Source of the DNA: Micromonospora chersina | GTDB taxonomy: Bacteria > Actinomycetota > Actinomycetes > Mycobacteriales > Micromonosporaceae | Assembly: GCF_900091475.1 (NCBI RefSeq) | Contig: NZ_FMIB01000002.1 | Coordinates: 496,001 to 560,000, forward strand | Length of the DNA: 64,000 nucleotides | Direction of reading: 5' to 3' | In this document: positions 1 through 64,000 of the stretch, piece by piece | Layout: each line of letters begins with the position of its first letter | How positions within the stretch are numbered: the stretch's first letter is position 1 | Notes under the pieces: generated by a model | What the model was told of the DNA's origin: nothing | Seen by the model: the letters and a program-made list of their open reading frames with translations, nothing else | Database searches by the model: none | Position numbers and translations under genes: made by a program

Positions 1-1013
1 CGCAGGGACAGCGCCGTCCGGCCCGGTGGCGCGGGCCGCGCCCCGCCGGCCGGCGCGGCCCCGCCGGGCGCCGGGACGGCCGTCCGCAGGAGCCGGTCCA
101 GGGTCACGGTGAACCGCAGCCCGCCGGCGGCCACGCCCTGGACGAGGGTGTGCAGGGCGGGTTGCACCCCCCGCACGACGTAGACCAGGGCGCCCAGCAC
201 CGCGCCCGGCCCGAGGCCCTGCCGGACCAGCCACGGGGTGGCGAGCACGACCACCGGCACCGGCAGCCAGCCACCCACGGCCAGGCTGAGGCCACGGGTG
301 ACCGCCATGGCGGCGAGCCGTCGCTCCACCCGCGCCTGCGCGTCGACGTGCCGGCCCACCCAGCGCGTGACCTGCTCCCGCGCGCCGCTCACCGACACGT
401 CGCGGTGGCCGGTGACCGCCGTGACCGCGACCCGGGTGAGGCGTTCGTCGGCGAGCACGTACTCCCGCTGGCGGGCGATCATCGCGGGCACGGCGGCCGC
501 GAACAGCCCGAGACCGGCCAGCACCGGCACGGTGACCAGCAGGGCGACCGGGGCGGCGAGGGAGAACAGCCCGACGATCGCGGCGCACGCGGCGAACAGG
601 AAACCGCGGACCACCGTCAGGAGGCCGGCCCAGGTGTCCCGGACGATCTCCACCTGGTGGGTCAGGCGGCCCACCGCCGCGTCGTCGACCCGGCCGCCCG
701 TCGCGCCCGCCAGCGCGCCGGCCACCACCCGGCGCAGCAGGTCGTCGCGGAACGGCTCGACCACGTCGCCGAGGCACGCGTACGCCCGGTTCGTGCCCAC
801 GGCGCCGACCAGCACGGCGGCGGCCAGCAGCCCCAGCCAGAGCAGCCCGACCGCCGGACGCCCGGCCAGGAAGCCGGCGTCCACGGCCCGGGCGGTGAGC
901 AGCCCGGTGAGCGCCGCCGGCAGCGCCTCGGCCGCCGACCACGCCGCCAGCCGCACGAGCGCGGCCCGCCGTGCCCGCAGCGCGGCCCGGGTCACCGCAC
1001 CGACAGTGGTCAC
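1..1013 (-). CDS. ABC exporter half-molecule (RamA/RamB-like), 3' part outside window
   Basis: This frame opens with GTG at 1013 and stays open to the left edge, so only the first 337 codons are visible. The readable part is a hydrophobic membrane domain of an ABC exporter with several alternating hydrophobic stretches; the ATPase domain must lie beyond the window. Its GTG overlaps the TGA of the preceding ABC gene in a GTGA arrangement, so the two are translationally coupled. RamA and RamB in Streptomyces are a pair of ABC exporters next to the SapB genes, and the position here fits the second partner, forming a heterodimeric lanthipeptide exporter. Because the nucleotide-binding domain is missing I cannot say which of the two half-sites carries the intact catalytic glutamate. 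Stretches in other frames over this interval are less plausible. Confidence 0.85.
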   Translation of the reverse strand, partial: MTTVGAVTRAALRARRAALVRLAAWSAAEALPAALTGLLTARAVDAGFLAGRPAVGLLWLGLLAAAVLVGAVGTNRAYACLGDVVEPFRDDLLRRVVAGALAGATGGRVDDAAVGRLTHQVEIVRDTWAGLLTVVRGFLFAACAAIVGLFSLAAPVALLVTVPVLAGLGLFAAAVPAMIARQREYVLADERLTRVAVTAVTGHRDVSVSGAREQVTRWVGRHVDAQARVERRLAAMAVTRGLSLAVGGWLPVPVVVLATPWLVRQGLGPGAVLGALVYVVRGVQPALHTLVQGVAAGGLRFTVTLDRLLRTAVPAPGGAAPAGGARPAPPGRTALSL

Positions 1014-2677
1014 GAGCGGAACACCGCCCGGTAGGCCGGGTCGTCCCAGAGCACGGCGTGCGGGCCGACCGCGCGGATCCGTCCGGCCGCCACCCAGGCC
1101 ACCAGGTCGGCCCGGGCGGCAGTGCCGACCCGGTGGCTCACCACCACCCGGGTACGCCGGTCCGCCCGGTCGGTGAGCGCCCGGTTCACCCGGTACTCGG
1201 TCACCGTGTCCAGGCTGGACGTGGCGTCGTCCAGGACGAGCAGCCGCTGGGCCCGTAGCGCGCGGGCGAGACCGAGCCGCTGGCGTTCCCCGCCCGACAT
1301 GGCGACCTCGGCCAGCGGCGTGCCGTACCGGTCGGGCAGCCGCTCGACGAAGTCGTGGATGGCCGCCGCCCGGGCCACCGGCACCGGGTCGGCGCCGCAG
1401 CCGACCGCGGCGCCCACCGTCTCGCCGACCAGCACGGGCCTTTCGAACCCGTAGCCGACCGCCGCGTGCAGGGCCGCCGCCGACAGGTCGGGCAGCGGCG
1501 TCCCGTCCAGCAGCACCTCCCCGGCGTCCGGGTCGCGCAGCCGGCCGGCGACGGCGGCGAGCAGCGACTTGCCGGCGCCGGACGCGCCCACGACGGCGAG
1601 CAGGGCGCCCCCCGGCACCCGCAGGTCCACCCCGTCGAGCAGCGGCCGGCCGTCGTCGGCCCGCACGCCGACCCCGCGCAGCTCCAGGCAGCCGGGACCG
1701 GGCGGCAGGGTCCGGTCGCCGTACCGGCGGGCAGGTTCGGTGAGCACCTCGGCCGCGCGGCGGCAGCCGGCGCGTACCCGGACGGCCTTGTTGAGGGCGC
1801 TGACCACGGTGCCGAGGCCGGCGCCGAGCGCGGCGTACTGGAGGGCGGCCAGCAGGTCTCCCGGCGTCAGCCGGCCGGCGGCCAGGGCGAGCCCGCCCAC
1901 CGCGACCACCGCCAGTTGCAGCGTCGGGCTGAGCACGGCGCCCCGGGTCGCGGCCCCGGCCAGCACGGTCCACGTCCGCGTGCCGTGCCGCCGCAGCTCC
2001 GCGACCGGGGTCAGCACGCGGTCGACCTCCCGTCCGGCGGTGCCGGCGGCGGCGATGGTCCGCGCGCCGGCCAGCGCCTCCACCATCAGCCCGGCCAGGT
2101 GTCCCTGGGCCCGCTGGTAGCCGGCGACCGCCGCGGACGCGTCGGCGACGAACCCGCGCAGCAGCACACCCAGCAGCAGCAGCCCGACGACGAATGTCGC
2201 GCCGAGCCAGGGATCGATCAGCGTGAGAGCCACCAGGCTGCCGACCGGCGGCAGCAGGACGGTGCCGGCCAGGACGAGGGTCGGTGCGGCCTGCCCGGCG
2301 TCGGCCACCTGGCCCACCAGGCGACCGACCAGGTCGCCCACCGGGTGGCGGGCCGCCGTGCGGGGATCGAGCGCGAGGATGTGGCGGATCAGCGCGTGGC
2401 GCAGGCCGGCGACGGAACGGGCGCTCGCCGCGCCGGTGCCGTAGTCCCTTACCACGCCCGCGCCGACCAGCAGGACGACCAGCCCGCCCACCGCGGCGAG
2501 CCAGCGGCCGGCGGACTCCCCGCCGGTGGCGCCCACGGCGGCGTCGACCGCGCGGCCCAGCGCCGCGGGCAGCGCCAGCTCGGCCGCCGCCCCGGCCACG
2601 GTGGCCACGAGCAGCGCCGGGGTCCACCAGCCGGCGGACCCGACGGCGCGCCACAGGAGCCGGTCGGCCGGGGTCAT
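1010..2677 (-). CDS. ABC exporter ATP-binding/permease protein (RamA/RamB-like)
   Basis: A 555-residue ABC half-exporter: membrane domain in roughly the first 310 residues, then a nucleotide-binding domain. Walker A GASGAGKS lies near residues 363-370, the signature is MSGGERQR, and the H-loop is VVSHR. The Walker B reads LLVLDDATSSLD, so the usual catalytic Glu after the Walker B Asp is Asp; this is common in the degenerate site of heterodimeric exporters. The ATG at 2677 is preceded by GGAGGTG at good spacing. It follows the two precursor genes after a 63-nt gap containing a stable hairpin, and overlaps the next ABC gene by four bases. Likely role: export of the modified SapB-like peptide across the cytoplasmic membrane, together with the partner at 1-1013. 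Confidence 0.92.
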   Translation of the reverse strand: MTPADRLLWRAVGSAGWWTPALLVATVAGAAAELALPAALGRAVDAAVGATGGESAGRWLAAVGGLVVLLVGAGVVRDYGTGAASARSVAGLRHALIRHILALDPRTAARHPVGDLVGRLVGQVADAGQAAPTLVLAGTVLLPPVGSLVALTLIDPWLGATFVVGLLLLGVLLRGFVADASAAVAGYQRAQGHLAGLMVEALAGARTIAAAGTAGREVDRVLTPVAELRRHGTRTWTVLAGAATRGAVLSPTLQLAVVAVGGLALAAGRLTPGDLLAALQYAALGAGLGTVVSALNKAVRVRAGCRRAAEVLTEPARRYGDRTLPPGPGCLELRGVGVRADDGRPLLDGVDLRVPGGALLAVVGASGAGKSLLAAVAGRLRDPDAGEVLLDGTPLPDLSAAALHAAVGYGFERPVLVGETVGAAVGCGADPVPVARAAAIHDFVERLPDRYGTPLAEVAMSGGERQRLGLARALRAQRLLVLDDATSSLDTVTEYRVNRALTDRADRRTRVVVSHRVGTAARADLVAWVAAGRIRAVGPHAVLWDDPAYRAVFRS

Positions 2678-2694
2678 GGCACCTCCACGGGCGC

Positions 2695-2726
2695 GGCCCC
2701 GGACCGGCGTGAGCCGGCCCGGGGCC
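2695..2726 (-). terminator. Intra-operon hairpin between precursor and exporter genes
   Basis: Arms 2695-2708 and 2713-2726 pair over 14 bases with one G-T wobble and a 4-base loop. It sits after the second precursor stop (2741) and 18 bases before the exporter start. There is no U-tract, so it is either a partial terminator or an mRNA 3'-end stabiliser that would keep precursor mRNA above exporter mRNA. Confidence 0.6.
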
Positions 2727-2740
2727 AGGCGAACTGTCCG

Positions 2741-2860
2741 TCAGTGGCAGGTGGTGAGGCTCAGCGAGCTGTCGCCGCAGAGCAGCAGGCTCGCCTGGCT
2801 GCCCCCGCCGTAGTTCTCGGTGGTCGGCAGTTCCATCGCCTGGAGGTCGAGCAGAGCCAT
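2741..2860 (-). CDS. SapB-like class III lanthipeptide precursor 2
   Basis: A 39-residue precursor too short for most gene finders. It begins MALLDLQAMELP, a leader matching the LanKC-recognised LxLQ-type helix of RamS/AmfS peptides, and ends with the core SQASLLLCGDSSLSLTTCH. The core holds two SxxSxxxC units (SQASLLLC and SSLSLTTC), the arrangement that class III synthetases turn into lanthionine or labionin rings. Apart from the last residues it matches the SapB core of Streptomyces coelicolor. ATG at 2860 has GAAGGAGAAGGATC just upstream. It lies 63 bases downstream of the first precursor, which it strongly resembles: the cores differ at only two positions (I/L and terminal K/H), the leaders more. 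Product: presumably a secreted, surface-active morphogenetic peptide. Confidence 0.93.
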   Translation of the reverse strand: MALLDLQAMELPTTENYGGGSQASLLLCGDSSLSLTTCH

Positions 2861-2923
2861 GATCCTTCTCCTTCTGTCGTGACGGGTGTGTCGGGTCGTG
2901 GTCGTCGTGGATGGACGGCCGGG

Positions 2924-3043
2924 TCACTTGCAGGTGGTGATGCTCAGCGAGCTGTCGCCGCAGAGCAGCAGGCTCGCCTGGCTGCCACCGCCGGTACGCT
3001 CGGCGGCCGGCAGCTCCATCCCCTGGAGGTCGAGCAGGGCCAT
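2924..3043 (-). CDS. SapB-like class III lanthipeptide precursor 1
   Basis: A 39-residue precursor with leader MALLDLQGMELPAAERTGGG and core SQASLLLCGDSSLSITTCK. As in RamS there are two SxxSxxxC ring motifs; Ser/Thr dehydration and Cys addition by the neighbouring LanKC is expected. ATG at 3043 follows a near-perfect ribosome site, GAAGGAGGTG. The gene begins 73 bases after the lanKC stop on the same strand. Only the final residue and a single Ile/Leu exchange separate its core from that of precursor 2, so the pair probably arose by duplication. Known family role: SapB is an extracellular surfactant that lowers surface tension for aerial hyphae. That this peptide does the same is inference from core identity and gene order. 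Confidence 0.94.
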   Translation of the reverse strand: MALLDLQGMELPAAERTGGGSQASLLLCGDSSLSITTCK

Positions 3044-3081
3044 GTCGTGTCACCTCCTTCCGTGCGCGTCGGGTCGGACCG

Positions 3082-3101
3082 CCCCGGGGTGACCCCCGGG
3101 G
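3082..3101 (-). terminator. Short GC hairpin between lanKC and precursor genes
   Basis: Two CCCCGGGG arms (3082-3089 and 3094-3101) separated by TGAC lie between the lanKC stop and precursor 1. No U-tract. It may attenuate or define an mRNA end between enzyme and precursor genes; function unproven. Confidence 0.4.
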
Positions 3102-3116
3102 AGCTGGTGGGGCCGG

Positions 3117-5699
3117 TCAGTCGCCGGCCGGTGGGGTGGGCCGGGCGGGTGCCGCGCCGGGCAGTGGCGTGAGGAACGGCAGCCGGCCCGGGCTCGCCGG
3201 CCGGGTCGCCGCGAGGGCGCTCAGCACGCCGGCGGTGCCGGTGGCCAGGTCCATGGACAGCCGCAGCAGCTGCTCGCCGGGGAAGGCGATCCCGTCCCGG
3301 TACGGCAGGGCGTGCCAGCTCAGCAGCCGGGCCTGCCGGCGAGCCGGTTCCCGCTCACCTCGCCCGGCCAGGTACGTGACGATCCCGGCGCGGCCGGCGA
3401 ACAGCCCGGACTGGGCGTAGAACGGGAAGTCGGCGCAGCGGCGGATGTCCTCGGCCGCGCCGCGGAGGTCCTCGCCGCCGCGGAGGCGCAGGTACTGGTC
3501 GAGCACCAGGCCGATGCCCACGCTGCCCTCGCCCAGGTAGGGCATGGTCCGCCAGCCCTCGTTGACCTCCAGGTGGCCGGCGTCGCGCCGGACGCACCGG
3601 CGCAGGTCCTGCCGCAGCGCCGTCTCGGCGTGGTCGAGGAGGCTCTCGTCGTGGTCCAGCTCGTACATCCGCAGCAGCATCAGCGCGGTGCCGGCGCCAC
3701 CCCGGAGCAGTCCGGCGTGCGGGTGGCGGCCACCGCTGACCTCGGCGACCGACTCCACGTCGCCGAGCCGGCCGACGACCACGTCGACCGCTCGCCGGGC
3801 GGCGTCGGCGTACCGCCGGTCGCCGGTGCGCCCGGCGAAGTGGGCCAGGTTGAGCGCGATGCCGGACAGGCCGCTCATGAGGTCGTCGCCCAGCTCGGTC
3901 CACGGCTCGTCGAGGCAGCGGTCCAGCAGCCGCAGCGCCTCGCCGTGGTGCCCGAGCAGGTCCAGCACGTACGCGACGCCGTGCAGCCCGTCGTAGAAGC
4001 CGAGCCGGCTGCCCGACGCGGGTTCCCGCACCCGGTCGATGAGCCACCGCTCGTGCCCGGGGTCGGTGCCGGCGCCGCTGGTGTGCAGCGCCCAGAGCAC
4101 CCCGGCCGCGCCGTGGGCCAGGTTCAGCCCGCCGTCGGCGCCGGCGAACTGCCGGATGTCGCCGGGGAAGAGCCGGTCGTCGCGGTGCGGGGTGGCGCTC
4201 GCGCCGATCGCGGCGGCGAGCCGGTCCCGCAGTGCCGGCCAGTCCTCCGGGTCGGTACGCGGCCCGACCGGGTGGCCGGGCGTGTGGCCGGTTCCGGTGG
4301 CGGCCTCGCCGAGGATCACGGCGACCGACTCGTCGAGCAGCTCGCGGGGGACGGGGAAGTGCTCCGCCACCACCTCGGCCAGGTGGGCCGCCTTCTCCGG
4401 CGCCAGCCGGAGCATCGCGGTCAGCGGCAGGAAGAGGGCCAGCCGCAGGCAGGCCAGGGCGTACCGGTCCACGTCGAAGCCGGTCCGGTCGCGGGGCGCG
4501 GCGAAGGCCTGGTTGCGCAGTGCCGGCCGGGCGGCCGCCGCGGCGGGGGTCGCGACCTCGAAGTCGACGAGCGTGACGTCCCCGTCGTCGCCCACCATGA
4601 TGTTGAACATGTGCAGGTCGCCGTAGACCACGCCGTGGGCGTGGATGGCGTCCACCGCCTCGGCGACCTGCCGGTGCAGGTCGAGGGCCCACCGGGTGTA
4701 CGCCTCCCGGTCGGCGTCGAGATGGACCAGCGGGTAGCGCTCCACCACCAGCCGGTTCAGGGGGCGGCCCTCGACGAACGTCAGCGCCAGGAACTCGTGC
4801 CCGCCGAAGCTGAACTCGTCGTGCACGCGTACCAGGTGCGGCACCCCGGCGAGCCGGCGCAGCGTCTCGGCCTCCCGGCGCAGCCGGGTCACCGCGTCCG
4901 CGCCCGTGGCGTCCAGCCCGGCGTGCGGGCGGGCCTCCTTGAGCACCACCCGGTCCCCGGTGCGGGTGTCCCGCGCCTCGTAGAGACCGCCGCCGTTGGA
5001 GAAGTGGATGACCTTCTCGATCCGGTAGGGCAGGTCGGTGGTGGTCGCGGCGTTCCGGGCGGCCAGGTGCGGGGCGAGGAAGTCGGGCAGGGTCACCCAG
5101 TCCGGCACGTGGAAGACCGGGTCGCGCCGGTCGGGCACCAGGGTGCCGGAGGCGTCCTCGACGGCCGGCACCACCTGGCCCTCCGCCGAGATGCAGTACC
5201 GGGCGGCGAAACCGCCGTAGCGCAGGTACACCGGGCCGTCGCCGTACCGCAGGTCGCTCAGGATGTACGGCCCGGTCTCGCCGTCGAGCAGCGCGGCCAG
5301 CTCCTTGGCGGTCAGCTCCAGCTCCGCGTCGTCGCGGGGGTAGACGGTGATGAACTTGCCGCTGGCGGCCCGGCGGGCGTACTTGCTGTTGCGCATGAGC
5401 AGCATCCGCGGACCGCGCAGGTGCTTGAACGGGATGCCGCGGGGCTCGCAGTAGTCCATCACCCGGGCCAGCACCCGCTCGGCGTTGTCCAGCCGGGCCG
5501 ACACGTGGATCTTCCAGCCCTGGGAGGGGAGCGAGCCGGCGACCGGACCGTGGACCAGCCAGTCGTCCTTGACCTCGCGCTTCCAGCCGGGCGCCGGCGG
5601 CCGGTCCGCCGCGTAGCCGGGGGCCTCGACGTCCGAGCTGGCGAGCGAGTCGTAGAACAGCGGATCGACCGCGCAGTACGAGTCGTACCGTTCGTCCAT
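3117..5699 (-). CDS. ramC: Class III lanthionine synthetase LanKC (RamC-like)
   Basis: An 860-residue three-domain enzyme that dehydrates Ser/Thr of the precursors and cyclises them with Cys. The ATG at 5699 (MDERYDSYC) is chosen because GGAGG sits eight bases upstream and RamC/AmfT proteins begin in this way; an ATG 26 codons upstream lacks a ribosome site. Residues about 1-215 form the phosphoserine/threonine-lyase region; about 225-480 a Ser/Thr-kinase-like domain with glycine loop FSNGGG, Lys254 (VVLKEA), YGDLHMFN (Asp361, Asn366) and DFE (Asp379); about 530-850 a LanC-like cyclase. The cyclase lacks the Cys-Cys-His zinc ligands of class I/II LanC, as expected for class III. Its length fits the family. 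Downstream genes on the same strand supply the precursors and exporters. No RamR-like regulator is visible, but it could lie beyond the left edge. Confidence 0.95.
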   Translation of the reverse strand: MDERYDSYCAVDPLFYDSLASSDVEAPGYAADRPPAPGWKREVKDDWLVHGPVAGSLPSQGWKIHVSARLDNAERVLARVMDYCEPRGIPFKHLRGPRMLLMRNSKYARRAASGKFITVYPRDDAELELTAKELAALLDGETGPYILSDLRYGDGPVYLRYGGFAARYCISAEGQVVPAVEDASGTLVPDRRDPVFHVPDWVTLPDFLAPHLAARNAATTTDLPYRIEKVIHFSNGGGLYEARDTRTGDRVVLKEARPHAGLDATGADAVTRLRREAETLRRLAGVPHLVRVHDEFSFGGHEFLALTFVEGRPLNRLVVERYPLVHLDADREAYTRWALDLHRQVAEAVDAIHAHGVVYGDLHMFNIMVGDDGDVTLVDFEVATPAAAAARPALRNQAFAAPRDRTGFDVDRYALACLRLALFLPLTAMLRLAPEKAAHLAEVVAEHFPVPRELLDESVAVILGEAATGTGHTPGHPVGPRTDPEDWPALRDRLAAAIGASATPHRDDRLFPGDIRQFAGADGGLNLAHGAAGVLWALHTSGAGTDPGHERWLIDRVREPASGSRLGFYDGLHGVAYVLDLLGHHGEALRLLDRCLDEPWTELGDDLMSGLSGIALNLAHFAGRTGDRRYADAARRAVDVVVGRLGDVESVAEVSGGRHPHAGLLRGGAGTALMLLRMYELDHDESLLDHAETALRQDLRRCVRRDAGHLEVNEGWRTMPYLGEGSVGIGLVLDQYLRLRGGEDLRGAAEDIRRCADFPFYAQSGLFAGRAGIVTYLAGRGEREPARRQARLLSWHALPYRDGIAFPGEQLLRLSMDLATGTAGVLSALAATRPASPGRLPFLTPLPGAAPARPTPPAGD

Positions 5700-5886
5700 G
5701 TCGTCTGCCTCCACCGGCTGATCGGGTGAGGTCAATCCTGCGGACGGCGGAGGGGTGGGCAAAGTGTGATGAGTCATGACCGGCGCGTGATTTTCACACC
5801 CCGAAATCGTGACAACGGCGGAGTTTGAAATCGCGAATGCGGCGCCACCAGTGCGGGCGTCGGCCGCCGGTGCCGCCGGAACGAGC

Positions 5887-5921
5887 GAGGACCCGCACCG
5901 GCCGGGCCGGTGCGGGTCCTC
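5887..5921 (-). terminator. Strong terminator-like hairpin after the S1 protease gene
   Basis: Arms 5887-5903 and 5905-5921 are perfectly complementary over 17 bases (the innermost few form the loop). It lies 43 bases past the protease stop on the minus strand and upstream of lanKC, so it should insulate the lanthipeptide operon from protease transcription. Confidence 0.8.
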
Positions 5922-5964
5922 TGGTGTCGCCGGTGCGGCCGGGCGACTGCCGGCCGCGTCGTTC

Positions 5965-6816
5965 TCAGTAGACGGTCACGCCGTACGCGCTCGCCGCCTC
6001 GGTGACCGGCTGGTAGAAGGTGGTGCCGCCGGTGCGGCAGTCACCGCTGCCGCCGGAGGTGATGCCCAGCGCCTTGGTGCCGTCGTAGAGCGGGCCGCCC
6101 GAGTCGCCCGGCTCGGCGCAGACGGTGGTCTGGATCATGCCCCGGACCGTGCCGCCGCCCTGGTAGCGGACCGTCACGTTCAACGCGGTCACCGTGCCGC
6201 TGTGGGTGCCGGTGGTCGACCCGGTCCGCTTCACCGACTCACCCACGACGGCGTTCGCGGCGGTGTAGCCGCCCGGGTGGCTGAGCGCGGCGTTGTCGTA
6301 GCGGACCAGGGCGTAGTCGTTGCCCGGGAAGCTGGAGCTGATGGTCGGGCCGATCAGGGTCTTGAGCCCCGAGTCGGTGTACCAGGTCTTGGCGACGTTG
6401 CCGCAGTGCCCGGCGGTGAGGAAGTAGTAGACGTTCGACTTCACCACGTTGAACCCGAGCGAGCAGCGGTAGCCGCCGCCGTAGATGGCGTTGCCGGCCG
6501 ACAGCAGCGGGCGGAAGGTGCCGCGGGCCCGGTCGACCCGGATGGCGCCCGCCTCCGTGCCGGCCTTCCTCTTGATGGTGGCGACCTCGGCGGCGGAGAC
6601 GCTGTCGTCGGCGGTCACCACGACGCGGCCGGAACCGGCGTCCACACGCCAGGCGATGCCCTGCACGCCGGAGGCCGCGACGGCGGCGTCGGCGCGGGCC
6701 AGCTGGTCGGCGGTGAAGCTCGGTGCGGCCGACGCGGCGCCGGGAACGGCGAAGGCGCCGGCGGCCACCAGGCCGACGGTCGCGGCGAGCAGGGGGGTGA
6801 GTCGGCGGATTCTCAC
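5965..6816 (-). CDS. Secreted S1-family (streptogrisin-like) serine protease
   Basis: A 283-residue secreted trypsin-fold protease. An N-terminal signal peptide ([19 protein letters not shown], Ala-rich cleavage region near residue 30) is followed by a short pro-region and a catalytic domain from about residue 105. The triad is visible as [14 protein letters not shown] and GDSGGPLY, and Cys pairs fit the streptogrisin/alpha-lytic type. The GTG at 6816 has GAGGAG seven bases upstream. The 75-100-residue pro-region is shorter than in classical streptogrisins. A close paralogue lies at 27521-28360. It sits directly upstream of the lanKC operon on the same strand but is separated by a strong hairpin. 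A part in lanthipeptide leader removal is conceivable but unproven. Confidence 0.9.
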
Positions 6817-7005
6817 GGTCTTCTCCTCGGACGGTGAAGGCCGCCGGTTGCGTCGGCGTCCATGCCGTGTCGCCGGGGTCGGTTCGGGGCTCGACCGCGA
6901 CGAACGCTGTAGCGGCGAGTATCCACCCGGGTCGATGCCGGGGCAAGGGGCCGGCGGCGCGCCGTCCGCTCCTGACTAGGGTGGGCCGCGGGAGGTGCGG
7001 CGACC

Positions 7006-9798
7006 ATGGTCGAACTGAGCGGCGACGCGCGGGACGGACTGGAGGCGGTGGTGCCCGGCGGGGTGACCACCCGGGCCGCGGACCGGCTCCGGCTGGCCCA
7101 CGACGCGTCGCACTACCTGCTGCACCCGAGCGCCGTGGTCACGCCGGCCGACGCCGACCAGGTCGCCGCCCTGCTGCGGCACAGCCGCCGCACCGGCACC
7201 CCGCTGACGTTCCGCTCCGGCGGCACCAGCCTCAGCGGCCAGGCGGTCACCGACCGGCTGCTTGTCGACACCCGGCGGCACTTCCGCGACCTCGACGTCC
7301 TCGACGAGGGCCGGCGGGTGCGGGTGCAGCCCGGGGTGGTGCTGCGGCAGGTCAACGCGCGGCTCGCCCCGTACGGCCGCAAGCTCGGCCCCGACCCCGC
7401 CAGCGAGTCCGCCTGCACCGTCGGCGGGGTGGTCGCCAACAACTCCAGCGGGATGACCTGCGGCACCGAGTTCAACACCTACCGCACCCTGGAGTCGCTG
7501 CTGCTGGTGCTGCCCAGCGGCACCGTGCTCGACACCGGCGCCCCCGACGCCGACGCCCGGCTGCGCGCCGCCGAGCCGGAACTGCACGCCGGCCTGCTGC
7601 GGCTGCGCGACCGGGTCCGCGGCAACCCCGACTCGGTGCGCCGGGTCCGCGCCCAGTACGCCATGAAGAACACCATGGGGTACGGGGTGAACGCCTTCCT
7701 CGACCACGACGAGCCCGCCGACCTGCTGACCCGCCTCGTCGTGGGCAGCGAGGGCACCCTCGCCTTCGTCGCGGCGGCGACGTTCCGCACCGTACCCGTG
7801 CACCGGCACGCCGCGACCGGCCTGCTGGTCTTCGACACCCTGGGCGCGGCGATGGCCGCCATGCCGGCGCTGGTGGCCGCCGGGCCGGCGGCGATCGAGC
7901 TGCTCGACGCGGCCGCCCTGCGGGTGGCGCAGCGGGACCCGCGGGCGGACGCCGCGCTGCGCGGCCTGCCGGTGCGCGACCACGCGGCGCTGCTGGTCGA
8001 GTGGCAGGAGTCCGACCCGGAGGCGCTGGCCGAGCGGGTCGCCGCCGCCCGGCTGGTCCTGGCCGACCTGCCGCTGACCACCCCGGCCCGGCTCAGCGGC
8101 GAGGCCGCCGCCCGCGCCGCGCTCTGGCACATCCGCAAGGGCCTGTACGCGGCGGTGGCCGGCGCCCGCCCGTCCGGCACCACCGCGCTGCTGGAGGACA
8201 TCGCCGTCCCGGTCGAGGCACTCGCCGGCACCTGCGCCGCGCTCGCCGACCTCTTCGACAGGCACCGGTACGAGGAGAGCGTCATCTTCGGCCACGCCAA
8301 GGACGGCAACCTGCACTTCATGCTCAACGAGCGGTTCGCCGACGGCGCGGCCCCGGCCCGCTACGCGGACTTCACCGAGGAGATGGTCGACCTGGTCCTC
8401 GGCCACGGCGGCACGCTCAAGGCCGAGCACGGCACCGGCCGGGTCATGGCCCCGTACGTGCGCCGCCAGTTCGGCGACGAGCTGTACGCGGTGATGCGCG
8501 AGGTCAAGACGCTGTGCGACCCGGACGGCGTGCTCAACCCGGGCGTGCTGCTCAGCGACGACCCGGAGATCCACATGCGGCACCTGAAGACCGTGCCGAC
8601 CGTGGAGGAGGAGGTGGACCGCTGCGTCGAGTGCGGCTACTGCGAGCCGGTCTGCCCGAGCCGCGACCTCACCACCACCCCGCGGCAGCGGATCGTGCTG
8701 CGCCGGGAGATCGCCGCCGCCCGCGCCGACGGGAACCCGGCCCTGGCCCGCGAGCTGGAGAAGGCGTACGACTACGACGCGGTGGACACGTGCGCCGTGG
8801 ACGGCATGTGCGCCACCGCCTGCCCCGTCCTCATCAACACCGGCGACCTGGTGCGGCGGCTGCGGGCCGACCGCACCGGCGGGGTGGCGCAGGCCGGCTG
8901 GCGGGGCGCCGCCCGCGGCTGGGGCGCCACCACCCGGGGCATGGCCCGCGGGCTCGACCTGGCCGGCGCGCTGCCGCCCGCGCTGCCCGAGGCCGCCACC
9001 CGGGCCGCTCGCGCGGTCCTCGGCGCCGACCGGGTGCCGCAGTGGCGGCGTGACCTGCCCCGGGGCGGCCGGCCGCGCCGCCCCCGCCCCGCCGACGAGC
9101 CGGACGCCGTCTTCGTCCCGTCCTGCCTCGGCACCCTGTTCGCGCCCGCCGAGGGCGGCTCCGGCGTGGCCGCCGCCCTGCTCACCCTCGCCGACCGGGC
9201 CGGCGTACGCCTGCTCGTGCCCGAGGGGATCGGCAGCATGTGCTGCGGCACGCCCTGGTCCTCGGAGGGCCTCACGTCCGGCTACGAGGCGGTGCGCGAC
9301 CGGGTGCCGCCGGCGCTGCTCGCGGCCAGCCGCGACGGCGCGCTGCCGCTGGTCAGTGACGCCGCCTCCTGCACCGAGGGCTTCGCGAAGCTGCTCGCCG
9401 GGGCCGGCGACCTGCGCGTGGTCGACGCCGTCGCGTACGCGGCCACCGAGTTGCTGCCCCGGCTCACCGTGCGCCGCCGGCTCGGCTCCCTCGCGCTGCA
9501 CCCGACCTGCTCGTCCACCCGGCTCGGGCTGGACGACGCCCTGCTCGCCGTGGCCCGCGCCGTCGCCGACGAGGTGGTGGTGCCGGACGGCTGGCAGTGC
9601 TGCGGCTTCGCGGGCGACCGGGGGCTGCTGCACCCCGAGCTGACCGCGTCGGCCACCCGCGCCGAGGCCGCCGCCGTAACCGCCCGCTCCTTCGACGGGT
9701 ACGCCTCGGTCAACCGCACCTGCGAGATCGGCATGGCCCGGGCCACCGGGCAGCCGTACCGTCACCTGCTCGAACTGCTGGCCGACGCGACCGCCTGA
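7006..9798 (+). CDS. Fused FAD-linked dehydrogenase / 4Fe-4S / CCG-domain protein (D-lactate or 2-hydroxyacid type)
   Basis: A 930-residue fusion resembling GlcD plus GlcF, also like E. coli YdiJ. Residues about 40-180 are a PCMH-type FAD domain (SGGTSLSGQA, then the TVGGVVANNSSG loop), about 220-490 the FAD-oxidase C domain including HAKDGNLHF and EHGTGR. A ferredoxin-like segment starts near residue 540 (CVECGYCEPVCP) with a second cluster CAVDGMCATACP. Two CCG modules follow (CCGTPWSSEG near 746, CCGFAGDRG near 865), typical of heterodisulfide-reductase-like and lactate/glycolate oxidases. Likely a membrane-associated enzyme oxidising a 2-hydroxyacid such as D-lactate and passing electrons to quinone; the substrate cannot be told. 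ATG 7006 has GGAGGTG upstream. The 189-base gap to the divergent protease gene holds both promoters; none is obvious. Confidence 0.9.
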   Translation: MVELSGDARDGLEAVVPGGVTTRAADRLRLAHDASHYLLHPSAVVTPADADQVAALLRHSRRTGTPLTFRSGGTSLSGQAVTDRLLVDTRRHFRDLDVLDEGRRVRVQPGVVLRQVNARLAPYGRKLGPDPASESACTVGGVVANNSSGMTCGTEFNTYRTLESLLLVLPSGTVLDTGAPDADARLRAAEPELHAGLLRLRDRVRGNPDSVRRVRAQYAMKNTMGYGVNAFLDHDEPADLLTRLVVGSEGTLAFVAAATFRTVPVHRHAATGLLVFDTLGAAMAAMPALVAAGPAAIELLDAAALRVAQRDPRADAALRGLPVRDHAALLVEWQESDPEALAERVAAARLVLADLPLTTPARLSGEAAARAALWHIRKGLYAAVAGARPSGTTALLEDIAVPVEALAGTCAALADLFDRHRYEESVIFGHAKDGNLHFMLNERFADGAAPARYADFTEEMVDLVLGHGGTLKAEHGTGRVMAPYVRRQFGDELYAVMREVKTLCDPDGVLNPGVLLSDDPEIHMRHLKTVPTVEEEVDRCVECGYCEPVCPSRDLTTTPRQRIVLRREIAAARADGNPALARELEKAYDYDAVDTCAVDGMCATACPVLINTGDLVRRLRADRTGGVAQAGWRGAARGWGATTRGMARGLDLAGALPPALPEAATRAARAVLGADRVPQWRRDLPRGGRPRRPRPADEPDAVFVPSCLGTLFAPAEGGSGVAAALLTLADRAGVRLLVPEGIGSMCCGTPWSSEGLTSGYEAVRDRVPPALLAASRDGALPLVSDAASCTEGFAKLLAGAGDLRVVDAVAYAATELLPRLTVRRRLGSLALHPTCSSTRLGLDDALLAVARAVADEVVVPDGWQCCGFAGDRGLLHPELTASATRAEAAAVTARSFDGYASVNRTCEIGMARATGQPYRHLLELLADATA

Positions 9799-9822
9799 CG
9801 GCGGCGGGTAGCATCCCACGAC

Positions 9823-10245
9823 GTGCTGCGCAACTGGTGGATGGCCGGTCTGATGCTGGTGGTCGGGGCGCTCGCCGCGCGCAGCGCGGCCACCCCGGTG
9901 GTGGGGGCCGTCGAGTTCCTGGTCTTCGTGGTGGTGGCGGCGCTCTTCTCGCCGCTGGCGTTCCCGCGATCGCTGCCCGCCGCCGAGGCGCGGGAGCGCA
10001 GCGCCCGTGACGGCCGGCCGGTGGTCTACTGGCGACCCGGCTGCCGCTACTGCCTGCGCCTGCGACTCCGCCTGGGTCGCCGGGCCGGCCGGGCGCACTG
10101 GGTGAACATCTGGCGCGACCCGGACGGGGCGGCGGCGGTCCGGGCGGTCACCGGAGGCGACGAGACGGTCCCGACCGTGGTGCTGGGCGACGAGGCCGTG
10201 GTGAACCCGGAGCCGGGCTGGTTGCGCGACCGCCTGCCGTCCTGA
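9823..10245 (+). CDS. Membrane-anchored glutaredoxin/mycoredoxin-like protein
   Basis: A 140-residue protein starting at GTG 9823, 24 bases after the preceding gene. Residues about 5-50 are strongly hydrophobic and likely form two membrane helices. The remainder is a small thioredoxin-fold domain with the CxxC motif in RPGCRYC, then GDETVPTVVLGDEAVVNP, which contains the cis-Pro (TVP) typical of glutaredoxins and mycoredoxins. It should reduce disulfides or mycothiol mixed disulfides at the membrane face. Actinomycetes make mycothiol, so mycoredoxin is more likely than a glutathione enzyme. The following gene starts 11 bases downstream, suggesting an operon. Confidence 0.8.
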   Translation: MLRNWWMAGLMLVVGALAARSAATPVVGAVEFLVFVVVAALFSPLAFPRSLPAAEARERSARDGRPVVYWRPGCRYCLRLRLRLGRRAGRAHWVNIWRDPDGAAAVRAVTGGDETVPTVVLGDEAVVNPEPGWLRDRLPS

Positions 10246-10256
10246 CGGAGCGGGCG

Positions 10257-11306
10257 GTGGACCGGCAGACTGGTGCCGTGGACGGGATACGGGAACTGCT
10301 CGGGGTGGATGTGCCGGTGGTCGCGGCGCCGATGGCCGGCGGGCCGACCACCACCGGGCTGGCGACGGCGGTGGGCGCGGCCGGGGCGTTCGCGTTCCTG
10401 GCCGCCGGCTACAAGACGCCGGAGGCGGTGGCGGCGGAGGTCGCCGACCTGCGCGGCAGCGGCCGGCCGTTCGGGGTGAACGTCTTCGTGCCCACCCCGG
10501 TGCCGGTGGCGGAGGCGGAGTTCCGCCGCTACGCCACCCGCATCGCCGCCGAGGGCGCGCCCTACGGCCTGGACCTGGCGGCCGCCCCCCGCACGGAGGA
10601 CGACGACCACTGGGCGGCGAAGCTCGACCTGCTGCTCGCCGACCCGGTGCCGGTGGTCAGCTTCACGTTCGGCCTGCCCCCGGAGGCGGTGGTCCGGGAC
10701 CTGCGGCGCGCCGGCAGCCGGGTGCTGGTCACCGTCACCGACCCGGCCGAGGCGGCGGCCGCGGCCGACCTCGGGGTGGACGGGCTGGTCGCGCAGAGCG
10801 GGGCCGCCGGCGGGCACCTCGGCACCTTCACGCCGGACGCCCCGCCGCCGCTCCGCCCGCTGCCCGACCTGCTCGCGCTGGTCGCCGAGACCGGCCTGCC
10901 CGTGCTGGGCGCGGGGGGCGTCGGCGGCCCCTCGGACGTCCGGGCGGCGCTCGCCGCCGGCGCCGCCGGCGTGCTGGTCGGCACGCTGCTGCTGCGTGCG
11001 GACGAGAGCGGCGCCGGCCGGACCCACCGCGATGCCCTCGCTGACCCGGCACGCGACCGGACCGTGGTCACCCGCGCCTTCACCGGCCGCCCTGCGCGCG
11101 GGCTGCGCAACGACTTCATCGACCGGCACGAGGCGGCGGCCCCGCTGGGCTACCCCGCGCTGCACCACCTGACCCGGCCGCTGCGCGTCGCCGCCGCCGG
11201 GGCCGGGGACGCCGACCGCCTGCACCTGTGGGCCGGCACCGGCTGGCGCGGCGCCCGGGCCGCTCCGGCCGCCGACATCCTCGCGGACCTGACCCGCACG
11301 CTCTGA
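10257..11306 (+). CDS. Nitronate monooxygenase-like FMN protein (NPD/NMO family)
   Basis: A 349-residue TIM-barrel flavoprotein. It opens with the family hallmark VPVVAAPMAGGPTT, continues with FGVNVFVPTP and the central VDGLVAQSGAAGGH motif (FMN-phosphate and catalytic His region), then GAGGVGGPSDVRAALAAGA and GVLVGTLLLRADESG. NMO enzymes oxidise alkyl nitronates such as propionate-3-nitronate; many relatives have unknown substrates. GTG 10257 has GGAG six bases upstream; a second in-frame GTG at 10278 (MDGIRELLGVD) also fits family N-termini, so the true start could be seven codons later. Follows the redoxin gene closely. Confidence 0.85.
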   Translation: MDRQTGAVDGIRELLGVDVPVVAAPMAGGPTTTGLATAVGAAGAFAFLAAGYKTPEAVAAEVADLRGSGRPFGVNVFVPTPVPVAEAEFRRYATRIAAEGAPYGLDLAAAPRTEDDDHWAAKLDLLLADPVPVVSFTFGLPPEAVVRDLRRAGSRVLVTVTDPAEAAAAADLGVDGLVAQSGAAGGHLGTFTPDAPPPLRPLPDLLALVAETGLPVLGAGGVGGPSDVRAALAAGAAGVLVGTLLLRADESGAGRTHRDALADPARDRTVVTRAFTGRPARGLRNDFIDRHEAAAPLGYPALHHLTRPLRVAAAGAGDADRLHLWAGTGWRGARAAPAADILADLTRTL

Positions 11307-11402
11307 CCCGCACGGCCGTGGTGGCGTCGATCCCCGGGCGGGGAGGGGCGGACGGGTCTACGGTGCGAGAGGGGACCGGGCGGCGGAACGGGGGTGGGTG
11401 CG

Positions 11403-12269
11403 ATGTCCGCAGCGCCGCTCTCCGGACGGGTCGCGGTGGTCACCGGCGCGGCGCGCGGGATCGGCCGGGCCGCCGCCGTGGCGCTCGCCGAGGCGGGCGC
11501 GGAGGTGGCCGGGGTGGACGTGGCCGGGCCGGTGAGCCCGATCCTCGACTTCCCGCCGGCCAGCCGGGACGACCTGGCCGAGACCGGCCGGCGGGTCACC
11601 GCCGTCGGCGTACGGTGGTCCGCGCACGTGGCCGACCAGCGGGACATCGAGGCCGTGCGTGCGGTGGCCGCGGCCGTCGAGCGGGACCACGGCGGCGTCG
11701 ACGTGCTCTTCGCCAACGCCGGCATCCAGGCGTTCAAGCCCCTGCTGGAGATGGTCGACCCCGACTGGCACGACCAGATCGACGTCAACCTCACCGGCAC
11801 GGCCAACGTGCTGCGGGTCTTCGCCCCACTGCTGGTCCGCCGCGGCGGCGGGCGGATCGTGGTCACCTCCTCGACCCAGGGGCAGCACGGCACGACGAAC
11901 GGGGCCGCCTACTCGGCGTCGAAGTGGGGTCTCATCGGGCTGGTCAAGTCGGCGGCGCTGGAGCTGGGGGCGCACGGGATCACCGTGAACGCGGTGATCC
12001 CCGGCCTGGTCGACACCACCCTGACCCGGCATCCCGACCGCTACGCGCAGGCCATCGTCGAGGGCGGGAAGACGCCGTCCGGGGACCCCGCCGCCGACGA
12101 GCGGAGCGCCGTGGAGGCGCTACGGGCGAAGACCCCGCTCGGCGTGCCGTGGGTCCGGCCGGAGGACGTCGCGCCGCTCGTGGTGTTCCTCGCCTCGGAC
12201 GCCGCCCGGATGGTCAGCGGCACCTCCTTCGCCGCCACGGCCGGCGACAGCGCCCATGTGACGGCCTGA
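11403..12269 (+). CDS. SDR oxidoreductase, possibly of the mycofactocin-coupled type
   Basis: A 288-residue short-chain dehydrogenase with the nucleotide motif TGAARGIG, NAG (FANAGIQ) and the YSASK catalytic Tyr/Lys pair with an upstream Ser in TSSTQG. Between the second strand (VDVAG) and the DVRD-like acidic turn it carries a 20-plus-residue insert (PVSPILDFPPASRDDLAETG) that closely resembles the insert of SDRs which keep a bound NAD and hand electrons to mycofactocin. That subfamily call is from pattern memory. ATG 11403 is preferred over a GTG at 11394 because a G-rich ribosome site precedes it. Convergent with the StyA-like gene; a hairpin lies between. Confidence 0.8.
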   Translation: MSAAPLSGRVAVVTGAARGIGRAAAVALAEAGAEVAGVDVAGPVSPILDFPPASRDDLAETGRRVTAVGVRWSAHVADQRDIEAVRAVAAAVERDHGGVDVLFANAGIQAFKPLLEMVDPDWHDQIDVNLTGTANVLRVFAPLLVRRGGGRIVVTSSTQGQHGTTNGAAYSASKWGLIGLVKSAALELGAHGITVNAVIPGLVDTTLTRHPDRYAQAIVEGGKTPSGDPAADERSAVEALRAKTPLGVPWVRPEDVAPLVVFLASDAARMVSGTSFAATAGDSAHVTA

Positions 12270-12310
12270 CCGGCACCTCGGCGCCCGCTCCACGGGGCCG
12301 AGGCGGCCGG

Positions 12311-12343
12311 GTCGGGAGCCACCAGAGGGCGGCGGCTCCCGAC
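12311..12343. terminator. Bidirectional hairpin between convergent genes
   Basis: Arms 12311-12320 and 12334-12343 (GTCGGGAGCC and its complement) are perfect over 10 bases. The hairpin lies between the SDR stop (12269) and the StyA-like stop (12356) of convergent genes. Confidence 0.6.
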
Positions 12344-12355
12344 CGTCGGGGGGCA

Positions 12356-13594
12356 TCAGCCGGCGACCGAGGCCAGGTAGCGCTCGGCGGCGTCCGGGGT
12401 GAGGAACCAGTCCCGGAAGTCGTTCGGGTCGCTGAACCCGTTGGCGAACCGACGGGCCACCACCGGGTTGCCGGCGGCCGCGCCGAGCAGCTGCTGCACG
12501 TGCGGCGGCAGCGGTTGCAGCATGGCGTTCGTCCAGCCGGTGACGGCCTCCCCGGTCTCCGCCCAGAACCGCTCGAACGTCCGCGTCATCCAGTCCCGGT
12601 CGAACGGCCGGTCGCCGTGCTCCAGGATCGACCCCAGGTACGCGGACGCGCACTTCGCCGCGGTGTTGCTGCCCTGGCCGGTGATCGGGTCGTTGGCCAC
12701 CACCACGTCGGCCATGCCGAGCACCAGCCCGCCCGAGGGCAGCTCCGCCACCGGTCGGCGCACCGTCGGGGTGTACCGCCCGGCCAGGGTGGCCCGCCCG
12801 TCGGTCAGCTCCACGTCGACGCACCGCTCGTAGATCCACGGGGTGTAGCGGCGGGCCAGGTCCAGGGTGAGCTTCAGGTGCTCGGCCGGGTCGCGCCGCT
12901 CGGTCCACAGGTCCAGCGGCCCGCCGGGCACCGCCTCCCAGAACAGGATCTCGCAGGGACCGGAGTGGGTCAGCGCGGGGATGACGAACAGCTCGCCGAG
13001 CCCGGGCACCGCGTTGAAGCTGACGTGCGGCACGGGCAGCAGCGGGTCCGGGGTCATCCCGTGCACGTACGCCACGGCCAGCCCGCGCTGCGGCGCCTCG
13101 TACACGGAGCGGGCCGGGTCGCGGTCGAAGACGCCGACCAGGTCGCCCTTGCCGGCGGCCACCACGGTCAGGTCGTAGCGGCCGAGCCGGGCCAGCCCGT
13201 CCAGGTCGCTGGTGGTGACCGTCTGGTAGAGCACCGTCCCGCCGCGCACCTCGAACAGCTCCAGCCAGTCGGCCATCTTGACCCGCTGGTCGGTGCTCTG
13301 CGCCGGCTCGTCCAGCGGGCACGCGATGCGCAGCGCCCGCTCGCCGGGCGGCGCGGAGAGCGAGACGTGCAGCCCTTCGATCCGGGGCGACCGGTCCTTC
13401 CACAGGTCCAGCCCGTACCGGCGTTCGGTGGCGAGCGCGGTGCCGAACATGGCCTGGGTGCTCATCACCCACCCCCGGCGGATCTCGTCGGGCGTCCGGG
13501 CGGACATCACGGTGACGTCGTACCCCTCCGACTGCAGGCTGAGGGCGAGCTGGAGCCCGGACTGTCCGGCCCCGACGATCAGGATTCTGCGCAT
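12356..13594 (-). CDS. StyA-like styrene/indole monooxygenase family flavoprotein
   Basis: A 412-residue group-E-type flavin monooxygenase. The Rossmann start is ILIVGAGQSGLQLA, followed by RRGWVMSTQAMFG, and later VVVANDPITGQGSNTAAKCA, all features of the StyA family. These enzymes epoxidise styrene or indole using FADH2 from a partner reductase. No reductase gene (StyB) is next to it; it may be supplied elsewhere, or the protein may have another substrate. ATG 13594 has GGAGG six bases upstream and follows cvnD by only 19 bases, so it is probably the fifth gene of the conservon operon. Many conservons end with a P450 (CvnE), so a flavin monooxygenase in that place is notable. Confidence 0.85.
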   Translation of the reverse strand: MRRILIVGAGQSGLQLALSLQSEGYDVTVMSARTPDEIRRGWVMSTQAMFGTALATERRYGLDLWKDRSPRIEGLHVSLSAPPGERALRIACPLDEPAQSTDQRVKMADWLELFEVRGGTVLYQTVTTSDLDGLARLGRYDLTVVAAGKGDLVGVFDRDPARSVYEAPQRGLAVAYVHGMTPDPLLPVPHVSFNAVPGLGELFVIPALTHSGPCEILFWEAVPGGPLDLWTERRDPAEHLKLTLDLARRYTPWIYERCVDVELTDGRATLAGRYTPTVRRPVAELPSGGLVLGMADVVVANDPITGQGSNTAAKCASAYLGSILEHGDRPFDRDWMTRTFERFWAETGEAVTGWTNAMLQPLPPHVQQLLGAAAGNPVVARRFANGFSDPNDFRDWFLTPDAAERYLASVAG

Positions 13595-13613
13595 GGTTCC
13601 TCCAGGGGTTGAG

Positions 13614-14219
13614 CTACCGCGCCGCGAGCGCGCCCGCGGTGGGCCGGGGGGTGCGGGACATGGCGTGTTCCACGACCGTCAGCAGCGCCCGCGCCACCGA
13701 CGACGGGTCGCGGGCGTCGCAGGCGGTCAGGGGTACGCGGGCCGGCAGCGCGAGCGCGGCGCGGACGTCCTCGAGCGGGTGGTGCAGCACCCCGTCGAAG
13801 AGGTTCACGCAGACCACGAAGGGCACGTCGCTGTCCTGCTCGAAGTAGTTGACGGCCGGGAAGGAGGCGGCCAGGTCGCGGGTGTCGGCGAGCACCAGGG
13901 CGCCGACGGCGCCCCGGCACAGGTCGTCCCACATCGGCCAGAACCGGGGCTGGCCCGGCGTGCCGAACAGGTAGAGCACCAGGTCGGGGCCGATGGTGAG
14001 CCGGCCGAAGTCCATGGCCACGGTGGTGGTCGTCTTGTCGATGCCGGGGTCCAGCCGGTCGACGGTCTCGCTGGCCGCCGTCATCCACGCCTCGGTGTTG
14101 ACGGGCGGGATCTCGGAGATGGCGCCGACGCAGGTGGTCTTGCCGACCCCGAAGCCGCCGGCGATGACGATCTTCGCCGAGGTCAGCAGCGGGCTGTCAG
14201 GCAAGCTTGCGGAGGCCAT
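13614..14219 (-). CDS. cvnD: Conservon GTPase CvnD
   Basis: A 201-residue small Ras-like GTPase. P-loop GGFGVGKTT, switch-like TTTTVAMDFGRL, a G3 element written FGTPGQPRFWPMWDDL instead of DxxG, and NLFD in place of NKxD, all as in CvnD proteins. These act downstream of the CvnA-B-C complex in actinobacterial development and metabolism, in a way likened to eukaryotic G-protein modules. The start ATG 14219 has GGAGAG eight bases upstream and lies inside the cvnC end (23-base overlap), so translation is coupled. The StyA-like gene follows at 19 bases. Confidence 0.92.
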   Translation of the reverse strand: MASASLPDSPLLTSAKIVIAGGFGVGKTTCVGAISEIPPVNTEAWMTAASETVDRLDPGIDKTTTTVAMDFGRLTIGPDLVLYLFGTPGQPRFWPMWDDLCRGAVGALVLADTRDLAASFPAVNYFEQDSDVPFVVCVNLFDGVLHHPLEDVRAALALPARVPLTACDARDPSSVARALLTVVEHAMSRTPRPTAGALAAR

Positions 14220-14538
14220 CGCGCAGTCTCTCCAGGAGGCGGAAGTCGACGTTGTCGTGGTCGGTGTGGACCAGCAGCCGGTCGGTGGCGGCCAGGTCGT
14301 CGACGACGACCCGGGTCACCCCCAGCGAGATCCCGCACACCGCGGAGAGCTCGGCCACCGAGCGCGCCGTCCGGCGGGCCTGCTCGTACAGGGAGCGGGC
14401 CTCGGGCAGCAGGCCGGCGGCGAACACGGCGTCGTAGTACGGGACCGACACCAGCGTGTGCACGAGCAGCGGCCGCCGGGTGCGGGTGCGGCCGGCGGTC
14501 AGCACGTACGGCCGGACCTTCCAGTACCTGAGCTGCAT
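14197..14538 (-). CDS. cvnC: Conservon DUF742 protein CvnC
   Basis: A 113-residue DUF742 protein. Start ATG 14538 (MQLRYWKVRPYVLTAGRT) is chosen because GGAGGACGAGG precedes it and DUF742 proteins usually start near the xRPYxLTxGRT motif. The winged-helix-like middle (SVAELSAVCGISLGVTRVVVDDLA) and the C-terminal LLERLRDGLRKL are typical. CvnC binds CvnD/CvnB in conservon complexes. It overlaps cvnD by 23 bases and lies 20 bases after cvnB. Confidence 0.92.
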   Translation of the reverse strand: MQLRYWKVRPYVLTAGRTRTRRPLLVHTLVSVPYYDAVFAAGLLPEARSLYEQARRTARSVAELSAVCGISLGVTRVVVDDLAATDRLLVHTDHDNVDFRLLERLRDGLRKLA

Positions 14539-14558
14539 GATCCTCGTCCTCCGGCCGG

Positions 14559-15008
14559 TCAGCGGGCCTGGGTGGCGGTCATGCGGTGCAACTCGTGCCG
14601 GACGGCCGGGGTGAGGGCGTGCCACACGGCGCCGACGAACTGCGTCATCCGGTACGACACGACCCGCAGGTCGCAGCCGGGCGCGGCGGCCACCGCGAGG
14701 CCCGCGGACTCGCCCACCCGCATGAACAGCAGGTGCCCGCGGGGCAGCCGGACGGTCAGGTACTCGGCGGCGCCCAGGTCCAGCAGGGCGGCGCTGCGGT
14801 CGGCCATGCTGAGCAGTCCGGCGGTCAGCGCGGCGAGCTGGTCGCCCAGGTCGCGGCCGACGCCCCGCGAGGCGGCCAGTTGCAGGCCATCCAGCGACAC
14901 CAGCATGGCGTGGCTGACCCCGGGCACGTCCTCGACGAACTGCCGGATCAGCCAGGCGCAGTCGGGCGTCCCGTTGCCCGCGCCGGTTCCCGGGTACGCG
15001 TGGGTCAT
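14559..15008 (-). CDS. cvnB: Conservon roadblock/LC7 protein CvnB
   Basis: A 149-residue roadblock/LC7-domain protein: WLIRQFVEDVPGVSHAMLVSLDG, then LAASRGV, AALTAGLLSMADRSAALLDLG and the HLLFMRVG strand are characteristic. Such proteins regulate the small GTPase CvnD, in analogy with MglB. The start ATG 15008 overlaps the cvnA stop in TGATG, implying coupled translation. The family usually has about 140 residues. Confidence 0.93.
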   Translation of the reverse strand: MTHAYPGTGAGNGTPDCAWLIRQFVEDVPGVSHAMLVSLDGLQLAASRGVGRDLGDQLAALTAGLLSMADRSAALLDLGAAEYLTVRLPRGHLLFMRVGESAGLAVAAAPGCDLRVVSYRMTQFVGAVWHALTPAVRHELHRMTATQAR

Positions 15009-16171
15009 CACTGCCGTCCTTCTCCGTCGGTGGGGGTGCGGGCGTCGCTGACGCCGGCCGCGAAGGCGGCCGTCTCGTCGGGCCACGCCTCGGGTGGGGA
15101 GCCCGTGCCGGTGTCGGCGGCGGGTCGGGGCGCCGGGACCCGGTCGCGGACGCTCTCGGGCACCCGCCGGGGCAGCCCGGTGGTGGGCGGCCCGGCGGTG
15201 GGCGGCGGCTCGCCGGCCGGCGCGTCGAGGGTGGCCAGCCGGACGGTCGGGGTGTCGGCGCCGTGGTGGGGCGTGGCCATCGGCGTGCTCCAGGGATCGG
15301 TTCGGTGCCCGGCCGGCGGCCAGGCCGGCGGCGGCGCGGGCGCCGCGGCGGCCGGGCCGGGGGCGGGGATCTCGCAGAGCAGCGCGCCGGGGACGGCCAC
15401 GGTCGCGGTGGTCCCGCCGGCGGGCCGGGTGGTGAGGGCGACCCGCAGCCGGTGGGCGACGGCCAGGTGGGCGACCACGGCGAGCCCGAGGTGGGCCGCG
15501 GGGTCGAGGGCGACCGGGGTGGCGGGCCGGCCGCTGAGCAGGGCGTTGAGCTGGGTCAGGTGGTCGGGGTGCAGCCCCACCCCGGCGTCCTCGACCCGCA
15601 GCAGGACGCCGCCGTCCTCGGTGACGAACGCCGACACGGTCACCGGGGCGGTGGGCGGGGAGAACCGGGTGGCGTTGTCCAGCAGTTCGGTGAGCACCCG
15701 GATCACGTCGTCGGCGGCGAACTCGACCACTGCCAGTTCGACCACGTGTCCGACCCGGATGCGCGGGTAGTGCTCGACCGCCGAGGCGGCGGCCCGGACC
15801 ACGTCCACGAGGGGGACGGTCTGCGGGTCGGCGTCCTCGACCCGGCGGCCCAGCAGCACCTGGAGGTTCTCCGCGTGCCGCCGGATCCGGGTGTTCGCGT
15901 GGTCGATGCGGTAGAGCCGCTCCAGCCGTTCCGGGTCCTGCTCGTCGGCCTCGACGGCCTCCAGGTGGGCGCCCATCTGGTACGCCGAGGCGAGGATCCG
16001 GAGGGCGAACTGCTCGCAGATCGCGGGCCACGGGCCGGGTCCGCGCTCCTCCGGCGGTGGTGCTTCCGGTGTCTCAGGTGGAGCGACGTCCCACCGGGCG
16101 ACAGTCGGATCCAACCAGCGTGCCGCCCGCTGCCGCCAGGTGCTCCGCCGGCTGATGTCGGTGCTTCTCAC
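15008..16171 (-). CDS. cvnA: Short conservon kinase-like ATPase CvnA
   Basis: A 387-residue HATPase protein in the CvnA position. An N-box (ELLDNATRFSPP) and G1 box (VEDAGVGLH) are clear, with a coiled dimerisation-like helix before them (about residues 50-115). Typical CvnA proteins are much longer, with an N-terminal membrane-bound sensor; here no membrane helix or sensor is present, and the C-terminal 120 residues are Pro/Ala-rich low complexity. So the protein is cytoplasmic and must receive its signal otherwise, or it is a partial version. The GTG at 16171 lacks a good ribosome site, so the true start is uncertain. First gene of cvnA-B-C-D. Confidence 0.85.
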   Translation of the reverse strand: MRSTDISRRSTWRQRAARWLDPTVARWDVAPPETPEAPPPEERGPGPWPAICEQFALRILASAYQMGAHLEAVEADEQDPERLERLYRIDHANTRIRRHAENLQVLLGRRVEDADPQTVPLVDVVRAAASAVEHYPRIRVGHVVELAVVEFAADDVIRVLTELLDNATRFSPPTAPVTVSAFVTEDGGVLLRVEDAGVGLHPDHLTQLNALLSGRPATPVALDPAAHLGLAVVAHLAVAHRLRVALTTRPAGGTTATVAVPGALLCEIPAPGPAAAAPAPPPAWPPAGHRTDPWSTPMATPHHGADTPTVRLATLDAPAGEPPPTAGPPTTGLPRRVPESVRDRVPAPRPAADTGTGSPPEAWPDETAAFAAGVSDARTPTDGEGRQ

Positions 16172-16456
16172 GAAAAAACCGGCCTGTCCGTGATCTTCGG
16201 CTCTGGCATGGTGCAGCAGTCAACCACCGGGTGTGCGCCGATTGCAACGGTGCAGACCAACTTGGGAAGGTTTTCACACACCGGTCGCCGCGCTGCCACA
16301 GTTGGGTCATCGGTCCCCGGCCGCGAAACGCAACAGCCGGACGGCGGATTTTTCCCGGCGGGTCGGCCGTGAGTCGGCCGGGTGCCCGGTGCGATTCGCG
16401 GCAGCGGCGTGCGGCATGATCATGGAGAAGGCGTCGAGCGGGCGGGGGACGGGCGG

Positions 16457-17083
16457 ATGACGGTGGAGGTGCCGCGCGGCGGCCGGGTGCTCTTCATCGG
16501 CGACAGCATCACCGACGCCGGCCGGGACCGGTCCTGCGCCGACGACCTCGGCACCGGGTACGCCATGATGGCCTCCGCCTGGTTCACCGCCCGCCACCCC
16601 CACCACGGGGCCACCTTCCTGAACCGGGGGATCAGCGGCGACCGGGTACGCGACCTGCGGGACCGCTGGGCGGCCGACTGCCTGGCCCTCGCCCCGCAGG
16701 TGGTGTCGGTGCTCATCGGCATCAACGACACCTGGCGGCGTTACACCCGCGACGATCCGACAAGCGCCGCCGACTTCGCCCGCGACTACCGGCACGTGCT
16801 GGAGGCCACCCGGCCGCTCGACGCCCGGCTGGTGCTCGTCGAGCCGTTCGTGGTTCCGCTCGACGACGCGCAGCACGCGTGGCGGGAGGACCTCGACCCG
16901 AAGGTCGCGGTGGTCCGCGAGCTCGCCGCCGAGTTCGGCGCGACGCTGGTGGCGGTGGACGAGCTGTTCCAGGCCGCCGATGTGGACGGGCGGGTGTGGA
17001 CCCGCGACGGGGTGCACCCCACCCCGTTCGGCCACGCGCTGATCGCCCAGGCGTGGCTGCGGGCGGTGACCCCGTCGGCCTGA
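16457..17083 (+). CDS. SGNH/GDSL-family hydrolase
   Basis: A 208-residue SGNH hydrolase. Block I is FIGDSITDAGR (catalytic Ser), the Gly block lies near NRGISGDRV, block III is GINDTWR (Asn), and block V is DGVHPTPFGH (catalytic Asp/His). No signal peptide is seen, so it is likely cytoplasmic. It probably deacylates an ester or acetylated sugar; length and FIGDSITD fit the rhamnogalacturonan acetylesterase/YesT-like side, but substrate is unknown. ATG 16457 is preferred to upstream starts, which would add a non-conserved tail. The 285 bases between it and cvnA hold two divergent promoters that I cannot place. Confidence 0.88.
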   Translation: MTVEVPRGGRVLFIGDSITDAGRDRSCADDLGTGYAMMASAWFTARHPHHGATFLNRGISGDRVRDLRDRWAADCLALAPQVVSVLIGINDTWRRYTRDDPTSAADFARDYRHVLEATRPLDARLVLVEPFVVPLDDAQHAWREDLDPKVAVVRELAAEFGATLVAVDELFQAADVDGRVWTRDGVHPTPFGHALIAQAWLRAVTPSA

Positions 17084-17120
17084 GCCCGCCATCGACGACG
17101 ATCGTGGTTAAGCTCGACCG

Positions 17121-17501
17121 ATGCACCGTTCCCGGCTGTACGCCCTGATCCTCGACGCCCCCCGCGACGCCGCCGCGCCGGCGGTCGAGTTCTGGTCCGC
17201 GGCGCTGGGCGCGCGGACCCGCACCGTCCCGGACGAGCCGCAGTTCACCGGCCTGGCCGACGTGGTGCCCGGGCTGGTCACCGCCGTCCAGTCGGTGGAC
17301 GACGCGCCCCGGCACCACCTGGACATCGAGACCGACGACGTGGCCGCCGAGGTGGACCGGCTGGTCCGCCTCGGCGCCACGCCGGTCTCCCGGTGGCTCG
17401 ACTGCCACGTGCTGCGGGCGCCGGGCGGTCACCTGCTCTGCGTGATCCCGGTGGCCAGCGACCCCGAGCTGTTCGCCGCGACCGCCACCCGGTGGGACTG
17501 A
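17121..17501 (+). CDS. VOC-superfamily (glyoxalase-like) protein
   Basis: A 126-residue single-domain protein with the beta-alpha-beta-beta-beta pattern of the VOC superfamily: FWSAALGARTR, HHLDIETDDVAAEVDRLVRLGATPV, then APGGHLLCVIPV. His and Glu residues in DAPRHHLDIE and the C-terminal strand may bind a metal. Such small VOC proteins include resistance proteins and lyases; no specific activity can be assigned. ATG 17121 is the first start after the preceding gene. Convergent with the GH81 gene. Confidence 0.8.
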   Translation: MHRSRLYALILDAPRDAAAPAVEFWSAALGARTRTVPDEPQFTGLADVVPGLVTAVQSVDDAPRHHLDIETDDVAAEVDRLVRLGATPVSRWLDCHVLRAPGGHLLCVIPVASDPELFAATATRWD

Positions 17502-17502
17502 C

Positions 17503-17536
17503 GCGGCGCCCCGGCCGCCGTGGGCCGGGGCGCCGC
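17503..17536. terminator. Bidirectional terminator between VOC and GH81 genes
   Basis: A perfect 14-base stem (17503-17516 with 17523-17536) and 6-base loop fill the 43-base gap between convergent stops at 17501 and 17545. Confidence 0.85.
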
Positions 17537-17544
17537 CGGAGCCG

Positions 17545-20500
17545 TCAGGCGGTGTACGGCAGGGTGAGCTTCGAGCGGTTGCCGGTGCCCAGGGTGGTGG
17601 CGCCGCCGCCGATGGCGTTCCACACCTCCACCTTCACCGTGCCGCCCGCCAGGTTGCCGAGCGTGCCCACGCCCGAGTAGAGCCCGCGGGCCTCGGTGTA
17701 GTGCTCCCACCCGGTGACGGGGTCGGTGGCGAAGTACTGGTACGTCTCCACCCGGTCGAAGGTGCCGTCGCCGGTCAGGTCGTAGGAGACCCGTGCCTGT
17801 GTGCCGTTCCCGACGGTCGTGCCGGCGTCGAGGAACAGGTCGAAGCGGGTCTGCCCGCCGGCGTAGGCCGCGGTGACCCCGGTGGCCGTGAAGACCAGCG
17901 GGTTGTGCGGGCTGCCGACCCAGCTGCCGTTGGCCGCGGGCACCGGCACGCTGGCCGCGGCGCCCGCCGCGCCGCTCAGCGTCTGACCGGTCAGGTACAG
18001 GTCCGCGGCGAAGCCGCCCGGCGGCGGCGTGGTCGGGGCGGTTCCGGTGTACGGGAGCACGAGCTGGGAGGAGTTGCCGACGCCCAGCGTGGTGGCCCCG
18101 CTGCCGATGGCGTTCCAGACCTCGACCTTCACGGTGCCGCCCGCGAGGTTGCCGAGCGTCCCGGTGGCCGACTTCAGGCCCTGGGTCTGCCGGTAGTGCT
18201 CGACCCCCGTCACGGGGTCGGTGGCGTAGTAGGAGTAGGTCTCCACCCGGTCGGCGGTACCGTCGCCGGTCAGGTCGTACGAGACCCGGGCCTGCACGCC
18301 GTTGCCGACCGCGGTGCCGGCGTCCACGGCCAGGTCGAACACGGTCGACCCGCCGTTGTACGCCCCGGTCAGACCGGTGGCGGTGAACACCTGCGGGTTG
18401 GTCGGGACGCCGTCGTGGTTGCCGTTCGCGGCGGCCACCGACACCGTGCCGGCCGCGCCGGCCGTGCCGCCGAGCGCCCCGCCCGGAAGTAGGTACTGGG
18501 TCGGCGAGAACGACGGGGGCGGGGTGGTGGGCGACGGGCTGGGGCTGGTCGGCGAGGGACTGGGGCTGGTCGGCGACGGCGTGGGCGTGGGTGAACCCGT
18601 CGGCGGCGGGCCGGTGGGGACGACGACGCCGCCGGTGGCGTTGCCGCCGCTCCAGGTGAGCGCGCCCGAGGTGGCGGTCCGGCCGGCCGGGACGGCGAGC
18701 GTCGTGCCGTCGGAGAAGGTGACGGTCAACGGCTGGGCGGTGATGTTCGACGCCACGTACGTGCGGGCGGTGCCCTTCCTGAAGACCTTGGCGAGGGGGT
18801 GGTTCGCGGTGACCGTCGGGTCCACGGTGCCCAGTGCGGCCAGGTTGCGGATCCAGTGGAAGGTGTGTGCCTTGCTCTCCCCTTCCTCGCTGGCGAACGT
18901 GCTGCTGGCGCGGAAATTCTGCAGCGCCTGGTCCCCGTCGCCGAGGGCCAGGAACTCCCAGAGGATGTCCTGCCACACCGTCGGCGGGCCGCCCTTGTTG
19001 GTGACCAGCTCGTTGTAGTTGGCCTTCACGTAGGCGGGGTCGTTCCCGAGGTAGAAGTGGCCGCCGGTGATCGGCAGCATGTTGATGCCCTGGATCATCT
19101 CCGGTGCGGCGGAGAACCAGGTGGAGTAGGAACCGCCGTCGCCCCACACCATGCCGACGGTCCGGTGGCCGAAGCCGGCCGGGAAGTTCTCGTCGCGCAC
19201 GTCGAACCAGTACTCGGCGATGGCCGCGGCCTGCGTGGTCCAGATGAAGACCCCGGCGTCGCGGACGGCGGTGTCACCGGTCGCCTGTCCCCACTGGATC
19301 AGGGCGTTGGCGAAGTTCATCCCCTCGGAGGAGGACTCCTGGTTGTTGCCGGCGAAGAAGGGGGCGAGGCCGGAGGCCCAGTCGTGGCCGGCGTAGATGT
19401 CGAAGTCGCGCAGGTAGGGGAAGCGGCTGTCGGCGCGGTCGTAGTTGTTCGCGTCGCGGATGAGCAGGTCCACCATGCCGCCGTAACGGGTGTCGTCGGC
19501 CCAGGCCGGGTCGAACTTGGCGACGGTGGCGGCGGCGGCCACGAAGTAGCCGTAGTGGAAGTGGTGGTCGTTGAGGTCCTCGTCGGAGCCGTACGAGGCG
19601 GGGTAGCCGATCAGCGTGCCCCAGTTCCGGTCGTAGTGGAAGAGCTGGCCGGTCTCGCCGGCGCTCGCGGTGAGCCAGTTGGTGAGCCGGGCCCTCATTG
19701 CGGCGACCGCCGCGTCGCGGACCGTGGTGAGACCGAGCTGGTCGGCGATCTCCGCGATCCGGGCGGCCCGCCCGAGACCCTTGCCGGCCCAGTAGGTGTC
19801 CTTGCCGCTGATCCCCTCCGGGTTGGCGAGTTCGGCGTTGAGGTAGTTGGTGACCGTGGTGAGGTCGGCGCCGGACGAGTCCCCGACGGCCGGCACCTCC
19901 GGCAGCACGCCGGTGTATCTCATGCTGGTGGTGAACGAGGAGACGCCGGTGAGGACCCGCATGGCGCCGCGCGCCGAGACGTACGTCGGGGTGATCGGGG
20001 TGGCGCCGGTCAGGCTGCGCCACTGGTGCGGGTAGAGCGCCACCACCGACCGGGTCTCGGTGCCCTCGCGCGGGGTGGTGGTGACGGCGTACGTGGTGCG
20101 CACGGTGGCCGTCGCCGGGTCGTACGCGTAGGTCATCTTCGTGCCGGTGACGTGCGCGTGGGCGTAGCGGCCGTACTCGGTGGCGAGGGCGGCCCGGTCG
20201 CCTCCGCCGGGCAGCACGGCCACCGAGAAGTAGCCCTTGCCGGCCAGGGCGGAGCTGATGCCGGCGCCGCTGACGCTCCAGGTCGCGCCGGTTGGCGCGT
20301 ACGCCACGTAGTCGTGGCCGCGGACCGTGAAGCCGATGGTCGAGCCGGAGTTGGTCCACACCGTGGGCGTGGCCGCGGCGGTGAGCTGGGCTGCGCCGCC
20401 GCTGACGGTGTAGTAGCTGAACGGCAGGCCGTGCCCGATCGTGGCACGCATGGTCCGCGTGCCGTCGCTCCAGTCGGCGGTGACCGTCCAGTCCGTCCAG

Positions 20501-21024
20501 CCGGCGGCCTTGACGACCGGCGCGGCGAGCCCGGCCACCCCGACCCGGACGTCCTCGGTGTACGGGAAGTGGTACTCGCCGACCCCGGTGGCGGTGCCGC
20601 TGATCGCCGGCGTGGTCGTGTACGACAGCCCGAGCCCGTTGTTCTCCGCGTGGTAGGCCAACGGGTGGGCCTGCATGTTCTCGCTGGTGGCGCAGTTGTT
20701 GCGCTTCCAGATCAGCGACGACCACCAGTCGTTGGTCGGGATCGCACCCTTAGGGGCGTCGGCGGTCGTGAACAGTCGGGGGTTGGTGCTGATGTCGCCG
20801 CAGCCCCTGGGCAGGACGGCGCCGGGCGGCAGCGTCTCGGTGTAGCTGCCCGCGCCGACCGTGCCGGCGGTGGCGGTGCCGCCGCCGGCCACCACGACGC
20901 CGAGCACGCCGGCCGCGAGGACGGACGCGGCGGCGAGGGCGAGCGCACGCCGGCCGCCGGTGCGCCAGGTGGGGGTCGCCAGTGGAGGATCACCGGGCGA
21001 GAGGTCCCGGAGGGGGAGTGTCAT
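17545..21024 (-). CDS. Secreted GH81 endo-beta-1,3-glucanase with two C-terminal repeat modules
   Basis: A 1159-residue secreted laminarinase-type enzyme. The N-terminus has a charged tail and a hydrophobic signal (RRALALAAASVLAAGVLGVV). The GH81 domain spans about residues 50-760; hallmark stretches are PTNDWWSSL, DEDLNDHHFHYGYFV (conserved catalytic-region Asp) and NNQESSSEGMN (catalytic Glu region). A Pro/Thr/Ser linker of repeated PSP and TSP follows, then two similar modules of about 150 residues, probably glucan-binding; CBM56-like is my guess from context. GH81 enzymes cut beta-1,3-glucan of fungal walls. ATG 21024 has GAAGGGA upstream; an ATG six codons before lacks a site. A TTGACG/TAACCT promoter and two palindromes lie just upstream. 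Confidence 0.93.
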   Translation of the reverse strand: MTLPLRDLSPGDPPLATPTWRTGGRRALALAAASVLAAGVLGVVVAGGGTATAGTVGAGSYTETLPPGAVLPRGCGDISTNPRLFTTADAPKGAIPTNDWWSSLIWKRNNCATSENMQAHPLAYHAENNGLGLSYTTTPAISGTATGVGEYHFPYTEDVRVGVAGLAAPVVKAAGWTDWTVTADWSDGTRTMRATIGHGLPFSYYTVSGGAAQLTAAATPTVWTNSGSTIGFTVRGHDYVAYAPTGATWSVSGAGISSALAGKGYFSVAVLPGGGDRAALATEYGRYAHAHVTGTKMTYAYDPATATVRTTYAVTTTPREGTETRSVVALYPHQWRSLTGATPITPTYVSARGAMRVLTGVSSFTTSMRYTGVLPEVPAVGDSSGADLTTVTNYLNAELANPEGISGKDTYWAGKGLGRAARIAEIADQLGLTTVRDAAVAAMRARLTNWLTASAGETGQLFHYDRNWGTLIGYPASYGSDEDLNDHHFHYGYFVAAAATVAKFDPAWADDTRYGGMVDLLIRDANNYDRADSRFPYLRDFDIYAGHDWASGLAPFFAGNNQESSSEGMNFANALIQWGQATGDTAVRDAGVFIWTTQAAAIAEYWFDVRDENFPAGFGHRTVGMVWGDGGSYSTWFSAAPEMIQGINMLPITGGHFYLGNDPAYVKANYNELVTNKGGPPTVWQDILWEFLALGDGDQALQNFRASSTFASEEGESKAHTFHWIRNLAALGTVDPTVTANHPLAKVFRKGTARTYVASNITAQPLTVTFSDGTTLAVPAGRTATSGALTWSGGNATGGVVVPTGPPPTGSPTPTPSPTSPSPSPTSPSPSPTTPPPSFSPTQYLLPGGALGGTAGAAGTVSVAAANGNHDGVPTNPQVFTATGLTGAYNGGSTVFDLAVDAGTAVGNGVQARVSYDLTGDGTADRVETYSYYATDPVTGVEHYRQTQGLKSATGTLGNLAGGTVKVEVWNAIGSGATTLGVGNSSQLVLPYTGTAPTTPPPGGFAADLYLTGQTLSGAAGAAASVPVPAANGSWVGSPHNPLVFTATGVTAAYAGGQTRFDLFLDAGTTVGNGTQARVSYDLTGDGTFDRVETYQYFATDPVTGWEHYTEARGLYSGVGTLGNLAGGTVKVEVWNAIGGGATTLGTGNRSKLTLPYTA
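17548..18506 (-). repeat. Tandem duplicated C-terminal module of the GH81 enzyme
   Basis: Two coding copies, about 17548-18003 and 18051-18506, each near 456 bases. They share ARVSYDLTGDGT, DRVETY, ATDPVTG, GTLGNLAGGTVKVEVWNAIG and ATTLG. The DLTGDGT segment looks like a metal-binding turn. The N-terminal thirds differ most. Confidence 0.85.
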
Positions 21025-21079
21025 GGGGGTTCCCTTCACCATGGGGGAGTGGAGGTGCGGGTGTGGTCCGGCCGGTCGT

Positions 21080-21091
21080 GAGAGCGCTCTC
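21080..21091. promoter_or_regulatory. Downstream copy of GAGAGCGCTCTC palindrome (LacI-type operator)
   Basis: A perfect 12-base palindrome with a central CG, 10 bases after the proposed -10 of the GH81 promoter, covering the expected start site. It is identical to the copy at 21146-21157; centres are 66 bases apart. The GCGC core resembles CebR/CelR operators (TGGGAGCGCTCCCA) of cellulose-responsive LacI proteins. Confidence 0.8.
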
Positions 21092-21101
21092 TTGAGGAGC
21101 G

Positions 21102-21130
21102 AGGTTAGGTTCCGGTTACGCGCTCGTCAA
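21102..21130 (-). promoter_or_regulatory. Candidate promoter of the GH81 gene
   Basis: On the minus strand a -35 TTGACG (21125-21130) and -10 TAACCT (21102-21107) are separated by 17 bases. Both palindromes flank it closely, a layout suited to repression by a looping or blocking LacI-type protein. Confidence 0.7.
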
Positions 21131-21145
21131 TGTTTCGTGACGAAA

Positions 21146-21157
21146 GAGAGCGCTCTC
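21146..21157. promoter_or_regulatory. Upstream copy of GAGAGCGCTCTC palindrome (LacI-type operator)
   Basis: Same 12-base palindrome, 15 bases upstream of the -35 element of the GH81 gene. It is also 130 bases upstream of the divergent asnO-like gene and could influence that too. Confidence 0.78.
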
Positions 21158-21287
21158 CGAAACCGTCGGGTCCATGCCGGCGAACCACTCGGAAGCCGCG
21201 TGACCAGGACGATCAGGTTTCCCGTACGCCGCCGCGGGTAGTCGCGGCCCGCCGACCGGTACCGAGCGACGGGGGTGGCCGCCGACC

Positions 21288-23072
21288 ATGTGCGGCATCA
21301 GTGGGGAGGCCCGCTTCGACGGGTCGCGGCCGGACACCGCCGCCGTCGAGCGGATGACCGGGGCCATGCGCTCCCGCGGCCCGGACGGCGAGGGGCTGCG
21401 CCCCGCGGGCTGGGTGACGCTGGGGCACCGCCGGCTGACCGTGATCGACCTGTCGGACGCGGCGGCGCAGCCGATGACCCGCGAGGACCTGGGGCTGACG
21501 CTCGTCTTCAACGGCTGCGTCTACAACTACCCGGAGCTGCGCGAGGAGCTGATCTCGGCCGGTCACACCTTCCGCTCCACCGGGGACACCGAGGTGATCC
21601 TCGTGGCGTACGCCCAGTGGGGCGAACGCTTCGTCGAGCACCTCGTCGGGATGTTCGCGGTGGCCCTGGTCGACCACCGGCGCGACCGCCTCGTGCTGGC
21701 CCGCGACCGGCTCGGCATCAAGCCCCTCTACCTGGCCGAGTCGCCCGCCCGGCTGCGGTTCGCCTCCACGCTGCCCGCGCTGCTGCGGGCCGGCGAGGTG
21801 GACACCGACATCGACCCGGTGGCCCTGCACCACTACCTGTCCTGGCACTCGATCGTGCCGGCGCCGCGCACCGTCCTGCGCGGGGTGCGCAAGCTGCCGC
21901 CGGCCACCCTGCGGATCGTCGAGGCCGACGGCCGGTCCCGCGAGCGTGTCTACTGGCAGCCCGACTACGTCCGCGACCCCGCGCACGCCGGTCTGACCGC
22001 CGAGGACTGGACGGCGGCTGTCGGGGACGCGCTGCGGACGGCCGTGCGGCGGCGGCTGGTGGCCGACGTGCCCGTCGGGGTGCTGCTCTCGGGTGGCCTC
22101 GACTCCAGCATGATCGTGGCGCTGCTCGCCGAGGCCGGCCAGCACCACCTCCAGACCTTCAGCATCGGCTTCAGCGGCCGCGACGGCGAGGCCGGCGACG
22201 AGTTCCACTACTCGGATCTCGTGGCGGCCGCCTTCGACACCGACCACCAGCGGATCCGGCTCGGCGACGAGGACCTCGTCCCCGCCGTCCGCCGCGCCGT
22301 GACGGCCATGACCGAGCCGATGGGCAGCCACGACGTGGTCGCGTTCCACCTGCTCTCCGAGCAGGTCGCCCGGCACGTCAAGGTGGCCCAGTCCGGCCAG
22401 GGCGCGGACGAGGTCTTCGCCGGCTACGGCTACCACCAGCCGCTGGTGGACGTGGCCCGGGACGCGGTGGCCGACGCCTTCGCCGAGGCCTTCTTCGACC
22501 GTACGCACGACGAACTGGCCCGGGTGGTCGGCCCGGCCCACGCCTGCCCGCGGGACGCCAGCCGGGAGGTGCTGGCGGCACACCTGGCCGCACCCGGCGC
22601 CGAGACGGCGCTGGACGCCGTGCTGCGCCTGGACACCCACCTGATGCTGCCCGACGACCCGGTCAAACGCGTCGACAGCATGAGCATGGCCTGGGGGCTG
22701 GAGGTGCGTACGCCCTTCCTGGACCAGGACCTCGTCACCCTCGCCGCCGCCTGCCCGCCGGAGCACAAGACCGCCCAGGGCGGCAAGGGCGTGCTCAAGG
22801 AGGTCGCCCGGTCGGTGCTGCCGGCCGAGGTGATCGACCGGCCCAAGGGCTACTTTCCGGTCCCGGCGCTGCGCAACGTCGACGGCCCGGTCCGCGACCT
22901 GGTCGCCGAGGCCCTCGCCGCGCCGGCCGCCCGGCGGCGGGGGCTGTTCCGGCCGGAGTACGTGGCGGAACTGCTCGCCGAGCCCGACCGCGCGCGGGCC
23001 GCCGCCGGCAGCAACAAGCTCTGGCAGCTCGGGCTGCTGGAGCTGTGGTTGCAGGCGCACGGCATCGACTGA
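21288..23072 (+). CDS. AsnO-like class II amidotransferase (N-acetylglutaminylglutamine amide type)
   Basis: A 594-residue asparagine-synthetase-like enzyme. After Met removal, Cys2 (MCGISGEARF) is the Ntn nucleophile; the GATase domain includes RSRGPDGEG, GHRRLTVID and FNGCVYNY. The synthetase domain has the PP-motif GVLLSGGLDSSMI and SGQGADEVFAGYGYHQP. The sequence pattern fits the subgroup that makes the osmoprotectant N-acetylglutaminylglutamine amide better than ordinary AsnB; this is from memory of the family. That pathway also needs an acetyltransferase/ATP-grasp ligase (Ngg), which is not seen here. ATG 21288 has GGGGGTGG upstream. Located divergent to GH81. Confidence 0.85.
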   Translation: MCGISGEARFDGSRPDTAAVERMTGAMRSRGPDGEGLRPAGWVTLGHRRLTVIDLSDAAAQPMTREDLGLTLVFNGCVYNYPELREELISAGHTFRSTGDTEVILVAYAQWGERFVEHLVGMFAVALVDHRRDRLVLARDRLGIKPLYLAESPARLRFASTLPALLRAGEVDTDIDPVALHHYLSWHSIVPAPRTVLRGVRKLPPATLRIVEADGRSRERVYWQPDYVRDPAHAGLTAEDWTAAVGDALRTAVRRRLVADVPVGVLLSGGLDSSMIVALLAEAGQHHLQTFSIGFSGRDGEAGDEFHYSDLVAAAFDTDHQRIRLGDEDLVPAVRRAVTAMTEPMGSHDVVAFHLLSEQVARHVKVAQSGQGADEVFAGYGYHQPLVDVARDAVADAFAEAFFDRTHDELARVVGPAHACPRDASREVLAAHLAAPGAETALDAVLRLDTHLMLPDDPVKRVDSMSMAWGLEVRTPFLDQDLVTLAAACPPEHKTAQGGKGVLKEVARSVLPAEVIDRPKGYFPVPALRNVDGPVRDLVAEALAAPAARRRGLFRPEYVAELLAEPDRARAAAGSNKLWQLGLLELWLQAHGID

Positions 23073-23117
23073 GGCGGGCCGGGGTGTCGCCGCCCGCCGC
23101 CCGGGTAAGGGGCGGGG

Positions 23118-23393
23118 GTGAAGTTCCTCATCGCCGCCGTCGACACCGGCGGCTACCGGTTCACGCTGGTGGGCGACGACGGCCAGGTCATCGCCACCGG
23201 CCGGGAGTACGCCGACAAGGCCACCGCCCTCGCCGTCGTGGCGGACCTGATGCGCGAGGTCGGCGGCGCCGCCATCGAGGACCGGACCGAGTCGACCGAG
23301 CCGGCCGGGCCGACCGCCGCGCCGCCCAGCCGGACGGTCGACGGCGAACCCGACCTGGCCCGGATCGGGCGGTCCGGCATCCCGCCCGTCTGA
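23118..23393 (+). CDS. DUF1508 (YegP-like) small protein
   Basis: A 91-residue protein starting at GTG 23118, after GGGGCGGGG. Residues 1-55 show the DUF1508 pattern: YRFTLVGDDGQVIATGREYADKATA resembles YegP repeats that stabilise as a small beta-alpha fold; here there is one copy. The C-terminal 35 residues are low complexity. Function unknown. It follows the AsnO-like gene by 45 bases on the same strand and converges with the YbdK-like gene (11-base gap). Confidence 0.7.
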   Translation: MKFLIAAVDTGGYRFTLVGDDGQVIATGREYADKATALAVVADLMREVGGAAIEDRTESTEPAGPTAAPPSRTVDGEPDLARIGRSGIPPV

Positions 23394-23404
23394 CCGCCGG
23401 CCGC

Positions 23405-24514
23405 TCAGGCGTCGAGGGTGCGGGCGGCGAGCTCGTCCAGGACCGCCCCGACGTCCCCGCCGGTGTCCGCCAGGATCCGCCGCTGCCGGGTCGCCCCGCT
23501 GCCGTCGCGGCGCAGCCGGTCGAGCTGGTGGTGCACCACGTCCAGGTCCCCGTAGCTTTTCAGCGCGGGTGTCACGGCGGCGACCATGTCGTCGATCAGT
23601 TCCCAGGCCGGCCGGGACCCGCCCGCGCGCAGGTCGACCAGGTCCCCGTCCACGCCGTCGTGCGCGGCGCGCCAGTGCGCGGCGGCTACCAGGCAGTCCC
23701 GGATCCGCGGCGCGGCCCGGCCGGCGCGCACGTCCTCCGCCGTCGTGGCGACCAGGGCCCGCAGCAGGGCGGCCACCAGCACCGTGTCGTCGACGGTCGG
23801 GCAGACGTCGCCCACCCGGATCTCCACCGTCGGGTAGGCGACGGACGGGCGGGCGTACCAGTAGACCATCTGGGCGTCCAGCATGATGCCGGCGTCGACG
23901 AGATCCCGGACCGTGCGGTCGTAGTCGGCCGCGGAGTCGAAGTGCGGGGTCGGCCCGACGCTGGGCCAGCGGTCGAACTGGATCGCGCGCCAGCTCGCGT
24001 GACCGGTGTCCCGCCCGTCGTGCAGCGGCGAGTTGGTGGTGAGCGCCTGCACCACCGGCAGCCAGGCCCGCAGGTGGTTGCAGACCTGCACGGCGAGTTC
24101 GCGGTCGGGCACCCCGACGTGGACGTGACAGCCGCAGACCGCGGGGTCGTGCGCCACCGGCCCGAACCGGTGCGACATGGCCCGGTAGCGGTCCTTGTCC
24201 GGCACCGACCGGTGCGGCTCGCACACCGGCGTCGCCGCCACCGCCACCAGCCGCGCTCCCGCCGCCTCGGCCGCCTCGGCCGCCGCCCGGCGGAGCGTCA
24301 CCAGGTGCTCCCGCAGCTCGGCCAGCTCGGTGCAGATGGGCGTCACCATCTCGACCATGCTGTGCCGGAACTCCTGCCGGCTCTGCTCCCGGCTCGGGCC
24401 GGCGAGCGCGGCGAGCACCCGGTCGGCCACGGGCAGGCTCTGCCCGGTCACCGGATCCAGGAGCAGGTACTCCTCCTCGACGCCGAGCGTGCGGACCGCC
24501 GGGACGGGCGCCAC
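23405..24514 (-). CDS. Carboxylate-amine ligase, YbdK/GCS2 family (glutamate-cysteine ligase-like)
   Basis: A 369-residue GCS2-family ligase: TLGVEEEYLLLD (metal-binding Glu cluster), FRHSMVEMVTP, GCHVHVGV (CxxHVHxG) and VEIRVGDVCPTVDD are all hallmarks. The GTG at 24514 is chosen since GGAGGTG is five bases upstream; an upstream GTG at 24544 has no site. Proteins of this group make gamma-glutamyl amides or related bonds; YbdK itself has weak glutamate-cysteine ligase activity. Actinomycetes use several (for example EgtA-type) members, so substrate is open. It converges on the AsnO-like/DUF1508 pair. Confidence 0.88.
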   Translation of the reverse strand: MAPVPAVRTLGVEEEYLLLDPVTGQSLPVADRVLAALAGPSREQSRQEFRHSMVEMVTPICTELAELREHLVTLRRAAAEAAEAAGARLVAVAATPVCEPHRSVPDKDRYRAMSHRFGPVAHDPAVCGCHVHVGVPDRELAVQVCNHLRAWLPVVQALTTNSPLHDGRDTGHASWRAIQFDRWPSVGPTPHFDSAADYDRTVRDLVDAGIMLDAQMVYWYARPSVAYPTVEIRVGDVCPTVDDTVLVAALLRALVATTAEDVRAGRAAPRIRDCLVAAAHWRAAHDGVDGDLVDLRAGGSRPAWELIDDMVAAVTPALKSYGDLDVVHHQLDRLRRDGSGATRQRRILADTGGDVGAVLDELAARTLDA

Positions 24515-24698
24515 GGGCTCACCTCCGGGGTGCGGCGGGCGCACGGCGCGGCGGCGGTCGGACGCGTGCCGGCATGCCGCGCGGGCAGGTCGGCGACGGA
24601 CGCACCGCCGGGCGCGCCGGCCGCCTCACCTCGACGGTACGGCGCATCCCAACGTGCCGGTGGATGTTTCCCGGGCAGTCCCCGGTCGGGTGGCGCGG

Positions 24699-25022
24699 TC
24701 AGGCGGCGCTGACGGCGAGTGCCTCCGACCGGGCGGCCGGCACCAGGTCGGTGGACCAGCCGGTCAGCGGGTCGCCGTGGTCCGGCTCCCCGGTCGTGGC
24801 GGCGGCCGGCGGCGCGGGACGCGGAGCCCGGGCGGCGCGCAGCCCCTCCTGGGCGTTGTTCCAGGCGGCGCAGGGCCAGGCCGCGCCGACGCAGCTCGGG
24901 CTGGTGCAGACCCGGTCCTCGTCGGGCTGGTGTGCGTCGGCCACCGCGGTGGACAGGCCCCACAGCAGCGGGTCGGTCACCTCGGCCGGACGGTCGGCGC
25001 GGTCTGTGCTGGCTTCGGACAT
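24699..25022 (-). CDS. Small hypothetical protein with Cys-rich segment
   Basis: A 107-residue protein with start ATG 25022 (MSEASTDRADRP), preceded by AGGGGGGA. Its middle reads DPLLWGLSTAVADAHQPDEDRVC followed by TSPSCVGAAWPCAAWNNA, with three Cys that could bind a metal or form disulfides. The C-terminal 50 residues are Ala/Pro-rich. No signal peptide. I do not recognise the family; it may be an actinobacterial orphan. The 184-base gap to the YbdK-like start holds nothing I can identify. It is divergent from the YciO-type gene. Confidence 0.6.
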   Translation of the reverse strand: MSEASTDRADRPAEVTDPLLWGLSTAVADAHQPDEDRVCTSPSCVGAAWPCAAWNNAQEGLRAARAPRPAPPAAATTGEPDHGDPLTGWSTDLVPAARSEALAVSAA

Positions 25023-25141
25023 GGAAAGGTCCCCCCTCATTCGAGCCGCCCCTCTGTTTCCAGAACGCCCGTACGCCAAACCTGGTCACGCGAGATCTTT
25101 ACCGCTCGCCTCCGCCCGGCCCGCGGAATAGGCTCGTCGAC

Positions 25142-25762
25142 GTGGCGAGGTACTACGACGTGCACCCGGACAATCCCCAACCGCGGGTGCTCCGGCAGCT
25201 CGTGGACCTGCTCCGCGACGACGGCGTGATCGCCTACCCGACGGACTCCTGCTACGCCCTGGGCTGCCGGCTGGGCAACCGGGCCGGCGTCGAGCGGATC
25301 CGGGAGATCCGCCGGCTCGACGCGCGGCACCCGTTCACCCTGGTGTGCGCCGACTTCGCCCAGCTCGGCCAGTTCGTCAAGCTCAGCAACGCGGTCTTCC
25401 GCCAGGTCAAGGCCGCGATCCCGGGCAGCTGGACGTTCATCCTGCCGGCCACCGCCGAGGTGCCCCGGCGCCTCCAGGACCCGCGGCGGCGGGTCGTCGG
25501 GGTCCGCGTACCGAAGCACACGGTGACCCAGGCGTTGCTTGCCGAACTCGGCGAGCCGCTGCTGTCCAGCACCCTGCTGCTCCCCGGCGAGGAGGAGCCG
25601 CTGACCCAGGGCTGGGAGATCAAGGAACGGCTCGACCACCTGGTCGACGCCGTGGTCGACGCGGGGGACTGCGGCCTGGAGCCGACCACAGTGGTCGACC
25701 TGTCCGGGCCGGAACCGGAGATCCTGCGCCGCGGCGCCGCCGACCCGTCCCGCTTCGAGTAG
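25142..25762 (+). CDS. YciO-type Sua5/YrdC-family protein
   Basis: A 206-residue YrdC-domain protein starting at GTG 25142 (MARYYDVHPDNPQPR). Conserved segments are GVIAYPTDSCYALGC, RHPFTLVCADFAQLGQF (KxR region less conserved), PGSWTFILPAT and GVRVPKH. TsaC/Sua5 makes threonylcarbamoyl-AMP for tRNA t6A; the YciO branch has a similar fold but a distinct and less clear activity. The N-terminal DVHPDNPQPR is typical of YciO. No ribosome site is obvious. The Na+/H+ antiporter gene follows after 77 bases on the same strand. Confidence 0.85.
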   Translation: MARYYDVHPDNPQPRVLRQLVDLLRDDGVIAYPTDSCYALGCRLGNRAGVERIREIRRLDARHPFTLVCADFAQLGQFVKLSNAVFRQVKAAIPGSWTFILPATAEVPRRLQDPRRRVVGVRVPKHTVTQALLAELGEPLLSSTLLLPGEEEPLTQGWEIKERLDHLVDAVVDAGDCGLEPTTVVDLSGPEPEILRRGAADPSRFE

Positions 25763-25839
25763 CGATCGGCCGTTCCACCCCGCCGCGCCGCGCCCGTGCG
25801 GCACCGTGGGAGCCGGCGGACGGGTGACGGGGGTACGGC

Positions 25840-27414
25840 ATGAGCGCACTCGTGCTGATCGCGGTGCTCGGCGCCACCGTGCTCATCGGCACCACCATCG
25901 GCGGGCGGTACAGCGTCGCGCCGCCCGTGCTGCTCATCGCCATGGGGGCGGGGCTCGGCCTGCTGCCGCCGTTCGACAACGTGATCCTCGAGCCCGAGGT
26001 GGTGCTGCTGCTCTTCCTCCCGGCGATCCTCTACCGGGAGAGCCTGGCCATCAGCCTCCGGGAGATCCGGGCCAACCTCGTGGTGATCGCGCTGCTCGCC
26101 GTCGCGCTGGTGATCATCACGATGGTCGCCGTGGCGTACGTGGCCCAGGCCCTCGGCGTCGAGCCGGCCGCCGCCTGGGTGCTCGGCGCGGTCCTCGCGC
26201 CCACCGACGCCGCCGCGGTGGCCGGCCTGGCCAAGCGGATGCCCCGCGGCATCCTCACCACGCTGCGCACGGAGAGCCTGGTCAACGACGGCACGGCGCT
26301 GGTGCTCTTCTCGGTGGCCGTCGGGGTGATCGCCGGCGGGGCGGTGCCCAACGCGCTGGAGCTGGGCGGCCAGTTCGTCGGCAAGGCGCTCGGGGGGATC
26401 CTCTCCGGCCTGGTCGTCGGGGCCGCGGTCGTCCTGATCCGCAAGCACGTCGACGACCCGATGCGCGAGGGCGGGCTGAGCATCCTCACCCCGTTCGTCG
26501 CCTTCCTGCTGGCCGACGCCGTGCACGCCAGCGGCGTGCTCGGGGTCGTGGTCGCCGGCCTCGTGCTCTCCTACGCGGGGCCCCGGGTGATCCGGGCCCG
26601 CTCGCGGGTCACCGCGTACGCGTTCTGGGACCTGTCCACCTTCATGATCAACGGCAGCCTCTTCGTGCTGCTGGGCATGCAGGTGCCCCGGTCGCTGCGC
26701 AGCATCACCAGCCACTCGCCGCTGGAGTCGTTGGGCATCGCGGTGCTGATCGTCCTGGTCGTGACCGCCACCCGGATGATCTGGGTGCACCTGTCGGTGG
26801 CCGGGTTGCAGGGCCTGGACCGACGGGAGTCCCGCCGCGCCCGCCGCTTCGACGCCCGGGTCCGCACCGCCGCCGGGTGGGCCGGGTTCCGGGGCGCGGT
26901 CTCCCTCGCCGCCGCGCTGGCCGTTCCGGTCACCACGCACGCCGGGACCCCGGTGTACGAGCGCGACCTGATCATCTTCGTCACCGTGGTGGTGATCGTG
27001 CTGATCATGCTGGTGCAGGGCACCACCCTGCCGGCCGTCGTCAAGTGGGCCCGCCTCATGGGGGACCGGGAGCGGGAGGACGAGGTGCGGAGGGCCCGGA
27101 TCCGGGCCACCGAGGCGGCGCTGGACGCGCTGCCCCAGGTCGCCGCCGAACTCGGCGCGTCGCCGGACACCGTCGACCGGCTCCGCACCGACTACCAGGA
27201 CCACCTGGACGACGTCCGGTCCCCCCGCAGTGAGGCGGCCGACGAGGAGGCCGAGATGGCCCGGCGGTTGCGCCTGGGCGTGCTGGACCGCAAGCGGCAG
27301 GAGGTCACCCGGCTGCGCAACCGGAACGAGATCGACGACGTCGTGCTGCGGCAACTCCAGGCCGCCATCGACATCGAGGAGATCCGGCTGCTCGGCCCGG
27401 AGCCGGAGGACTGA
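25840..27414 (+). CDS. Na+/H+ antiporter, CPA1/NhaP-like
   Basis: A 524-residue transporter with about 12 membrane helices in the first 400 residues. CPA1 hallmarks are [27 protein letters not shown] (TD of the unwound helix), [15 protein letters not shown] (conserved ND), and [19 protein letters not shown] (RGAVSLAAA). It should exchange cytoplasmic Na+ or K+ for external H+ or the reverse. A hydrophilic cytoplasmic tail of 120 residues, rich in Arg/Glu and probably helical, follows. ATG 25840 has GGGGG upstream. Confidence 0.92.
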
Positions 27415-27520
27415 TCGTCGGGGGCTCGGGTGTCCGGTGCCGGACGCCGGGTTGAACCGGGGGCGACCGGGGCGGATGCTGGACAGGCATCGATCCTCGA
27501 CGATGGAGGAGGCATCCCGG

Positions 27521-28360
27521 ATGCGCCGATCGCTCGCCGTCCTCGCCCTGACCGCCCTGCTCGCCGGCGTCCCGACCGCCGCGCGGGCCGCCACCGCACC
27601 GGAACCCGGGCCCGCGGGCCTCGCCGCGGTGCGTACCCCCGGCACCGCCTGGGGTGTCGATCCCGCCGCCGGCCGGCTCACCCTCACCGTCGACGACACG
27701 GTCACCGGCGCCGACCTGGCCGCGCTGCGGCGCGCCGCCACCCGCGCCGGCGCGGTGCTCCGCCACGAACCCGGCCGGCTGCGCACCCTGATCGCCGGCG
27801 GCCAGGCCATCTACGGCGGGGCCGGTCGCTGCTCGCTCGGCGCGAACGTGCGCAGTGGCAGCACCTACTACTTCGTCACGGCCGGGCACTGCACCAACCT
27901 GGCCGGCACCTGGTACGCCGACAGCGCCCGCACCACGGTGCTCGGCAGCCGGACCGGCACCAGCTTCCCCGGCAACGACTACGGCGTGGTCCGCTACACG
28001 GGGACGGTGGCCCACCCCAGCGCCGTGTACACCTACCCCGGCCAGGTCACCCTCTACGGCGCCGGCAACGCGTACGTCGGCCAGGCGGTCTGCCGCAGCG
28101 GCGCCACCACAGGGGTGCGGTGCGGCTCGGTCACCGGCCTCAACCAGACCGTCAACTACGCCGAGGGCACCGTGTACGGGCTGATCCGCACCAACATCTG
28201 CGCCGAACCGGGGGACAGCGGCGGCCCGCTCTACGTGGCGTCGACCGGCACGGTGCTCGGGATCCTCTCCGGCGGCAGCGGCAACTGCACCAGCGGTGGC
28301 ACCAGCTACTACCAGCCGATCACCGAGATCCTCGCCGCGTACGGCCTCACCCTCCCGTGA
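27521..28360 (+). CDS. Second secreted S1-family serine protease (paralogue of 5965-6816)
   Basis: A 279-residue secreted protease with a signal peptide ([22 protein letters not shown]) and a short pro-region. The triad is [14 protein letters not shown] and GDSGGPLY, and the match with the protein at 5965-6816 is high: GAxxRCSLGxNV, SFPGNDY and [12 protein letters not shown] are shared in the same order. It adds a pair of Cys ([12 protein letters not shown]) that probably makes a further disulfide absent from the first. ATG 27521 has GGAGGAGG nine bases upstream. Likely an extracellular endopeptidase of streptogrisin type. Confidence 0.92.
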
Positions 28361-28366
28361 CGGGGC

Positions 28367-28397
28367 CGGGCGGGGGCGCGGCAGGCGTCCCCGCCCG
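28367..28397. terminator. Hairpin between convergent protease and small secreted gene
   Basis: Arms 28367-28379 and 28385-28397 pair over 13 positions with one G-T wobble and a 5-base loop, in the 47-base gap between convergent stops. Confidence 0.75.
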
Positions 28398-28407
28398 ATC
28401 CGTGGGG

Positions 28408-28767
28408 TCAGCCGGCGCAGTTGTCGTTGCGCGCGGGCTGGGTGAGCTTCTCCTGGGTGCCGAACTTCGCGTACAGCCGCAGGTAGCACGGCAGCTCGAC
28501 GTCGCCGTAGTAGCTGACGGTCTGGTTGTCGTAGTGCGTCGTGCCGCTCTCGGCGACCTGCCAGCCGCCGCCGTCGCCCGACTGGATCTCCCAGTAGACG
28601 TCGCCGGAGCAGCCCTCCAGGCCCCGCGCCCAGGCGATCATGTTGGCCCCGTTGTAGATCTCGGACTGCACCAGGGTGCAGCCCGCCGCCTGCGCCGGTG
28701 CGGCGCCGACGAACAGCCCCGCCGTCAGCAACGCCCCCGCACCGACCGCCGACATCAGCTTGCGCAT
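28408..28767 (-). CDS. Small secreted protein, unknown function
   Basis: A 119-residue protein with start ATG 28767 (MRKLMSAVGAGALLTAGLFVG) and GGAGGG upstream. The first 28 residues are a signal peptide ending in APAQAA. The mature part has four Cys (GCTLVQ, LEGCSGD, LPCYLR, NDNC) that can form two disulfides, and a WEIQSGDGGGWQVAESG segment. I do not recognise a family. It may be a small beta-rich inhibitor or adhesin, but there is no direct support. Convergent with the second protease gene. Confidence 0.72.
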   Translation of the reverse strand: MRKLMSAVGAGALLTAGLFVGAAPAQAAGCTLVQSEIYNGANMIAWARGLEGCSGDVYWEIQSGDGGGWQVAESGTTHYDNQTVSYYGDVELPCYLRLYAKFGTQEKLTQPARNDNCAG

Positions 28768-28896
28768 GGTCCGAACCCTCCAAGGTGGATAGTGGATCAC
28801 TTCTCCGGAGGGTAGCCGCAGATGCAAACAAGCTTCAATGCCTAACCCGGCGTCCGTTGGAAAGTTTCAGGAGGGACGCCGGGGCCGGCCCGCCCG

Positions 28897-29229
28897 TCAG
28901 CTGCCCGCGGGGACGGCCATCTCGCCGAGCCGCGACCAGTCCTCGCCCGGCACTGTCGTGTTGACGATCCGGGGCGTCTCGGCCAGGTGCGGCGGGAGCG
29001 TGCGCTGCGCCTCGCGGAAGTGCGCCGACTGCACGTGCGCCGCGCCGGCCTCGTCGTCCCGGAACGCCTCGACCAGCACGTACTCCGTCGGGTCGTCGAG
29101 GCTGCGGGACCAGTCGAACCAGAGGCAGCCGGCCTCGGCCCGGGTGGCCTCGGTGAACTCGGCGGCGATCTGCGGCCAGCGGTCGGCGTCCTCGGGCCGG
29201 ACCCGGAACTTCGCGGTAATGAAGATCAT
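28897..29229 (-). CDS. Antibiotic-biosynthesis-monooxygenase (ABM)-fold protein, putative quinol monooxygenase
   Basis: A 110-residue dimeric alpha-beta barrel-type protein: MIFITAKFRVRPEDADRW, then EAGCLWFDWSRSLDDPTEYVLVEAFRD and the terminal AAHVQSAHFREA are ABM hallmarks, similar to YgiN-like quinol monooxygenases. Such proteins act on quinols or aromatic intermediates without a cofactor, or are stress proteins. No neighbour indicates the substrate. Confidence 0.82.
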   Translation of the reverse strand: MIFITAKFRVRPEDADRWPQIAAEFTEATRAEAGCLWFDWSRSLDDPTEYVLVEAFRDDEAGAAHVQSAHFREAQRTLPPHLAETPRIVNTTVPGEDWSRLGEMAVPAGS

Positions 29230-29285
29230 GCGCTTCAGGCTACCCAGGCCGGCGGCGCGCGGCAGCGGCTCGCCGTCGCCCCCGC

Positions 29286-30356
29286 TCAGCTCTTCGTGAC
29301 CGGGGTGAGCAGCTCGGACGCCCGGCGATCGGCGAAGGCGGTGACCGCCTGCTGCCCGGCGCCGAAGACGATGGCGACGCCCAGCAGGGCGGCGGTGCTG
29401 TTCACCGTGGTCTCCACCAGACCACCGATCACCAGCATGATCCCGACGACCGCGACCAGCGGGCCGATGGCCAGCTTCAGCAGGCCCTGCTGGAACGGGA
29501 GCTTGTAGGGCAGGCCGCCGGAGCGCGAATTGATCATCGAGGGCAGGGCGCTGATGAACGCCCCGAGCGCCCCGGCGATGAGCACGAAGAAGAGCAGCCG
29601 CCAGGCCGGCACGCCGGCAGCGTCGGTCGGCGGCTTGAGCAGCTGCACGTCACGGCTGCGCCACTGCGCCAGCACCATCAGCGCCTCGGCGACCAGCGCG
29701 AAGACGGACAGCCCCAGCATGCGGTTGCGCAACCGGCGCACCGACTCGTGGAACTCGTCCGACGCCGAGTGGTACTGCTGCAGCAGCGCCCGCACCTTGG
29801 CCTGGAACAGCGCCGGCGCCCCGACGTCGGTCGACGCGTCGAAGGCGGTCAGCACCTTGTCGTCGGCCTTCAGGAACTGCGCGGCCGCGGCCTGGTACGC
29901 CGGCAGTAGGCCGAGCAGCTCCGCCGGCGTCCGCAGCTCCACCATGGCGCGCTCCACCGCGTGGATGCTCTGCCAGGCGTACTCCAGCCTGCCGCCGCGC
30001 AGCCACTCGACCACGCCGCTGCGGCCGAGGACGGCCTCCACGCCGGACAGCTGGGCGCGCAGCGCGGCGACCCGGGCGGCGTTCCCGGCGCCGCGGGCCG
30101 CCAGAAAGCTCAGCTGCTGATGCAGGTCGTCGAGCTTGGTGCGCACCCGCACCTGCCACACCGCGGCGGGCACGCTGCCGCCTCCGCCGCCCCCACCACC
30201 TCCGCCGCTCCCGTACCCGGTTCCTGCGCCCCCGGCCCCGGCCGCCGGGTCGGGCGCTGCCGGGTCGGGGGCTGCCGGGTGGGGCGCTGCCGGGTCGGGC
30301 GTCGCCGGGGTGGGCGTGCCGGCCGCGCCCTCGGGCTGGGTCGCTCGGTCCACCAT
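29286..30356 (-). CDS. Membrane protein with low-complexity N-terminus, unknown function
   Basis: A 356-residue protein starting at ATG 30356, with GGGGGAG upstream. Residues 1-60 are low complexity: AAPDP-type repeats then a run of ten glycines. Residues about 60-215 are helical and hydrophilic with coiled-coil character (LHQQLSFLAARGAGN and onwards). About residue 215 onward there are four to five hydrophobic segments (SVFALVAEALMVLAQ, LLFFVLIAGALGAFISALP, IGPLVAVVGIMLVIGGLV, AALLGVAIVFGAGQQA). A bacterial protein with a cytoplasmic or extracellular helical domain plus membrane anchor is suggested; I recognise no named family. Confidence 0.7.
   Translation of the reverse strand: MVDRATQPEGAAGTPTPATPDPAAPHPAAPDPAAPDPAAGAGGAGTGYGSGGGGGGGGGGSVPAAVWQVRVRTKLDDLHQQLSFLAARGAGNAARVAALRAQLSGVEAVLGRSGVVEWLRGGRLEYAWQSIHAVERAMVELRTPAELLGLLPAYQAAAAQFLKADDKVLTAFDASTDVGAPALFQAKVRALLQQYHSASDEFHESVRRLRNRMLGLSVFALVAEALMVLAQWRSRDVQLLKPPTDAAGVPAWRLLFFVLIAGALGAFISALPSMINSRSGGLPYKLPFQQGLLKLAIGPLVAVVGIMLVIGGLVETTVNSTAALLGVAIVFGAGQQAVTAFADRRASELLTPVTKS
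30244..30318. repeat. 15-base minisatellite in coding DNA
   Basis: Five imperfect 15-base units similar to CCGGGTCGGGCGCTG, encoding the AAPDP-type repeat of the membrane protein at 29286-30356 on the minus strand. Next to it lies the C/G tract coding for the glycine run. Copy number may vary by slippage. Confidence 0.75.
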
Positions 30357-30651
30357 GGTGACTCCCCCCACCGGCGCGGCTCACCCGCTGCCCTCTGTTC
30401 CAGTATCCGCAGGCCAGAGGCGGTATGGCCAGGGCGGATCGGGCAGTTGACAGCTCCCGTGCCGCAGCCGTTCCCGACCCGACGGTCCACCGTGGCGCGG
30501 CCCGGCGTCGGCCCGGCGGCGCCGCCCCGGTAGGACGGCCCGCCGTCCGGGCCGCCGGGCTGCGCCATGCGGTGGATGCCCGTCCGGCATCGATCTCGCA
30601 CGATGGTTCGAGGTGGAGCGGACGCGCCGCCACGGCCCCGGGGAGGACGAC

Positions 30652-31725
30652 GTGCGCGGACAGGACGGGCTCCGCCGGCTGCTGGGGGCCGCGACGGCCG
30701 TGGTCGTGGTCGGCTGCCCGGGAACGGCCTCGCCGGCCACGGCGGCGCCGGGGTCGCGCCCGAGCGTGGTGCGCTACGACTCGGCCGACCTGGCCGAGTA
30801 CGAGCGGAAGTGGTCGAACATCTACGGCCCGCTGGACGGGGCGACCCGCAGCCTCGACGGCGGGGTGCTCACCGTCAGCGACGTGCCGTTCAAGACCGGG
30901 GTGGACTACAGCGTCTACGACCATCTCAAGTACATGGCCGTCAGCAACCGGACCTTCCCGGCGCCGCGCCAGGGCTCGGTCGAGTTCTCCGTGGACATCA
31001 CCGCCCGCACGCCCGGCGCGACGGGCGGGCACGTGGTGCACGGCCGGTACGGCCCACCCGGTTCCGCCACGCTCGCCGACCCGACCGCGCGCCTCTACGC
31101 CAGCCCGGTGCTGGAGGGGCAGCAGGCGGCCGTGGTGCTCAACATGATCGACTTCTGCACCGGGCAGCTCTTCGACTGGTTCGTCTCCGGCACCCGCGCC
31201 TTCCCGCTGATCGAGCGGCTGCCGAGCACCGTCACCGGCAACACCACCAACCCGGACTGTCCGGGCGCCACGGAGGTCGGCCTGGATCGGGCGTACACGC
31301 AGATCGTCCGGGAGGTACCGATCACGCCGGGCGTGCCGCACCGGGCGGCGATCCGCTACCGGCAGGCCGGCGGGCACGCCAGCGTGACGTACCTGCTCGA
31401 CGGCGTCGTGGTCGCGCGGGTCGACCGGGTGGGCGTGCCGCTGGACCGGCAGGGCGTCCCCTACACCGGCAGCTATCCGTCGCTCGGCGCCGGCGAGCCG
31501 CTGGCCGGCAGGATCCGGTCGTTCAGCATGGCGCACGGCCTGTTCAGCCTGCTCGACGCGTTCCCGTTCCAGTACGGGTGCACCCCGCCGGACGCCACCG
31601 GGCCCGGCGCCTGCGACCCCCGGTACGCGCCCTGGAGCGTGTCCATCGCGCCCGCCGAGCGGGCCTTCGGCCAGGGGGCGATCGGCTCGTTCCGCGACTT
31701 CACCGTCCGCACCGTCGGCCGGTAG
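30652..31725 (+). CDS. Secreted or lipoprotein-anchored protein of unknown function
   Basis: A 357-residue exported protein. GTG 30652 is chosen because GGGGAGG stands seven bases before it. The N-terminus RRLLGAATAVVVVGC resembles a signal peptide with a lipobox (VVGC), followed by a Pro/Ala spacer, so it may be a lipoprotein. The body from about residue 45 shows beta-rich segments (SVEFSVDITARTPG, GHVVHGRYGPPGS, YRQAGGHASVTYLLDGVVVARVDRVG) suggestive of a concanavalin-like sandwich. Two later Cys pairs may form disulfides. Possibly a DUF6081-like family, but I am not sure. The 295 bases upstream contain nothing I can name. Confidence 0.72.
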   Translation: MRGQDGLRRLLGAATAVVVVGCPGTASPATAAPGSRPSVVRYDSADLAEYERKWSNIYGPLDGATRSLDGGVLTVSDVPFKTGVDYSVYDHLKYMAVSNRTFPAPRQGSVEFSVDITARTPGATGGHVVHGRYGPPGSATLADPTARLYASPVLEGQQAAVVLNMIDFCTGQLFDWFVSGTRAFPLIERLPSTVTGNTTNPDCPGATEVGLDRAYTQIVREVPITPGVPHRAAIRYRQAGGHASVTYLLDGVVVARVDRVGVPLDRQGVPYTGSYPSLGAGEPLAGRIRSFSMAHGLFSLLDAFPFQYGCTPPDATGPGACDPRYAPWSVSIAPAERAFGQGAIGSFRDFTVRTVGR

Positions 31726-31787
31726 GCCGCCCGGTGCTGCCGGGCCGGGGGACACCGGGGACGCCTACCGGTCCGTAACCTGGGCCG

Positions 31788-32093
31788 GTGACCGTCTACG
31801 CCCTCGCGCAGATCACCATCCACGACCGGGAACGCTACGACCGGTACGTGGCCGCCTTCCTGCCCGTCCTGGCGCGGCACGGTGGCCGGCTGCTCGCCGC
31901 CGACGGGTCCCCGCAGGTGGTCGAGGGGAGCTGGCCGCACGAGAAGGCGGTGCTCATGTCCTTCGACAACCGCGAGGACTTCGAGCGCTGGTCCACCTCG
32001 CCGGAATACCGGGAGATCTCCCGGGACCGGGAGGCGGCCACCGAGGGAGTCGTCATCCTGCTCGACGGGATCGGCCACGCCTGGCCGGCCTGA
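31788..32093 (+). CDS. DUF1330 protein
   Basis: A 101-residue ferredoxin-like-fold protein starting at GTG 31788. The pattern VYALAQITIHDRERYDRYVAAFLPVLARHGG, then SPQVVEGSWPHEKAVLMSFDNREDFERW and SPEYREISRDREAATEG is diagnostic for DUF1330. The fold is shared with small dimeric enzymes; no reaction is established. It ends 9 bases from the convergent acetyltransferase. Confidence 0.87.
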   Translation: MTVYALAQITIHDRERYDRYVAAFLPVLARHGGRLLAADGSPQVVEGSWPHEKAVLMSFDNREDFERWSTSPEYREISRDREAATEGVVILLDGIGHAWPA

Positions 32094-32102
32094 CCGCCGG
32101 CG

Positions 32103-32846
32103 CTACAGCCGGTGCCGCACCCAGACGTTCGGCTCGACGTAGGCGGCGTGGTCGTGCGCCACGTCGACGAGCACCGGCGCCAGCGCGCCCGGCACGTGCA
32201 CCGGCCCGCTGGTGTCGAACGGCAGCCCGGTCCACCGCCGCCAGTCGGCGAGGGTGCCGGTGACCGCCATCGACCGGGGCGCGACCCGCTCGATCACCCC
32301 GCCGGCCCGCACGTGCACCCGCAGCCACGGGTCGACCGGCAGGCCGTCGGGGCGGACCCGCGCCGCGTACTCGGTCATCGGCACCTCGGGGAGGGCGGCC
32401 TTGCCGTTCGGGCGCACCGGCGCGACCAGGGTGTCGAAGCCGTGGCGGGCCGCCGCCTCGCGCATCGCCGCGAGCATCAGCCCGGACACGCCGCCGCCGC
32501 GCCGGTCCGGCCGCACGCAGATCTCCAGCGCGGAGACCAGGTTCGGGGTCGCGCCGGTGAGGCGGTTGACGGTGGCCCGCTGGATCATCCGGTCCCACCC
32601 GCCGTCGGGCAGCTCGTCCTCCGTCCAGCGCAGTGGCACGGCGTACGCGCGGGCGACGGCGCGGCCCGGCTCGGCCGGGTCGACCGCGGCGAAGACGAAC
32701 TCCGGGTAGAGGTCGTGGGCGACGCTGTAGTACACCGAGCCCATCGGGTCCCAGATCATGAACTGCGGCCAGGCGCCGTCGAAGTCGCGGTCGAGCAGCG
32801 GGGCCAGGTCGGGGCGCTGCGCGAGGCTCACGATGTCCAGGGTCAC
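32103..32846 (-). CDS. GNAT-like acetyltransferase
   Basis: A 247-residue protein from GTG 32846. The central acetyl-CoA-binding signature is present as EICVRPDRRGGGVSGLMLAAMREAAARHG (the RxxGxG/A motif reads RRGGGVSG). Segments FDGAWPQFMIWDPMGSVYY and a C-terminal beta-rich half suggest a larger GNAT subgroup with a C-terminal extension. Substrate unknown. The ribosome site is weak. Convergent with the DUF1330 gene and separated from GH92 by a strong terminator. Confidence 0.78.
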   Translation of the reverse strand: MTLDIVSLAQRPDLAPLLDRDFDGAWPQFMIWDPMGSVYYSVAHDLYPEFVFAAVDPAEPGRAVARAYAVPLRWTEDELPDGGWDRMIQRATVNRLTGATPNLVSALEICVRPDRRGGGVSGLMLAAMREAAARHGFDTLVAPVRPNGKAALPEVPMTEYAARVRPDGLPVDPWLRVHVRAGGVIERVAPRSMAVTGTLADWRRWTGLPFDTSGPVHVPGALAPVLVDVAHDHAAYVEPNVWVRHRL

Positions 32847-32897
32847 GCCGGGCAGGGTAGAGGCAGCCGACCGGTCCGCCCCACCCGTTTTCGCGCG

Positions 32898-32933
32898 ACC
32901 GTGGCCGGCGCCACGCCCGGCGCCGGCCACGGT
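32898..32933 (-). terminator. Terminator of the GH92 gene
   Basis: A perfect 15-base stem (32898-32912 with 32919-32933), 6-base loop, 18 bases after the GH92 stop at 32951. On the minus strand it is followed by a short U-containing run (GCGAAAACGG context). Confidence 0.85.
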
Positions 32934-32950
32934 ACGAGCCGCGGGCTCGG

Positions 32951-35900
32951 TCAGACGCCGAACACCTCGACCTCGTAGAGGCGGGCGGCCGGGTCGGTGG
33001 TCTGGGTGGGGGTGAGCACCTTGACCAGCACGTAGCGGCCGTCGACGGCCATCGGATGGTTGCTCACGCCCGCGGTGTTGCCGCGGACCTGGGCGACGGT
33101 CGTCCATGCCGATCCGTCGGCGGAGACCTGCAGGTCGAAGTCCCGCGTGTTCCAGGCGGGATCCTCCCCGCCGGCGGCGGCGTGGTGGACGGTGATCGAC
33201 TCGATCCGGTGGGCGGAGCCCAGGTCGATGCGGAGGAACCTGGTCCCGCCGACCGAGCACCACTTGTCGGAGTTGCCGCCGGAGGTGCTGCCGTTGACGG
33301 CCTTCTCCGGCCCCTCCGCGCTCGCGCACTGCGAGTCGGCGGTGGCGGGCCGGTTCAGCGCCAGGTTCGTCGCGCCTGCGGTGCCGTACACCTCGAACTC
33401 GTCGATCCGGGCGGCCGCGTTGCCGTTGTTGGTGGCCGTGGTGATGCTGAGCCGGACGTACCGGGCCGTCACGGCGGGGATGGGGTGGTAGGTACGGCTC
33501 GCGCGGTTGCCGGAGACCGTGGCGCGGGTCGTCCACGCGCTGCCGTCGGTGCTGGTCTGGATGGTGAAGTCGCCGGTGTTCCAGCCGGTGGTCTCCCCGC
33601 CGAGCCCGGCGTGCTTGACCACGAAGGAGCGGACGGTCTGGTTCGCGCCGAGGTCGACCTGGAGGAACTTGGTGCCCGCGGCGAGCGAGCACCACTTGCT
33701 GGCGCTGCCGAGCCGCGCGTCGAACGCCTTCTCCGGACCCTCGGTGGTGTTGCACGCGGCCGAGCCGCTGGCCGGCCTGCCGGCGGCCAGGTTGGTGCCC
33801 AGGTCCGGTGCGGCGGCCGGGGGCGTCGAGCCGTCGCCGAACGACGGCGGCACATCGGCGGGATCGGTGCCCCACGCGGACGGCGTGCCGCCCATCGTGT
33901 ACGACAGGGTGGCCCCGCCCGCGAGGTCGCCGTAGCGCAGCCAGGTGCGCCGGCTGGTCGACCCGTTGACGGCGAGGCTCTGCACGTACTGGTTGCCCTG
34001 GCCGGCGTTGGTGGCGGTGATCTGGACGTCACCCGCCGGCCGGTCGACGAGGATCGACGGGAAGACCGGGCCGTGCAGGGCGAGGGTGTCCGCGCCCGGG
34101 GTGGGTGGGTACATGCCGAGCGCGGACCAGACGTACCAGGCGGAGGTGGCTCCCAGGTCGTCGTTGCCGGGCAGGCCGCCGGGGCCGGTGGTGAACGACT
34201 CGTTCATGATCCGCCGGACCGCGGCGCTGGTGCCGGCGGGCGCCGCGGCGAAGTGGTAGGCCCAGGGGACGCCGTGCTCCGGCTCGTTGCCGATGTAGAA
34301 GTACGGCTGCGACTGGCCGCCGTTGGTCTGGGTGAAGTGGTGGTCGAGCCGTTGGACGGCGGTCTGCCGCCCGCCCATCAGGTCGATCAGGGCGGCGAGG
34401 TTGTACGGGACCATCCAGGTGTACTGCGAGGCGTTGCCCTCGACGTAGTTCGACTGGCTGGCGGGGTCGAGCGGCCACGGCCAGGTGCCGTCGGCGTTGC
34501 GCGGGTGGATGTAGCCCGACTCGGTGTTGAACGTGTTGCGCCACCACTGCGCTCGGGCCATGTGATTGTCGTACGTGGCGGTGTCACCCAGGGCGAGGGC
34601 GAACCGGGCCACGGCGAAGTCGCTGGCGGAATACTCCAGCGAGTCGGACGGGTCGCCGTCGATGTACTGGCGTTGCACGTAGCCGCTCTGCCGGCCCCGG
34701 ATCGGGCTGCCCTGCATGGTGCCGCCGGAGGAACTCTTCTTCATCAGGGCGAGGGCCGCCGCCGTGTCGAAGGTCCGCACGCCGAACTGGTACATGCTGT
34801 CGACGATGATCGGGCCGGGGTCGCCGGTCATGACGAACGCCTCGTTGGTGTTGTGCGACCACTTCGGCAGCAGGCCGCCCTGCTGCCCGTCGAGCACCAT
34901 GGACCGGGCGATGTCGGTCGCCTCGGCGGGCGCCAGGAAGGCGATCAGCGCCGCCCACGAGCGGTAGATGTCCCAGCCGGAGTAGTTCTGGTAGACCGAG
35001 TGGCCGGCCGTGTGGATGGCGTTGTCGAAGCCGCGGTACTGCCCGTCGACGTCGTTGGCCAGGTTGGGGTTGATGAACACCCGGTACAGCGCGGTGTAGA
35101 ACTTCTGCAGGTCGGCGGCGGAGCCACCGCTGACCTGCACCCGATTGAGGATCGCGTTCCACTGCGCGTCGGCGTTGGCGCGGACGGTGTCGAAGGCGAA
35201 GCCGGACTGTTCGGCGGCGAGGTTGGCCTGCGCGCCCGCCTGGCTGACGAAGGAGATGCCGACCTTGACCTGCACCACCGGGTTGGCGGAGGTGTCGAAG
35301 GTCAGGTACCCGCCGGAGTTGGTGCCGCTGGCGCTCGTGGAGCCGGTGGTGACGGTGCCGCCGAGCCAGGTGCCGACACCGCTCGGGGCGCGGTCGAACT
35401 CCATCCGGTAGAAGATCTGGTAAGTCTTGCTGTTGCCGCAGAAGCCGCCGCCGGTGACGCTGCCGGTCACCGTGGAGCCGTTGATCTGGATCGAACCGGC
35501 GCGGCTGCCGGTGGCACTGCGGCTGGTGTTGATGAGTACCCGGGCGGTGCTGGTCGCGGGATAGGTCAGGCGCAGGATGGCGCTGCGTCTGGTGGCCGAC
35601 GCCTCGACCCGGGTGTTGCCGTAGTTGGCGAGCACGGCACGGTAGAAGCCGGGGGCAGCCTGTTCCTGTGTCTTGTCCTGACTGGCGCGGTAGGACGTCC
35701 ACGAGGTGCCGGGGGACGCGCCGAGCGCACCGGTGACGGGCAGGATCCCGAGGTCCTCGTTGTTGGCGCAGCCGGCGCCGTTGAAGTGGGTGAGGCTGAA
35801 CTCCTCGATCTGGGTGTCGCTGAAGCGGTAGCCGGACGGTGAGGCGGTGGGGGTGTCCGGGCTCAGCTGCACCATGCCGAAGGGCTGCACCGGGCCGGGG

Positions 35901-36094
35901 ACGGTGCTGCCGCCGGCACCGCCGCCGACGGGGTTCGGCGCGTTGCTGTCGTCGGTGCCGATGAACGGGTTGACGTACGGGGTGAGGTTGAGCGGCGCCG
36001 CCGTGGCGGGCGAGGCGACCGCGACGAGTGCGGACGCGGCGGTGACGGCGGTGGCCGCCAGGGAGAGCAGACGGGACGGGCCTGACCGGAGCAT
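32951..36094 (-). CDS. Secreted GH92 alpha-mannosidase with two discoidin/CBM32-like modules
   Basis: A 1047-residue secreted exo-acting alpha-mannosidase. Signal peptide SRLLSLAATAVTAASALVAV; the GH92 domain starts YVNPFIGTDDSNAPNPVGG and holds GYRFSDTQIEEFSLTHFNGAG, WDIYRSWAALIAF, DYxEGNASQYTWMVPYN-like and GNDDLGATSAWYVWSALG (near residue 645), all hallmarks of the family; calcium and an acidic pair serve catalysis. Two C-terminal F5/8-type modules of about 130 residues (TEGPEKAFD and AEGPEKAVN, each with paired Cys) probably bind glycans. ATG 36094 has AAGGAGG eight bases upstream; an in-frame start 21 codons earlier has none. Substrates are probably alpha-1,2/1,3/1,6-mannosides of fungal or yeast glycoproteins. 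Confidence 0.94.
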   Translation of the reverse strand: MLRSGPSRLLSLAATAVTAASALVAVASPATAAPLNLTPYVNPFIGTDDSNAPNPVGGGAGGSTVPGPVQPFGMVQLSPDTPTASPSGYRFSDTQIEEFSLTHFNGAGCANNEDLGILPVTGALGASPGTSWTSYRASQDKTQEQAAPGFYRAVLANYGNTRVEASATRRSAILRLTYPATSTARVLINTSRSATGSRAGSIQINGSTVTGSVTGGGFCGNSKTYQIFYRMEFDRAPSGVGTWLGGTVTTGSTSASGTNSGGYLTFDTSANPVVQVKVGISFVSQAGAQANLAAEQSGFAFDTVRANADAQWNAILNRVQVSGGSAADLQKFYTALYRVFINPNLANDVDGQYRGFDNAIHTAGHSVYQNYSGWDIYRSWAALIAFLAPAEATDIARSMVLDGQQGGLLPKWSHNTNEAFVMTGDPGPIIVDSMYQFGVRTFDTAAALALMKKSSSGGTMQGSPIRGRQSGYVQRQYIDGDPSDSLEYSASDFAVARFALALGDTATYDNHMARAQWWRNTFNTESGYIHPRNADGTWPWPLDPASQSNYVEGNASQYTWMVPYNLAALIDLMGGRQTAVQRLDHHFTQTNGGQSQPYFYIGNEPEHGVPWAYHFAAAPAGTSAAVRRIMNESFTTGPGGLPGNDDLGATSAWYVWSALGMYPPTPGADTLALHGPVFPSILVDRPAGDVQITATNAGQGNQYVQSLAVNGSTSRRTWLRYGDLAGGATLSYTMGGTPSAWGTDPADVPPSFGDGSTPPAAAPDLGTNLAAGRPASGSAACNTTEGPEKAFDARLGSASKWCSLAAGTKFLQVDLGANQTVRSFVVKHAGLGGETTGWNTGDFTIQTSTDGSAWTTRATVSGNRASRTYHPIPAVTARYVRLSITTATNNGNAAARIDEFEVYGTAGATNLALNRPATADSQCASAEGPEKAVNGSTSGGNSDKWCSVGGTRFLRIDLGSAHRIESITVHHAAAGGEDPAWNTRDFDLQVSADGSAWTTVAQVRGNTAGVSNHPMAVDGRYVLVKVLTPTQTTDPAARLYEVEVFGV

Positions 36095-36129
36095 GAGGCG
36101 GTCCTCCTTCGAGGCGCGGACGACACCGG

Positions 36130-36143
36130 TGACATCGTTGTCA
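36130..36143. promoter_or_regulatory. LacI-type operator before GH92
   Basis: TGACATCGTTGTCA is one mismatch from a perfect palindrome with a central CG. It lies 36 bases before the GH92 start. Eleven bases in a row (TGACATCGTTG) recur at 37360-37372, on the other side of the lacI gene. Confidence 0.8.
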
Positions 36144-36162
36144 TCGACGGATGTCAAGGTCC

Positions 36163-36192
36163 TGTGTAGAGCCTCGAAGAGGTGTGTGTCAA
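36163..36192 (-). promoter_or_regulatory. Candidate promoter of GH92
   Basis: Minus-strand TTGACA (36187-36192) and TACACA (36163-36168) with an 18-base gap. The operator lies 20 bases further downstream. Another TTGACA (36152-36157) has a poor -10, so the assignment is tentative. Confidence 0.35.
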
Positions 36193-36199
36193 TGGAAGG

Positions 36200-37237
36200 C
36201 TAGGAGGCTTGAGTCCCCGCCGAGGTCGGCGGCCGTTCGCCGGATCCGCGGGCCAGCAGCCGGGTCGGGATCACCACCTGCCGGGCCGGGCCGCGGTGGC
36301 CGTCGATCCGGTCGAGCAGCAGCCGTGCCGCCTGCCGACCCATGTCCTCCGGGTCGTGTGCGACGACGCTCACCCCCAGGATGTCGCCGAGATCCACCTC
36401 GTCGAAGCCGACAAGCGCCGGGGGAGCGGGGTGACCCCGCAGGGCCCGCAGGGCGCCGAGGGTGATCCGGTTGTTCATCGTGAACAGGGCGGTCGGAGCG
36501 GGCGTGCGGTCCAGCAGGTCGCGCACGGCCCGTTCGGCGGCGACGACGTCGTGCGCGTTCTCCACCAGGTAGTCCGCCCAGTTCTCGACGCCGGCCGCGC
36601 GCATGGCCTCGGCGAAGCCGTCCAGCCGGTCGCGGTGGGTGCTGAGCCGGGACAGGTCCCCGACCACGCCGATCCGCCGGTGGCCGAGCGTGCCCAGGTG
36701 GGCGCCGGCCAGCCGGGCGCCGTGGCGGTTGTCCAGCAGCACGGTGTCGGCGGCCAGGTCGACCGGTGGCCGGTCCACGAACACGAACGGGATGCCGTGG
36801 CGGTGTTCCGCCGCGAAGTGGGCGTGCTCGGTCGCGGTCGAGGCGATCACCAGCCCGCGGACCCGTCGCTCCAGCAGCGCGTCGGCGAGCCGCCGCTCCC
36901 ACTCCGGGTCCTCGTCGGTGCTGGCGGTGATCAGTTGCAGGCCCCGCATGCGCAGCTCGCGCTCCAGCCCACCGGCCAGCCGCGAGTAGAACGGGTTCGC
37001 CAGGTCACCGATGAGCAGGCCGACAAGCGTGGAGGTGCTGGCGCCGCGCCGTAGTTCGCGGGCCACCCCGTTCAGCCGGTAGCCGAGCTGGTCGGCGGCC
37101 TCGCGCACTCGCGAGCGGGTGTCGGCGGCCACCCGGGGCTCGCCGCCCAGGGCCCGGGAAGCCGTCTTCACCGACACCCCGGACAGCGCCGCGACCTGCG
37201 CGAGGCTCGGTCGACCAGCCTTCGGGTCAGCGGTCAT
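36200..37237 (-). CDS. LacI-family transcriptional regulator
   Basis: A 345-residue regulator. N-terminal helix-turn-helix GRPSLAQVAALSGVSVKTASRAL plus hinge-helix LNGVARELRRG, then a periplasmic-binding-protein-type sensor domain (STLVGLLIGDLANPFYS, VVGDLSRLSTHRDRLDGF, PTALFTMNNRITLGA, VVAHDPEDMGRQAARLLLDRI). The C-terminus has extra low-complexity residues. It lies 105 bases upstream of GH92 on the same strand and divergent from the sugar ABC operon. The matched palindromes on both sides of it suggest it represses GH92 and the transporter and perhaps itself, released by a sugar imported by that transporter; the inducer is unknown. Confidence 0.92.
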   Translation of the reverse strand: MTADPKAGRPSLAQVAALSGVSVKTASRALGGEPRVAADTRSRVREAADQLGYRLNGVARELRRGASTSTLVGLLIGDLANPFYSRLAGGLERELRMRGLQLITASTDEDPEWERRLADALLERRVRGLVIASTATEHAHFAAEHRHGIPFVFVDRPPVDLAADTVLLDNRHGARLAGAHLGTLGHRRIGVVGDLSRLSTHRDRLDGFAEAMRAAGVENWADYLVENAHDVVAAERAVRDLLDRTPAPTALFTMNNRITLGALRALRGHPAPPALVGFDEVDLGDILGVSVVAHDPEDMGRQAARLLLDRIDGHRGPARQVVIPTRLLARGSGERPPTSAGTQAS

Positions 37238-37359
37238 GGCCGCGATTATGACACCCGCACGGGGTCCGGTCGCCGGCTCGGGCGGGTGGCCCGCCGCACC
37301 CGTTCAGCAGGCGATCCGGGCCACGAGGGCGGTTCGCGAAACAGCGGTATACGATGCGC

Positions 37360-37372
37360 GTCAACGATGTCA
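37360..37372. promoter_or_regulatory. LacI-type operator shared with GH92
   Basis: GTCAACGATGTCA here equals the complement of the GH92 operator at 11 consecutive positions (12 of 14 aligned). It lies between the divergent lacI and transporter genes, 123 bases from the lacI start. Confidence 0.72.
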
Positions 37373-37395
37373 TTAGTTGATCAGTAGCACCACCT

Positions 37396-37417
37396 CGGCG
37401 CTTGTCGGCAAGCGCCG
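37396..37417. other. Inverted repeat in transporter leader or lacI promoter
   Basis: CGGCGCTTG and CAAGCGCCG arms (9 bases, perfect) with TCGG loop. It could be a regulator-binding palindrome or a hairpin in the mRNA leader; it is 24 bases after the LacI-type operator. Confidence 0.5.
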
Positions 37418-37599
37418 CGCGCGTCGCAAAGGTCACTGAGCGTGGCGGTCGATATTACCGACTTGTTACGAAAAAGAGTGACTTGAGCACTTGCGGAACA
37501 AGCCCCGGCGAGATTGGGTTGCCGACGACAACGAAACGTGAGCGAAGGTCATAACCCATCGCGGGAGGCGGCCATGACGTTGGCAAGGTGGTGGGAGCG

Positions 37600-39147
37600 A
37601 TGAGCGATCTGCCCGTCCTCCTGGAGATGCGCTCCATCACCAAGGAGTTCCCCGGCGTCAAGGCCCTGGCCGACGTCAACCTGGTGGTCCGTGCCGGTGA
37701 GATCCACGCCATCGTGGGCGAGAACGGCGCCGGCAAGTCGACGCTGATGAAGGTGCTCAGCGGCGTCTACCCGTACGGCAGCTACGACGGCCAGATCGTC
37801 TACCAGGGCGCGGAGACCCGCTTCTCGGACATCCGGGCGAGCGAGAACGCCGGGATCGTGATCATCCACCAGGAGCTCGCGCTCATCCCGGACATGTCGA
37901 TCACCGAGAACATCTTCCTCGGCAACGAGCCCCGCAAGCGGGGGGCGATCGACTGGAAGGCCGCCAACCGGATGGCGCTGGACCTGATGGCCCGGGTCGG
38001 CCTGCGCGAGGACCCGGACACCCTGATCAAGGACATCGGTGTCGGCAAGCAGCAGCTCGTGGAGATCGCCAAGGCGTTCGCCAAGGACGTCAAGCTGCTG
38101 ATCCTGGACGAGCCGACGGCCGCGCTCAACGAGGCCGACTCGCAGCACCTGCTCGACCTGCTGCGCGGCTTCCGCTCGCGCGGCATCACCTCGATCATGA
38201 TCTCGCACAAGCTGAACGAGATCGAGGCGATCGCCGACCGGATCACGGTCATCCGGGATGGCCGGACCGTCGAGACGCTGGACGTCAAGGCGGACGGCGT
38301 CGACGAGGACCGGATCGTGCGGGGCATGGTCGGCCGCGAGCTGAGCAGCCGGTTCCCGGACCACACCCCGAAGATCGGCGAGGTCTTCTTCGAGGTCCGG
38401 AACTGGAACGTCCGGCACCCGATCTCCGCCGAGCGGCAGGTCTGCAAGGACGAGAGCTTCACCGTACGGCGCGGCGAGATCGTGGGCTTCGCCGGCCTCA
38501 TGGGCGCCGGCCGCACCGAGCTGGCCATGAGCGTCTTCGGCCGCTCCTACGGGGTGTACGAGTCGGGCACGATCATCAAGGACGGCAAGGAGATCGTCCT
38601 GAAGTCGGTGGCGGACGCGATCGCCCACGGGCTGGCGTACGTCAGCGAGGACCGCAAGGCGCTCGGCCTGAACCTCCTCGACGACATCAAGACCTCCACG
38701 GTGGCCGCCAAGCTGTCGAAGATCTCGCGCCACGGCGTCCTGGACGAGGTGGCCGAGTACAAGGCGGCCGAGGCCTACCGGCGGGACCTGCGCACCAAGG
38801 CGCCGACGGTCGACGAGGGCGTCTCCAAGCTCTCGGGCGGCAACCAGCAGAAGGTCGTTCTGGCGAAGTGGATGTTCACCGACCCGGACCTCCTGATCCT
38901 CGACGAGCCGACCCGCGGCATCGACGTGGGCGCCAAGTACGAGATCTACGGCATCATCCAGCGGCTCGCCGACCAGGGGAAGGGCGTCGTCGTCATCTCC
39001 TCGGAGCTGCCCGAGCTGATCGGGCTCTGCGACCGCATCTACACCGTGTTCGAAGGCGCCATCACCGGCGAGATCGCCCGGCAGGACGCGGACCCGGAAA
39101 CCCTCATGAAGCAGATGACCTCGACGAAGAAGATGCAGACACGATGA
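37600..39147 (+). CDS. Sugar ABC transporter ATPase (MmsA/XylG/GguA-like)
   Basis: A 515-residue tandem ATPase. The N-terminal half has Walker [10 protein letters not shown] and Walker [12 protein letters not shown]; the C-terminal half has a degenerate Walker A (GLMGAGRTE) and LSGGNQQKV with [12 protein letters not shown], the layout of carbohydrate uptake ATPases of the CUT2 group (XylG, RbsA, MmsA, GguA). The start ATG 37600 has AAGGTGG eight bases upstream; a GTG at 37588 is less likely. It overlaps the permease gene in ATGA. Together with the permease and binding protein it should import a monosaccharide or group of monosaccharides. Order ATPase-permease-binding protein is opposite to the chvE-gguA-gguB layout. 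Confidence 0.94.
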
Positions 39148-40442
39148 GCCGAATCAAGGACCTGCAGAAGAACCTCTTCGGAGGGACCACGTCCAACGCC
39201 CGCCAGTTCGGGATGATCTTCACCCTGGTGGCGATCGTCGTCCTGTTCCAGATCCTCACGGACGGCCTGACCCTGCGGTCGGACAACCTGATCGCGCTGT
39301 TCAACCAGAACTCGTACATCCTCATCCTGGCCATCGGCATGCTCATGGTGATCGTCGCCGGGCACATCGACCTCTCGGTCGGCTCGATCGCCGCCTTCAC
39401 CGGCATCCTGGTGGCCAAGTCGATGGCGGAGTGGTCGCTGCCCTGGCCCGCCGCCATCCTGTTCGGCCTGGTGATCGGCGCGATCATCGGCGCCTGGCAG
39501 GGGTTCTGGGTCGCCTACGTCGGGGTGCCGGCGTTCATCGTCACCCTGGCCGGCATGCTGCTCTTCCGGGGCGGCAACCAGTTCATCGGCAACGCGAACA
39601 CCATCTCGGTGCCGGAGGGCTTCCGGGTGATCGGCTCGGGCTTCCTGCCCGAGGTCGGCCCGAACACCGGCTACAACAACCTGACGCTCCTGCTCGGCCT
39701 CGCCGCGTGTGTGGCAGTGGTGTGGCGGGAGTTCCAGGCCCGCAAGACCCGCCGGGAGATGGACGCCGAGCCGGCCCCGATGTGGATCTCGGTGCTCCGG
39801 ATGGCCGTCATGGTCGGCGTCATCGTCTTCGCGTCGCTGCGGTTCGCCAGCGGCCGGGTCGGCACGAGCTTCCCGGTCTCCGGCATCATCCTGGTGGCGC
39901 TGGTCCTGGCCTACTCCTTCTACACCCGGAACACCGCCGGCGGCCGGCACATCTACGCCGTCGGTGGCAACTCCCGCGCCGCGGAACTGTCCGGTGTGAA
40001 GCTCAAGCGGGTCAACTTCTTCGTCATGATGAACATGGCCGTCCTGGCCTCCCTGGCCGGCATGATCTTCGTGGCCCGCTCCGCGGCCTCCGGGCCGCAG
40101 GACGGCAACGGCTGGGAGCTGGACGCGATCGCCGCGGTCTTCATCGGTGGCGCCGCCGTCGCCGGCGGCATCGGCACCATCAGCGGCTCGATCGTCGGCG
40201 GTCTGGTCATGGCCGTGCTGAACAACGGCCTCCAGCTGCTCGGCGTCGGCACCGACCGGGTCCAGATCATCAAGGGCCTCGTGCTGCTGCTGGCCGTCGC
40301 GCTCGACGTCTACAACAAGAAGCAGGGCAAGTTCTCCGTCATCGGCAGCCTCACCCGCTCGTTCCGCCGGGACACGCCCGCCCCGCCCACGGCACCGCCC
40401 GGCGCTGACCGGGAAACCGCCCGCACGGCCGTGCCGAGCTGA
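39144..40442 (+). CDS. Sugar ABC transporter permease (MmsB/GguB-like)
   Basis: A 432-residue permease starting at ATG 39144, overlapping the ATPase stop in ATGA. About 10 to 12 hydrophobic helices; hallmarks are [38 protein letters not shown] and [25 protein letters not shown] hydrophilic loop ([18 protein letters not shown]) in the middle and long length are typical of the MmsB/GguB branch of CUT2 permeases. The Pro-rich C-terminal tail is cytoplasmic. It forms the membrane channel with the ATPase before it. Confidence 0.93.
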
Positions 40443-40496
40443 CGTTCCACCCCGCCTCACACCCCGTAACACCTCTCCAGAAGGGCACCACCAGCC

Positions 40497-41603
40497 ATGC
40501 GTAAACTGATCGGCAAGTCGATGGCCATCGGCGCCATCGCCGCGCTGGCCCTCACCGCCACCGCCTGCGGCTCCGGCCGCGACGGCGACACCGGCGGCTC
40601 GAAGGGCGACACCAAGGGCTTCGCGGCCGACTCCCTGATCGGCGTCGCCCTGCCGTCGAAGACCTCGGAGAACTGGGTCCTCGCCGGTGACCTGTTCACC
40701 AACGGCCTCAAGGAGGCCGGCTTCAAGAGCGACGTCCAGTACGCCGGCGCGTCGACCACCGTCGCGGACCAGCAGGCCCAGATCACCGCCATGGTGACCA
40801 AGGGCGCCAAGGTCATCGTCATCGGCGCGACCGACGCCGCGCAGCTGTCGACCCAGGTCGCCGCGGCGCACGCCGCCGGCGCGAAGGTGATCGCGTACGA
40901 CCGCCTGATCACCAACACCCCGGACCTCGACTACTACGTCGCGTTCGACAACTTCAAGGTCGGCCAGCTCCAGGGCCAGGCCCTGCTGGACGGCATGAAG
41001 GCCAAGAAGCCGAACGGCCCGTACAACATCGAGCTGTTCTCCGGCTCGCCGGACGACAACAACGCCGGTGTCTTCTTCAACGGCGCCATGAGCGTGCTCA
41101 AGCCGGAGATCGACAAGGGCAACGTGGTCGTCGCCTCGAAGCAGACCGACGTCAAGCAGACCGCCATCCAGGGCTGGAAGGCCGAGGGTGCCCAGGCCCG
41201 CATGGACCAGCTGCTGACCTCGACGTACGGCAACAAGGAGCTGGACGGCGTCCTCTCCCCGAACGACACCCTGGCCCGCGCGATCATCACGTCGATCAAG
41301 GGTGCCGGCAAGAAGATCCCGGTCGTCACCGGCCAGGACTCCGAGGTCGAGTCGGTCAAGTCGATCATGGCTGGCGAGCAGTACATGACGATCAACAAGG
41401 ACACCCGGAACCTGGTCAAGCAGACCATCGCGATGGTGAAGGCCCTGCAGGCCGGTAACACCCCCGAGGTGAACGACACCAAGTCGTACAACAACGGCGT
41501 CAAGGTCGTGGACACCTACCTGCTCCCGCCGGTGGCGGTCACCAAGGCCAACGCGGCCGAGGCGTACGCCAACGACCCGAAGCTGGCCCCGCTCACCAAG
41601 TAA
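40497..41603 (+). CDS. Sugar-binding lipoprotein (ChvE-like)
   Basis: A 368-residue lipoprotein with signal RKLIGKSMAIGAIAALALTATAC (lipobox TAC) and a Gly/Asp spacer. The mature protein is a type I periplasmic-binding fold: LIGVALPSKTSENWVLAGD, ADQQAQITAMVTKGAKVIVIGATD, AYDRLITNTPDLDYYVAFDN and VVTGQDSEVESVKSIMAGEQYMTINKD are close to ChvE/XylF. It delivers a sugar to the transporter encoded just before it; the ligand cannot be named. ATG 40497 has CCAGAAGGG upstream. Being last in the operon, 54 bases from the permease, with a strong terminator after it, it is probably co-transcribed. Confidence 0.93.
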   Translation: MRKLIGKSMAIGAIAALALTATACGSGRDGDTGGSKGDTKGFAADSLIGVALPSKTSENWVLAGDLFTNGLKEAGFKSDVQYAGASTTVADQQAQITAMVTKGAKVIVIGATDAAQLSTQVAAAHAAGAKVIAYDRLITNTPDLDYYVAFDNFKVGQLQGQALLDGMKAKKPNGPYNIELFSGSPDDNNAGVFFNGAMSVLKPEIDKGNVVVASKQTDVKQTAIQGWKAEGAQARMDQLLTSTYGNKELDGVLSPNDTLARAIITSIKGAGKKIPVVTGQDSEVESVKSIMAGEQYMTINKDTRNLVKQTIAMVKALQAGNTPEVNDTKSYNNGVKVVDTYLLPPVAVTKANAAEAYANDPKLAPLTK

Positions 41604-41617
41604 TCCCCTCGCACCAC

Positions 41618-41651
41618 GGAAGGGCCCCGGAGTTCGCTCCGGGGCCCTTCC
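41618..41651. terminator. Strong bidirectional terminator with TTCG loop
   Basis: A perfect 15-base stem (41618-41632 with 41637-41651) closed by TTCG, between the convergent sugar-transport operon and carboxylase gene. Confidence 0.9.
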
Positions 41652-41702
41652 TCGTGCTCGTGCGGCGCGGCCCGGGGCGAGCGCCCCCGGCCGCGCCGGG
41701 CG

Positions 41703-44700
41703 TCACCGCAGGCGCGCCTCGATGGCCTCGATGACCCGGGGGCGGAGTTCCGCCGCGCGGACGACCGCGTCGACGGACCCGACCTCGACGGCGCGCTGGA
41801 TGCTGTGCACCCGGTCGAACTCCGTGGCCACCTCGCCCAGCTTCTCCGCCCGCACCGACGAGCGCAGCTCGTCCAGCTCCGCGGTGAGCGCGGCGCGGTC
41901 GGCGCCGGTCGCGGCCGCCACGCGGGCCTCCAGGTCACGCACTCGGGGGTCGGCCGCCGTGCGGGCGTTGACGTCGCCCGAGAAGACCACCGCCGCGGCC
42001 GGGGCCCCGCCGAGCACCGAGGCGAACGAGCCCTCCAGCGCCAGCACTGTCATGTCGGGGTTCAGCGCCTTCGAGAACACCACGAACGCGCCGCCGTGGT
42101 AGCGCGAGATCACGCAGAACACGATGGGCCCGCGGAAGTTCACGATGGCGCGGCCGATCTCGGCCCCGTACTCCAGTTGCAGCTTGCGCATGGACTCGGG
42201 CGAGCCGTCGAAGCCGGACAGGTTCGCCAGCACCACCAGCGGCCGGTTGCCGCTGGCCGCGTTGATCGCCCGCGCGGCCTTCTTCGACGAGCGCGGGAAC
42301 AGGGTGCCGGCCGTGTACGTGTCCGGGCCGTCGGTGGGCGGGAAGCCGCGGCGCGGCACCGACCGGGACTCGATGCCGAGCAGGCACACCGGGATGCCGC
42401 CGAGGTGCACGTCCTGCACCACCGCGGTCTCCGCGTCGGCCATGCCGGCCCAGCGCTCCAGCACCGGGTGATCCTGGTCGGCGAGGGCCCGCATCACGGT
42501 CCGGATGTCGAACGGCTTCTTCCGGTCCGGGTTCGCCGTGGCGGAGAAGATCTCGCCGACCGTGGTGAAGTCGCTGCCCGCCACGGTGTGCGGGAAGTCC
42601 GAGATGTCCCGGTCGACGGGGTCGGTCGTCACCGCCCGCCGCGGCGCCGACTCGCCCGGCGCCACGTACGTGTGGTCGTAGTGCGCCATCAGCACGTCGC
42701 GCGCGGCGGGCAGGTTCGGCGCCCAGTACTGGGCCTGCCCGTTCGGGCCCATCACCCGGTCGTAGCCGCCGATGCCGAAGTTGTCCTCGGCCGACACGCC
42801 GCCGGAGAAGTCGAGCGACTGCTTGCCCGTGAGCACCATGGCCGAGTCCGGCGTCATCACCAGAACGCCCCTGGTGTGCATGAGCATCGTCGCCTCGGCG
42901 TTCCAGTACGGCTGCGCGCCGACGTTGATGCCGGCCACGACGATGTTGATCTCCCCGCCGTCCTGGGTGAACTCGACGATCCGCTTGAGCGCGGCCGCCA
43001 CCCAGTCCATGTTCTCCGTGCCGGAGGTCATGGAGATCCGGGCGCCGGCGGACAGCGCGTACCACTCCAGCGGCACGCCCATCCGCTCGGCCAGGTCCAG
43101 CGCGGCGATCACCCGCCGGCACTCCGGCTCGGACAGCGCGCCGAGCGACTTCGTGGGGTCGCCGAGCAGCACGACCCGGGTGACGCCCTGCGGGTGCCGC
43201 GGGGTCGGCGTGGTGACGACCCCCGCGACGATCGCCGCGGTGTTGCGCCCCCTCGGCCGGTCGACCGGCACCAGCGCGTGCTTCTCGTCGAGGTCGTGCT
43301 CGACGAAGTCGCCGAGCAGGCCGGTCAGCTCGTACGGGTACACCGTGTTGCGGCTGCTCGCGCGCAGCACCTTCAGCCGGTAGTCGTCCAGCGGCTCGAC
43401 CGGCTCGGTCGGCGGCTCACCGACGCTCAGCTCGGCGCCGCCGGTGGCGGTGAAGGAGATCCGGACGGCGATCTTGGTCAGCTCGCCGGTCCGGCGGTCG
43501 CGCTGCCGCGCGATGAACAGGATCTCCTCCAGCCCGGCCCCCGCGGTCGTCGGCCGCACCCGCCCGGCGATCATCTCCATCTCCTCGCGGGTGAGCTCGC
43601 TCGGGGGCCAGACGTAGATCACGATGCGGTTGGTCTGGAAGCGTGACTTCGACGGCCGCCGCGACTGCGCGCGACGGATCGAGTCGAGGCAGGCGGCGAC
43701 CGTGTCCTCGGTCGTCGGCAGCGCGACCAGCCGTCCGTCCTGCTCGCGCAGCTCGGTCAGGTCGCGCACCTGCGCGAACGCCACGAGGCGCTGGTCCGAC
43801 GGGTTCTCCCGGGCGACGCACTGGAAGAGGTAGACCTCCTCGTCCGCCGACGGCAGCCGGGTCAGGTCGAACTTGCTGAGCCGCTCCAGCTGCATCCGCT
43901 GCGCGATGTACGGGTGCAGGCCGCGGATCAGCCGGTCCTCGACCATCCCGGTGTCCGACGCCCGGAAGGTGAAGTGGTGGTGCATGACCGCGCCGGCGCG
44001 GCCCGCGACGGTGGCGGTGACCCGGCGGACCTGCCGCGGCAGCGGGTGCGCGGCGACGACCTCGTCCAGCGCGGCCGCCATGGCGTCGAAGCCCTCCGGC
44101 TGGTCCTCCCACGCCAGGTAGATGTCCGCGTCGACGGCGTCCGTGCCGCCCGCCAGCTCCGCGAGCCCGCGCAGCGCGCCGCCGAGCGCGTCGAAGCGCA
44201 CCGCGGCGGAGACCACAGTCGAGTCCGCGCGCTCGGCGACCACGAACGTGCAGCCCGCGACCTCGCGGGTGTGGACGTCGGTGAGCCCCTTGTTGCCGTA
44301 GTAGCGCCGGGTCAGCACCTCCAGCATGACCGCGTTGTCCAGGTGGTCGCGCACGAGCCGCTGGCCGAGCAGCCGTACGAGGGGCTCGGTGCTGCGGACC
44401 ATGGCCGCGATCCGGTCGGCGCGGTCCGGCGCGTCCGGGTGCGCGTCGAGGTGGCGCAGGTGCCGGCGGACCTCGGCGTAGACGCGGGCGCGGTTGCGGC
44501 GCAGCAGCGGCTGGGCGAACCAGGCGAACACCACGCCCCGCGCGAGGTCGGCGACCACCGGGAAGCGGACCTGCGTCGCGGCCACCAGCCGCTCCAGCGC
44601 GAGGCCGGCCGGCTCCCGCAGCGTCTCGTCCGGCGGCGGCTCCCGCAGCCACGACCGCAGCAGCGTCGCGACGACAGTGGCGTCGGCGGACGCGCGCTGT

Positions 44701-47162
44701 TGGGCCAGGAAGATCCGGAAGACGGCGGCTTCCAGGGCGGGGGAGCGCTCCAGGTCGGTGACCCCGTAGTGGCCGAGGGCCTTGCCGAGCTTGGCCTGGA
44801 ACGCGGCCGGCAGCCCGGCCCGCTCGATGTCGAGGCTCTGGAGGTAGGTGTGGAAGTACTCGCGGGCGCTGGGGACGTGGCCGTCGCCGTCCTCGCCCGT
44901 CGGCCGGTTGCGGCTCAGCTCGGCAAGGTCGGCGAAGACGTTTACCAGCTCCAGTTCCGCGGCCAACGGCCGGTGGCCGTCCTCGGTGGCCGCCTGGCGG
45001 GCGGCGAGGTAGTCGTCGAGCACCCGGCGGTCGTCGTGCGGGTCGACGTCGAAGCCCAGCAGCAGGCCGCGCAGGTCCTCCTGGCCGCGGGCGGCGCGCT
45101 GCCGCGCCGGGACATCGGCCGGCCCGGCGGGCAGGTCCAGCTCGACGGCGGTCGCGGCCGGGTCGTCGGCGGTCTCCGCGCCGGAGTCGGCGAGCGGCTC
45201 CAGCCGCAGCAGCGGCGCGCCGGCCTCCACCTGGGTGCCCACAGCGACGGCGCACTCCTTGAGCCGCGCCCGGAACGGCGCCCGCAGCACCGTCTCCATC
45301 TTCATGGCCTCCAGCACCAGCACCGGCGCGCCCGCCTCGACCTCGGCGCCGATCGCGAGCGGCGTGGCGACGACGAGCGCCGGCATGGGGGAGCGGAGCA
45401 CGCCGCCCTCGTCGCGGCTGACCCGGTGCGTGACGCCGTCCACCTCGACCAGGTGGGTCGGCCCGTACGTGTCGGTGAGCACGCGGTACCGCACGCCGTT
45501 GACCACGATCTGCCCGGTGTGCCGGTCGAAGCGGTCCAGCTCGACGTCGGCCGTGCGGACACCGTCGCCCGCCTCGATGCCGACCCGGAACCGGTGCGCG
45601 CCGACCCGTGCCACGCGCATGCGGTAGCTGACGCCGCGCAGCTTGAGGTCCAGTGGCCGGCCACTGGAGTGCTGCACCTGCGGGCGGCCACCGGACGCCG
45701 TCGCCAGCAGCCGCTGCCGCTCGACGCGCTCCTCCTCCTCGTACGCCTCGATGGCGGCGGTCGCCAGCGCGACGGCGGAGTGCCGGTGCGCGACGAGCCG
45801 GCCCTCGCCGCGGACCCGGTCGATCCAGCCGGTGTCCGCGCTGGCGTCGATCACCTCGGGCTGGTCGAGCAGGTCGAGCACGAAGCTCTTGTTCGTGGCG
45901 CCGCCCTCGATGACCACCGTGGTGTTGGCCATGGCCCGGCGCAGCCGGCCGAGCGCCTCGTCGCGGTCCCGGCCGTACGCGATGATCTTCGCGATCATCG
46001 AGTCGAAGTCGGCGGGGATGGTGTCGCCCTCGCTGACGCCGGTGTCCACCCGGATGCCGGGCCCGGCGGGCAGGTCCAGCCGGGCGATGCGGCCGGGGGA
46101 GGGCGCGAAGTCGCGGTCCGGGTCCTCCGCGTTCAACCGGGCCTCGATGGCGTGCCCACGCTCCACGGGCGGCTCGCCGAGCAGGCGCCCGCCGGCGGCC
46201 ACGTGGAGCTGCGCCTTGACCAGGTCGAACCCGGTGGTGGACTCGGTGATCGGGTGCTCCACCTGGAGGCGGGTGTTGACCTCCAGGAAGGCGAACAGCC
46301 GGTCGCCCGGGTGGTAGAGGAACTCGACGGTGGCCGCGCCGCGGTAGCCGACCGCGACGGCCAGTCGCTCGGCCGACGCCTTGAGCTCGGCGGCCTGCTC
46401 CGGGCTGAGCACCGGCGACGCCGACTCCTCGATGACCTTCTGGTTGCGCCGCTGCACCGAGCAGTCCCGGACGCCGAGCGCCCACGCGGTGCCCTGGCCG
46501 TCGGCGATCACCTGGACCTCGACGTGCCGGGCGCCGGTGACCAGGCGCTCCAGGAACACGATGCCGCTGCCGAAGGCCCGCGCCGCCTCCTGGCTGGTGC
46601 GCTCGTACGCGTCGTCCAGCTCGGCCTCGTTGGTGATCACGCGGATGCCGCGACCGCCGCCGCCCGCGGTCGCCTTCAGCATCAGCGGGTAGCCGATCTC
46701 GGCCGCCGCCGCCCGGGCCGCGTCCAGCGTCTCGACCGCGCCGCGGCTCCACGGCGCGACCGGCACGCCGACCTCCTCGGCGATCAGCTTCGCGCCGATC
46801 TTGTCCCCGAGCTGGCGCATGGCCTCGGGGCTCGGCCCGACGAAGGTGACCCCGATCTTGTCGCACAGCTCGGCGAACGCCGGATCCTCGGCGACGAAAC
46901 CCCAGCCCACCCAGGCGGCGTCCGCCCGGGTCTCCACGAGCGCGCGCTCCAGCACCGCCAGGTTCAGGTACGGGCGCGCCGACGCCGGCCCGAGGTCGTA
47001 CGCGACGTCCGCCTCGCGCACGAACGTGGCGTCGCGGTCGACGTCGGTGTGCAGGGCGACGGTCTCGATCCGGGTCCCGGTCTCCGCGGCCAGCTCCCGG
47101 ACGGCGTGGATGAGCCGCATCGCGGCCTCTCCACGGTTGACGATGGCGACACGGCTGAACAC
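41703..47162 (-). CDS. Single-chain biotin-dependent acyl-CoA carboxylase (BC-BCCP-central-CT), eukaryote-like architecture
   Basis: An 1819-residue fusion. Residues 1-450 are biotin carboxylase: ATP-grasp loop ATAGGGGRG (164-172), QRRNQKVIEE and EVNTRLQVEH (294-303). A linker-barrel region precedes the biotin domain, whose Lys621 is in VLEAMKMET. A long central region of about 600 residues without a clear bacterial counterpart follows, then a carboxyltransferase from about 1290 (TPTPRHPQGVTRVVLLGDPT, ALSAGARISMTSGTENMDW, NLSGFDGSP, FRGPIVFCVISRYHGGAFVVFSKAL). This order is that of eukaryotic acetyl-CoA carboxylase, unlike the split ACC/PCC of most actinomycetes. It carboxylates some acyl-CoA to a malonyl-type product. 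GTG 47162 has GGAGGGG at eight bases. Substrate range unknown. Confidence 0.93.
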   Translation of the reverse strand: MFSRVAIVNRGEAAMRLIHAVRELAAETGTRIETVALHTDVDRDATFVREADVAYDLGPASARPYLNLAVLERALVETRADAAWVGWGFVAEDPAFAELCDKIGVTFVGPSPEAMRQLGDKIGAKLIAEEVGVPVAPWSRGAVETLDAARAAAAEIGYPLMLKATAGGGGRGIRVITNEAELDDAYERTSQEAARAFGSGIVFLERLVTGARHVEVQVIADGQGTAWALGVRDCSVQRRNQKVIEESASPVLSPEQAAELKASAERLAVAVGYRGAATVEFLYHPGDRLFAFLEVNTRLQVEHPITESTTGFDLVKAQLHVAAGGRLLGEPPVERGHAIEARLNAEDPDRDFAPSPGRIARLDLPAGPGIRVDTGVSEGDTIPADFDSMIAKIIAYGRDRDEALGRLRRAMANTTVVIEGGATNKSFVLDLLDQPEVIDASADTGWIDRVRGEGRLVAHRHSAVALATAAIEAYEEEERVERQRLLATASGGRPQVQHSSGRPLDLKLRGVSYRMRVARVGAHRFRVGIEAGDGVRTADVELDRFDRHTGQIVVNGVRYRVLTDTYGPTHLVEVDGVTHRVSRDEGGVLRSPMPALVVATPLAIGAEVEAGAPVLVLEAMKMETVLRAPFRARLKECAVAVGTQVEAGAPLLRLEPLADSGAETADDPAATAVELDLPAGPADVPARQRAARGQEDLRGLLLGFDVDPHDDRRVLDDYLAARQAATEDGHRPLAAELELVNVFADLAELSRNRPTGEDGDGHVPSAREYFHTYLQSLDIERAGLPAAFQAKLGKALGHYGVTDLERSPALEAAVFRIFLAQQRASADATVVATLLRSWLREPPPDETLREPAGLALERLVAATQVRFPVVADLARGVVFAWFAQPLLRRNRARVYAEVRRHLRHLDAHPDAPDRADRIAAMVRSTEPLVRLLGQRLVRDHLDNAVMLEVLTRRYYGNKGLTDVHTREVAGCTFVVAERADSTVVSAAVRFDALGGALRGLAELAGGTDAVDADIYLAWEDQPEGFDAMAAALDEVVAAHPLPRQVRRVTATVAGRAGAVMHHHFTFRASDTGMVEDRLIRGLHPYIAQRMQLERLSKFDLTRLPSADEEVYLFQCVARENPSDQRLVAFAQVRDLTELREQDGRLVALPTTEDTVAACLDSIRRAQSRRPSKSRFQTNRIVIYVWPPSELTREEMEMIAGRVRPTTAGAGLEEILFIARQRDRRTGELTKIAVRISFTATGGAELSVGEPPTEPVEPLDDYRLKVLRASSRNTVYPYELTGLLGDFVEHDLDEKHALVPVDRPRGRNTAAIVAGVVTTPTPRHPQGVTRVVLLGDPTKSLGALSEPECRRVIAALDLAERMGVPLEWYALSAGARISMTSGTENMDWVAAALKRIVEFTQDGGEINIVVAGINVGAQPYWNAEATMLMHTRGVLVMTPDSAMVLTGKQSLDFSGGVSAEDNFGIGGYDRVMGPNGQAQYWAPNLPAARDVLMAHYDHTYVAPGESAPRRAVTTDPVDRDISDFPHTVAGSDFTTVGEIFSATANPDRKKPFDIRTVMRALADQDHPVLERWAGMADAETAVVQDVHLGGIPVCLLGIESRSVPRRGFPPTDGPDTYTAGTLFPRSSKKAARAINAASGNRPLVVLANLSGFDGSPESMRKLQLEYGAEIGRAIVNFRGPIVFCVISRYHGGAFVVFSKALNPDMTVLALEGSFASVLGGAPAAAVVFSGDVNARTAADPRVRDLEARVAAATGADRAALTAELDELRSSVRAEKLGEVATEFDRVHSIQRAVEVGSVDAVVRAAELRPRVIEAIEARLR

Positions 47163-47325
47163 CCGACCGACCCCTCCGTTGGACCCACGATGTACACGCC
47201 GCGAGGCGACAACCCCCGGCAGTGATCACCTTTCCGCGTGCCGGCCGGCGGCGCCATGTCGTAACCGCCGAACCCTGAGCGGCGCGGGTTGTAGGAACCG
47301 AACAAAACTTTTTGGCGTCCCGCGC

Positions 47326-48081
47326 TCAGGCGTGGTGCCGGGGCGTCACGAATCCGGGGGCCCGCTGCGGGGACTCGCCGGTGACCTGGGTGATGATCTC
47401 CGCGGCCACGTCCCGGAGCTTCCGGTTGCGGTTCTGGGACGCCTGCCGCAGCAGGGTGAACGCCTCCGTGGCGGTGCACCGCTGCTGACCCATGATCACT
47501 CCGAGGGCCTGGTCGATCACGCTGCGTGAGGCCATCGCGTCGGTGAGCTGCTGGTGGAGCAGCGCCTGGTCGGTCTGCCGCAGGATGACGGTCAGCGCCA
47601 CCGACGCCTGCTCGGTGAACGCCAGGGCGTGCCGGTGCGCCGTGTCGCCGAAGGCGTGCGGCTGGGTGGCGTAGAGGTTCAACGCGCCGACGGTCTCGCG
47701 GTCGACAGTCACCGGCAGCGACAGCGAACTGAGGATGCCGAGGCGGAGCGCGTGTTCCCGGTAGCCGCGCCAGCGTCGGTCGTCGCGCAGGTCGGTCACC
47801 TCGACGACCTGACCCTGCCGCAGCGCCGCGAGGCACGGGCCCTCGTCGGCCCCGTACTGGATCTCGTCGCCCTGCGCCGCGAGGTCGCCGCTGCTCGCGA
47901 CCGTCATGGCACCGCCGTCGCCGCGCACGGTCAGCCCGCACGCCACCGCGGGGGCGACGACCTCCGCCGCCACCCGGACGATCTGGTCCAGGAACACGTC
48001 GACGTGCGGCGAGTCGGCGAGCAGCGCCAACAGTCGGCCGTACGCCGAGGCCAGAGACGGGTCAGCAGAACCGGACACCAC
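47326..48081 (-). CDS. GAF-ANTAR RNA-binding antiterminator protein
   Basis: A 251-residue regulator. A GAF domain (about residues 20-165) has EGPCLAALRQGQVVEVTDLRDDRRW and SSLSLPVTVDRETVGALNLYA; the C-terminal ANTAR domain (LTDAMASRSVIDQALGVIMGQQRCTATEAFTLLRQAS) binds paired RNA hexaloops and blocks terminators. GTG 48081 or 48078 follows AGGAGG at 5 or 8 bases; choice between the two is open. No hexaloop target is obvious next to it. The 254 bases between it and the divergent STAS gene hold nothing I recognise. Confidence 0.9.
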   Translation of the reverse strand: MVSGSADPSLASAYGRLLALLADSPHVDVFLDQIVRVAAEVVAPAVACGLTVRGDGGAMTVASSGDLAAQGDEIQYGADEGPCLAALRQGQVVEVTDLRDDRRWRGYREHALRLGILSSLSLPVTVDRETVGALNLYATQPHAFGDTAHRHALAFTEQASVALTVILRQTDQALLHQQLTDAMASRSVIDQALGVIMGQQRCTATEAFTLLRQASQNRNRKLRDVAAEIITQVTGESPQRAPGFVTPRHHA

Positions 48082-48335
48082 CGCTACCTCCTGTAATCCA
48101 CGTGCCCGTTCGGTCGCACCGACGGTGATGCCACTGCTCCGGCCCGCCCTGGTGGGCGTGGCCGGTGCCTTTCCTGTCGAGGAGCCCACTTTTCCCCGGT
48201 CGGCGGGGGTGCCAATCGGGCGGAACGGGGCTAGGGTCGGGGTGGGTTCGGACATGAGCCCAGGACCAGCGCCGCGCCGCCGATGGTGGGCGGCCGCATC
48301 AACCCGGTCTGACGTCCTCACCGGAGGAGCAGCTC

Positions 48336-48698
48336 ATGTCCGTCGACCACGCGCAGCATCCCGAGATCCGCGAGACCGCCCGCCCGGAGGCTCTGTCCCT
48401 GGCGCTCGCCCGGGAGGGTCCGGCGGCGGTGGTGCGGGTCGGCGGCCCGCTCGACCTGGCGTCCGTCGACCGGCTCGTCGGCCTTGTTGACCGGCTGATG
48501 GGCGGCAGGCCGCCCCCAATCCTGGTGCTCGACCTGAGCGCGGTCAGCTTCTTCTGCGCCGCCGGCGTCAACGCGCTGCTCACGGTTCGCCGGCGGGTCG
48601 CCTCGGCGGGCTGCACCCTGATGGTGCGCGAGCCCTCGCCGATCACCGTCAAGGTCCTCGACATCGTCGGCCTCACGGACGAATTCATCACCGAGTGA
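48336..48698 (+). CDS. STAS-domain anti-sigma-factor-antagonist-like protein without phosphorylatable Ser
   Basis: A 120-residue STAS protein: VRVGGPLDLASVDRLVGLVDRL, then LVLDLSAVSFFCAAGVNALLTVRRRV and LMVREPSPITVKVLDIVGL. In ordinary antagonists such as SpoIIAA the strand is followed by DSSG, with a phosphorylated Ser; here that place reads CAAG, so phosphorylation by an anti-sigma kinase cannot occur. It may be constitutively active or act with another partner. ATG 48336 has CCGGAGGAG upstream. It is divergent from the ANTAR regulator and probably under separate control. Confidence 0.88.
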   Translation: MSVDHAQHPEIRETARPEALSLALAREGPAAVVRVGGPLDLASVDRLVGLVDRLMGGRPPPILVLDLSAVSFFCAAGVNALLTVRRRVASAGCTLMVREPSPITVKVLDIVGLTDEFITE

Positions 48699-48842
48699 CC
48701 TGCCTTTCCCTCCACGCCTGTCCGCGGAGGGCAGCGGTCACATCGGACTGCCGCCCGCCGGCCTGCCGCAGATACCCGTGGTGGATCAGTCCGAAACGGC
48801 CCCGTGAGCGCAGCCACGCGCCGCCTGGCCGCGACCGCGGGC

Positions 48843-50087
48843 TCAGCCCGTGGGGCGGCGCGCGTCGACGGCCCGGCCCATCCGGGTGACGGCCTCGGTG
48901 AGGATCGCGGGCGAGGTGGCGAAGTTGAGGCGTGCGAAGCCGGCCCCGCCGGTGCCGAAGACGTGCCCGGAGCTGAGGGCGACCCGTGCGTGGTCGAGGA
49001 ACCACTTCGCGGGCCCCGCGAGGTCGCTGGCCACCCCGGGCCCGCCGGCCGGCTCCTCGGCGGGAAGGCCCAACCTGGTGCAGTCCAGCCAGGCGAGGTA
49101 GGTGCCCTCGGGCGGCCGGTGGGTGACGGCCGGCAGGTGCTTCGCCAGCAGGGTCTCCAGCAGGGTGCGGTTGGCGTCGAGGCCGTCGAGGAGGAGGTCG
49201 AGCCACGGCCCGCCGGCACGGAACGCGGCGGTGTGCGCCAGGACGCCCAGGTGGCTGGGCCCGTGGCTGACCTCTTCGGGCATGCGGCGCAGGTCGGCGG
49301 TGGCCTCCGGCCCGGCGACGGCGAGCGCCGCCTTGAGGCCGGCGAGGTTCCACGCCTTGGAGGCGGAGGTGAGGGCGAACGCGTCCTCGGCGCCGGACAC
49401 CGTGAGGTACGGGGTGAAACGCGCCCCGGGCAGCACCAGCGGGGCGTGGATCTCGTCGGAGACCACCCGCACCCCGTGCCGCCGGGCCAGCTCGGCGACC
49501 GCCTCCAACTCGTCGCGGCGGTGGACCACACCGGTCGGGTTGTGCGGGTTGCACAGCAGGAAAGCCGGCCGGCTCCCGCAGGCCCGGGCCCGGCGGAACG
49601 CCTCGTCGAGCGCGGCGGGGTCCATCCGCAGGTCGGGGCCGAGCGGGGCCTCGACCACCCGCCTGTCGGCGTGCTCGACGAACGCGTAGAAGGGCGGGTA
49701 GACGGGGGAACAGACGACCACGGCGTCACCGGGACCGGTCACCAGCCGGAGCACCTCGACGACGCCCATCATCACGTCGGGAACGACGCTGGTGCGGTCG
49801 ACCTGGAAGTCCTGCCAGCCCCAGCGGCCGGCGGCGAACTCGCCGAGCGCCTCGGCGTACGCCGTGCCGTGCGAGTAGCCGGTGTCGCCGAGGTCGACCG
49901 CGCGGCGCAGCACGTCGGCCACCGGCGCGGCCAGGGGCACGTCCTGCTCCGCGACCCAGAGGGGAAGCACGTCCGGCGGGTGCATCCGCCACTTCACGCT
50001 GCTGCGCTGCCGGAGGTCGTCCAGCGTGAGCACGGTGAGCGGGTTCCGGGCCGCGGAGCCGTCGGCCGAGGGGTCGGGGCCTGCCAT
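48843..50087 (-). CDS. PLP-dependent MalY/PatB-type aminotransferase or C-S lyase
   Basis: A 414-residue fold-type-I PLP enzyme. Start ATG 50087 ([11 protein letters not shown]) has a GGGTGG site. Hallmarks: [55 protein letters not shown] and the Schiff-base Lys in [15 protein letters not shown]. The MalY/PatB branch is known for cystathionine beta-lyase activity plus regulatory roles. It is last gene of the acyl-CoA operon, 10 bases after the dehydrogenase, and its link to fatty-acid or side-chain catabolism is not obvious. It could be a coincidental passenger. Confidence 0.88.
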
Positions 50088-50097
50088 GCCCACCACC

Positions 50098-51348
50098 CTA
50101 GGCCGTACCCCTTCCGCTGTCGTTCCGCCGCCGGGCCGCGGCCTGGCGGCGCAGCTCGTGGCGGGCCAGGGCGTTGCGGTGCACCTCGTCCGGTCCGTCG
50201 GCGAAGCGCAGCGTGCGGATGCCGGCGTAGGCCCGCGCCAGCGGGAAGTCCTGGGAAAGCCCCGCGGCGCCATGCACCTGGATCGCCTTGTCCAGGATCC
50301 ACTGGACGGTGGCCGGGGTGGCGATCTTGATGGCCTGGATCTCGGTGTGCGCGCCCTTGTTGCCGACGGTGTCCATGAGCCAGGCCGTCTTGAGCACCAG
50401 CAGGCGCAGCTGCTCGATCCGCACCCGGGACTCGGCGATCCACTCCCGGATCACGCCCTGCTCGGCCAGCGGCCGGCCGAACGCGACCCGCTGCTCGGCG
50501 CGGGCGCACATCAGCTCAATGGCCCGCTCCGCGAGGCCGATGGAGCGCATGCAGTGGTGGATGCGGCCGGGGCCGAGCCGGGCCTGGGCGATTGCGAAGC
50601 CCTCGCCCTCGGCGCCGATCAGGTTCTCGACCGGCACCCGTACGTCGTGGAACGCCAGCTCGGCGTGGCCGCCGTGGTCGTGGTCGTCGTACCCGAACAC
50701 CTCCATGCCCCGGGTGATCTCCAGGCCCGGGGTGTCCCGCGGGACCAGCACCATGGACTGCTGGCGGTGCCGCTCGGCGTGCGGATCGGTCTTGCCCATC
50801 ACGATGAGGATCCGGGCGTTCGGGTTCATGGCGCCGGTGATCCACCACTTCCGGCCGTTGATCACGTAGTGGTCGCCGTCGCGCTCGATCCGGGTGGCGA
50901 TGTTCGTGGCGTCCGACGACGCCACGTCGGGCTCCGTCATGGCGAACGAGGACCGGATCTCGCCGTCCAGCAACGGCTCCAGCCACCGCTCGCGCTGCTG
51001 GGCGGTGCCGAACATCGCCAGCACCTCCATGTTGCCGGTGTCCGGCGCGGCGCAGTTCACCGCGGCCGGCGCCAGGTGGCTGCGCCCGGTGATCTCGGCG
51101 AGCGGGGCGTACTGGAGGTTGGTCAGGCCGGCGCCGTGCTCACCGGGCAGGAAGAGGTTCCACAGCCCCCGCTTCCGCGCCGCGGCGCGCAACTCCGCGA
51201 GCACCGGCACCGAGTCCCAGGCCCAGCGGTCGTCGAGTTGCCCGAGCTGCTCGTGGAAGACCTGCTCGGCCGGGTGGACGTGGCTGTCCATGAAGTCCAG
51301 AAGGTTGTCGCGCAGCCCCTCGGTCCGCGGGTCCAGGGCGAAGTCCAT
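50098..51348 (-). CDS. Acyl-CoA dehydrogenase (ACAD10/11-like)
   Basis: A 416-residue flavoenzyme. ACAD motifs are [28 protein letters not shown] and the C-terminal [34 protein letters not shown]. The catalytic base region is in the C-terminal segment. Next to it, in a TGATG overlap at 51348, is the phosphotransferase-like gene; the two domains are fused in human ACAD10 and ACAD11, which act on 4-hydroxyacyl-CoA after phosphorylation. This strongly suggests a 4-hydroxy-acid catabolic function, as inference from the fusion. Confidence 0.93.
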
Positions 51349-52376
51349 CAGTGCTCCTTCAGGTAGGTCAGGCCGGCGTCGAGCAGCAGTTCGGTGACCT
51401 CGCCGACGTGCTCGAAGCCGGCGCCGACGGTCTGGCCGCGCAGGTGGCGGACGTGGATGCCCTCGAGGATCACGGCCAGTTTGAAGGCCGCCAGGCCGAG
51501 ATGGAAACCGAGCGGTGGGAGGGCGTGCCCGCGGGCGGTCGCGTACCGGTCGAGGATCTCGTCCTCGGTCAGGAAGCCGGGCGCGGACGACGCCTCGGCC
51601 ACCGCGGTGCCGACGAGCCGGCCGAGGCGCTGGTAGAGCACCAGCAGCGCGAGGTCGGTGAGCGGGTCGCCGAGGGTGGCCATCTCCCAGTCGATGACCG
51701 CGGCGAGACGGTCGCCGTCATCGACGAGGACGTTGTCGAGGCGGTAGTCGCCGTGCACGATGCCCGGCGCCGAATCGGCCGGCACGTCGGCCGCGAGGCG
51801 GGCGTGCAGCTCGTCGGCGGCCGGCAGGTCCCGGCAGTACGACGCGTCGAGCTGCGTGCGCCACCGCCGCACCTGCCGGGCCAGGAACCCCTCGGGCCGG
51901 CCGAAGTCGGCCAGCCCCACGGCCGCGGGGTCGACCGCGTGCAGGGTGGCCAGGGTGTCGACCAGCCGCGTCGAGATCGCCCGGGTGCGTTCCGGGCCGA
52001 GCCGTTCGAGTTCGGCCGCGTGCCGGTACGCCGTGCCGGCAACCCGCTCCATGACGTAGAACGGCGCGCCGAGCACGTCGGTGTCCGCGCAGAGCGCGTA
52101 GGTCGCCGGGACCGGCACGTCGGTGGCGTGCAGGGCCGACATGACCCGGTACTCCCGGGCCATGTCGTGCGCGGTCGACAGCACGTGCCCCAGCGGCGGC
52201 CGCCGCACGATCCAGGTCTTCTGCCCGTCGCCGACCTCGTAGGTGAGGTTGGACTTCCCGCCGGCGATCAGCCGGGCGGTCGACAGCCCCGCCGCGCCGG
52301 GCACCGAGGCGGCGAACCAGCCGGCGAGCCGGGCCAGGTCGAGGCCCGGCGGGTCCGGGAGCGTCGGGGCGGTCAC
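51348..52376 (-). CDS. Aminoglycoside-phosphotransferase-like kinase (ACAD10 N-terminal-like)
   Basis: A 342-residue APH-fold kinase. GTG 52376 overlaps the MaoC stop in GTGA. Conserved pieces are [61 protein letters not shown] (catalytic HGDxxxxN and metal-binding DWE). In ACAD10/11 a homologous domain phosphorylates the 4-hydroxyl group of hydroxyacyl-CoA. The following gene is the matching ACAD, so this is likely such a kinase. Antibiotic modification is unlikely given the operon. Confidence 0.9.
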
Positions 52377-52825
52377 GGGACGAGGACGCTGACGGTCTCG
52401 ACGACGCAGGCGGGCTTCGCGGCGCCCTTCAGCTCGACGGTCACCGTCGCGGTCAGCTGGTAGCCGCCGGCGCCGGGCGCCAGCGACAGCAGCTCCACGC
52501 CGGCCCGTACCTCGGACTCGACCGGGACCGGAGCGGGGAAGCGGAGCTTGTTGGCGCCGTAGTTCACGCCCATGGTGAGCCCTTCGACCCGGTAGACCTG
52601 CCAGACCAGCATGGGCACCAGCGACAGCGTCAGGTACCCGTGTGCGATGGTCCCGCCGAACGGGCTGCGGGCGGCCCGCACCGGGTCGACGTGGATCCAC
52701 TGGTGGTCGCCCGTCGCCTCGGCGAAGGCGTCGATCTGCCGCTGCGTGATCCGGTGCCAGGCGGAATACCCGAGGTGGGTGCCGACCGCCTGCTCCAGCT
52801 CCTCGATGCCCTGGAAGACCCTCAT
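52373..52825 (-). CDS. MaoC-like enoyl-CoA hydratase
   Basis: A 150-residue hotdog-fold hydratase. Start ATG 52825 with GGGAGGGACGG upstream. The signature is FAEATGDHQWIHVDPVRA, with FGGTIAHGYLTLSLVP (hydratase Asp/His dyad in DHQWIHVD). It probably hydrates trans-2-enoyl-CoA in (R) configuration. It overlaps the kinase gene by four bases. Confidence 0.92.
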   Translation of the reverse strand: MRVFQGIEELEQAVGTHLGYSAWHRITQRQIDAFAEATGDHQWIHVDPVRAARSPFGGTIAHGYLTLSLVPMLVWQVYRVEGLTMGVNYGANKLRFPAPVPVESEVRAGVELLSLAPGAGGYQLTATVTVELKGAAKPACVVETVSVLVP

Positions 52826-52842
52826 CGTTCCGTCCCTCCCAC

Positions 52843-53598
52843 TCAGGCCTTCGGCCCGCCGGCCACGTACAGCACCTGGCCGTTCACGAAGCCGGCACCC
52901 TCGCTGACGAAGAACGACACGGCGTGCGCGATGTCCTCCGGCGTGCCGGTGCGGGCGACCGGGATCTGCGCCGCGGCGGCCCGCTTGAACTCCTCGAACG
53001 GCACGTTGAGCCGGGCCGCGGTGGCGGCGGTCATCTCGGTCTCGATGAAGCCCGGGGCGATCGCGTTCGCCGTGACCCCGAACTTCCCGAGTTCGAGGGC
53101 GAGGGTCTTGGTGAAGCCCTGGAGCCCCGCCTTCGCCGCCGCGTAGTTGGCCTGGCCGCGGTTGCCCAGCGCGGACGTGCTGGACAGGTTGACGATCCGC
53201 CCCCAGCCGGCGCCGGTCATGTGACCCTGCACGGCGCGGGTCATCAGGAACGAGCCCCGCAGGTGCACGTTCACGACGGCGTCCCAGTCGTCGGCGGTCA
53301 TCTTGAACAGCAGGTTGTCCCGGGTGATGCCGGCGTTGTTGACGAGGACGGTGGGCTCGCCCAGCTCGCCGGCGATCCGGTCCACGGCCGCCCGTACCGC
53401 CTGCTCGTCGGCGACGTCGGCGCCGACGGCCAGGGCCCGGCCGCCCGCGGCCTCGATCTCGTCGACGAGCGGCTGGGCCGCCGCCTCGTCCAGGTCGACG
53501 ACGGCGACGGCGAAGCCGTCGCGGGCCAGTCGCCTCGCGACGCCGGCCCCGATGCCACGGGCCGCTCCGGTGACGACGGCGGTGCGGGTGCTGGTCAT
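52843..53598 (-). CDS. 3-oxoacyl reductase-like SDR (FabG-type)
   Basis: A 251-residue SDR with TGAARGIG, NNAG (LVNNAGITRDN), SSTSALGNRGQANYAAAKAG (Ser-Tyr-Lys) and GFIETEMT. The VNLSS, PGFIETEM and CFxGQ-type patterns match 3-ketoacyl-CoA/ACP reductases, so it likely interconverts 3-keto and 3-hydroxyacyl-CoA. ATG 53598 overlaps the quinone oxidoreductase stop (ATGA). MaoC follows after 17 bases. Confidence 0.92.
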   Translation of the reverse strand: MTSTRTAVVTGAARGIGAGVARRLARDGFAVAVVDLDEAAAQPLVDEIEAAGGRALAVGADVADEQAVRAAVDRIAGELGEPTVLVNNAGITRDNLLFKMTADDWDAVVNVHLRGSFLMTRAVQGHMTGAGWGRIVNLSSTSALGNRGQANYAAAKAGLQGFTKTLALELGKFGVTANAIAPGFIETEMTAATAARLNVPFEEFKRAAAAQIPVARTGTPEDIAHAVSFFVSEGAGFVNGQVLYVAGGPKA

Positions 53599-54617
53599 GG
53601 GACCTCAACTCCTCGGTGGGTGGGGACGGGGCCGGTCGGGACGTACGCCACCCGGCCGACGGTGGCGCCGTCGGCGAGCCGCTGCACCCCGGCGGCCACC
53701 TCGTCGAGCGGGAGGCGCTCGCTGACCAGGGGCCGTACGGCGCCCCGGGCGGCCAGCTCGGTGAGGGCGCGGTGGCACTCGGCGACGGCGGCCGGGTCGT
53801 GGCGCTGGTAGAGGCCCCAGTGGAGGCCGACGATCGAGTAGTTCTTCACGAGGGCGTGGTTGAGCGGGGCGGACTGGATCCGGCCACCGGCGAAGCCGAC
53901 CACGAGGATCCGGCCCTCGAAAGCCACGCACTTGGTCGACCGCTGGTAGGTGTCCCCGCCGACCGGGTCGTAGACGACGTCGGCGCCCCGGCCCCCGGTC
54001 TCGGCGCGGACGACCTCGACGAAGTCCTCGTCGCGGCGGTCCACCACCACGTCGGCGCCGAGCGCGCGGGCCACCGCCGCCTTCTCCGGACCGCCCACGA
54101 CGCCGATCACCCGGGCGCCGGCCGCCTTGCCGAGCTGGACCGCCGCGCTGCCGACGCCGCCGGCCGCCGCGTGCACCAGCAGCGTCTCGCCGGCACGCAG
54201 CGCGGCCCGCCGGTGCAGGCCGAACCAGCCGGTCTGGTAGCCGATGTGGAGGGCGGACGCCTCGGCGTCGTCGAGCGCCGCGGGCGCCGGGAACGTGGTC
54301 GCGGCGTCCAGCAGCGCGAACTCCCCGAAGCCGCCGTGCGGCAGCGCGGCGCCGCCGAGCACCCGCTCGCCTGGGGCGAACCCGGCCACCCCCGCGCCGA
54401 GCGCGACGACCTCGCCGCACAGCTCGACCCCGGGCGTGAACGGCAGGTCCGGCCGGACCTGGTACTCGCCGCGGCACATGAGGACGTCGGGGAAGTTGGC
54501 CGGCGACGCCAGCACGCGGACCACGAGCTGCCCGGGGCCCGGCTCCGGGTCGGGCACGTCGACGAGCCGCAGCACGTCGCGCGGCTCGCCGAGCTCGGTC
54601 ACCTGCCATGCCTTCAC
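53595..54617 (-). CDS. NADPH:quinone oxidoreductase-like MDR protein
   Basis: A 340-residue zinc-free medium-chain reductase. It starts at GTG 54617 (MKAWQVTELGEPRDVL), overlapping the previous SDR stop in GTGA. The motifs PANFPDVLMCRGEYQVRPDLPFTPG, HAAAGGVGSAAVQLGKAAG (NADPH) and DPVGGD fit quinone reductase 1-like enzymes. In such operons it may reduce an enoyl-CoA or enone intermediate; substrate unknown. Confidence 0.92.
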   Translation of the reverse strand: MKAWQVTELGEPRDVLRLVDVPDPEPGPGQLVVRVLASPANFPDVLMCRGEYQVRPDLPFTPGVELCGEVVALGAGVAGFAPGERVLGGAALPHGGFGEFALLDAATTFPAPAALDDAEASALHIGYQTGWFGLHRRAALRAGETLLVHAAAGGVGSAAVQLGKAAGARVIGVVGGPEKAAVARALGADVVVDRRDEDFVEVVRAETGGRGADVVYDPVGGDTYQRSTKCVAFEGRILVVGFAGGRIQSAPLNHALVKNYSIVGLHWGLYQRHDPAAVAECHRALTELAARGAVRPLVSERLPLDEVAAGVQRLADGATVGRVAYVPTGPVPTHRGVEVP

Positions 54618-55396
54618 CGGAACGCCCCCTCGTCCTCGAGCTGTCGCTGGATCCTGTTCATGCCGCCCAGCCAGCGGTCCGGGTCGGTGGCGCGGTGCGC
54701 GTAGTAGTCGGCCACCCGGGGGTGCGGCAGGACCAGGAACCGGTCGTCGTGCAGGGCCCGCCACGTCGCCTCGGCCACGTCCTCAGGGGTGAGGGCCCCG
54801 TCGCGGCTGAGCAGGTCCCGCAGCGGCCCGGAGTCGTCGAGCATCCGGGTGCGCACGCCCTGCGGGCAGACGGCCTGCACCACGATCCCGCGATGCCGGT
54901 ACGTCGCCGACAGCCACTCCGCGAACGCCACGCAGCCGTGCTTGCTGACCGCGTACGCCGGGTTCCCGAGCGTGGTGAGCAGCCCGGCCGCGGACGCGGT
55001 CACCACGAAGCGGCCCGCGCCGCGCTCGACCCAGGTGGGGACCAGCAGTCGCGCGGCCCGTACGTGGGCCATGACGTTCACCTCGTGGCTGGCGGCCCAC
55101 TCCGCCTCGGCGGCGTCCAGCCCGCGCCCCCTGTCGATCCCGGCGTTGCCGATCCAGACGTCGATGTCACCGAGGTGGCCGCGGGCCGTCTCGACAAGCG
55201 CGGCGACGCCCGGCTCGCTGGCGGCGTCGCCGGGGGCGGCCCAGCCGCCGATCTCCTCGGCCACCGCCCGGGCCGCCGCGCCGTCGAGGTCGTTGACCAC
55301 GACCCGCGCACCCTCGGCGGCGAGCCGGGTGGCCAGCGCGCGGCCGATGCCGTGCCCGGCGCCGGTGACCACGACGCCCCTGTCCCGTACCGGCAT
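54614..55396 (-). CDS. SDR-family oxidoreductase
   Basis: A 260-residue SDR: TGAGHGIG, GNAG (WIGNAGIDRG), SAAGLLTTLGNPAYAVSKHG (Ser-Tyr-Lys) and a C-terminal extension (DRFLVLPHPRVADYYAHRATDPDRWLGGMN) typical of larger acyl-chain-acting SDRs in actinobacterial catabolic clusters. ATG 55396 overlaps the first SDR's stop in TGATG and has GGAGGTG inside that gene. Confidence 0.9.
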   Translation of the reverse strand: MPVRDRGVVVTGAGHGIGRALATRLAAEGARVVVNDLDGAAARAVAEEIGGWAAPGDAASEPGVAALVETARGHLGDIDVWIGNAGIDRGRGLDAAEAEWAASHEVNVMAHVRAARLLVPTWVERGAGRFVVTASAAGLLTTLGNPAYAVSKHGCVAFAEWLSATYRHRGIVVQAVCPQGVRTRMLDDSGPLRDLLSRDGALTPEDVAEATWRALHDDRFLVLPHPRVADYYAHRATDPDRWLGGMNRIQRQLEDEGAFR

Positions 55397-56160
55397 CAGA
55401 CACCTCCGGTCAGGGTGAGACCGCCGTCGACGACGAGCAGCTGACCGGTGATCCAGGCGGCGTCCTCGGAGAGCAGGAACGCGACGGCGCCGCCGACGTC
55501 CGTGGGCACGCCGAGCCGCTTGAGCGGGTACGCGGCCGCCACCTGCTCCTCGCGGCCCTCGTAGAGGGCTGTGGCGAACGTCGTCTTCACCACGGCCGGG
55601 GCGACGGCGTTCACCCGGATGTCCGGGCCCAGCTCGACGGCGAGCTGCTGGGTGAGGTGGGTGAGCATGGCCTTGCTGGCGCCGTAGAAGCCGATGCCGG
55701 ACGCCGGCCGGATGCCGGCCACCGAGGAGACGTTGACCACGGCGCCCCCGTGCCCGGCCATCCAGGCCCGGTGGACCTGCTGCACCCAGGACAGCGCGGC
55801 GAGGCAGTTCACCTCGAAGACCTTGCGGGCCGCGGCCAGGTCCAGCTCGACCAGCGGGCCGTACGCCGGGTTGATGCCGGTGTTGTTGACCAGGAAGTCG
55901 GCGCTGCCGAAGGTGTCGACGGCCCGTGCCACCACCTCGGCCTGGTGGTCGGGGTCGTCAGCGTGCCCGGCGACACCGATCGCGTGCTCGGCGCCCAGCC
56001 GGGCGACCGCCTGGTCCAGCGCCTCCCGTCTGCGTGCCGTGACGACGACCTTGGCGCCGTCGGCGACCAGCCGCTCGGCGACGGCCAGGCCGATGCCGCG
56101 GCTGGCACCGGTGACGATCGCCGTACGACCGGCGAATCTGCGCGACGCGGCCTCCGACAC
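55396..56160 (-). CDS. SDR-family oxidoreductase, first gene of the acyl-CoA operon
   Basis: A 254-residue SDR: TGASRGIG, NNTG (LVNNTGINPAYGP), SSVAGIRPASGIGFYGASKAML (Ser-Tyr-Lys) and GGLTLTGGV. GTG 56160 is chosen because GGAGG is eight bases upstream; a GTG at 56166 is only three bases from it. The operator palindrome lies 20 bases further upstream. It is the head of eight genes that overlap or nearly touch: 56160 to 48843. Confidence 0.9.
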   Translation of the reverse strand: MSEAASRRFAGRTAIVTGASRGIGLAVAERLVADGAKVVVTARRREALDQAVARLGAEHAIGVAGHADDPDHQAEVVARAVDTFGSADFLVNNTGINPAYGPLVELDLAAARKVFEVNCLAALSWVQQVHRAWMAGHGGAVVNVSSVAGIRPASGIGFYGASKAMLTHLTQQLAVELGPDIRVNAVAPAVVKTTFATALYEGREEQVAAAYPLKRLGVPTDVGGAVAFLLSEDAAWITGQLLVVDGGLTLTGGV

Positions 56161-56180
56161 GGCCACCCCCTCCGAAGTTA

Positions 56181-56196
56181 CTAAGCGCTTGCTTAG
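56181..56196. promoter_or_regulatory. TetR-type operator between the acyl-CoA operon and its regulator
   Basis: CTAAGCGCTTGCTTAG is a perfect 16-base palindrome (arms CTAAGC/GCTTAG, centre GCTT) between divergent SDR and TetR genes. It resembles the operators of TetR repressors governing acyl-CoA metabolism. Confidence 0.85.
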
Positions 56197-56304
56197 AATG
56201 TGTCTGAGGGAGTGTGCGACAGCCTGGCGGGCGTCGTCAACAGGTCGCCGCCGGGTGGTCGTGGTACTAATGCCGGCCGAGGCTCAGGAGGGAAGGGTGG
56301 ACGC

Positions 56305-56904
56305 GTGGTGACCGACAGCGCCGAGCAGTCCCGCGCCGACGCGACCCGCGCCCGGCTGCTCGAGGCGGCCGTCACCGCCTTCGCCGAGCGGGGCTTCCAC
56401 GGCACGACGACCCGCGACATCGCGGCCGCGGCCGGTCTGAGCCCCGCCGCGCTCTACGTGCACCACAAGTCCAAGGAGGAGCTGCTCTACCTGATCTCGC
56501 GCTCGGGGCACGAGCACGTGCTGCGGCTGGTGCGGGAGGCGGTCGCCTCGTCCACCGACCCGGCCGCCGCGCTGCGGCGGGTGGTCCACGACTTCGTGGT
56601 GACCCACGCCCGGGACCACACCACCACCCGGGTGGTGAACTACGAGCTGGCCGCGCTCAGCCCCGCCCACCTCGCCGAGATCCGGGAGATCCGCCACCAC
56701 ATCGAGCAGGCGATCCGGCAGCTCGTGGAGGCCGGCGTGAGCGCGGGGGTCTTCGAGACCCCGGATCCGCGGATGGCGGCCGCCGCCCTGCTGTCACTCG
56801 GCGTCGACGTGGGCCGGTGGTACCGGGACGGCGGCGACCTGGTCCCCGAGTACATCGCCGCCCGCTACGCCGAGATGGCGCTGCGCATCGTCGGCGCCCG
56901 CTGA
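56305..56904 (+). CDS. TetR-family regulator of the acyl-CoA operon
   Basis: A 199-residue TetR. Helix-turn-helix region LLEAAVTAFAERGFHGTTTRDIAAAAGLSPAALYVHHKSKEELL; ligand domain has a conserved pattern of His-rich helices (VVHDFVVTHARDHTTTRVVNYELAALSP). GTG 56305 or 56308 follows AAGGG. It is divergent from the eight-gene operon and most likely represses it, released by an acyl-CoA intermediate; that ligand is not known. Confidence 0.92.
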   Translation: MVTDSAEQSRADATRARLLEAAVTAFAERGFHGTTTRDIAAAAGLSPAALYVHHKSKEELLYLISRSGHEHVLRLVREAVASSTDPAAALRRVVHDFVVTHARDHTTTRVVNYELAALSPAHLAEIREIRHHIEQAIRQLVEAGVSAGVFETPDPRMAAAALLSLGVDVGRWYRDGGDLVPEYIAARYAEMALRIVGAR

Positions 56905-56911
56905 GTTACCG

Positions 56912-57727
56912 TCACCACACGCAGGATCGGGGCAGGAACGCCCACGCGATGCCGGCGGCGAAGCGGTTCCCGTGCCACTTCGCCATGATCCACTGACGGT
57001 CCCTGGTGACGTAGCGGATGTCGATCTGCGCGCCGGCGGGGGCCGTGCCGAGCGGGTGGACGGCGACGGCGGGTCCCGACCCGTACGCCGCGGCGGCACC
57101 GATGTTGCCGTACGCGCCGCAGGTCGTGCGGGCGGTGGTGGACTTGAGCCCGCCGCCCTTGTTCTCGCTCCACACGCCGTAGGGGCTGCAGAGCGGGTCC
57201 ACGCCGTTCGCGGTGCAGAAGACCTGCTCGGAGTGCCACCAGCGCAGTTGGTCCGGGGAGCCGTCGGCGTTGCTGGAGCCGACCACGGTGGGACCGCCGG
57301 CGCAGCTCGACGACATGAACCCGGTGCGCTCGATGGCGAACTTGCGCGTGCCGTAGGCGTAGGCGCACCCGTCGAAGCTGCCGCCGGCGTAGCCCCAGGG
57401 CCAGTGGGTGATGCCCTCGGTGTTGCCGGCGCTGGCGTCGCCGGTGTCGCGGATGTCCATGTGGTCGAAGCTGGATTTGACGACGCCGTCGGCGAAGGCG
57501 AAGTCACGGGCGAACAGGTAGCCGACCATCGGCCCGTTGGCCTTGTAGCTGAGCAGCACCCAGCCCGGACCCATGCCGGTCTGCGCCCAGGAGTCCTCCG
57601 CCCCCGTCTGCACCCGGTTGACGCCGTATCCCCAGGCGGCGGCGGGGGACGGGGCGGTCAGGGCGGTGACCGCCAGGACGGCGGCCAGCACCATCGCGGA
57701 CCGGGTCACGCCACGCCACTGAGCCAT
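56912..57727 (-). CDS. Secreted protein of unknown function
   Basis: A 271-residue exported protein. ATG 57727 is preceded by GAGGAG; a GTG two codons before is too near the site. Signal sequence SAMVLAAVLAVTALTAPSPAAAWG. Mature part has many Trp/Tyr/Gly, five or more Cys (GCAYAYG, SSSCAGG, VFCTANGVDPLCSPYG, TTCGAYG) and YGVWSENKGGGLKSTTARTTCG, features seen in secreted actinomycete proteins with several disulfides. I do not recognise a family. It is transcribed away from the small secreted pair at 57824-58431, with a palindrome between them. Confidence 0.75.
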   Translation of the reverse strand: MAQWRGVTRSAMVLAAVLAVTALTAPSPAAAWGYGVNRVQTGAEDSWAQTGMGPGWVLLSYKANGPMVGYLFARDFAFADGVVKSSFDHMDIRDTGDASAGNTEGITHWPWGYAGGSFDGCAYAYGTRKFAIERTGFMSSSCAGGPTVVGSSNADGSPDQLRWWHSEQVFCTANGVDPLCSPYGVWSENKGGGLKSTTARTTCGAYGNIGAAAAYGSGPAVAVHPLGTAPAGAQIDIRYVTRDRQWIMAKWHGNRFAAGIAWAFLPRSCVW

Positions 57728-57756
57728 CGCCACTCCTCGATTCGTTTGGCGAAAAC

Positions 57757-57770
57757 CTACATCGTTGTAG
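57757..57770. promoter_or_regulatory. LacI-like palindrome between divergent secreted-protein genes
   Basis: CTACATCGTTGTAG shares the ten-base core ACATCGTTGT with the GH92 operator and differs only at the outer arms. It lies in the 96-base divergent promoter region, so it may control both secreted genes. Confidence 0.6.
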
Positions 57771-57823
57771 CCGACTCTGGCAATCTGCTACGTTGCGCGG
57801 ACCATCTAGCGAAAGAGTTGAAT

Positions 57824-58135
57824 ATGCGAATGGCCACCAGGGCGGTCGCGCTGGCGACGGCAGTGGGCATCGTGCTGGGCGCACCGCCCGCCGCCCAGGC
57901 GTACGTGGTGCCGCGCCACGCCGTCAACATCTGCCAGAGCGCCAGCTTCTACGACAACTACGACTCGGCCTCGGGCCCCTACGGCCTCAAGCGGGTGCTG
58001 GAGTACGGCAACAAGGTCGGGCACACGCCCGGCGCCCACCCGGTCTACAACGGCTGGGCGGCCACCTTCGACTTCGGCCCGAACGACTGGGGCTACATGC
58101 GCATCGAGTGCATCGGAGGCTACGACTCATGGTGA
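57824..58135 (+). CDS. Small secreted protein of unknown function
   Basis: A 103-residue protein with signal MRMATRAVALATAVGIVLGAPPAAQA. The mature part of about 77 residues is aromatic-rich with two Cys (NICQS and IECIGG), possible disulfide; NDWGYMRIECIGG is an SH3-like strand pattern. Its stop overlaps the next gene by seven bases. No family recognised. The start has no strong ribosome site. Confidence 0.72.
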   Translation: MRMATRAVALATAVGIVLGAPPAAQAYVVPRHAVNICQSASFYDNYDSASGPYGLKRVLEYGNKVGHTPGAHPVYNGWAATFDFGPNDWGYMRIECIGGYDSW

Positions 58136-58431
58136 CCTCCTCGTCCCGGTCCACGCGGCTGGCCCGCCTGGGCGTCGCCGCCGCGATGGCTGTCGCGCTG
58201 CTGGCGGTGTCGTCGCCGGCGCAGGCCGCCAACGGCACCATCGGCGTGCGGGAGACCGTGTGCGCCGAGTCGTTGTTCGTCCGCACCGAACCGCTGGGCG
58301 CCTGGATGGGAACCCTGTATGCCGGGCAGACCTTCCTGGTGAAGGGACCCAGGAGCGGAGGCTACGTCTACGGATTCGCCTACGGCCACGTCAACCGCAA
58401 CGGGTGGGTGCAGGACGGCTGGTTCTGCTGA
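58129..58431 (+). CDS. Small secreted SH3-like protein
   Basis: A 100-residue exported protein with signal RLARLGVAAAMAVALLAVSSPAQAA. The mature 65 residues read like one bacterial SH3 domain: TVCAESLFVRTEPLGAWMGTLYAGQTFLVKG, then YVYGFAYGHVNRNGWVQDGWFC. A Cys at each end likely forms a disulfide. SH3b proteins bind peptides or peptidoglycan. ATG 58129 overlaps the preceding stop, with CGGAGG upstream. Confidence 0.78.
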   Translation: MVTSSSRSTRLARLGVAAAMAVALLAVSSPAQAANGTIGVRETVCAESLFVRTEPLGAWMGTLYAGQTFLVKGPRSGGYVYGFAYGHVNRNGWVQDGWFC

Positions 58432-58453
58432 CCCCCGGGCGCCGCGGTTCCGG

Positions 58454-60082
58454 TCACCCCACCTTCGGTGTGGCGCGGGAGATGATCGCGGCGAAGTCGA
58501 CGCCGCTCGGCAGGGTGCCGAACGCCTGGCCGTGGTCGCCGCCGAGGCGGGAGGCGCAGAACGCGTCCGCGACGGCCGGGTGGCCGTGCCGGACCAGCAG
58601 CGAGCCCTGGAGGACCAGGGCGAGCCGCTCGACGACCCGGCGGGCCCGCAGTTCCAGGTCGTCGCGGTCGGACAGGTCGGCCCGCAGCCGGCGCACCGCG
58701 GCGTCGAGCCGCGGGTCGGCGCCCTCGGCGGCGCCCACCTCCGCCTGGAACGCCTCCATGACCTGCGGCTCCCTGGCGACCGCGCGCAGGACGTCCAGCG
58801 CGGCGACGTTGCCCGAGCCCTCCCAGATGGAGTTCAGCGGCGACTCCCGGAACAGCCGCGGCATGCCCGACTCCTCGACGTAGCCGTTGCCGCCCAGGCA
58901 TTCGAGCGCCTCGGCGGCGTGTGCCGGCCAGCGCTTGCACACCCAGTACTTGCCGACGGCGAGCGCGAGCCGCTTGAACGCCGTCTCGCAGGCGTCGCCG
59001 CGCGCGGACCGGTCGGTCGCTCCGGCGAGCCGCATCATGAGGACGGTGGCGGCCTCGGACTCGACCGCGAGGTCGGCGAGCACGTTGCGCATCAGCGGCT
59101 GGTCGACCAGGTACCGGCCGAAGGCCGCCCGGTGGGTGGCGTGGTGGACGGCGGTGATCACTCCCTGTCGCATCCCGGCCGCCGCGCCGATCACGCAGTC
59201 GAGGCGGGTCAGGTTGACCATGTCGATGATGGTGCGCACGCCACGGCCCTCGTCCCCGACGCGCCAGGCGACCGCCTGCTCGTACTCGATCTCGGCCGAG
59301 GCGTTGGAGCGGTTGCCGAGCTTGTCCTTGAGGCGCATGAGCCGCATCGGGTTGCGCGTGCCGTCGGGCAGGACCCGGGGGACGAGGAAGCAGGTCAGCC
59401 CGCCCGGCGCCTGGGCGAGGGTGAGGAAGATGTCGCACATCGGGGCCGAGGTGAACCACTTGTGCCCCACGAGCCGGTAGGTGCCGTCCGGGTCGGGGTG
59501 CGCGACGGTGGAGTTGGCGCGTACGTCCGAGCCACCCTGCTTCTCCGTCATCGACATGCCGGCCAGCAGCCCCCGCTTGGTCAGCGGCGCGCGCAGCCCG
59601 AAGTCGTACGCCGTCGCGGTGAGCAGCGGCTCGTAGCCTGCGGCCAGGTCCGGGGCGTGCCGCAGCGCCGGCACGGCCGCGTAGGTCATCGAGATCGGGC
59701 AGCCGTGCCCGGCGTCGGGGCGCCACGTGTAGAACTTGGCCGCCCGGGCCACGTGCGCGCCTGGCCGGTCGTCCGCCCACGGCGCGGCGTGCAGGCCGTG
59801 GGTGACCGCGGTGCGCATCAGCTCGTGCCAGGCCGGGTGGAACTCCACCTCGTCGATCCGGTGGCCGTAGCGGTCGTGGGTGCGCAGGACCGGCGGGTGC
59901 TCGTTGGCCAGCCGACCGTGCTCGATGGCCGGCGCGGCCCCGCCGAGCCGGCCGAGTTCGTGCAGCTCCGCGGTGGCCCAGCCGGCGCCCTCGCGGGTCA
60001 GCCCGTCGAGCAGCGCCGGGTCGTCCGCCGCGTCGTAGCCGGCCAGCGGGGGAACCTGGTTGCGGACCTCGTGTGTGGTCAC
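58454..60082 (-). CDS. AidB-like acyl-CoA dehydrogenase family protein
   Basis: A 542-residue ACAD-fold flavoprotein of AidB length. Hallmarks: TYAAVPALRHAP, MSMTEKQGGSDVRANST, WFTSAPMCDIFLTLAQAPGGLTCFLVPR, KDKLGNRSNASAEIEYE and CLGGNGYVEESGMPRLFRESPLNSIWEGSGNV. E. coli AidB binds DNA and protects from alkylation, but most relatives have unknown roles and some are acyl-CoA dehydrogenases (isovaleryl-type). GTG 60082 overlaps the TetR stop in GTGA, with GGGAG upstream; the TetR is likely its autoregulated repressor. Confidence 0.9.
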   Translation of the reverse strand: MTTHEVRNQVPPLAGYDAADDPALLDGLTREGAGWATAELHELGRLGGAAPAIEHGRLANEHPPVLRTHDRYGHRIDEVEFHPAWHELMRTAVTHGLHAAPWADDRPGAHVARAAKFYTWRPDAGHGCPISMTYAAVPALRHAPDLAAGYEPLLTATAYDFGLRAPLTKRGLLAGMSMTEKQGGSDVRANSTVAHPDPDGTYRLVGHKWFTSAPMCDIFLTLAQAPGGLTCFLVPRVLPDGTRNPMRLMRLKDKLGNRSNASAEIEYEQAVAWRVGDEGRGVRTIIDMVNLTRLDCVIGAAAGMRQGVITAVHHATHRAAFGRYLVDQPLMRNVLADLAVESEAATVLMMRLAGATDRSARGDACETAFKRLALAVGKYWVCKRWPAHAAEALECLGGNGYVEESGMPRLFRESPLNSIWEGSGNVAALDVLRAVAREPQVMEAFQAEVGAAEGADPRLDAAVRRLRADLSDRDDLELRARRVVERLALVLQGSLLVRHGHPAVADAFCASRLGGDHGQAFGTLPSGVDFAAIISRATPKVG

Positions 60083-60678
60083 GGCGACACTCCCAGCGCG
60101 CGGTGGATGAACCTGATCAGGTCGGGGATGGTGCCCGGGCCGGCGACGCCGGCGGCCAGCGGGCCGACCATGGCCTCGGCCAGGGCGCCGACCAGCGCGG
60201 TCGCGGTCAGCTCGGGGTCCTGCGGGGGTAGTTCGCGGCTCGCCACGCCGGCCGCGACGTAGCCGGCGATCAGGTCGGCGTACGCGCGGCGGAAGGTGAG
60301 CCGCTCGGCGTCGACCGCCGGGTCGACCGGCTCGGCGAGCAGGGCGTACGCCAGCCGCGGAGACCGCAGCGCGCGACCGGAGAACGTCTCGACGACGGCG
60401 GACACCTGCGCGGCGGCGGTGGCTTCCAGGGCGGCGGCGCGTGCGACGGCGTCCACCTCGCGCTGCGAGGCGGTGCGGAACACCTCGGCGAACAGGTGGG
60501 CCTTGGTGGGGAAGTGGCGGTAGACGCTCCCGGTGGCCACGCCGGCCCGCTCGGCGACGGCCGCGACCGAGCAGCCGGCGTAGCCGTGCCCGGCCATGAT
60601 CGCCAGCGCGGCCGCGATGATCCGCTCGCGTGAGGCGCTCAGCCGAGCCTTCACGCGCTCGGTGCTCCGGTAGGCCAC
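60079..60678 (-). CDS. TetR-family regulator preceding AidB-like gene
   Basis: A 199-residue TetR with DNA-binding region RIIAAALAIMAGHGYAGCSVAAVAERAGVATGSVYRHFPTKAHLFAEVF. GTG 60678. Its stop overlaps the AidB-like start, so the two form an operon. An inverted repeat right before its start (60687-60700) is a probable autoregulatory site. Ligand unknown. Confidence 0.9.
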   Translation of the reverse strand: MAYRSTERVKARLSASRERIIAAALAIMAGHGYAGCSVAAVAERAGVATGSVYRHFPTKAHLFAEVFRTASQREVDAVARAAALEATAAAQVSAVVETFSGRALRSPRLAYALLAEPVDPAVDAERLTFRRAYADLIAGYVAAGVASRELPPQDPELTATALVGALAEAMVGPLAAGVAGPGTIPDLIRFIHRALGVSP

Positions 60679-60686
60679 GCAAGAAG

Positions 60687-60700
60687 TGAACCATCATTCA
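60687..60700. promoter_or_regulatory. Possible TetR operator
   Basis: TGAACCATCATTCA has complementary ends TGAA/TTCA around six inner bases and lies nine bases upstream of the TetR start. The centre is asymmetric, so confidence is moderate. Confidence 0.5.
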
Positions 60701-60891
60701 GTCCTTGCCGGCAAGGCCGCCCGGTTGCGTGCCGGGTGCCGGATTCACCGGCCGGATCGGTCACAGCTTGGGCGCGGACGCTCGCGGTGATCTTGGTGTG
60801 CCTCCCCCGATCGGGTACCGTCCCCTGGCACATCGTCTTTGCACCACCCCTGGCTGCCTGTCACACCGGGGTCGATCGGAGGGACACTGCC

Positions 60892-61710
60892 GTGACTTTC
60901 TCCAGCGCGGTCCGCAGGGCTGGCGTCATCGTGGCGATCGCCGCACTCGCGGCCACCGCGGGATGCGCCAAGAAGGAGGACGGCGAGACCCAGGCGAGCG
61001 GGGTCAAGCTCGTCGAGAAGGGCAAGCTCACCGTCTGCACCCACCTGCCGTACGCGCCGTTCCAGTCCAAGGACAGCGCCGGCAAGGTGGTCGGGTTCGA
61101 CGTCGACGTGATGGACCTGGTCGCCAAGGACCTGGGCGTCGAGCAGAAGATCGTCGACACCCCGTTCGAGGGGATCAAGTCCGGCCAGGACCTGAACACC
61201 GGCAAGTGCGACGCCGCCGCCGCCGGCATGACCATCACCGAGGAACGGCAGAAGGTCATGAACTTCTCCGATCCCTACTTCGACGCCACCCAGGCCCTGC
61301 TGGTGAAGACCGGCAAGGCGTACAAGTCGCTCGACGACCTCAAGGGCAAGAAGGTCGGCGTCCAGGCCGCGACCACCGGCCGCGACTACGCCAAGAAGTT
61401 CGAGAAGGAGAAGGGCCTCCAGCTCGTCGAGTTCGAGGACCTCGCCGCCGAGCAGCAGGCCCTGGCCAACGGCCAGATCGAGGCCGCCATCAACGACCTG
61501 CCGGTCTGGACCGAGTACATCAAGGAGCACCCGGGCGGGTTCGAGGTGACCGCCGAGTTCGACACCGGTGAGCAGTACGGCTTCTCGGTGAAGAAGGACG
61601 GCAACCCGGAGCTGCTCAAGAAGATCAACGAGGTGCTCGCCAAGGCGAAGCAGGACGGCACCTACGACACGATCTACGAGAAGTGGATCGGCAAGAAGCC
61701 GAACGCCTGA
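60892..61710 (+). CDS. Polar amino-acid ABC transporter binding lipoprotein (family 3)
   Basis: A 272-residue binding protein. Signal RRAGVIVAIAALAATAGC with a lipobox (TAGC); mature part has PFEGIKSGQDLNTGKCDAAAAGMTITEERQKVMNFSDPYFDATQ and VGVQAATTGRDYAKKFEKEKG, hallmarks of GlnH/FliY-type proteins. It likely binds a polar amino acid such as glutamate or glutamine. GTG 60892 has GGAGGG eight bases upstream. First of three transport genes; a hairpin separates it from the permease. Confidence 0.92.
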   Translation: MTFSSAVRRAGVIVAIAALAATAGCAKKEDGETQASGVKLVEKGKLTVCTHLPYAPFQSKDSAGKVVGFDVDVMDLVAKDLGVEQKIVDTPFEGIKSGQDLNTGKCDAAAAGMTITEERQKVMNFSDPYFDATQALLVKTGKAYKSLDDLKGKKVGVQAATTGRDYAKKFEKEKGLQLVEFEDLAAEQQALANGQIEAAINDLPVWTEYIKEHPGGFEVTAEFDTGEQYGFSVKKDGNPELLKKINEVLAKAKQDGTYDTIYEKWIGKKPNA

Positions 61711-61725
61711 GCCACCCACCCGGCC

Positions 61726-61754
61726 GGAGGGCGCGCGCCCCGCGCGCGCCCTCC
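61726..61754 (+). terminator. Attenuator hairpin between binding-protein and permease genes
   Basis: A perfect 12-base stem (61726-61737 with 61743-61754) and 5-base loop in the 68-base gap. It would permit more binding-protein mRNA than permease mRNA. No U-tract. Confidence 0.7.
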
Positions 61755-61778
61755 GCACCTGCCTAGGAGAGCCGAACC

Positions 61779-62573
61779 GTGAAGCTGCGACGCCGCCAAC
61801 GGGAGCGGCTGTCCCTCGGGCTCCAGTACCTGGCCTTCGTGGCCGTCATCGCCGTGGTGATCCTCGCGGCGGACTGGGGTCGGCTGAGGGAAGCGTTCTT
61901 CCGCGTCGACATCATCGAGTCGATGTTCCCGACGATCATCACCGTCGCGCTGCGCAACACGATCCTCTACACGCTGGGCGCGTTCGCCTTCGGCCTGGTC
62001 TTCGGCACCGTCCTCGCGCTGATGCGGCTGTCCCGCGTCGCTCCCTACCGCTGGGTGGCCACGGCGTACATCGAGCTGTTCCGGGGTCTGCCCGCGCTGC
62101 TGGTCCTCTTCCTCGTCGGGTACGGCATCCCCATCGCCTTCCCAGAGCGCGAGATCCCCGGCGGCGTGTTCGGGTCGATCACCATCGGTCTCGGACTGAC
62201 CGCGGCGGCCTACATGGCCGAGACCATCCGGGCCGGCATCCAGGCCGTGCCGAAGGGGCAGATGGAGGCGGCGCGCACCCTCGGCATGTCGCACTTCACC
62301 GCGATGCGCACCATCGTCATCCCCCAGGCGTTCCGGATCGTGATCCCGCCCCTGACCAACGAACTGATCCTGCTCACCAAGGACTCGTCGCTCGCCTACG
62401 TGCTCGGCGTGACGGCGCAGACCATCGAGGTGACCAAGTTCGGCCGGGACACGCTCAACGACCGGGTGAACGCCACCCCGCTGCTGGTGGCCGGCCTCAC
62501 CTACCTGATCATCACCCTGCCCCTGTCCCAGGTGGTACGCCGCCTCGAACTCCGCTACGCCAAGGCTCGGTGA
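61779..62573 (+). CDS. Polar amino-acid ABC transporter permease
   Basis: A 264-residue permease with about five membrane helices. The EAA-type loop and motif are seen in [38 protein letters not shown], and [19 protein letters not shown] is typical for HisMQ-family permeases. A single permease gene suggests a homodimer. GTG 61779 has AGGAGA upstream. Followed by its ATPase after four bases. Confidence 0.93.
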
Positions 62574-62577
62574 CCCC

Positions 62578-63372
62578 ATGACGACCAGCCAGTCCCAGCC
62601 CGCCGTCGAGATCCGCGACCTGCACAAGTCCTTCGGCCCGCTCGAAGTGCTCAAGGGCATCGACTTCGAGGTCGGCCACGGTGAGGTGGTCTGCGTCATC
62701 GGGCCGTCCGGGTCCGGCAAGTCGACGCTGCTGCGGTGCGTCAACCTGCTGGAGGAGCCGACCGCCGGGAAGATCTGGGTGAACGGCACCGAGATGACCG
62801 ACCCGGACGTCGAGATCGACGCGGTCCGCCGCGGCATCGGCATGGTCTTCCAGTCGTTCAACCTCTTCCCGCACCTGACCGTGCTGGACAACCTCACCGT
62901 CGCCCAGCGCCGCGTGCTGCGGCGCGGACGCGCCGAGGCGGAGCGGGTCGCGCGCGCCAACCTGGACCGCGTGGGCCTGAGCGACAAGGCCGGCGCATTC
63001 CCGGCCCAGCTCTCCGGCGGGCAGCAGCAGCGGGTCGCCATCGCCCGGTCGCTGTCGATGGACCCCAAGCTGATGCTCTTCGACGAGCCGACCTCCGCGC
63101 TCGACCCCGAGCTGGTCGGCGACGTCCTCACCGTCATGCGCAAGCTCGCCGAGGACGGCATGACCATGATGGTCGTGACCCACGAGATGGCGTTCGCCCG
63201 CGACGTCGCCGACCGGGTCGTCTTCATGGACGGCGGGGTCGTGGTCGAGCAGGGGCCACCGCAGGAGGTGCTGGGCGCGCCGCGGCACGAGCGGACCCGC
63301 TCGTTCCTCTCCCGGGTCCTCGACCCGACCCACGTCGCGCAGCTCGGTCAGCCCGGCGAGACCGCCGAGTGA
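62578..63372 (+). CDS. Polar amino-acid ABC transporter ATPase (GlnQ-like)
   Basis: A 264-residue ATPase: Walker [11 protein letters not shown]-loop [13 protein letters not shown], signature [15 protein letters not shown], Walker [15 protein letters not shown] and H-loop [14 protein letters not shown]. It energises the permease before it. ATG 62578 is four bases after the permease stop. Confidence 0.95.
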
Positions 63373-63400
63373 TGTCGTAACCGGTGTCTAGTCTCGGGGC

Positions 63401-63823
63401 ATGGCAGATCCGTTCCGGGTGCGCGTCACCGTCCGCGGCTACGAGCTGGACACGCAGGGCCACCTGAACCAGGCCGTCTACCTCCAGTACGGCGAGCACG
63501 CCCGGTGGGAGTGCCTGCGCGCCGCCGGAATCCCACAGGACCGGCTCCTCGCCGGCGGGGTGGGGCCGGTGGCCCTGGAGGTCACCGTGCGCTACCTGCG
63601 GGAGCTACGCGGCGGCGACGAGGTGGACGTGTCCTGCGAGTTCCGGTGGGGCGAGGGGAAGACCTTCCAGATCGTGCAGGACCTCACCCGCCCCGACGGC
63701 ACCCAGGTCGCCACCATCACCGGGGTGGGCGGCCTGCTGGACCTGGCCTCCCGGCGGCTGGTGCCCGACCCGCGCGTGCGGTTCCGCCAGCTCGCCACCG
63801 ACCCCGCCCCGATGAACCTCTGA
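63401..63823 (+). CDS. Hotdog-fold acyl-CoA thioesterase (4-hydroxybenzoyl-CoA thioesterase type)
   Basis: A 140-residue hotdog protein: RVTVRGYELDTQGHLNQAVYLQYGEHARWE holds the YbgC-like catalytic Asp-region (DTQGHLN), and VTVRYLRELRGGDEVDVSCEF is typical of the family. It hydrolyses an acyl-CoA thioester; substrate unknown. Its TGA overlaps the next ATG in TGATG. Confidence 0.87.
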   Translation: MADPFRVRVTVRGYELDTQGHLNQAVYLQYGEHARWECLRAAGIPQDRLLAGGVGPVALEVTVRYLRELRGGDEVDVSCEFRWGEGKTFQIVQDLTRPDGTQVATITGVGGLLDLASRRLVPDPRVRFRQLATDPAPMNL

Positions 63824-64000
63824 TGGAACTGGAGTTCAGCGGCGAGGTGTGGTTCTGGCGGGGGCCGGCCCCCTGGCACTTCGTCACCGTCCCCGACGAG
63901 CTGTGCGCCGAGCTGGAGGCGGCCTCCGCGTCGGTCACGTACGGCTGGGGGATGATCCCGGTGACCGCGCGGATCGGCGCCACTGGCTGGCAGACGTCGC
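63823..64000 (+). CDS. DUF1905 protein, truncated by window edge
   Basis: The first 59 codons of an open frame from ATG 63823, overlapping the thioesterase stop. The text MELEFSGEVWFWRGPAPWHF, then VTVPDELCAELEA and GWGMIPVTARIGATGW, is the conserved start of DUF1905 (a small beta-rich domain often fused to a YdeI-like part). The rest is outside the window. Confidence 0.83.
   Translation, partial: MELEFSGEVWFWRGPAPWHFVTVPDELCAELEAASASVTYGWGMIPVTARIGATGWQTS

Follow-up and report, generated by a model that had tools for sequence, protein, structure and literature searches.

The minus strand of the window, by which we mean the whole 64,000-nucleotide stretch of Micromonospora chersina DNA that was analysed, carries the gene set of a SapB-type class III lanthipeptide locus that looks intact (Table 1). 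The gene order is that of ram/amf loci, with the synthetase and precursor genes followed by two ABC exporter genes, and the GTG start of ramB at position 1013 overlaps the ramA stop. The initial annotation had described a lanKC gene, two 39-residue precursors and an ABC pair in the order ramC-ramS-ramA-ramB, and all of them lie where it placed them.

Table 1 Features of the ram-type locus in the Micromonospora chersina window
Feature	Position	Strand	Basis
lanKC (ramC-like class III lanthionine synthetase, 860 aa)	3117..5699	-	profile matches; start from RBS and relatives
ramS copy 1 (adjoins lanKC), 39-aa precursor ending ...SITTCK	2924..3043	-	PF19402, NF033212
ramS copy 2, 39-aa precursor ending ...SLTTCH	2741..2860	-	PF19402, NF033212
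GC-rich 15-bp hairpin in the gap between ramS copy 2 and ramA	2694..2727	-	shuffle test, covariation
ramA, ABC exporter half, 555 aa	1010..2677	-	ABC_membrane and ABC_tran domains
ramB, ABC exporter half	1..1013, truncated at the end of the window	-	complete in neighbouring DNA L006 (594 aa)
Dyad upstream of lanKC, proposed operator/promoter	5763..5814	-	pattern TGTCAY-N15..40-RTGAC-N5..7-CACT

On profile scores the synthetase is classed as a lyase-kinase-cyclase LanKC of class III and not as a LanL. It reaches 1087 bits against NF038151 (cut-off 575) and 381 bits against the LanL model, below the cut-off of 650; it also matches RamC_N PF25816 with 270 bits, together with the Pkinase and LANC_like domains. 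The best of its relatives with a solved structure is 9wj0 (292 bits). The sequence contains the stretches LKEARP, YGDLHMFN and LVDFE, which we take to be kinase motifs. The longest open reading frame extends to 5777, beyond the start chosen in the initial annotation. That choice, 5699, is nevertheless the better one, because GGTGGAGG lies just before it and relatives such as L013, L014 and L052 hold in-frame stops upstream of the equivalent codon.

The two precursors read MALLDLQGMELPAAERTGGGSQASLLLCGDSSLSITTCK (copy 1) and MALLDLQAMELPTTENYGGGSQASLLLCGDSSLSLTTCH (copy 2). Both score 63.1 bits against Pfam RamS PF19402 (cut-off 24.3), and against NCBIfam SapB_AmfS_lanti NF033212 copy 1 scores 67.7 and copy 2 66.9 bits (cut-off 25). 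These scores are so far above the curated cut-offs that a chance origin of the matches is excluded, and by them both peptides are assigned to the SapB/AmfS (RamS) precursor family. Each leader contains a helix of the LLDLQ type, and each core has two SxxSxxxC motifs, as the initial annotation had also seen; the two core motifs are common to S. coelicolor SapB and the M. chersina precursors. The mature SapB peptide has two lanthionines and two dehydroalanines. For the products here a mass of four dehydrations less ring closures had been proposed; this rule is wrong, because closing a thioether ring leaves the mass unchanged. Four dehydrations would give monoisotopic neutral masses of 1967.944 for copy 1 and 1976.908 for copy 2 if the core starts with two Gly, and of 2024.966 and 2033.930 if it starts with three. 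An LLDLQ leader motif with tandem SXXSXXXC motifs is named for SapB/AmfS (RamS) precursors in PMC13380574.

A RamS-type match is present in 83 of 160 Micromonospora genomes, and a 2018 publication already reports that “almost half” of Micromonospora genomes carry SapB clusters. Two or three matches occur in 36 of the 83 genomes and a single match in 47. The ram locus is thus ordinary for Micromonospora and tandem precursors are common in the genus. The expectation of a SapB/RamS-type class III locus with tandem precursors outside Streptomyces is borne out, the host being Micromonospora and the family scores exceeding their cut-offs. The locus L007 of M. chaiyaphumensis has the same genes, dyad and regulator pair and a 97% identical lanKC, and differs in small core and leader substitutions in ramS; among other Micromonospora species the ramS copy number differs too. 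SapB-type loci in Micromonospora are known, and what is less expected is the regulator pair and the dyad beside the reported features. In the literature covered, mostly openly accessible papers, we recognised none that describes ramS genes in tandem or a pair of RamR-like regulators for Micromonospora.

PMC4255298 describes the make-up of the S. coelicolor ram locus and its dependence on ramR. The M. chersina locus resembles ramCSAB/ramR in the order of synthetase, precursor and ABC pair and in a probable ramR-type regulation of the cluster, whereas it has two precursors and two regulators where S. coelicolor has one of each. It also differs in having no TTA codon in lanKC, both ramS genes, ramA, ramB or either regulator, on which ground control through such codons was rejected, and in the absence of a chaplin match in Micromonospora.

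The two regulators lie just beyond the window edge, convergent to ramB. They are RamR-like LuxR/GerE proteins with degenerate receivers, each forms one clade in Micromonospora, and they are 36-46% identical to the single regulator at the same place in Streptomyces loci; their assignment to the RamR/AmfR type is by position and family homology, not by comparison with S. coelicolor RamR. The dyad emerged from an alignment of 28 of the loci. A first pattern matched 29 of the 40 Micromonospora loci and 6 of the 41 other loci and was replaced after a second look at the alignment; the present pattern was loosened, since the stricter form missed 11 of the 40 Micromonospora loci, including 7 of the 12 outside the alignment. 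It matches 40/40 Micromonospora loci and 4/41 others, counts behind which stand related species that are not independent events. There is no further match within the 81 loci, and in the 6.68-Mb genome the M. chersina dyad is the sole match to its own pattern. Among loci with downstream DNA, a regulator pair beyond ramB or lanKC accompanies all 39 with the dyad and none of the 29 without it, an association that shared ancestry may explain. Two loci lacking the dyad (L048 and L053) have a second LuxR-type regulator too, but upstream of lanKC.

In most loci a covarying hairpin parts the precursors from the exporter genes. In 30 of the 34 loci measured, none of 50 single-base shuffles gives a stem as long as the one after ramS, the other four (L008, L009, L010 and L012) having no long perfect stem. 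Changes on both sides are found in 7 of 14 stem pairs across 19 hairpins, which had been picked for a perfect stem. We read the M. chersina hairpin as an attenuator or mRNA stabiliser, which probably holds precursor mRNA above exporter mRNA.

We consider it highly probable that the locus represents a ram operon of the SapB type, belonging to class III and functional in appearance, with a duplicate precursor for dosage, control through the dyad and the regulators, and attenuation at the hairpin. The chemistry, export, regulation and dosage role that we infer for it would run as follows. Transcription probably starts from the dyad, driven by the two regulators near ramB. LanKC would phosphorylate and eliminate core serines and close two thioether rings per RamS precursor, and the RamA and RamB half-transporters would export the modified peptide. 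The second precursor would be a local tandem duplicate that provides more precursor dosage and slight peptide variety and is no obligate partner. The leader would be trimmed by a protease encoded elsewhere in the genome, where M1 peptidase matches occur in seven places; according to PMC10885120, the AplP leader proteases are an M1 family. A secreted trypsin-like gene (5965-6816) was rejected as leader protease or cluster member, because among 80 loci it adjoins lanKC only in L007, L016 and L017. A relative of this gene is found in L020 on the opposite strand.

A more far-reaching reading, which we hold tentatively and at somewhat less than even odds, is that ram loci of the Micromonospora type form a regulatory variant of their own, in which a divergent RamR-like pair is obligate on a dedicated dyad and the peptide has a job independent of chaplins and aerial hyphae. 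The regulators would then be without parts of the phosphorylation pocket and possibly act as a heterodimer, and the peptide may, for example, wet or protect spores on the substrate mycelium. The pair and its dyad offer a concrete handle on how the ram locus is turned on.

SapB helps Streptomyces hyphae break into the air, and the M. chersina peptide might do the same by lowering surface tension. The precursor core is nearly identical to that of SapB, and a near-same core occurs in Streptomyces diastatochromogenes (L082) beside a lanKC that is only 53% identical. One identical core is also common to 32 of 66 SapB-type precursors, although the pattern by which these were selected already fixes most core positions, so that we draw no support from how little they vary; a related lanKC can also come with divergent cores (L045). 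Against this, a search of 160 Micromonospora genomes gave no match to the chaplin family PF03777, and the Streptomyces role is therefore not simply transferable. The control genomes of that search gave no match either, and a separate positive control was added, in which three of three Streptomyces genomes had 6, 8 and 10 matches and none of three Micromonosporaceae had any. According to PMC5765111 none of the Micromonospora strains studied there formed aerial hyphae, whereas PMC9011353 lists Micromonospora among the genera that do. We regard a SapB-like role in aerial growth as rather unlikely. The product is most likely a secreted amphipathic surface peptide that acts without chaplins or aerial hyphae. 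A near-identical core in about half of a genus reportedly without aerial hyphae, and in which chaplins were not found, would allow a clean test of the functions of SapB-type peptides besides aerial growth.

The second precursor could instead be a decaying duplicate without a product, as the varying copy number of tandem precursors and five incomplete ram loci examined in the genus might suggest. This is improbable, since both copies keep their start, RBS, leader motif and every core Ser and Cys, and their PF19402 scores are equal. From the TTENY/AAERT leaders and the His/Lys ends a two-peptide surfactant had been proposed. The tandem copies recur across the genus, and here both are intact, with a leader nucleotide identity of 0.81 and core differences I/L and K/H. 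Across species, however, neither the leader and end differences nor the last core residue (K, H or N) is tied to copy 1 or 2, no residue is copy-specific, and of the 16 tandem loci compared, whose copies are all 39 aa long, 5 have two copies with the same core (L011, L013, L015, L016 and L021). A two-peptide system as a conserved feature is rejected on these data, and a true two-component surfactant or lantibiotic, each peptide needing the other, is very improbable, also in view of the 47 genomes with a single match. With regard to gene conversion between the copies, nucleotide identities were compared over 12 loci: two copies from one genome share 0.90 of the leader and 0.96 of the core, about as much as same-position copies of different species do (leader 0.89-0.91, core 0.94-0.95). 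Class II two-component lantibiotics likewise have two precursors per cluster, with dissimilar cores in the example given in PMC9576775, whereas here near-identical cores share one LanKC. Several precursors in a single class III cluster are also reported for ThurKC of Bacillus thuringiensis, where one LanKC serves several precursors (PMC10604976), and for B. cereus, in which one cluster encodes 13 precursors that are identical to each other (PMC7268733). These hosts belong to a different phylum, and the ThurKC system, unlike the present locus, has M16B leader proteases and divergent precursor cores.

The ram genes occupy the leftmost 5.7 kb of the window, all on the minus strand, and the family-model scores of lanKC and both precursors bear out the initial annotation, which had assigned them to a SapB-type class III lanthipeptide locus. 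RamB has a full length of 594 residues when read into the adjoining DNA (L006). The lanKC start assigned earlier, at 5699, is favored over the longest-ORF start at 5777 because of a ribosome-binding sequence and stops just upstream in L013, L014, L052 and other related loci. The host genome contains a single lanKC, with four further matches spanning the kinase region only; among the 80 comparison loci the closest named relative is Micromonospora chaiyaphumensis, whose lanKC is 97% identical.

Features of the ram locus and its flanks (window positions, or positions in L006, the DNA adjoining the left edge of the window)
Feature	Position	Orientation	Remarks
lanKC	5699-3117	minus	class III LanKC model, 1087 bits
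ramS copy 1	3043-2924	minus	Pfam RamS 63.1 bits; NCBIfam SapB/AmfS 67.7 bits
ramS copy 2	2860-2741	minus	Pfam RamS 63.1 bits; NCBIfam SapB/AmfS 66.9 bits
ramA	2677-1010	minus	
ramB	from 1013	minus	truncated by window edge
Two LuxR/NarL-type regulators	L006:10691-11299 and L006:9868-10575	convergent with ramB	0.7-2.1 kb to the left of the window's first base
Secreted S1-type serine protease	5965-6816	minus	
FAD/Fe-S oxidoreductase fusion	7006-9798	plus	

The locus is a further case of an already known type. The SapB/AmfS precursor model matches in 83 of 160 Micromonospora genomes, 82 of them above the curated cut-off, with one match in 47, two in 30 and three in 6; these counts include a single sub-cut-off match at a contig end (G100), two weak extra matches located elsewhere (G128) and a pair of matches that each sit at the end of a separate contig (G155). 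The two weak RamS-like matches of G128 (C1:3863105-3863584) lie away from its SapB-type locus and possibly mark a second class III locus. PMC5765111 reports that nearly half of Micromonospora genomes contain SapB clusters. In the family sample, precursor matches turn up in 124 of the 300 genomes, spread over 25 of its 44 genera, and in a class-wide sample the precursor protein itself was matched in 23 of 394 genomes. Our 81-locus set (the window locus plus the 80 highest-ranking by lanKC among 233 confirmed loci) holds 66 SapB-type precursors picked by pattern, in 45 loci, 18 of which have two or three. A duplicated precursor is common within Micromonospora. Class III clusters with several precursors are already known; by the count in PMC7268733, a class III precursor is the sole one predicted in its cluster in 57% of cases, so that many are not alone.

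The two precursors had been proposed to form a two-peptide surfactant, with TTENY and AAERT leaders and cores ending in His and Lys. This proposal is not supported by the 16 loci in which all copies have 39 residues: five (L011, L013, L015, L016 and L021) encode an identical core in two copies, and neither the final residue, which is K, H or N, nor the leader type is linked to first or second position. We therefore infer that the copies are a dosage or diversity duplicate and not a fixed pair. The leaders of the window pair, with a nucleotide identity of 0.81, are among the most divergent (0.78 in L007), and the core identity is 0.94. Some precursors depart further. M. okii (L045:8671-8787) has a very different core, SNASVVLCPISVMSLITC, alongside a 66% related lanKC, the upstream dyad and the regulator pair, perhaps a core replacement under the same machinery. 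The precursors of Dactylosporangium (L049:3537-3686) and Planosporangium (L051:8717-8875), of 49 and 52 residues, have extra Ser and Cys residues, perhaps for a third ring.

The part of the locus worth following is the regulator pair beyond ramB together with a dyad upstream of lanKC. Two convergent regulators lie just beyond ramB in 35 of the 81 loci, one in 27 and none in 19, in some cases because the locus or its contig stops there. The 35 comprise 33 Micromonospora loci and those of Actinoplanes and Catenuloplanes (L044 and L047). In the source records of L019, L023 and L040 the pair lies 1.5-2.6 kb past ramB, assuming for L040, from the contig number, that the matched contig is the locus's own, and in the Micromonospora locus L043, which has no ramA/ramB, it lies beyond lanKC. 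In Streptomyces, all 11 loci where this stretch could be read have a single regulator at this position, oriented alike, and the window-locus regulators are 36-46% identical to these. Four of the 97 regulators were excluded for being under 160 residues; a tree of the remaining 93 recovers Micromonospora regulator 1 as one clade (support 99/93) and regulator 2 as another (93/73).

The GerE domains of both regulators match Pfam and their receiver halves do not; judged from sequence, both receivers appear degenerate. At what we take to be the receiver acidic, aspartate and lysine positions of the alignment, none of the 33 rows of regulator 1 has the first acidic residue or the lysine. In regulator 2 the presumed lysine persists in 26 of 33 rows and the aspartate in 22; its acidic positions are blank in 18, perhaps from the chosen starts. 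By the same presumed positions, other genera also have partly degenerate receivers in their single regulators (lysine kept in 10/20, first acidic residue in 14/20).

An alignment of the sequence upstream of lanKC in 28 Micromonospora loci revealed the dyad. An initial pattern fitted 29 of the 40 Micromonospora loci and 6 of the 41 others, missing 7 of the 12 Micromonospora loci outside the alignment; its first base was loosened after these misses. The final pattern, NTGTCAY-N15..40-RTGAC-N5..7-CACT, occurs upstream of lanKC in all 40 Micromonospora loci, including those 12, and in 4 of 41 others (L019, L023, L044 and L047), with no further match across the 81 loci (2,228,352 bases, both strands counted). 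It matches once in the host genome, at 5763-5814, and in 120 of 160 Micromonospora genomes. Among the matches listed, which cover 70 of the 83 precursor-positive genomes, 68 genomes have the dyad on the precursor's own strand and contig, 2.0-4.5 kb upstream of it; in G003 and G090 the matches are on other contigs. At least 77 further matches among those listed are unlinked, and reading the pattern in reverse also yields matches, as many as four in one genome. This implies that so short a pattern, taken alone, has a background of less than one match per genome.

Dyad and regulator pair are associated. All 39 judgeable loci of the 44 with the dyad have the pair (35 by script; L019, L023, L040 and L043 by hand), five being too short. 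Of the 37 loci without the dyad, 29 could be judged, and in none of these do two regulators lie beyond ramB: 23 have a single one there and 6 have none. The other 8 are too short. Shared ancestry could explain the association. Counter to the association itself, two other Micromonosporaceae lack the dyad and have, besides one regulator beyond ramB, a LuxR-type regulator 1.8-3.2 kb upstream of lanKC (L048:2913-3485 and L053:3616-4218).

Among the matches listed, at least 39 are in precursor-negative genomes and most resemble background. We inspected five such genomes with a ram-like dyad (L115-L119). L118, whose contig is as long as that in the record of L043, retains a full-length lanKC match and regulators, with no ramS, ramA or ramB match. 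In the others the dyad is followed by lanKC fragments, in L116 (E 2e-33) and, shorter, in L117 and L119 (E 9e-8 and 3e-6), or by just a 17-residue stretch in L115 (E 0.067), and these four genomes hold no close relative of regulator 1 (best 42% identity). The five look like ram relics, and the patchy distribution therefore looks due at least partly to loss.

In the proposed pathway, LanKC would bind the LLDLQ-type leader helix, dehydrate the core serines and close two rings, and RamA/RamB would export the product. Class III cyclases work zinc-free, according to PMC10604976. The leader might be cut by an AplP-like M1 peptidase encoded elsewhere; the host genome has M1 peptidase matches at seven places, and PMC10885120 classes AplP among the M1 peptidases. 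A morphogen role for the Micromonospora peptide is doubtful, because chaplins were matched in none of the 160 Micromonospora genomes; in a control search, three Streptomyces genomes had 6, 8 and 10 chaplin matches. PMC5765111 and PMC9011353 disagree on whether Micromonospora forms aerial hyphae.

In the gap that separates ramA from the last ramS, 30 of the 34 loci measured have a perfect stem longer than any obtained in 50 single-base shuffles; L008, L009, L010 and L012 fall short, and L028 was not measurable. Across 19 hairpins, both-side changes occur in 7 of 14 pairs, with a covariation score above that of each of 500 shuffles and of every slid control; these hairpins were picked for a perfect stem, so their 100% pairing is a product of selection. 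A very strong GC hairpin at 5888-5920, in the stretch that separates the lanKC promoter region from the protease gene, is perhaps a transcription terminator. Of the 80 loci, just three close relatives, L007, L016 and L017, have both the protease and the oxidoreductase fusion flanking lanKC. Further along, 38001-40000 has the lowest G+C of the 32 two-kb window bins (0.671; the rest 0.697-0.794).
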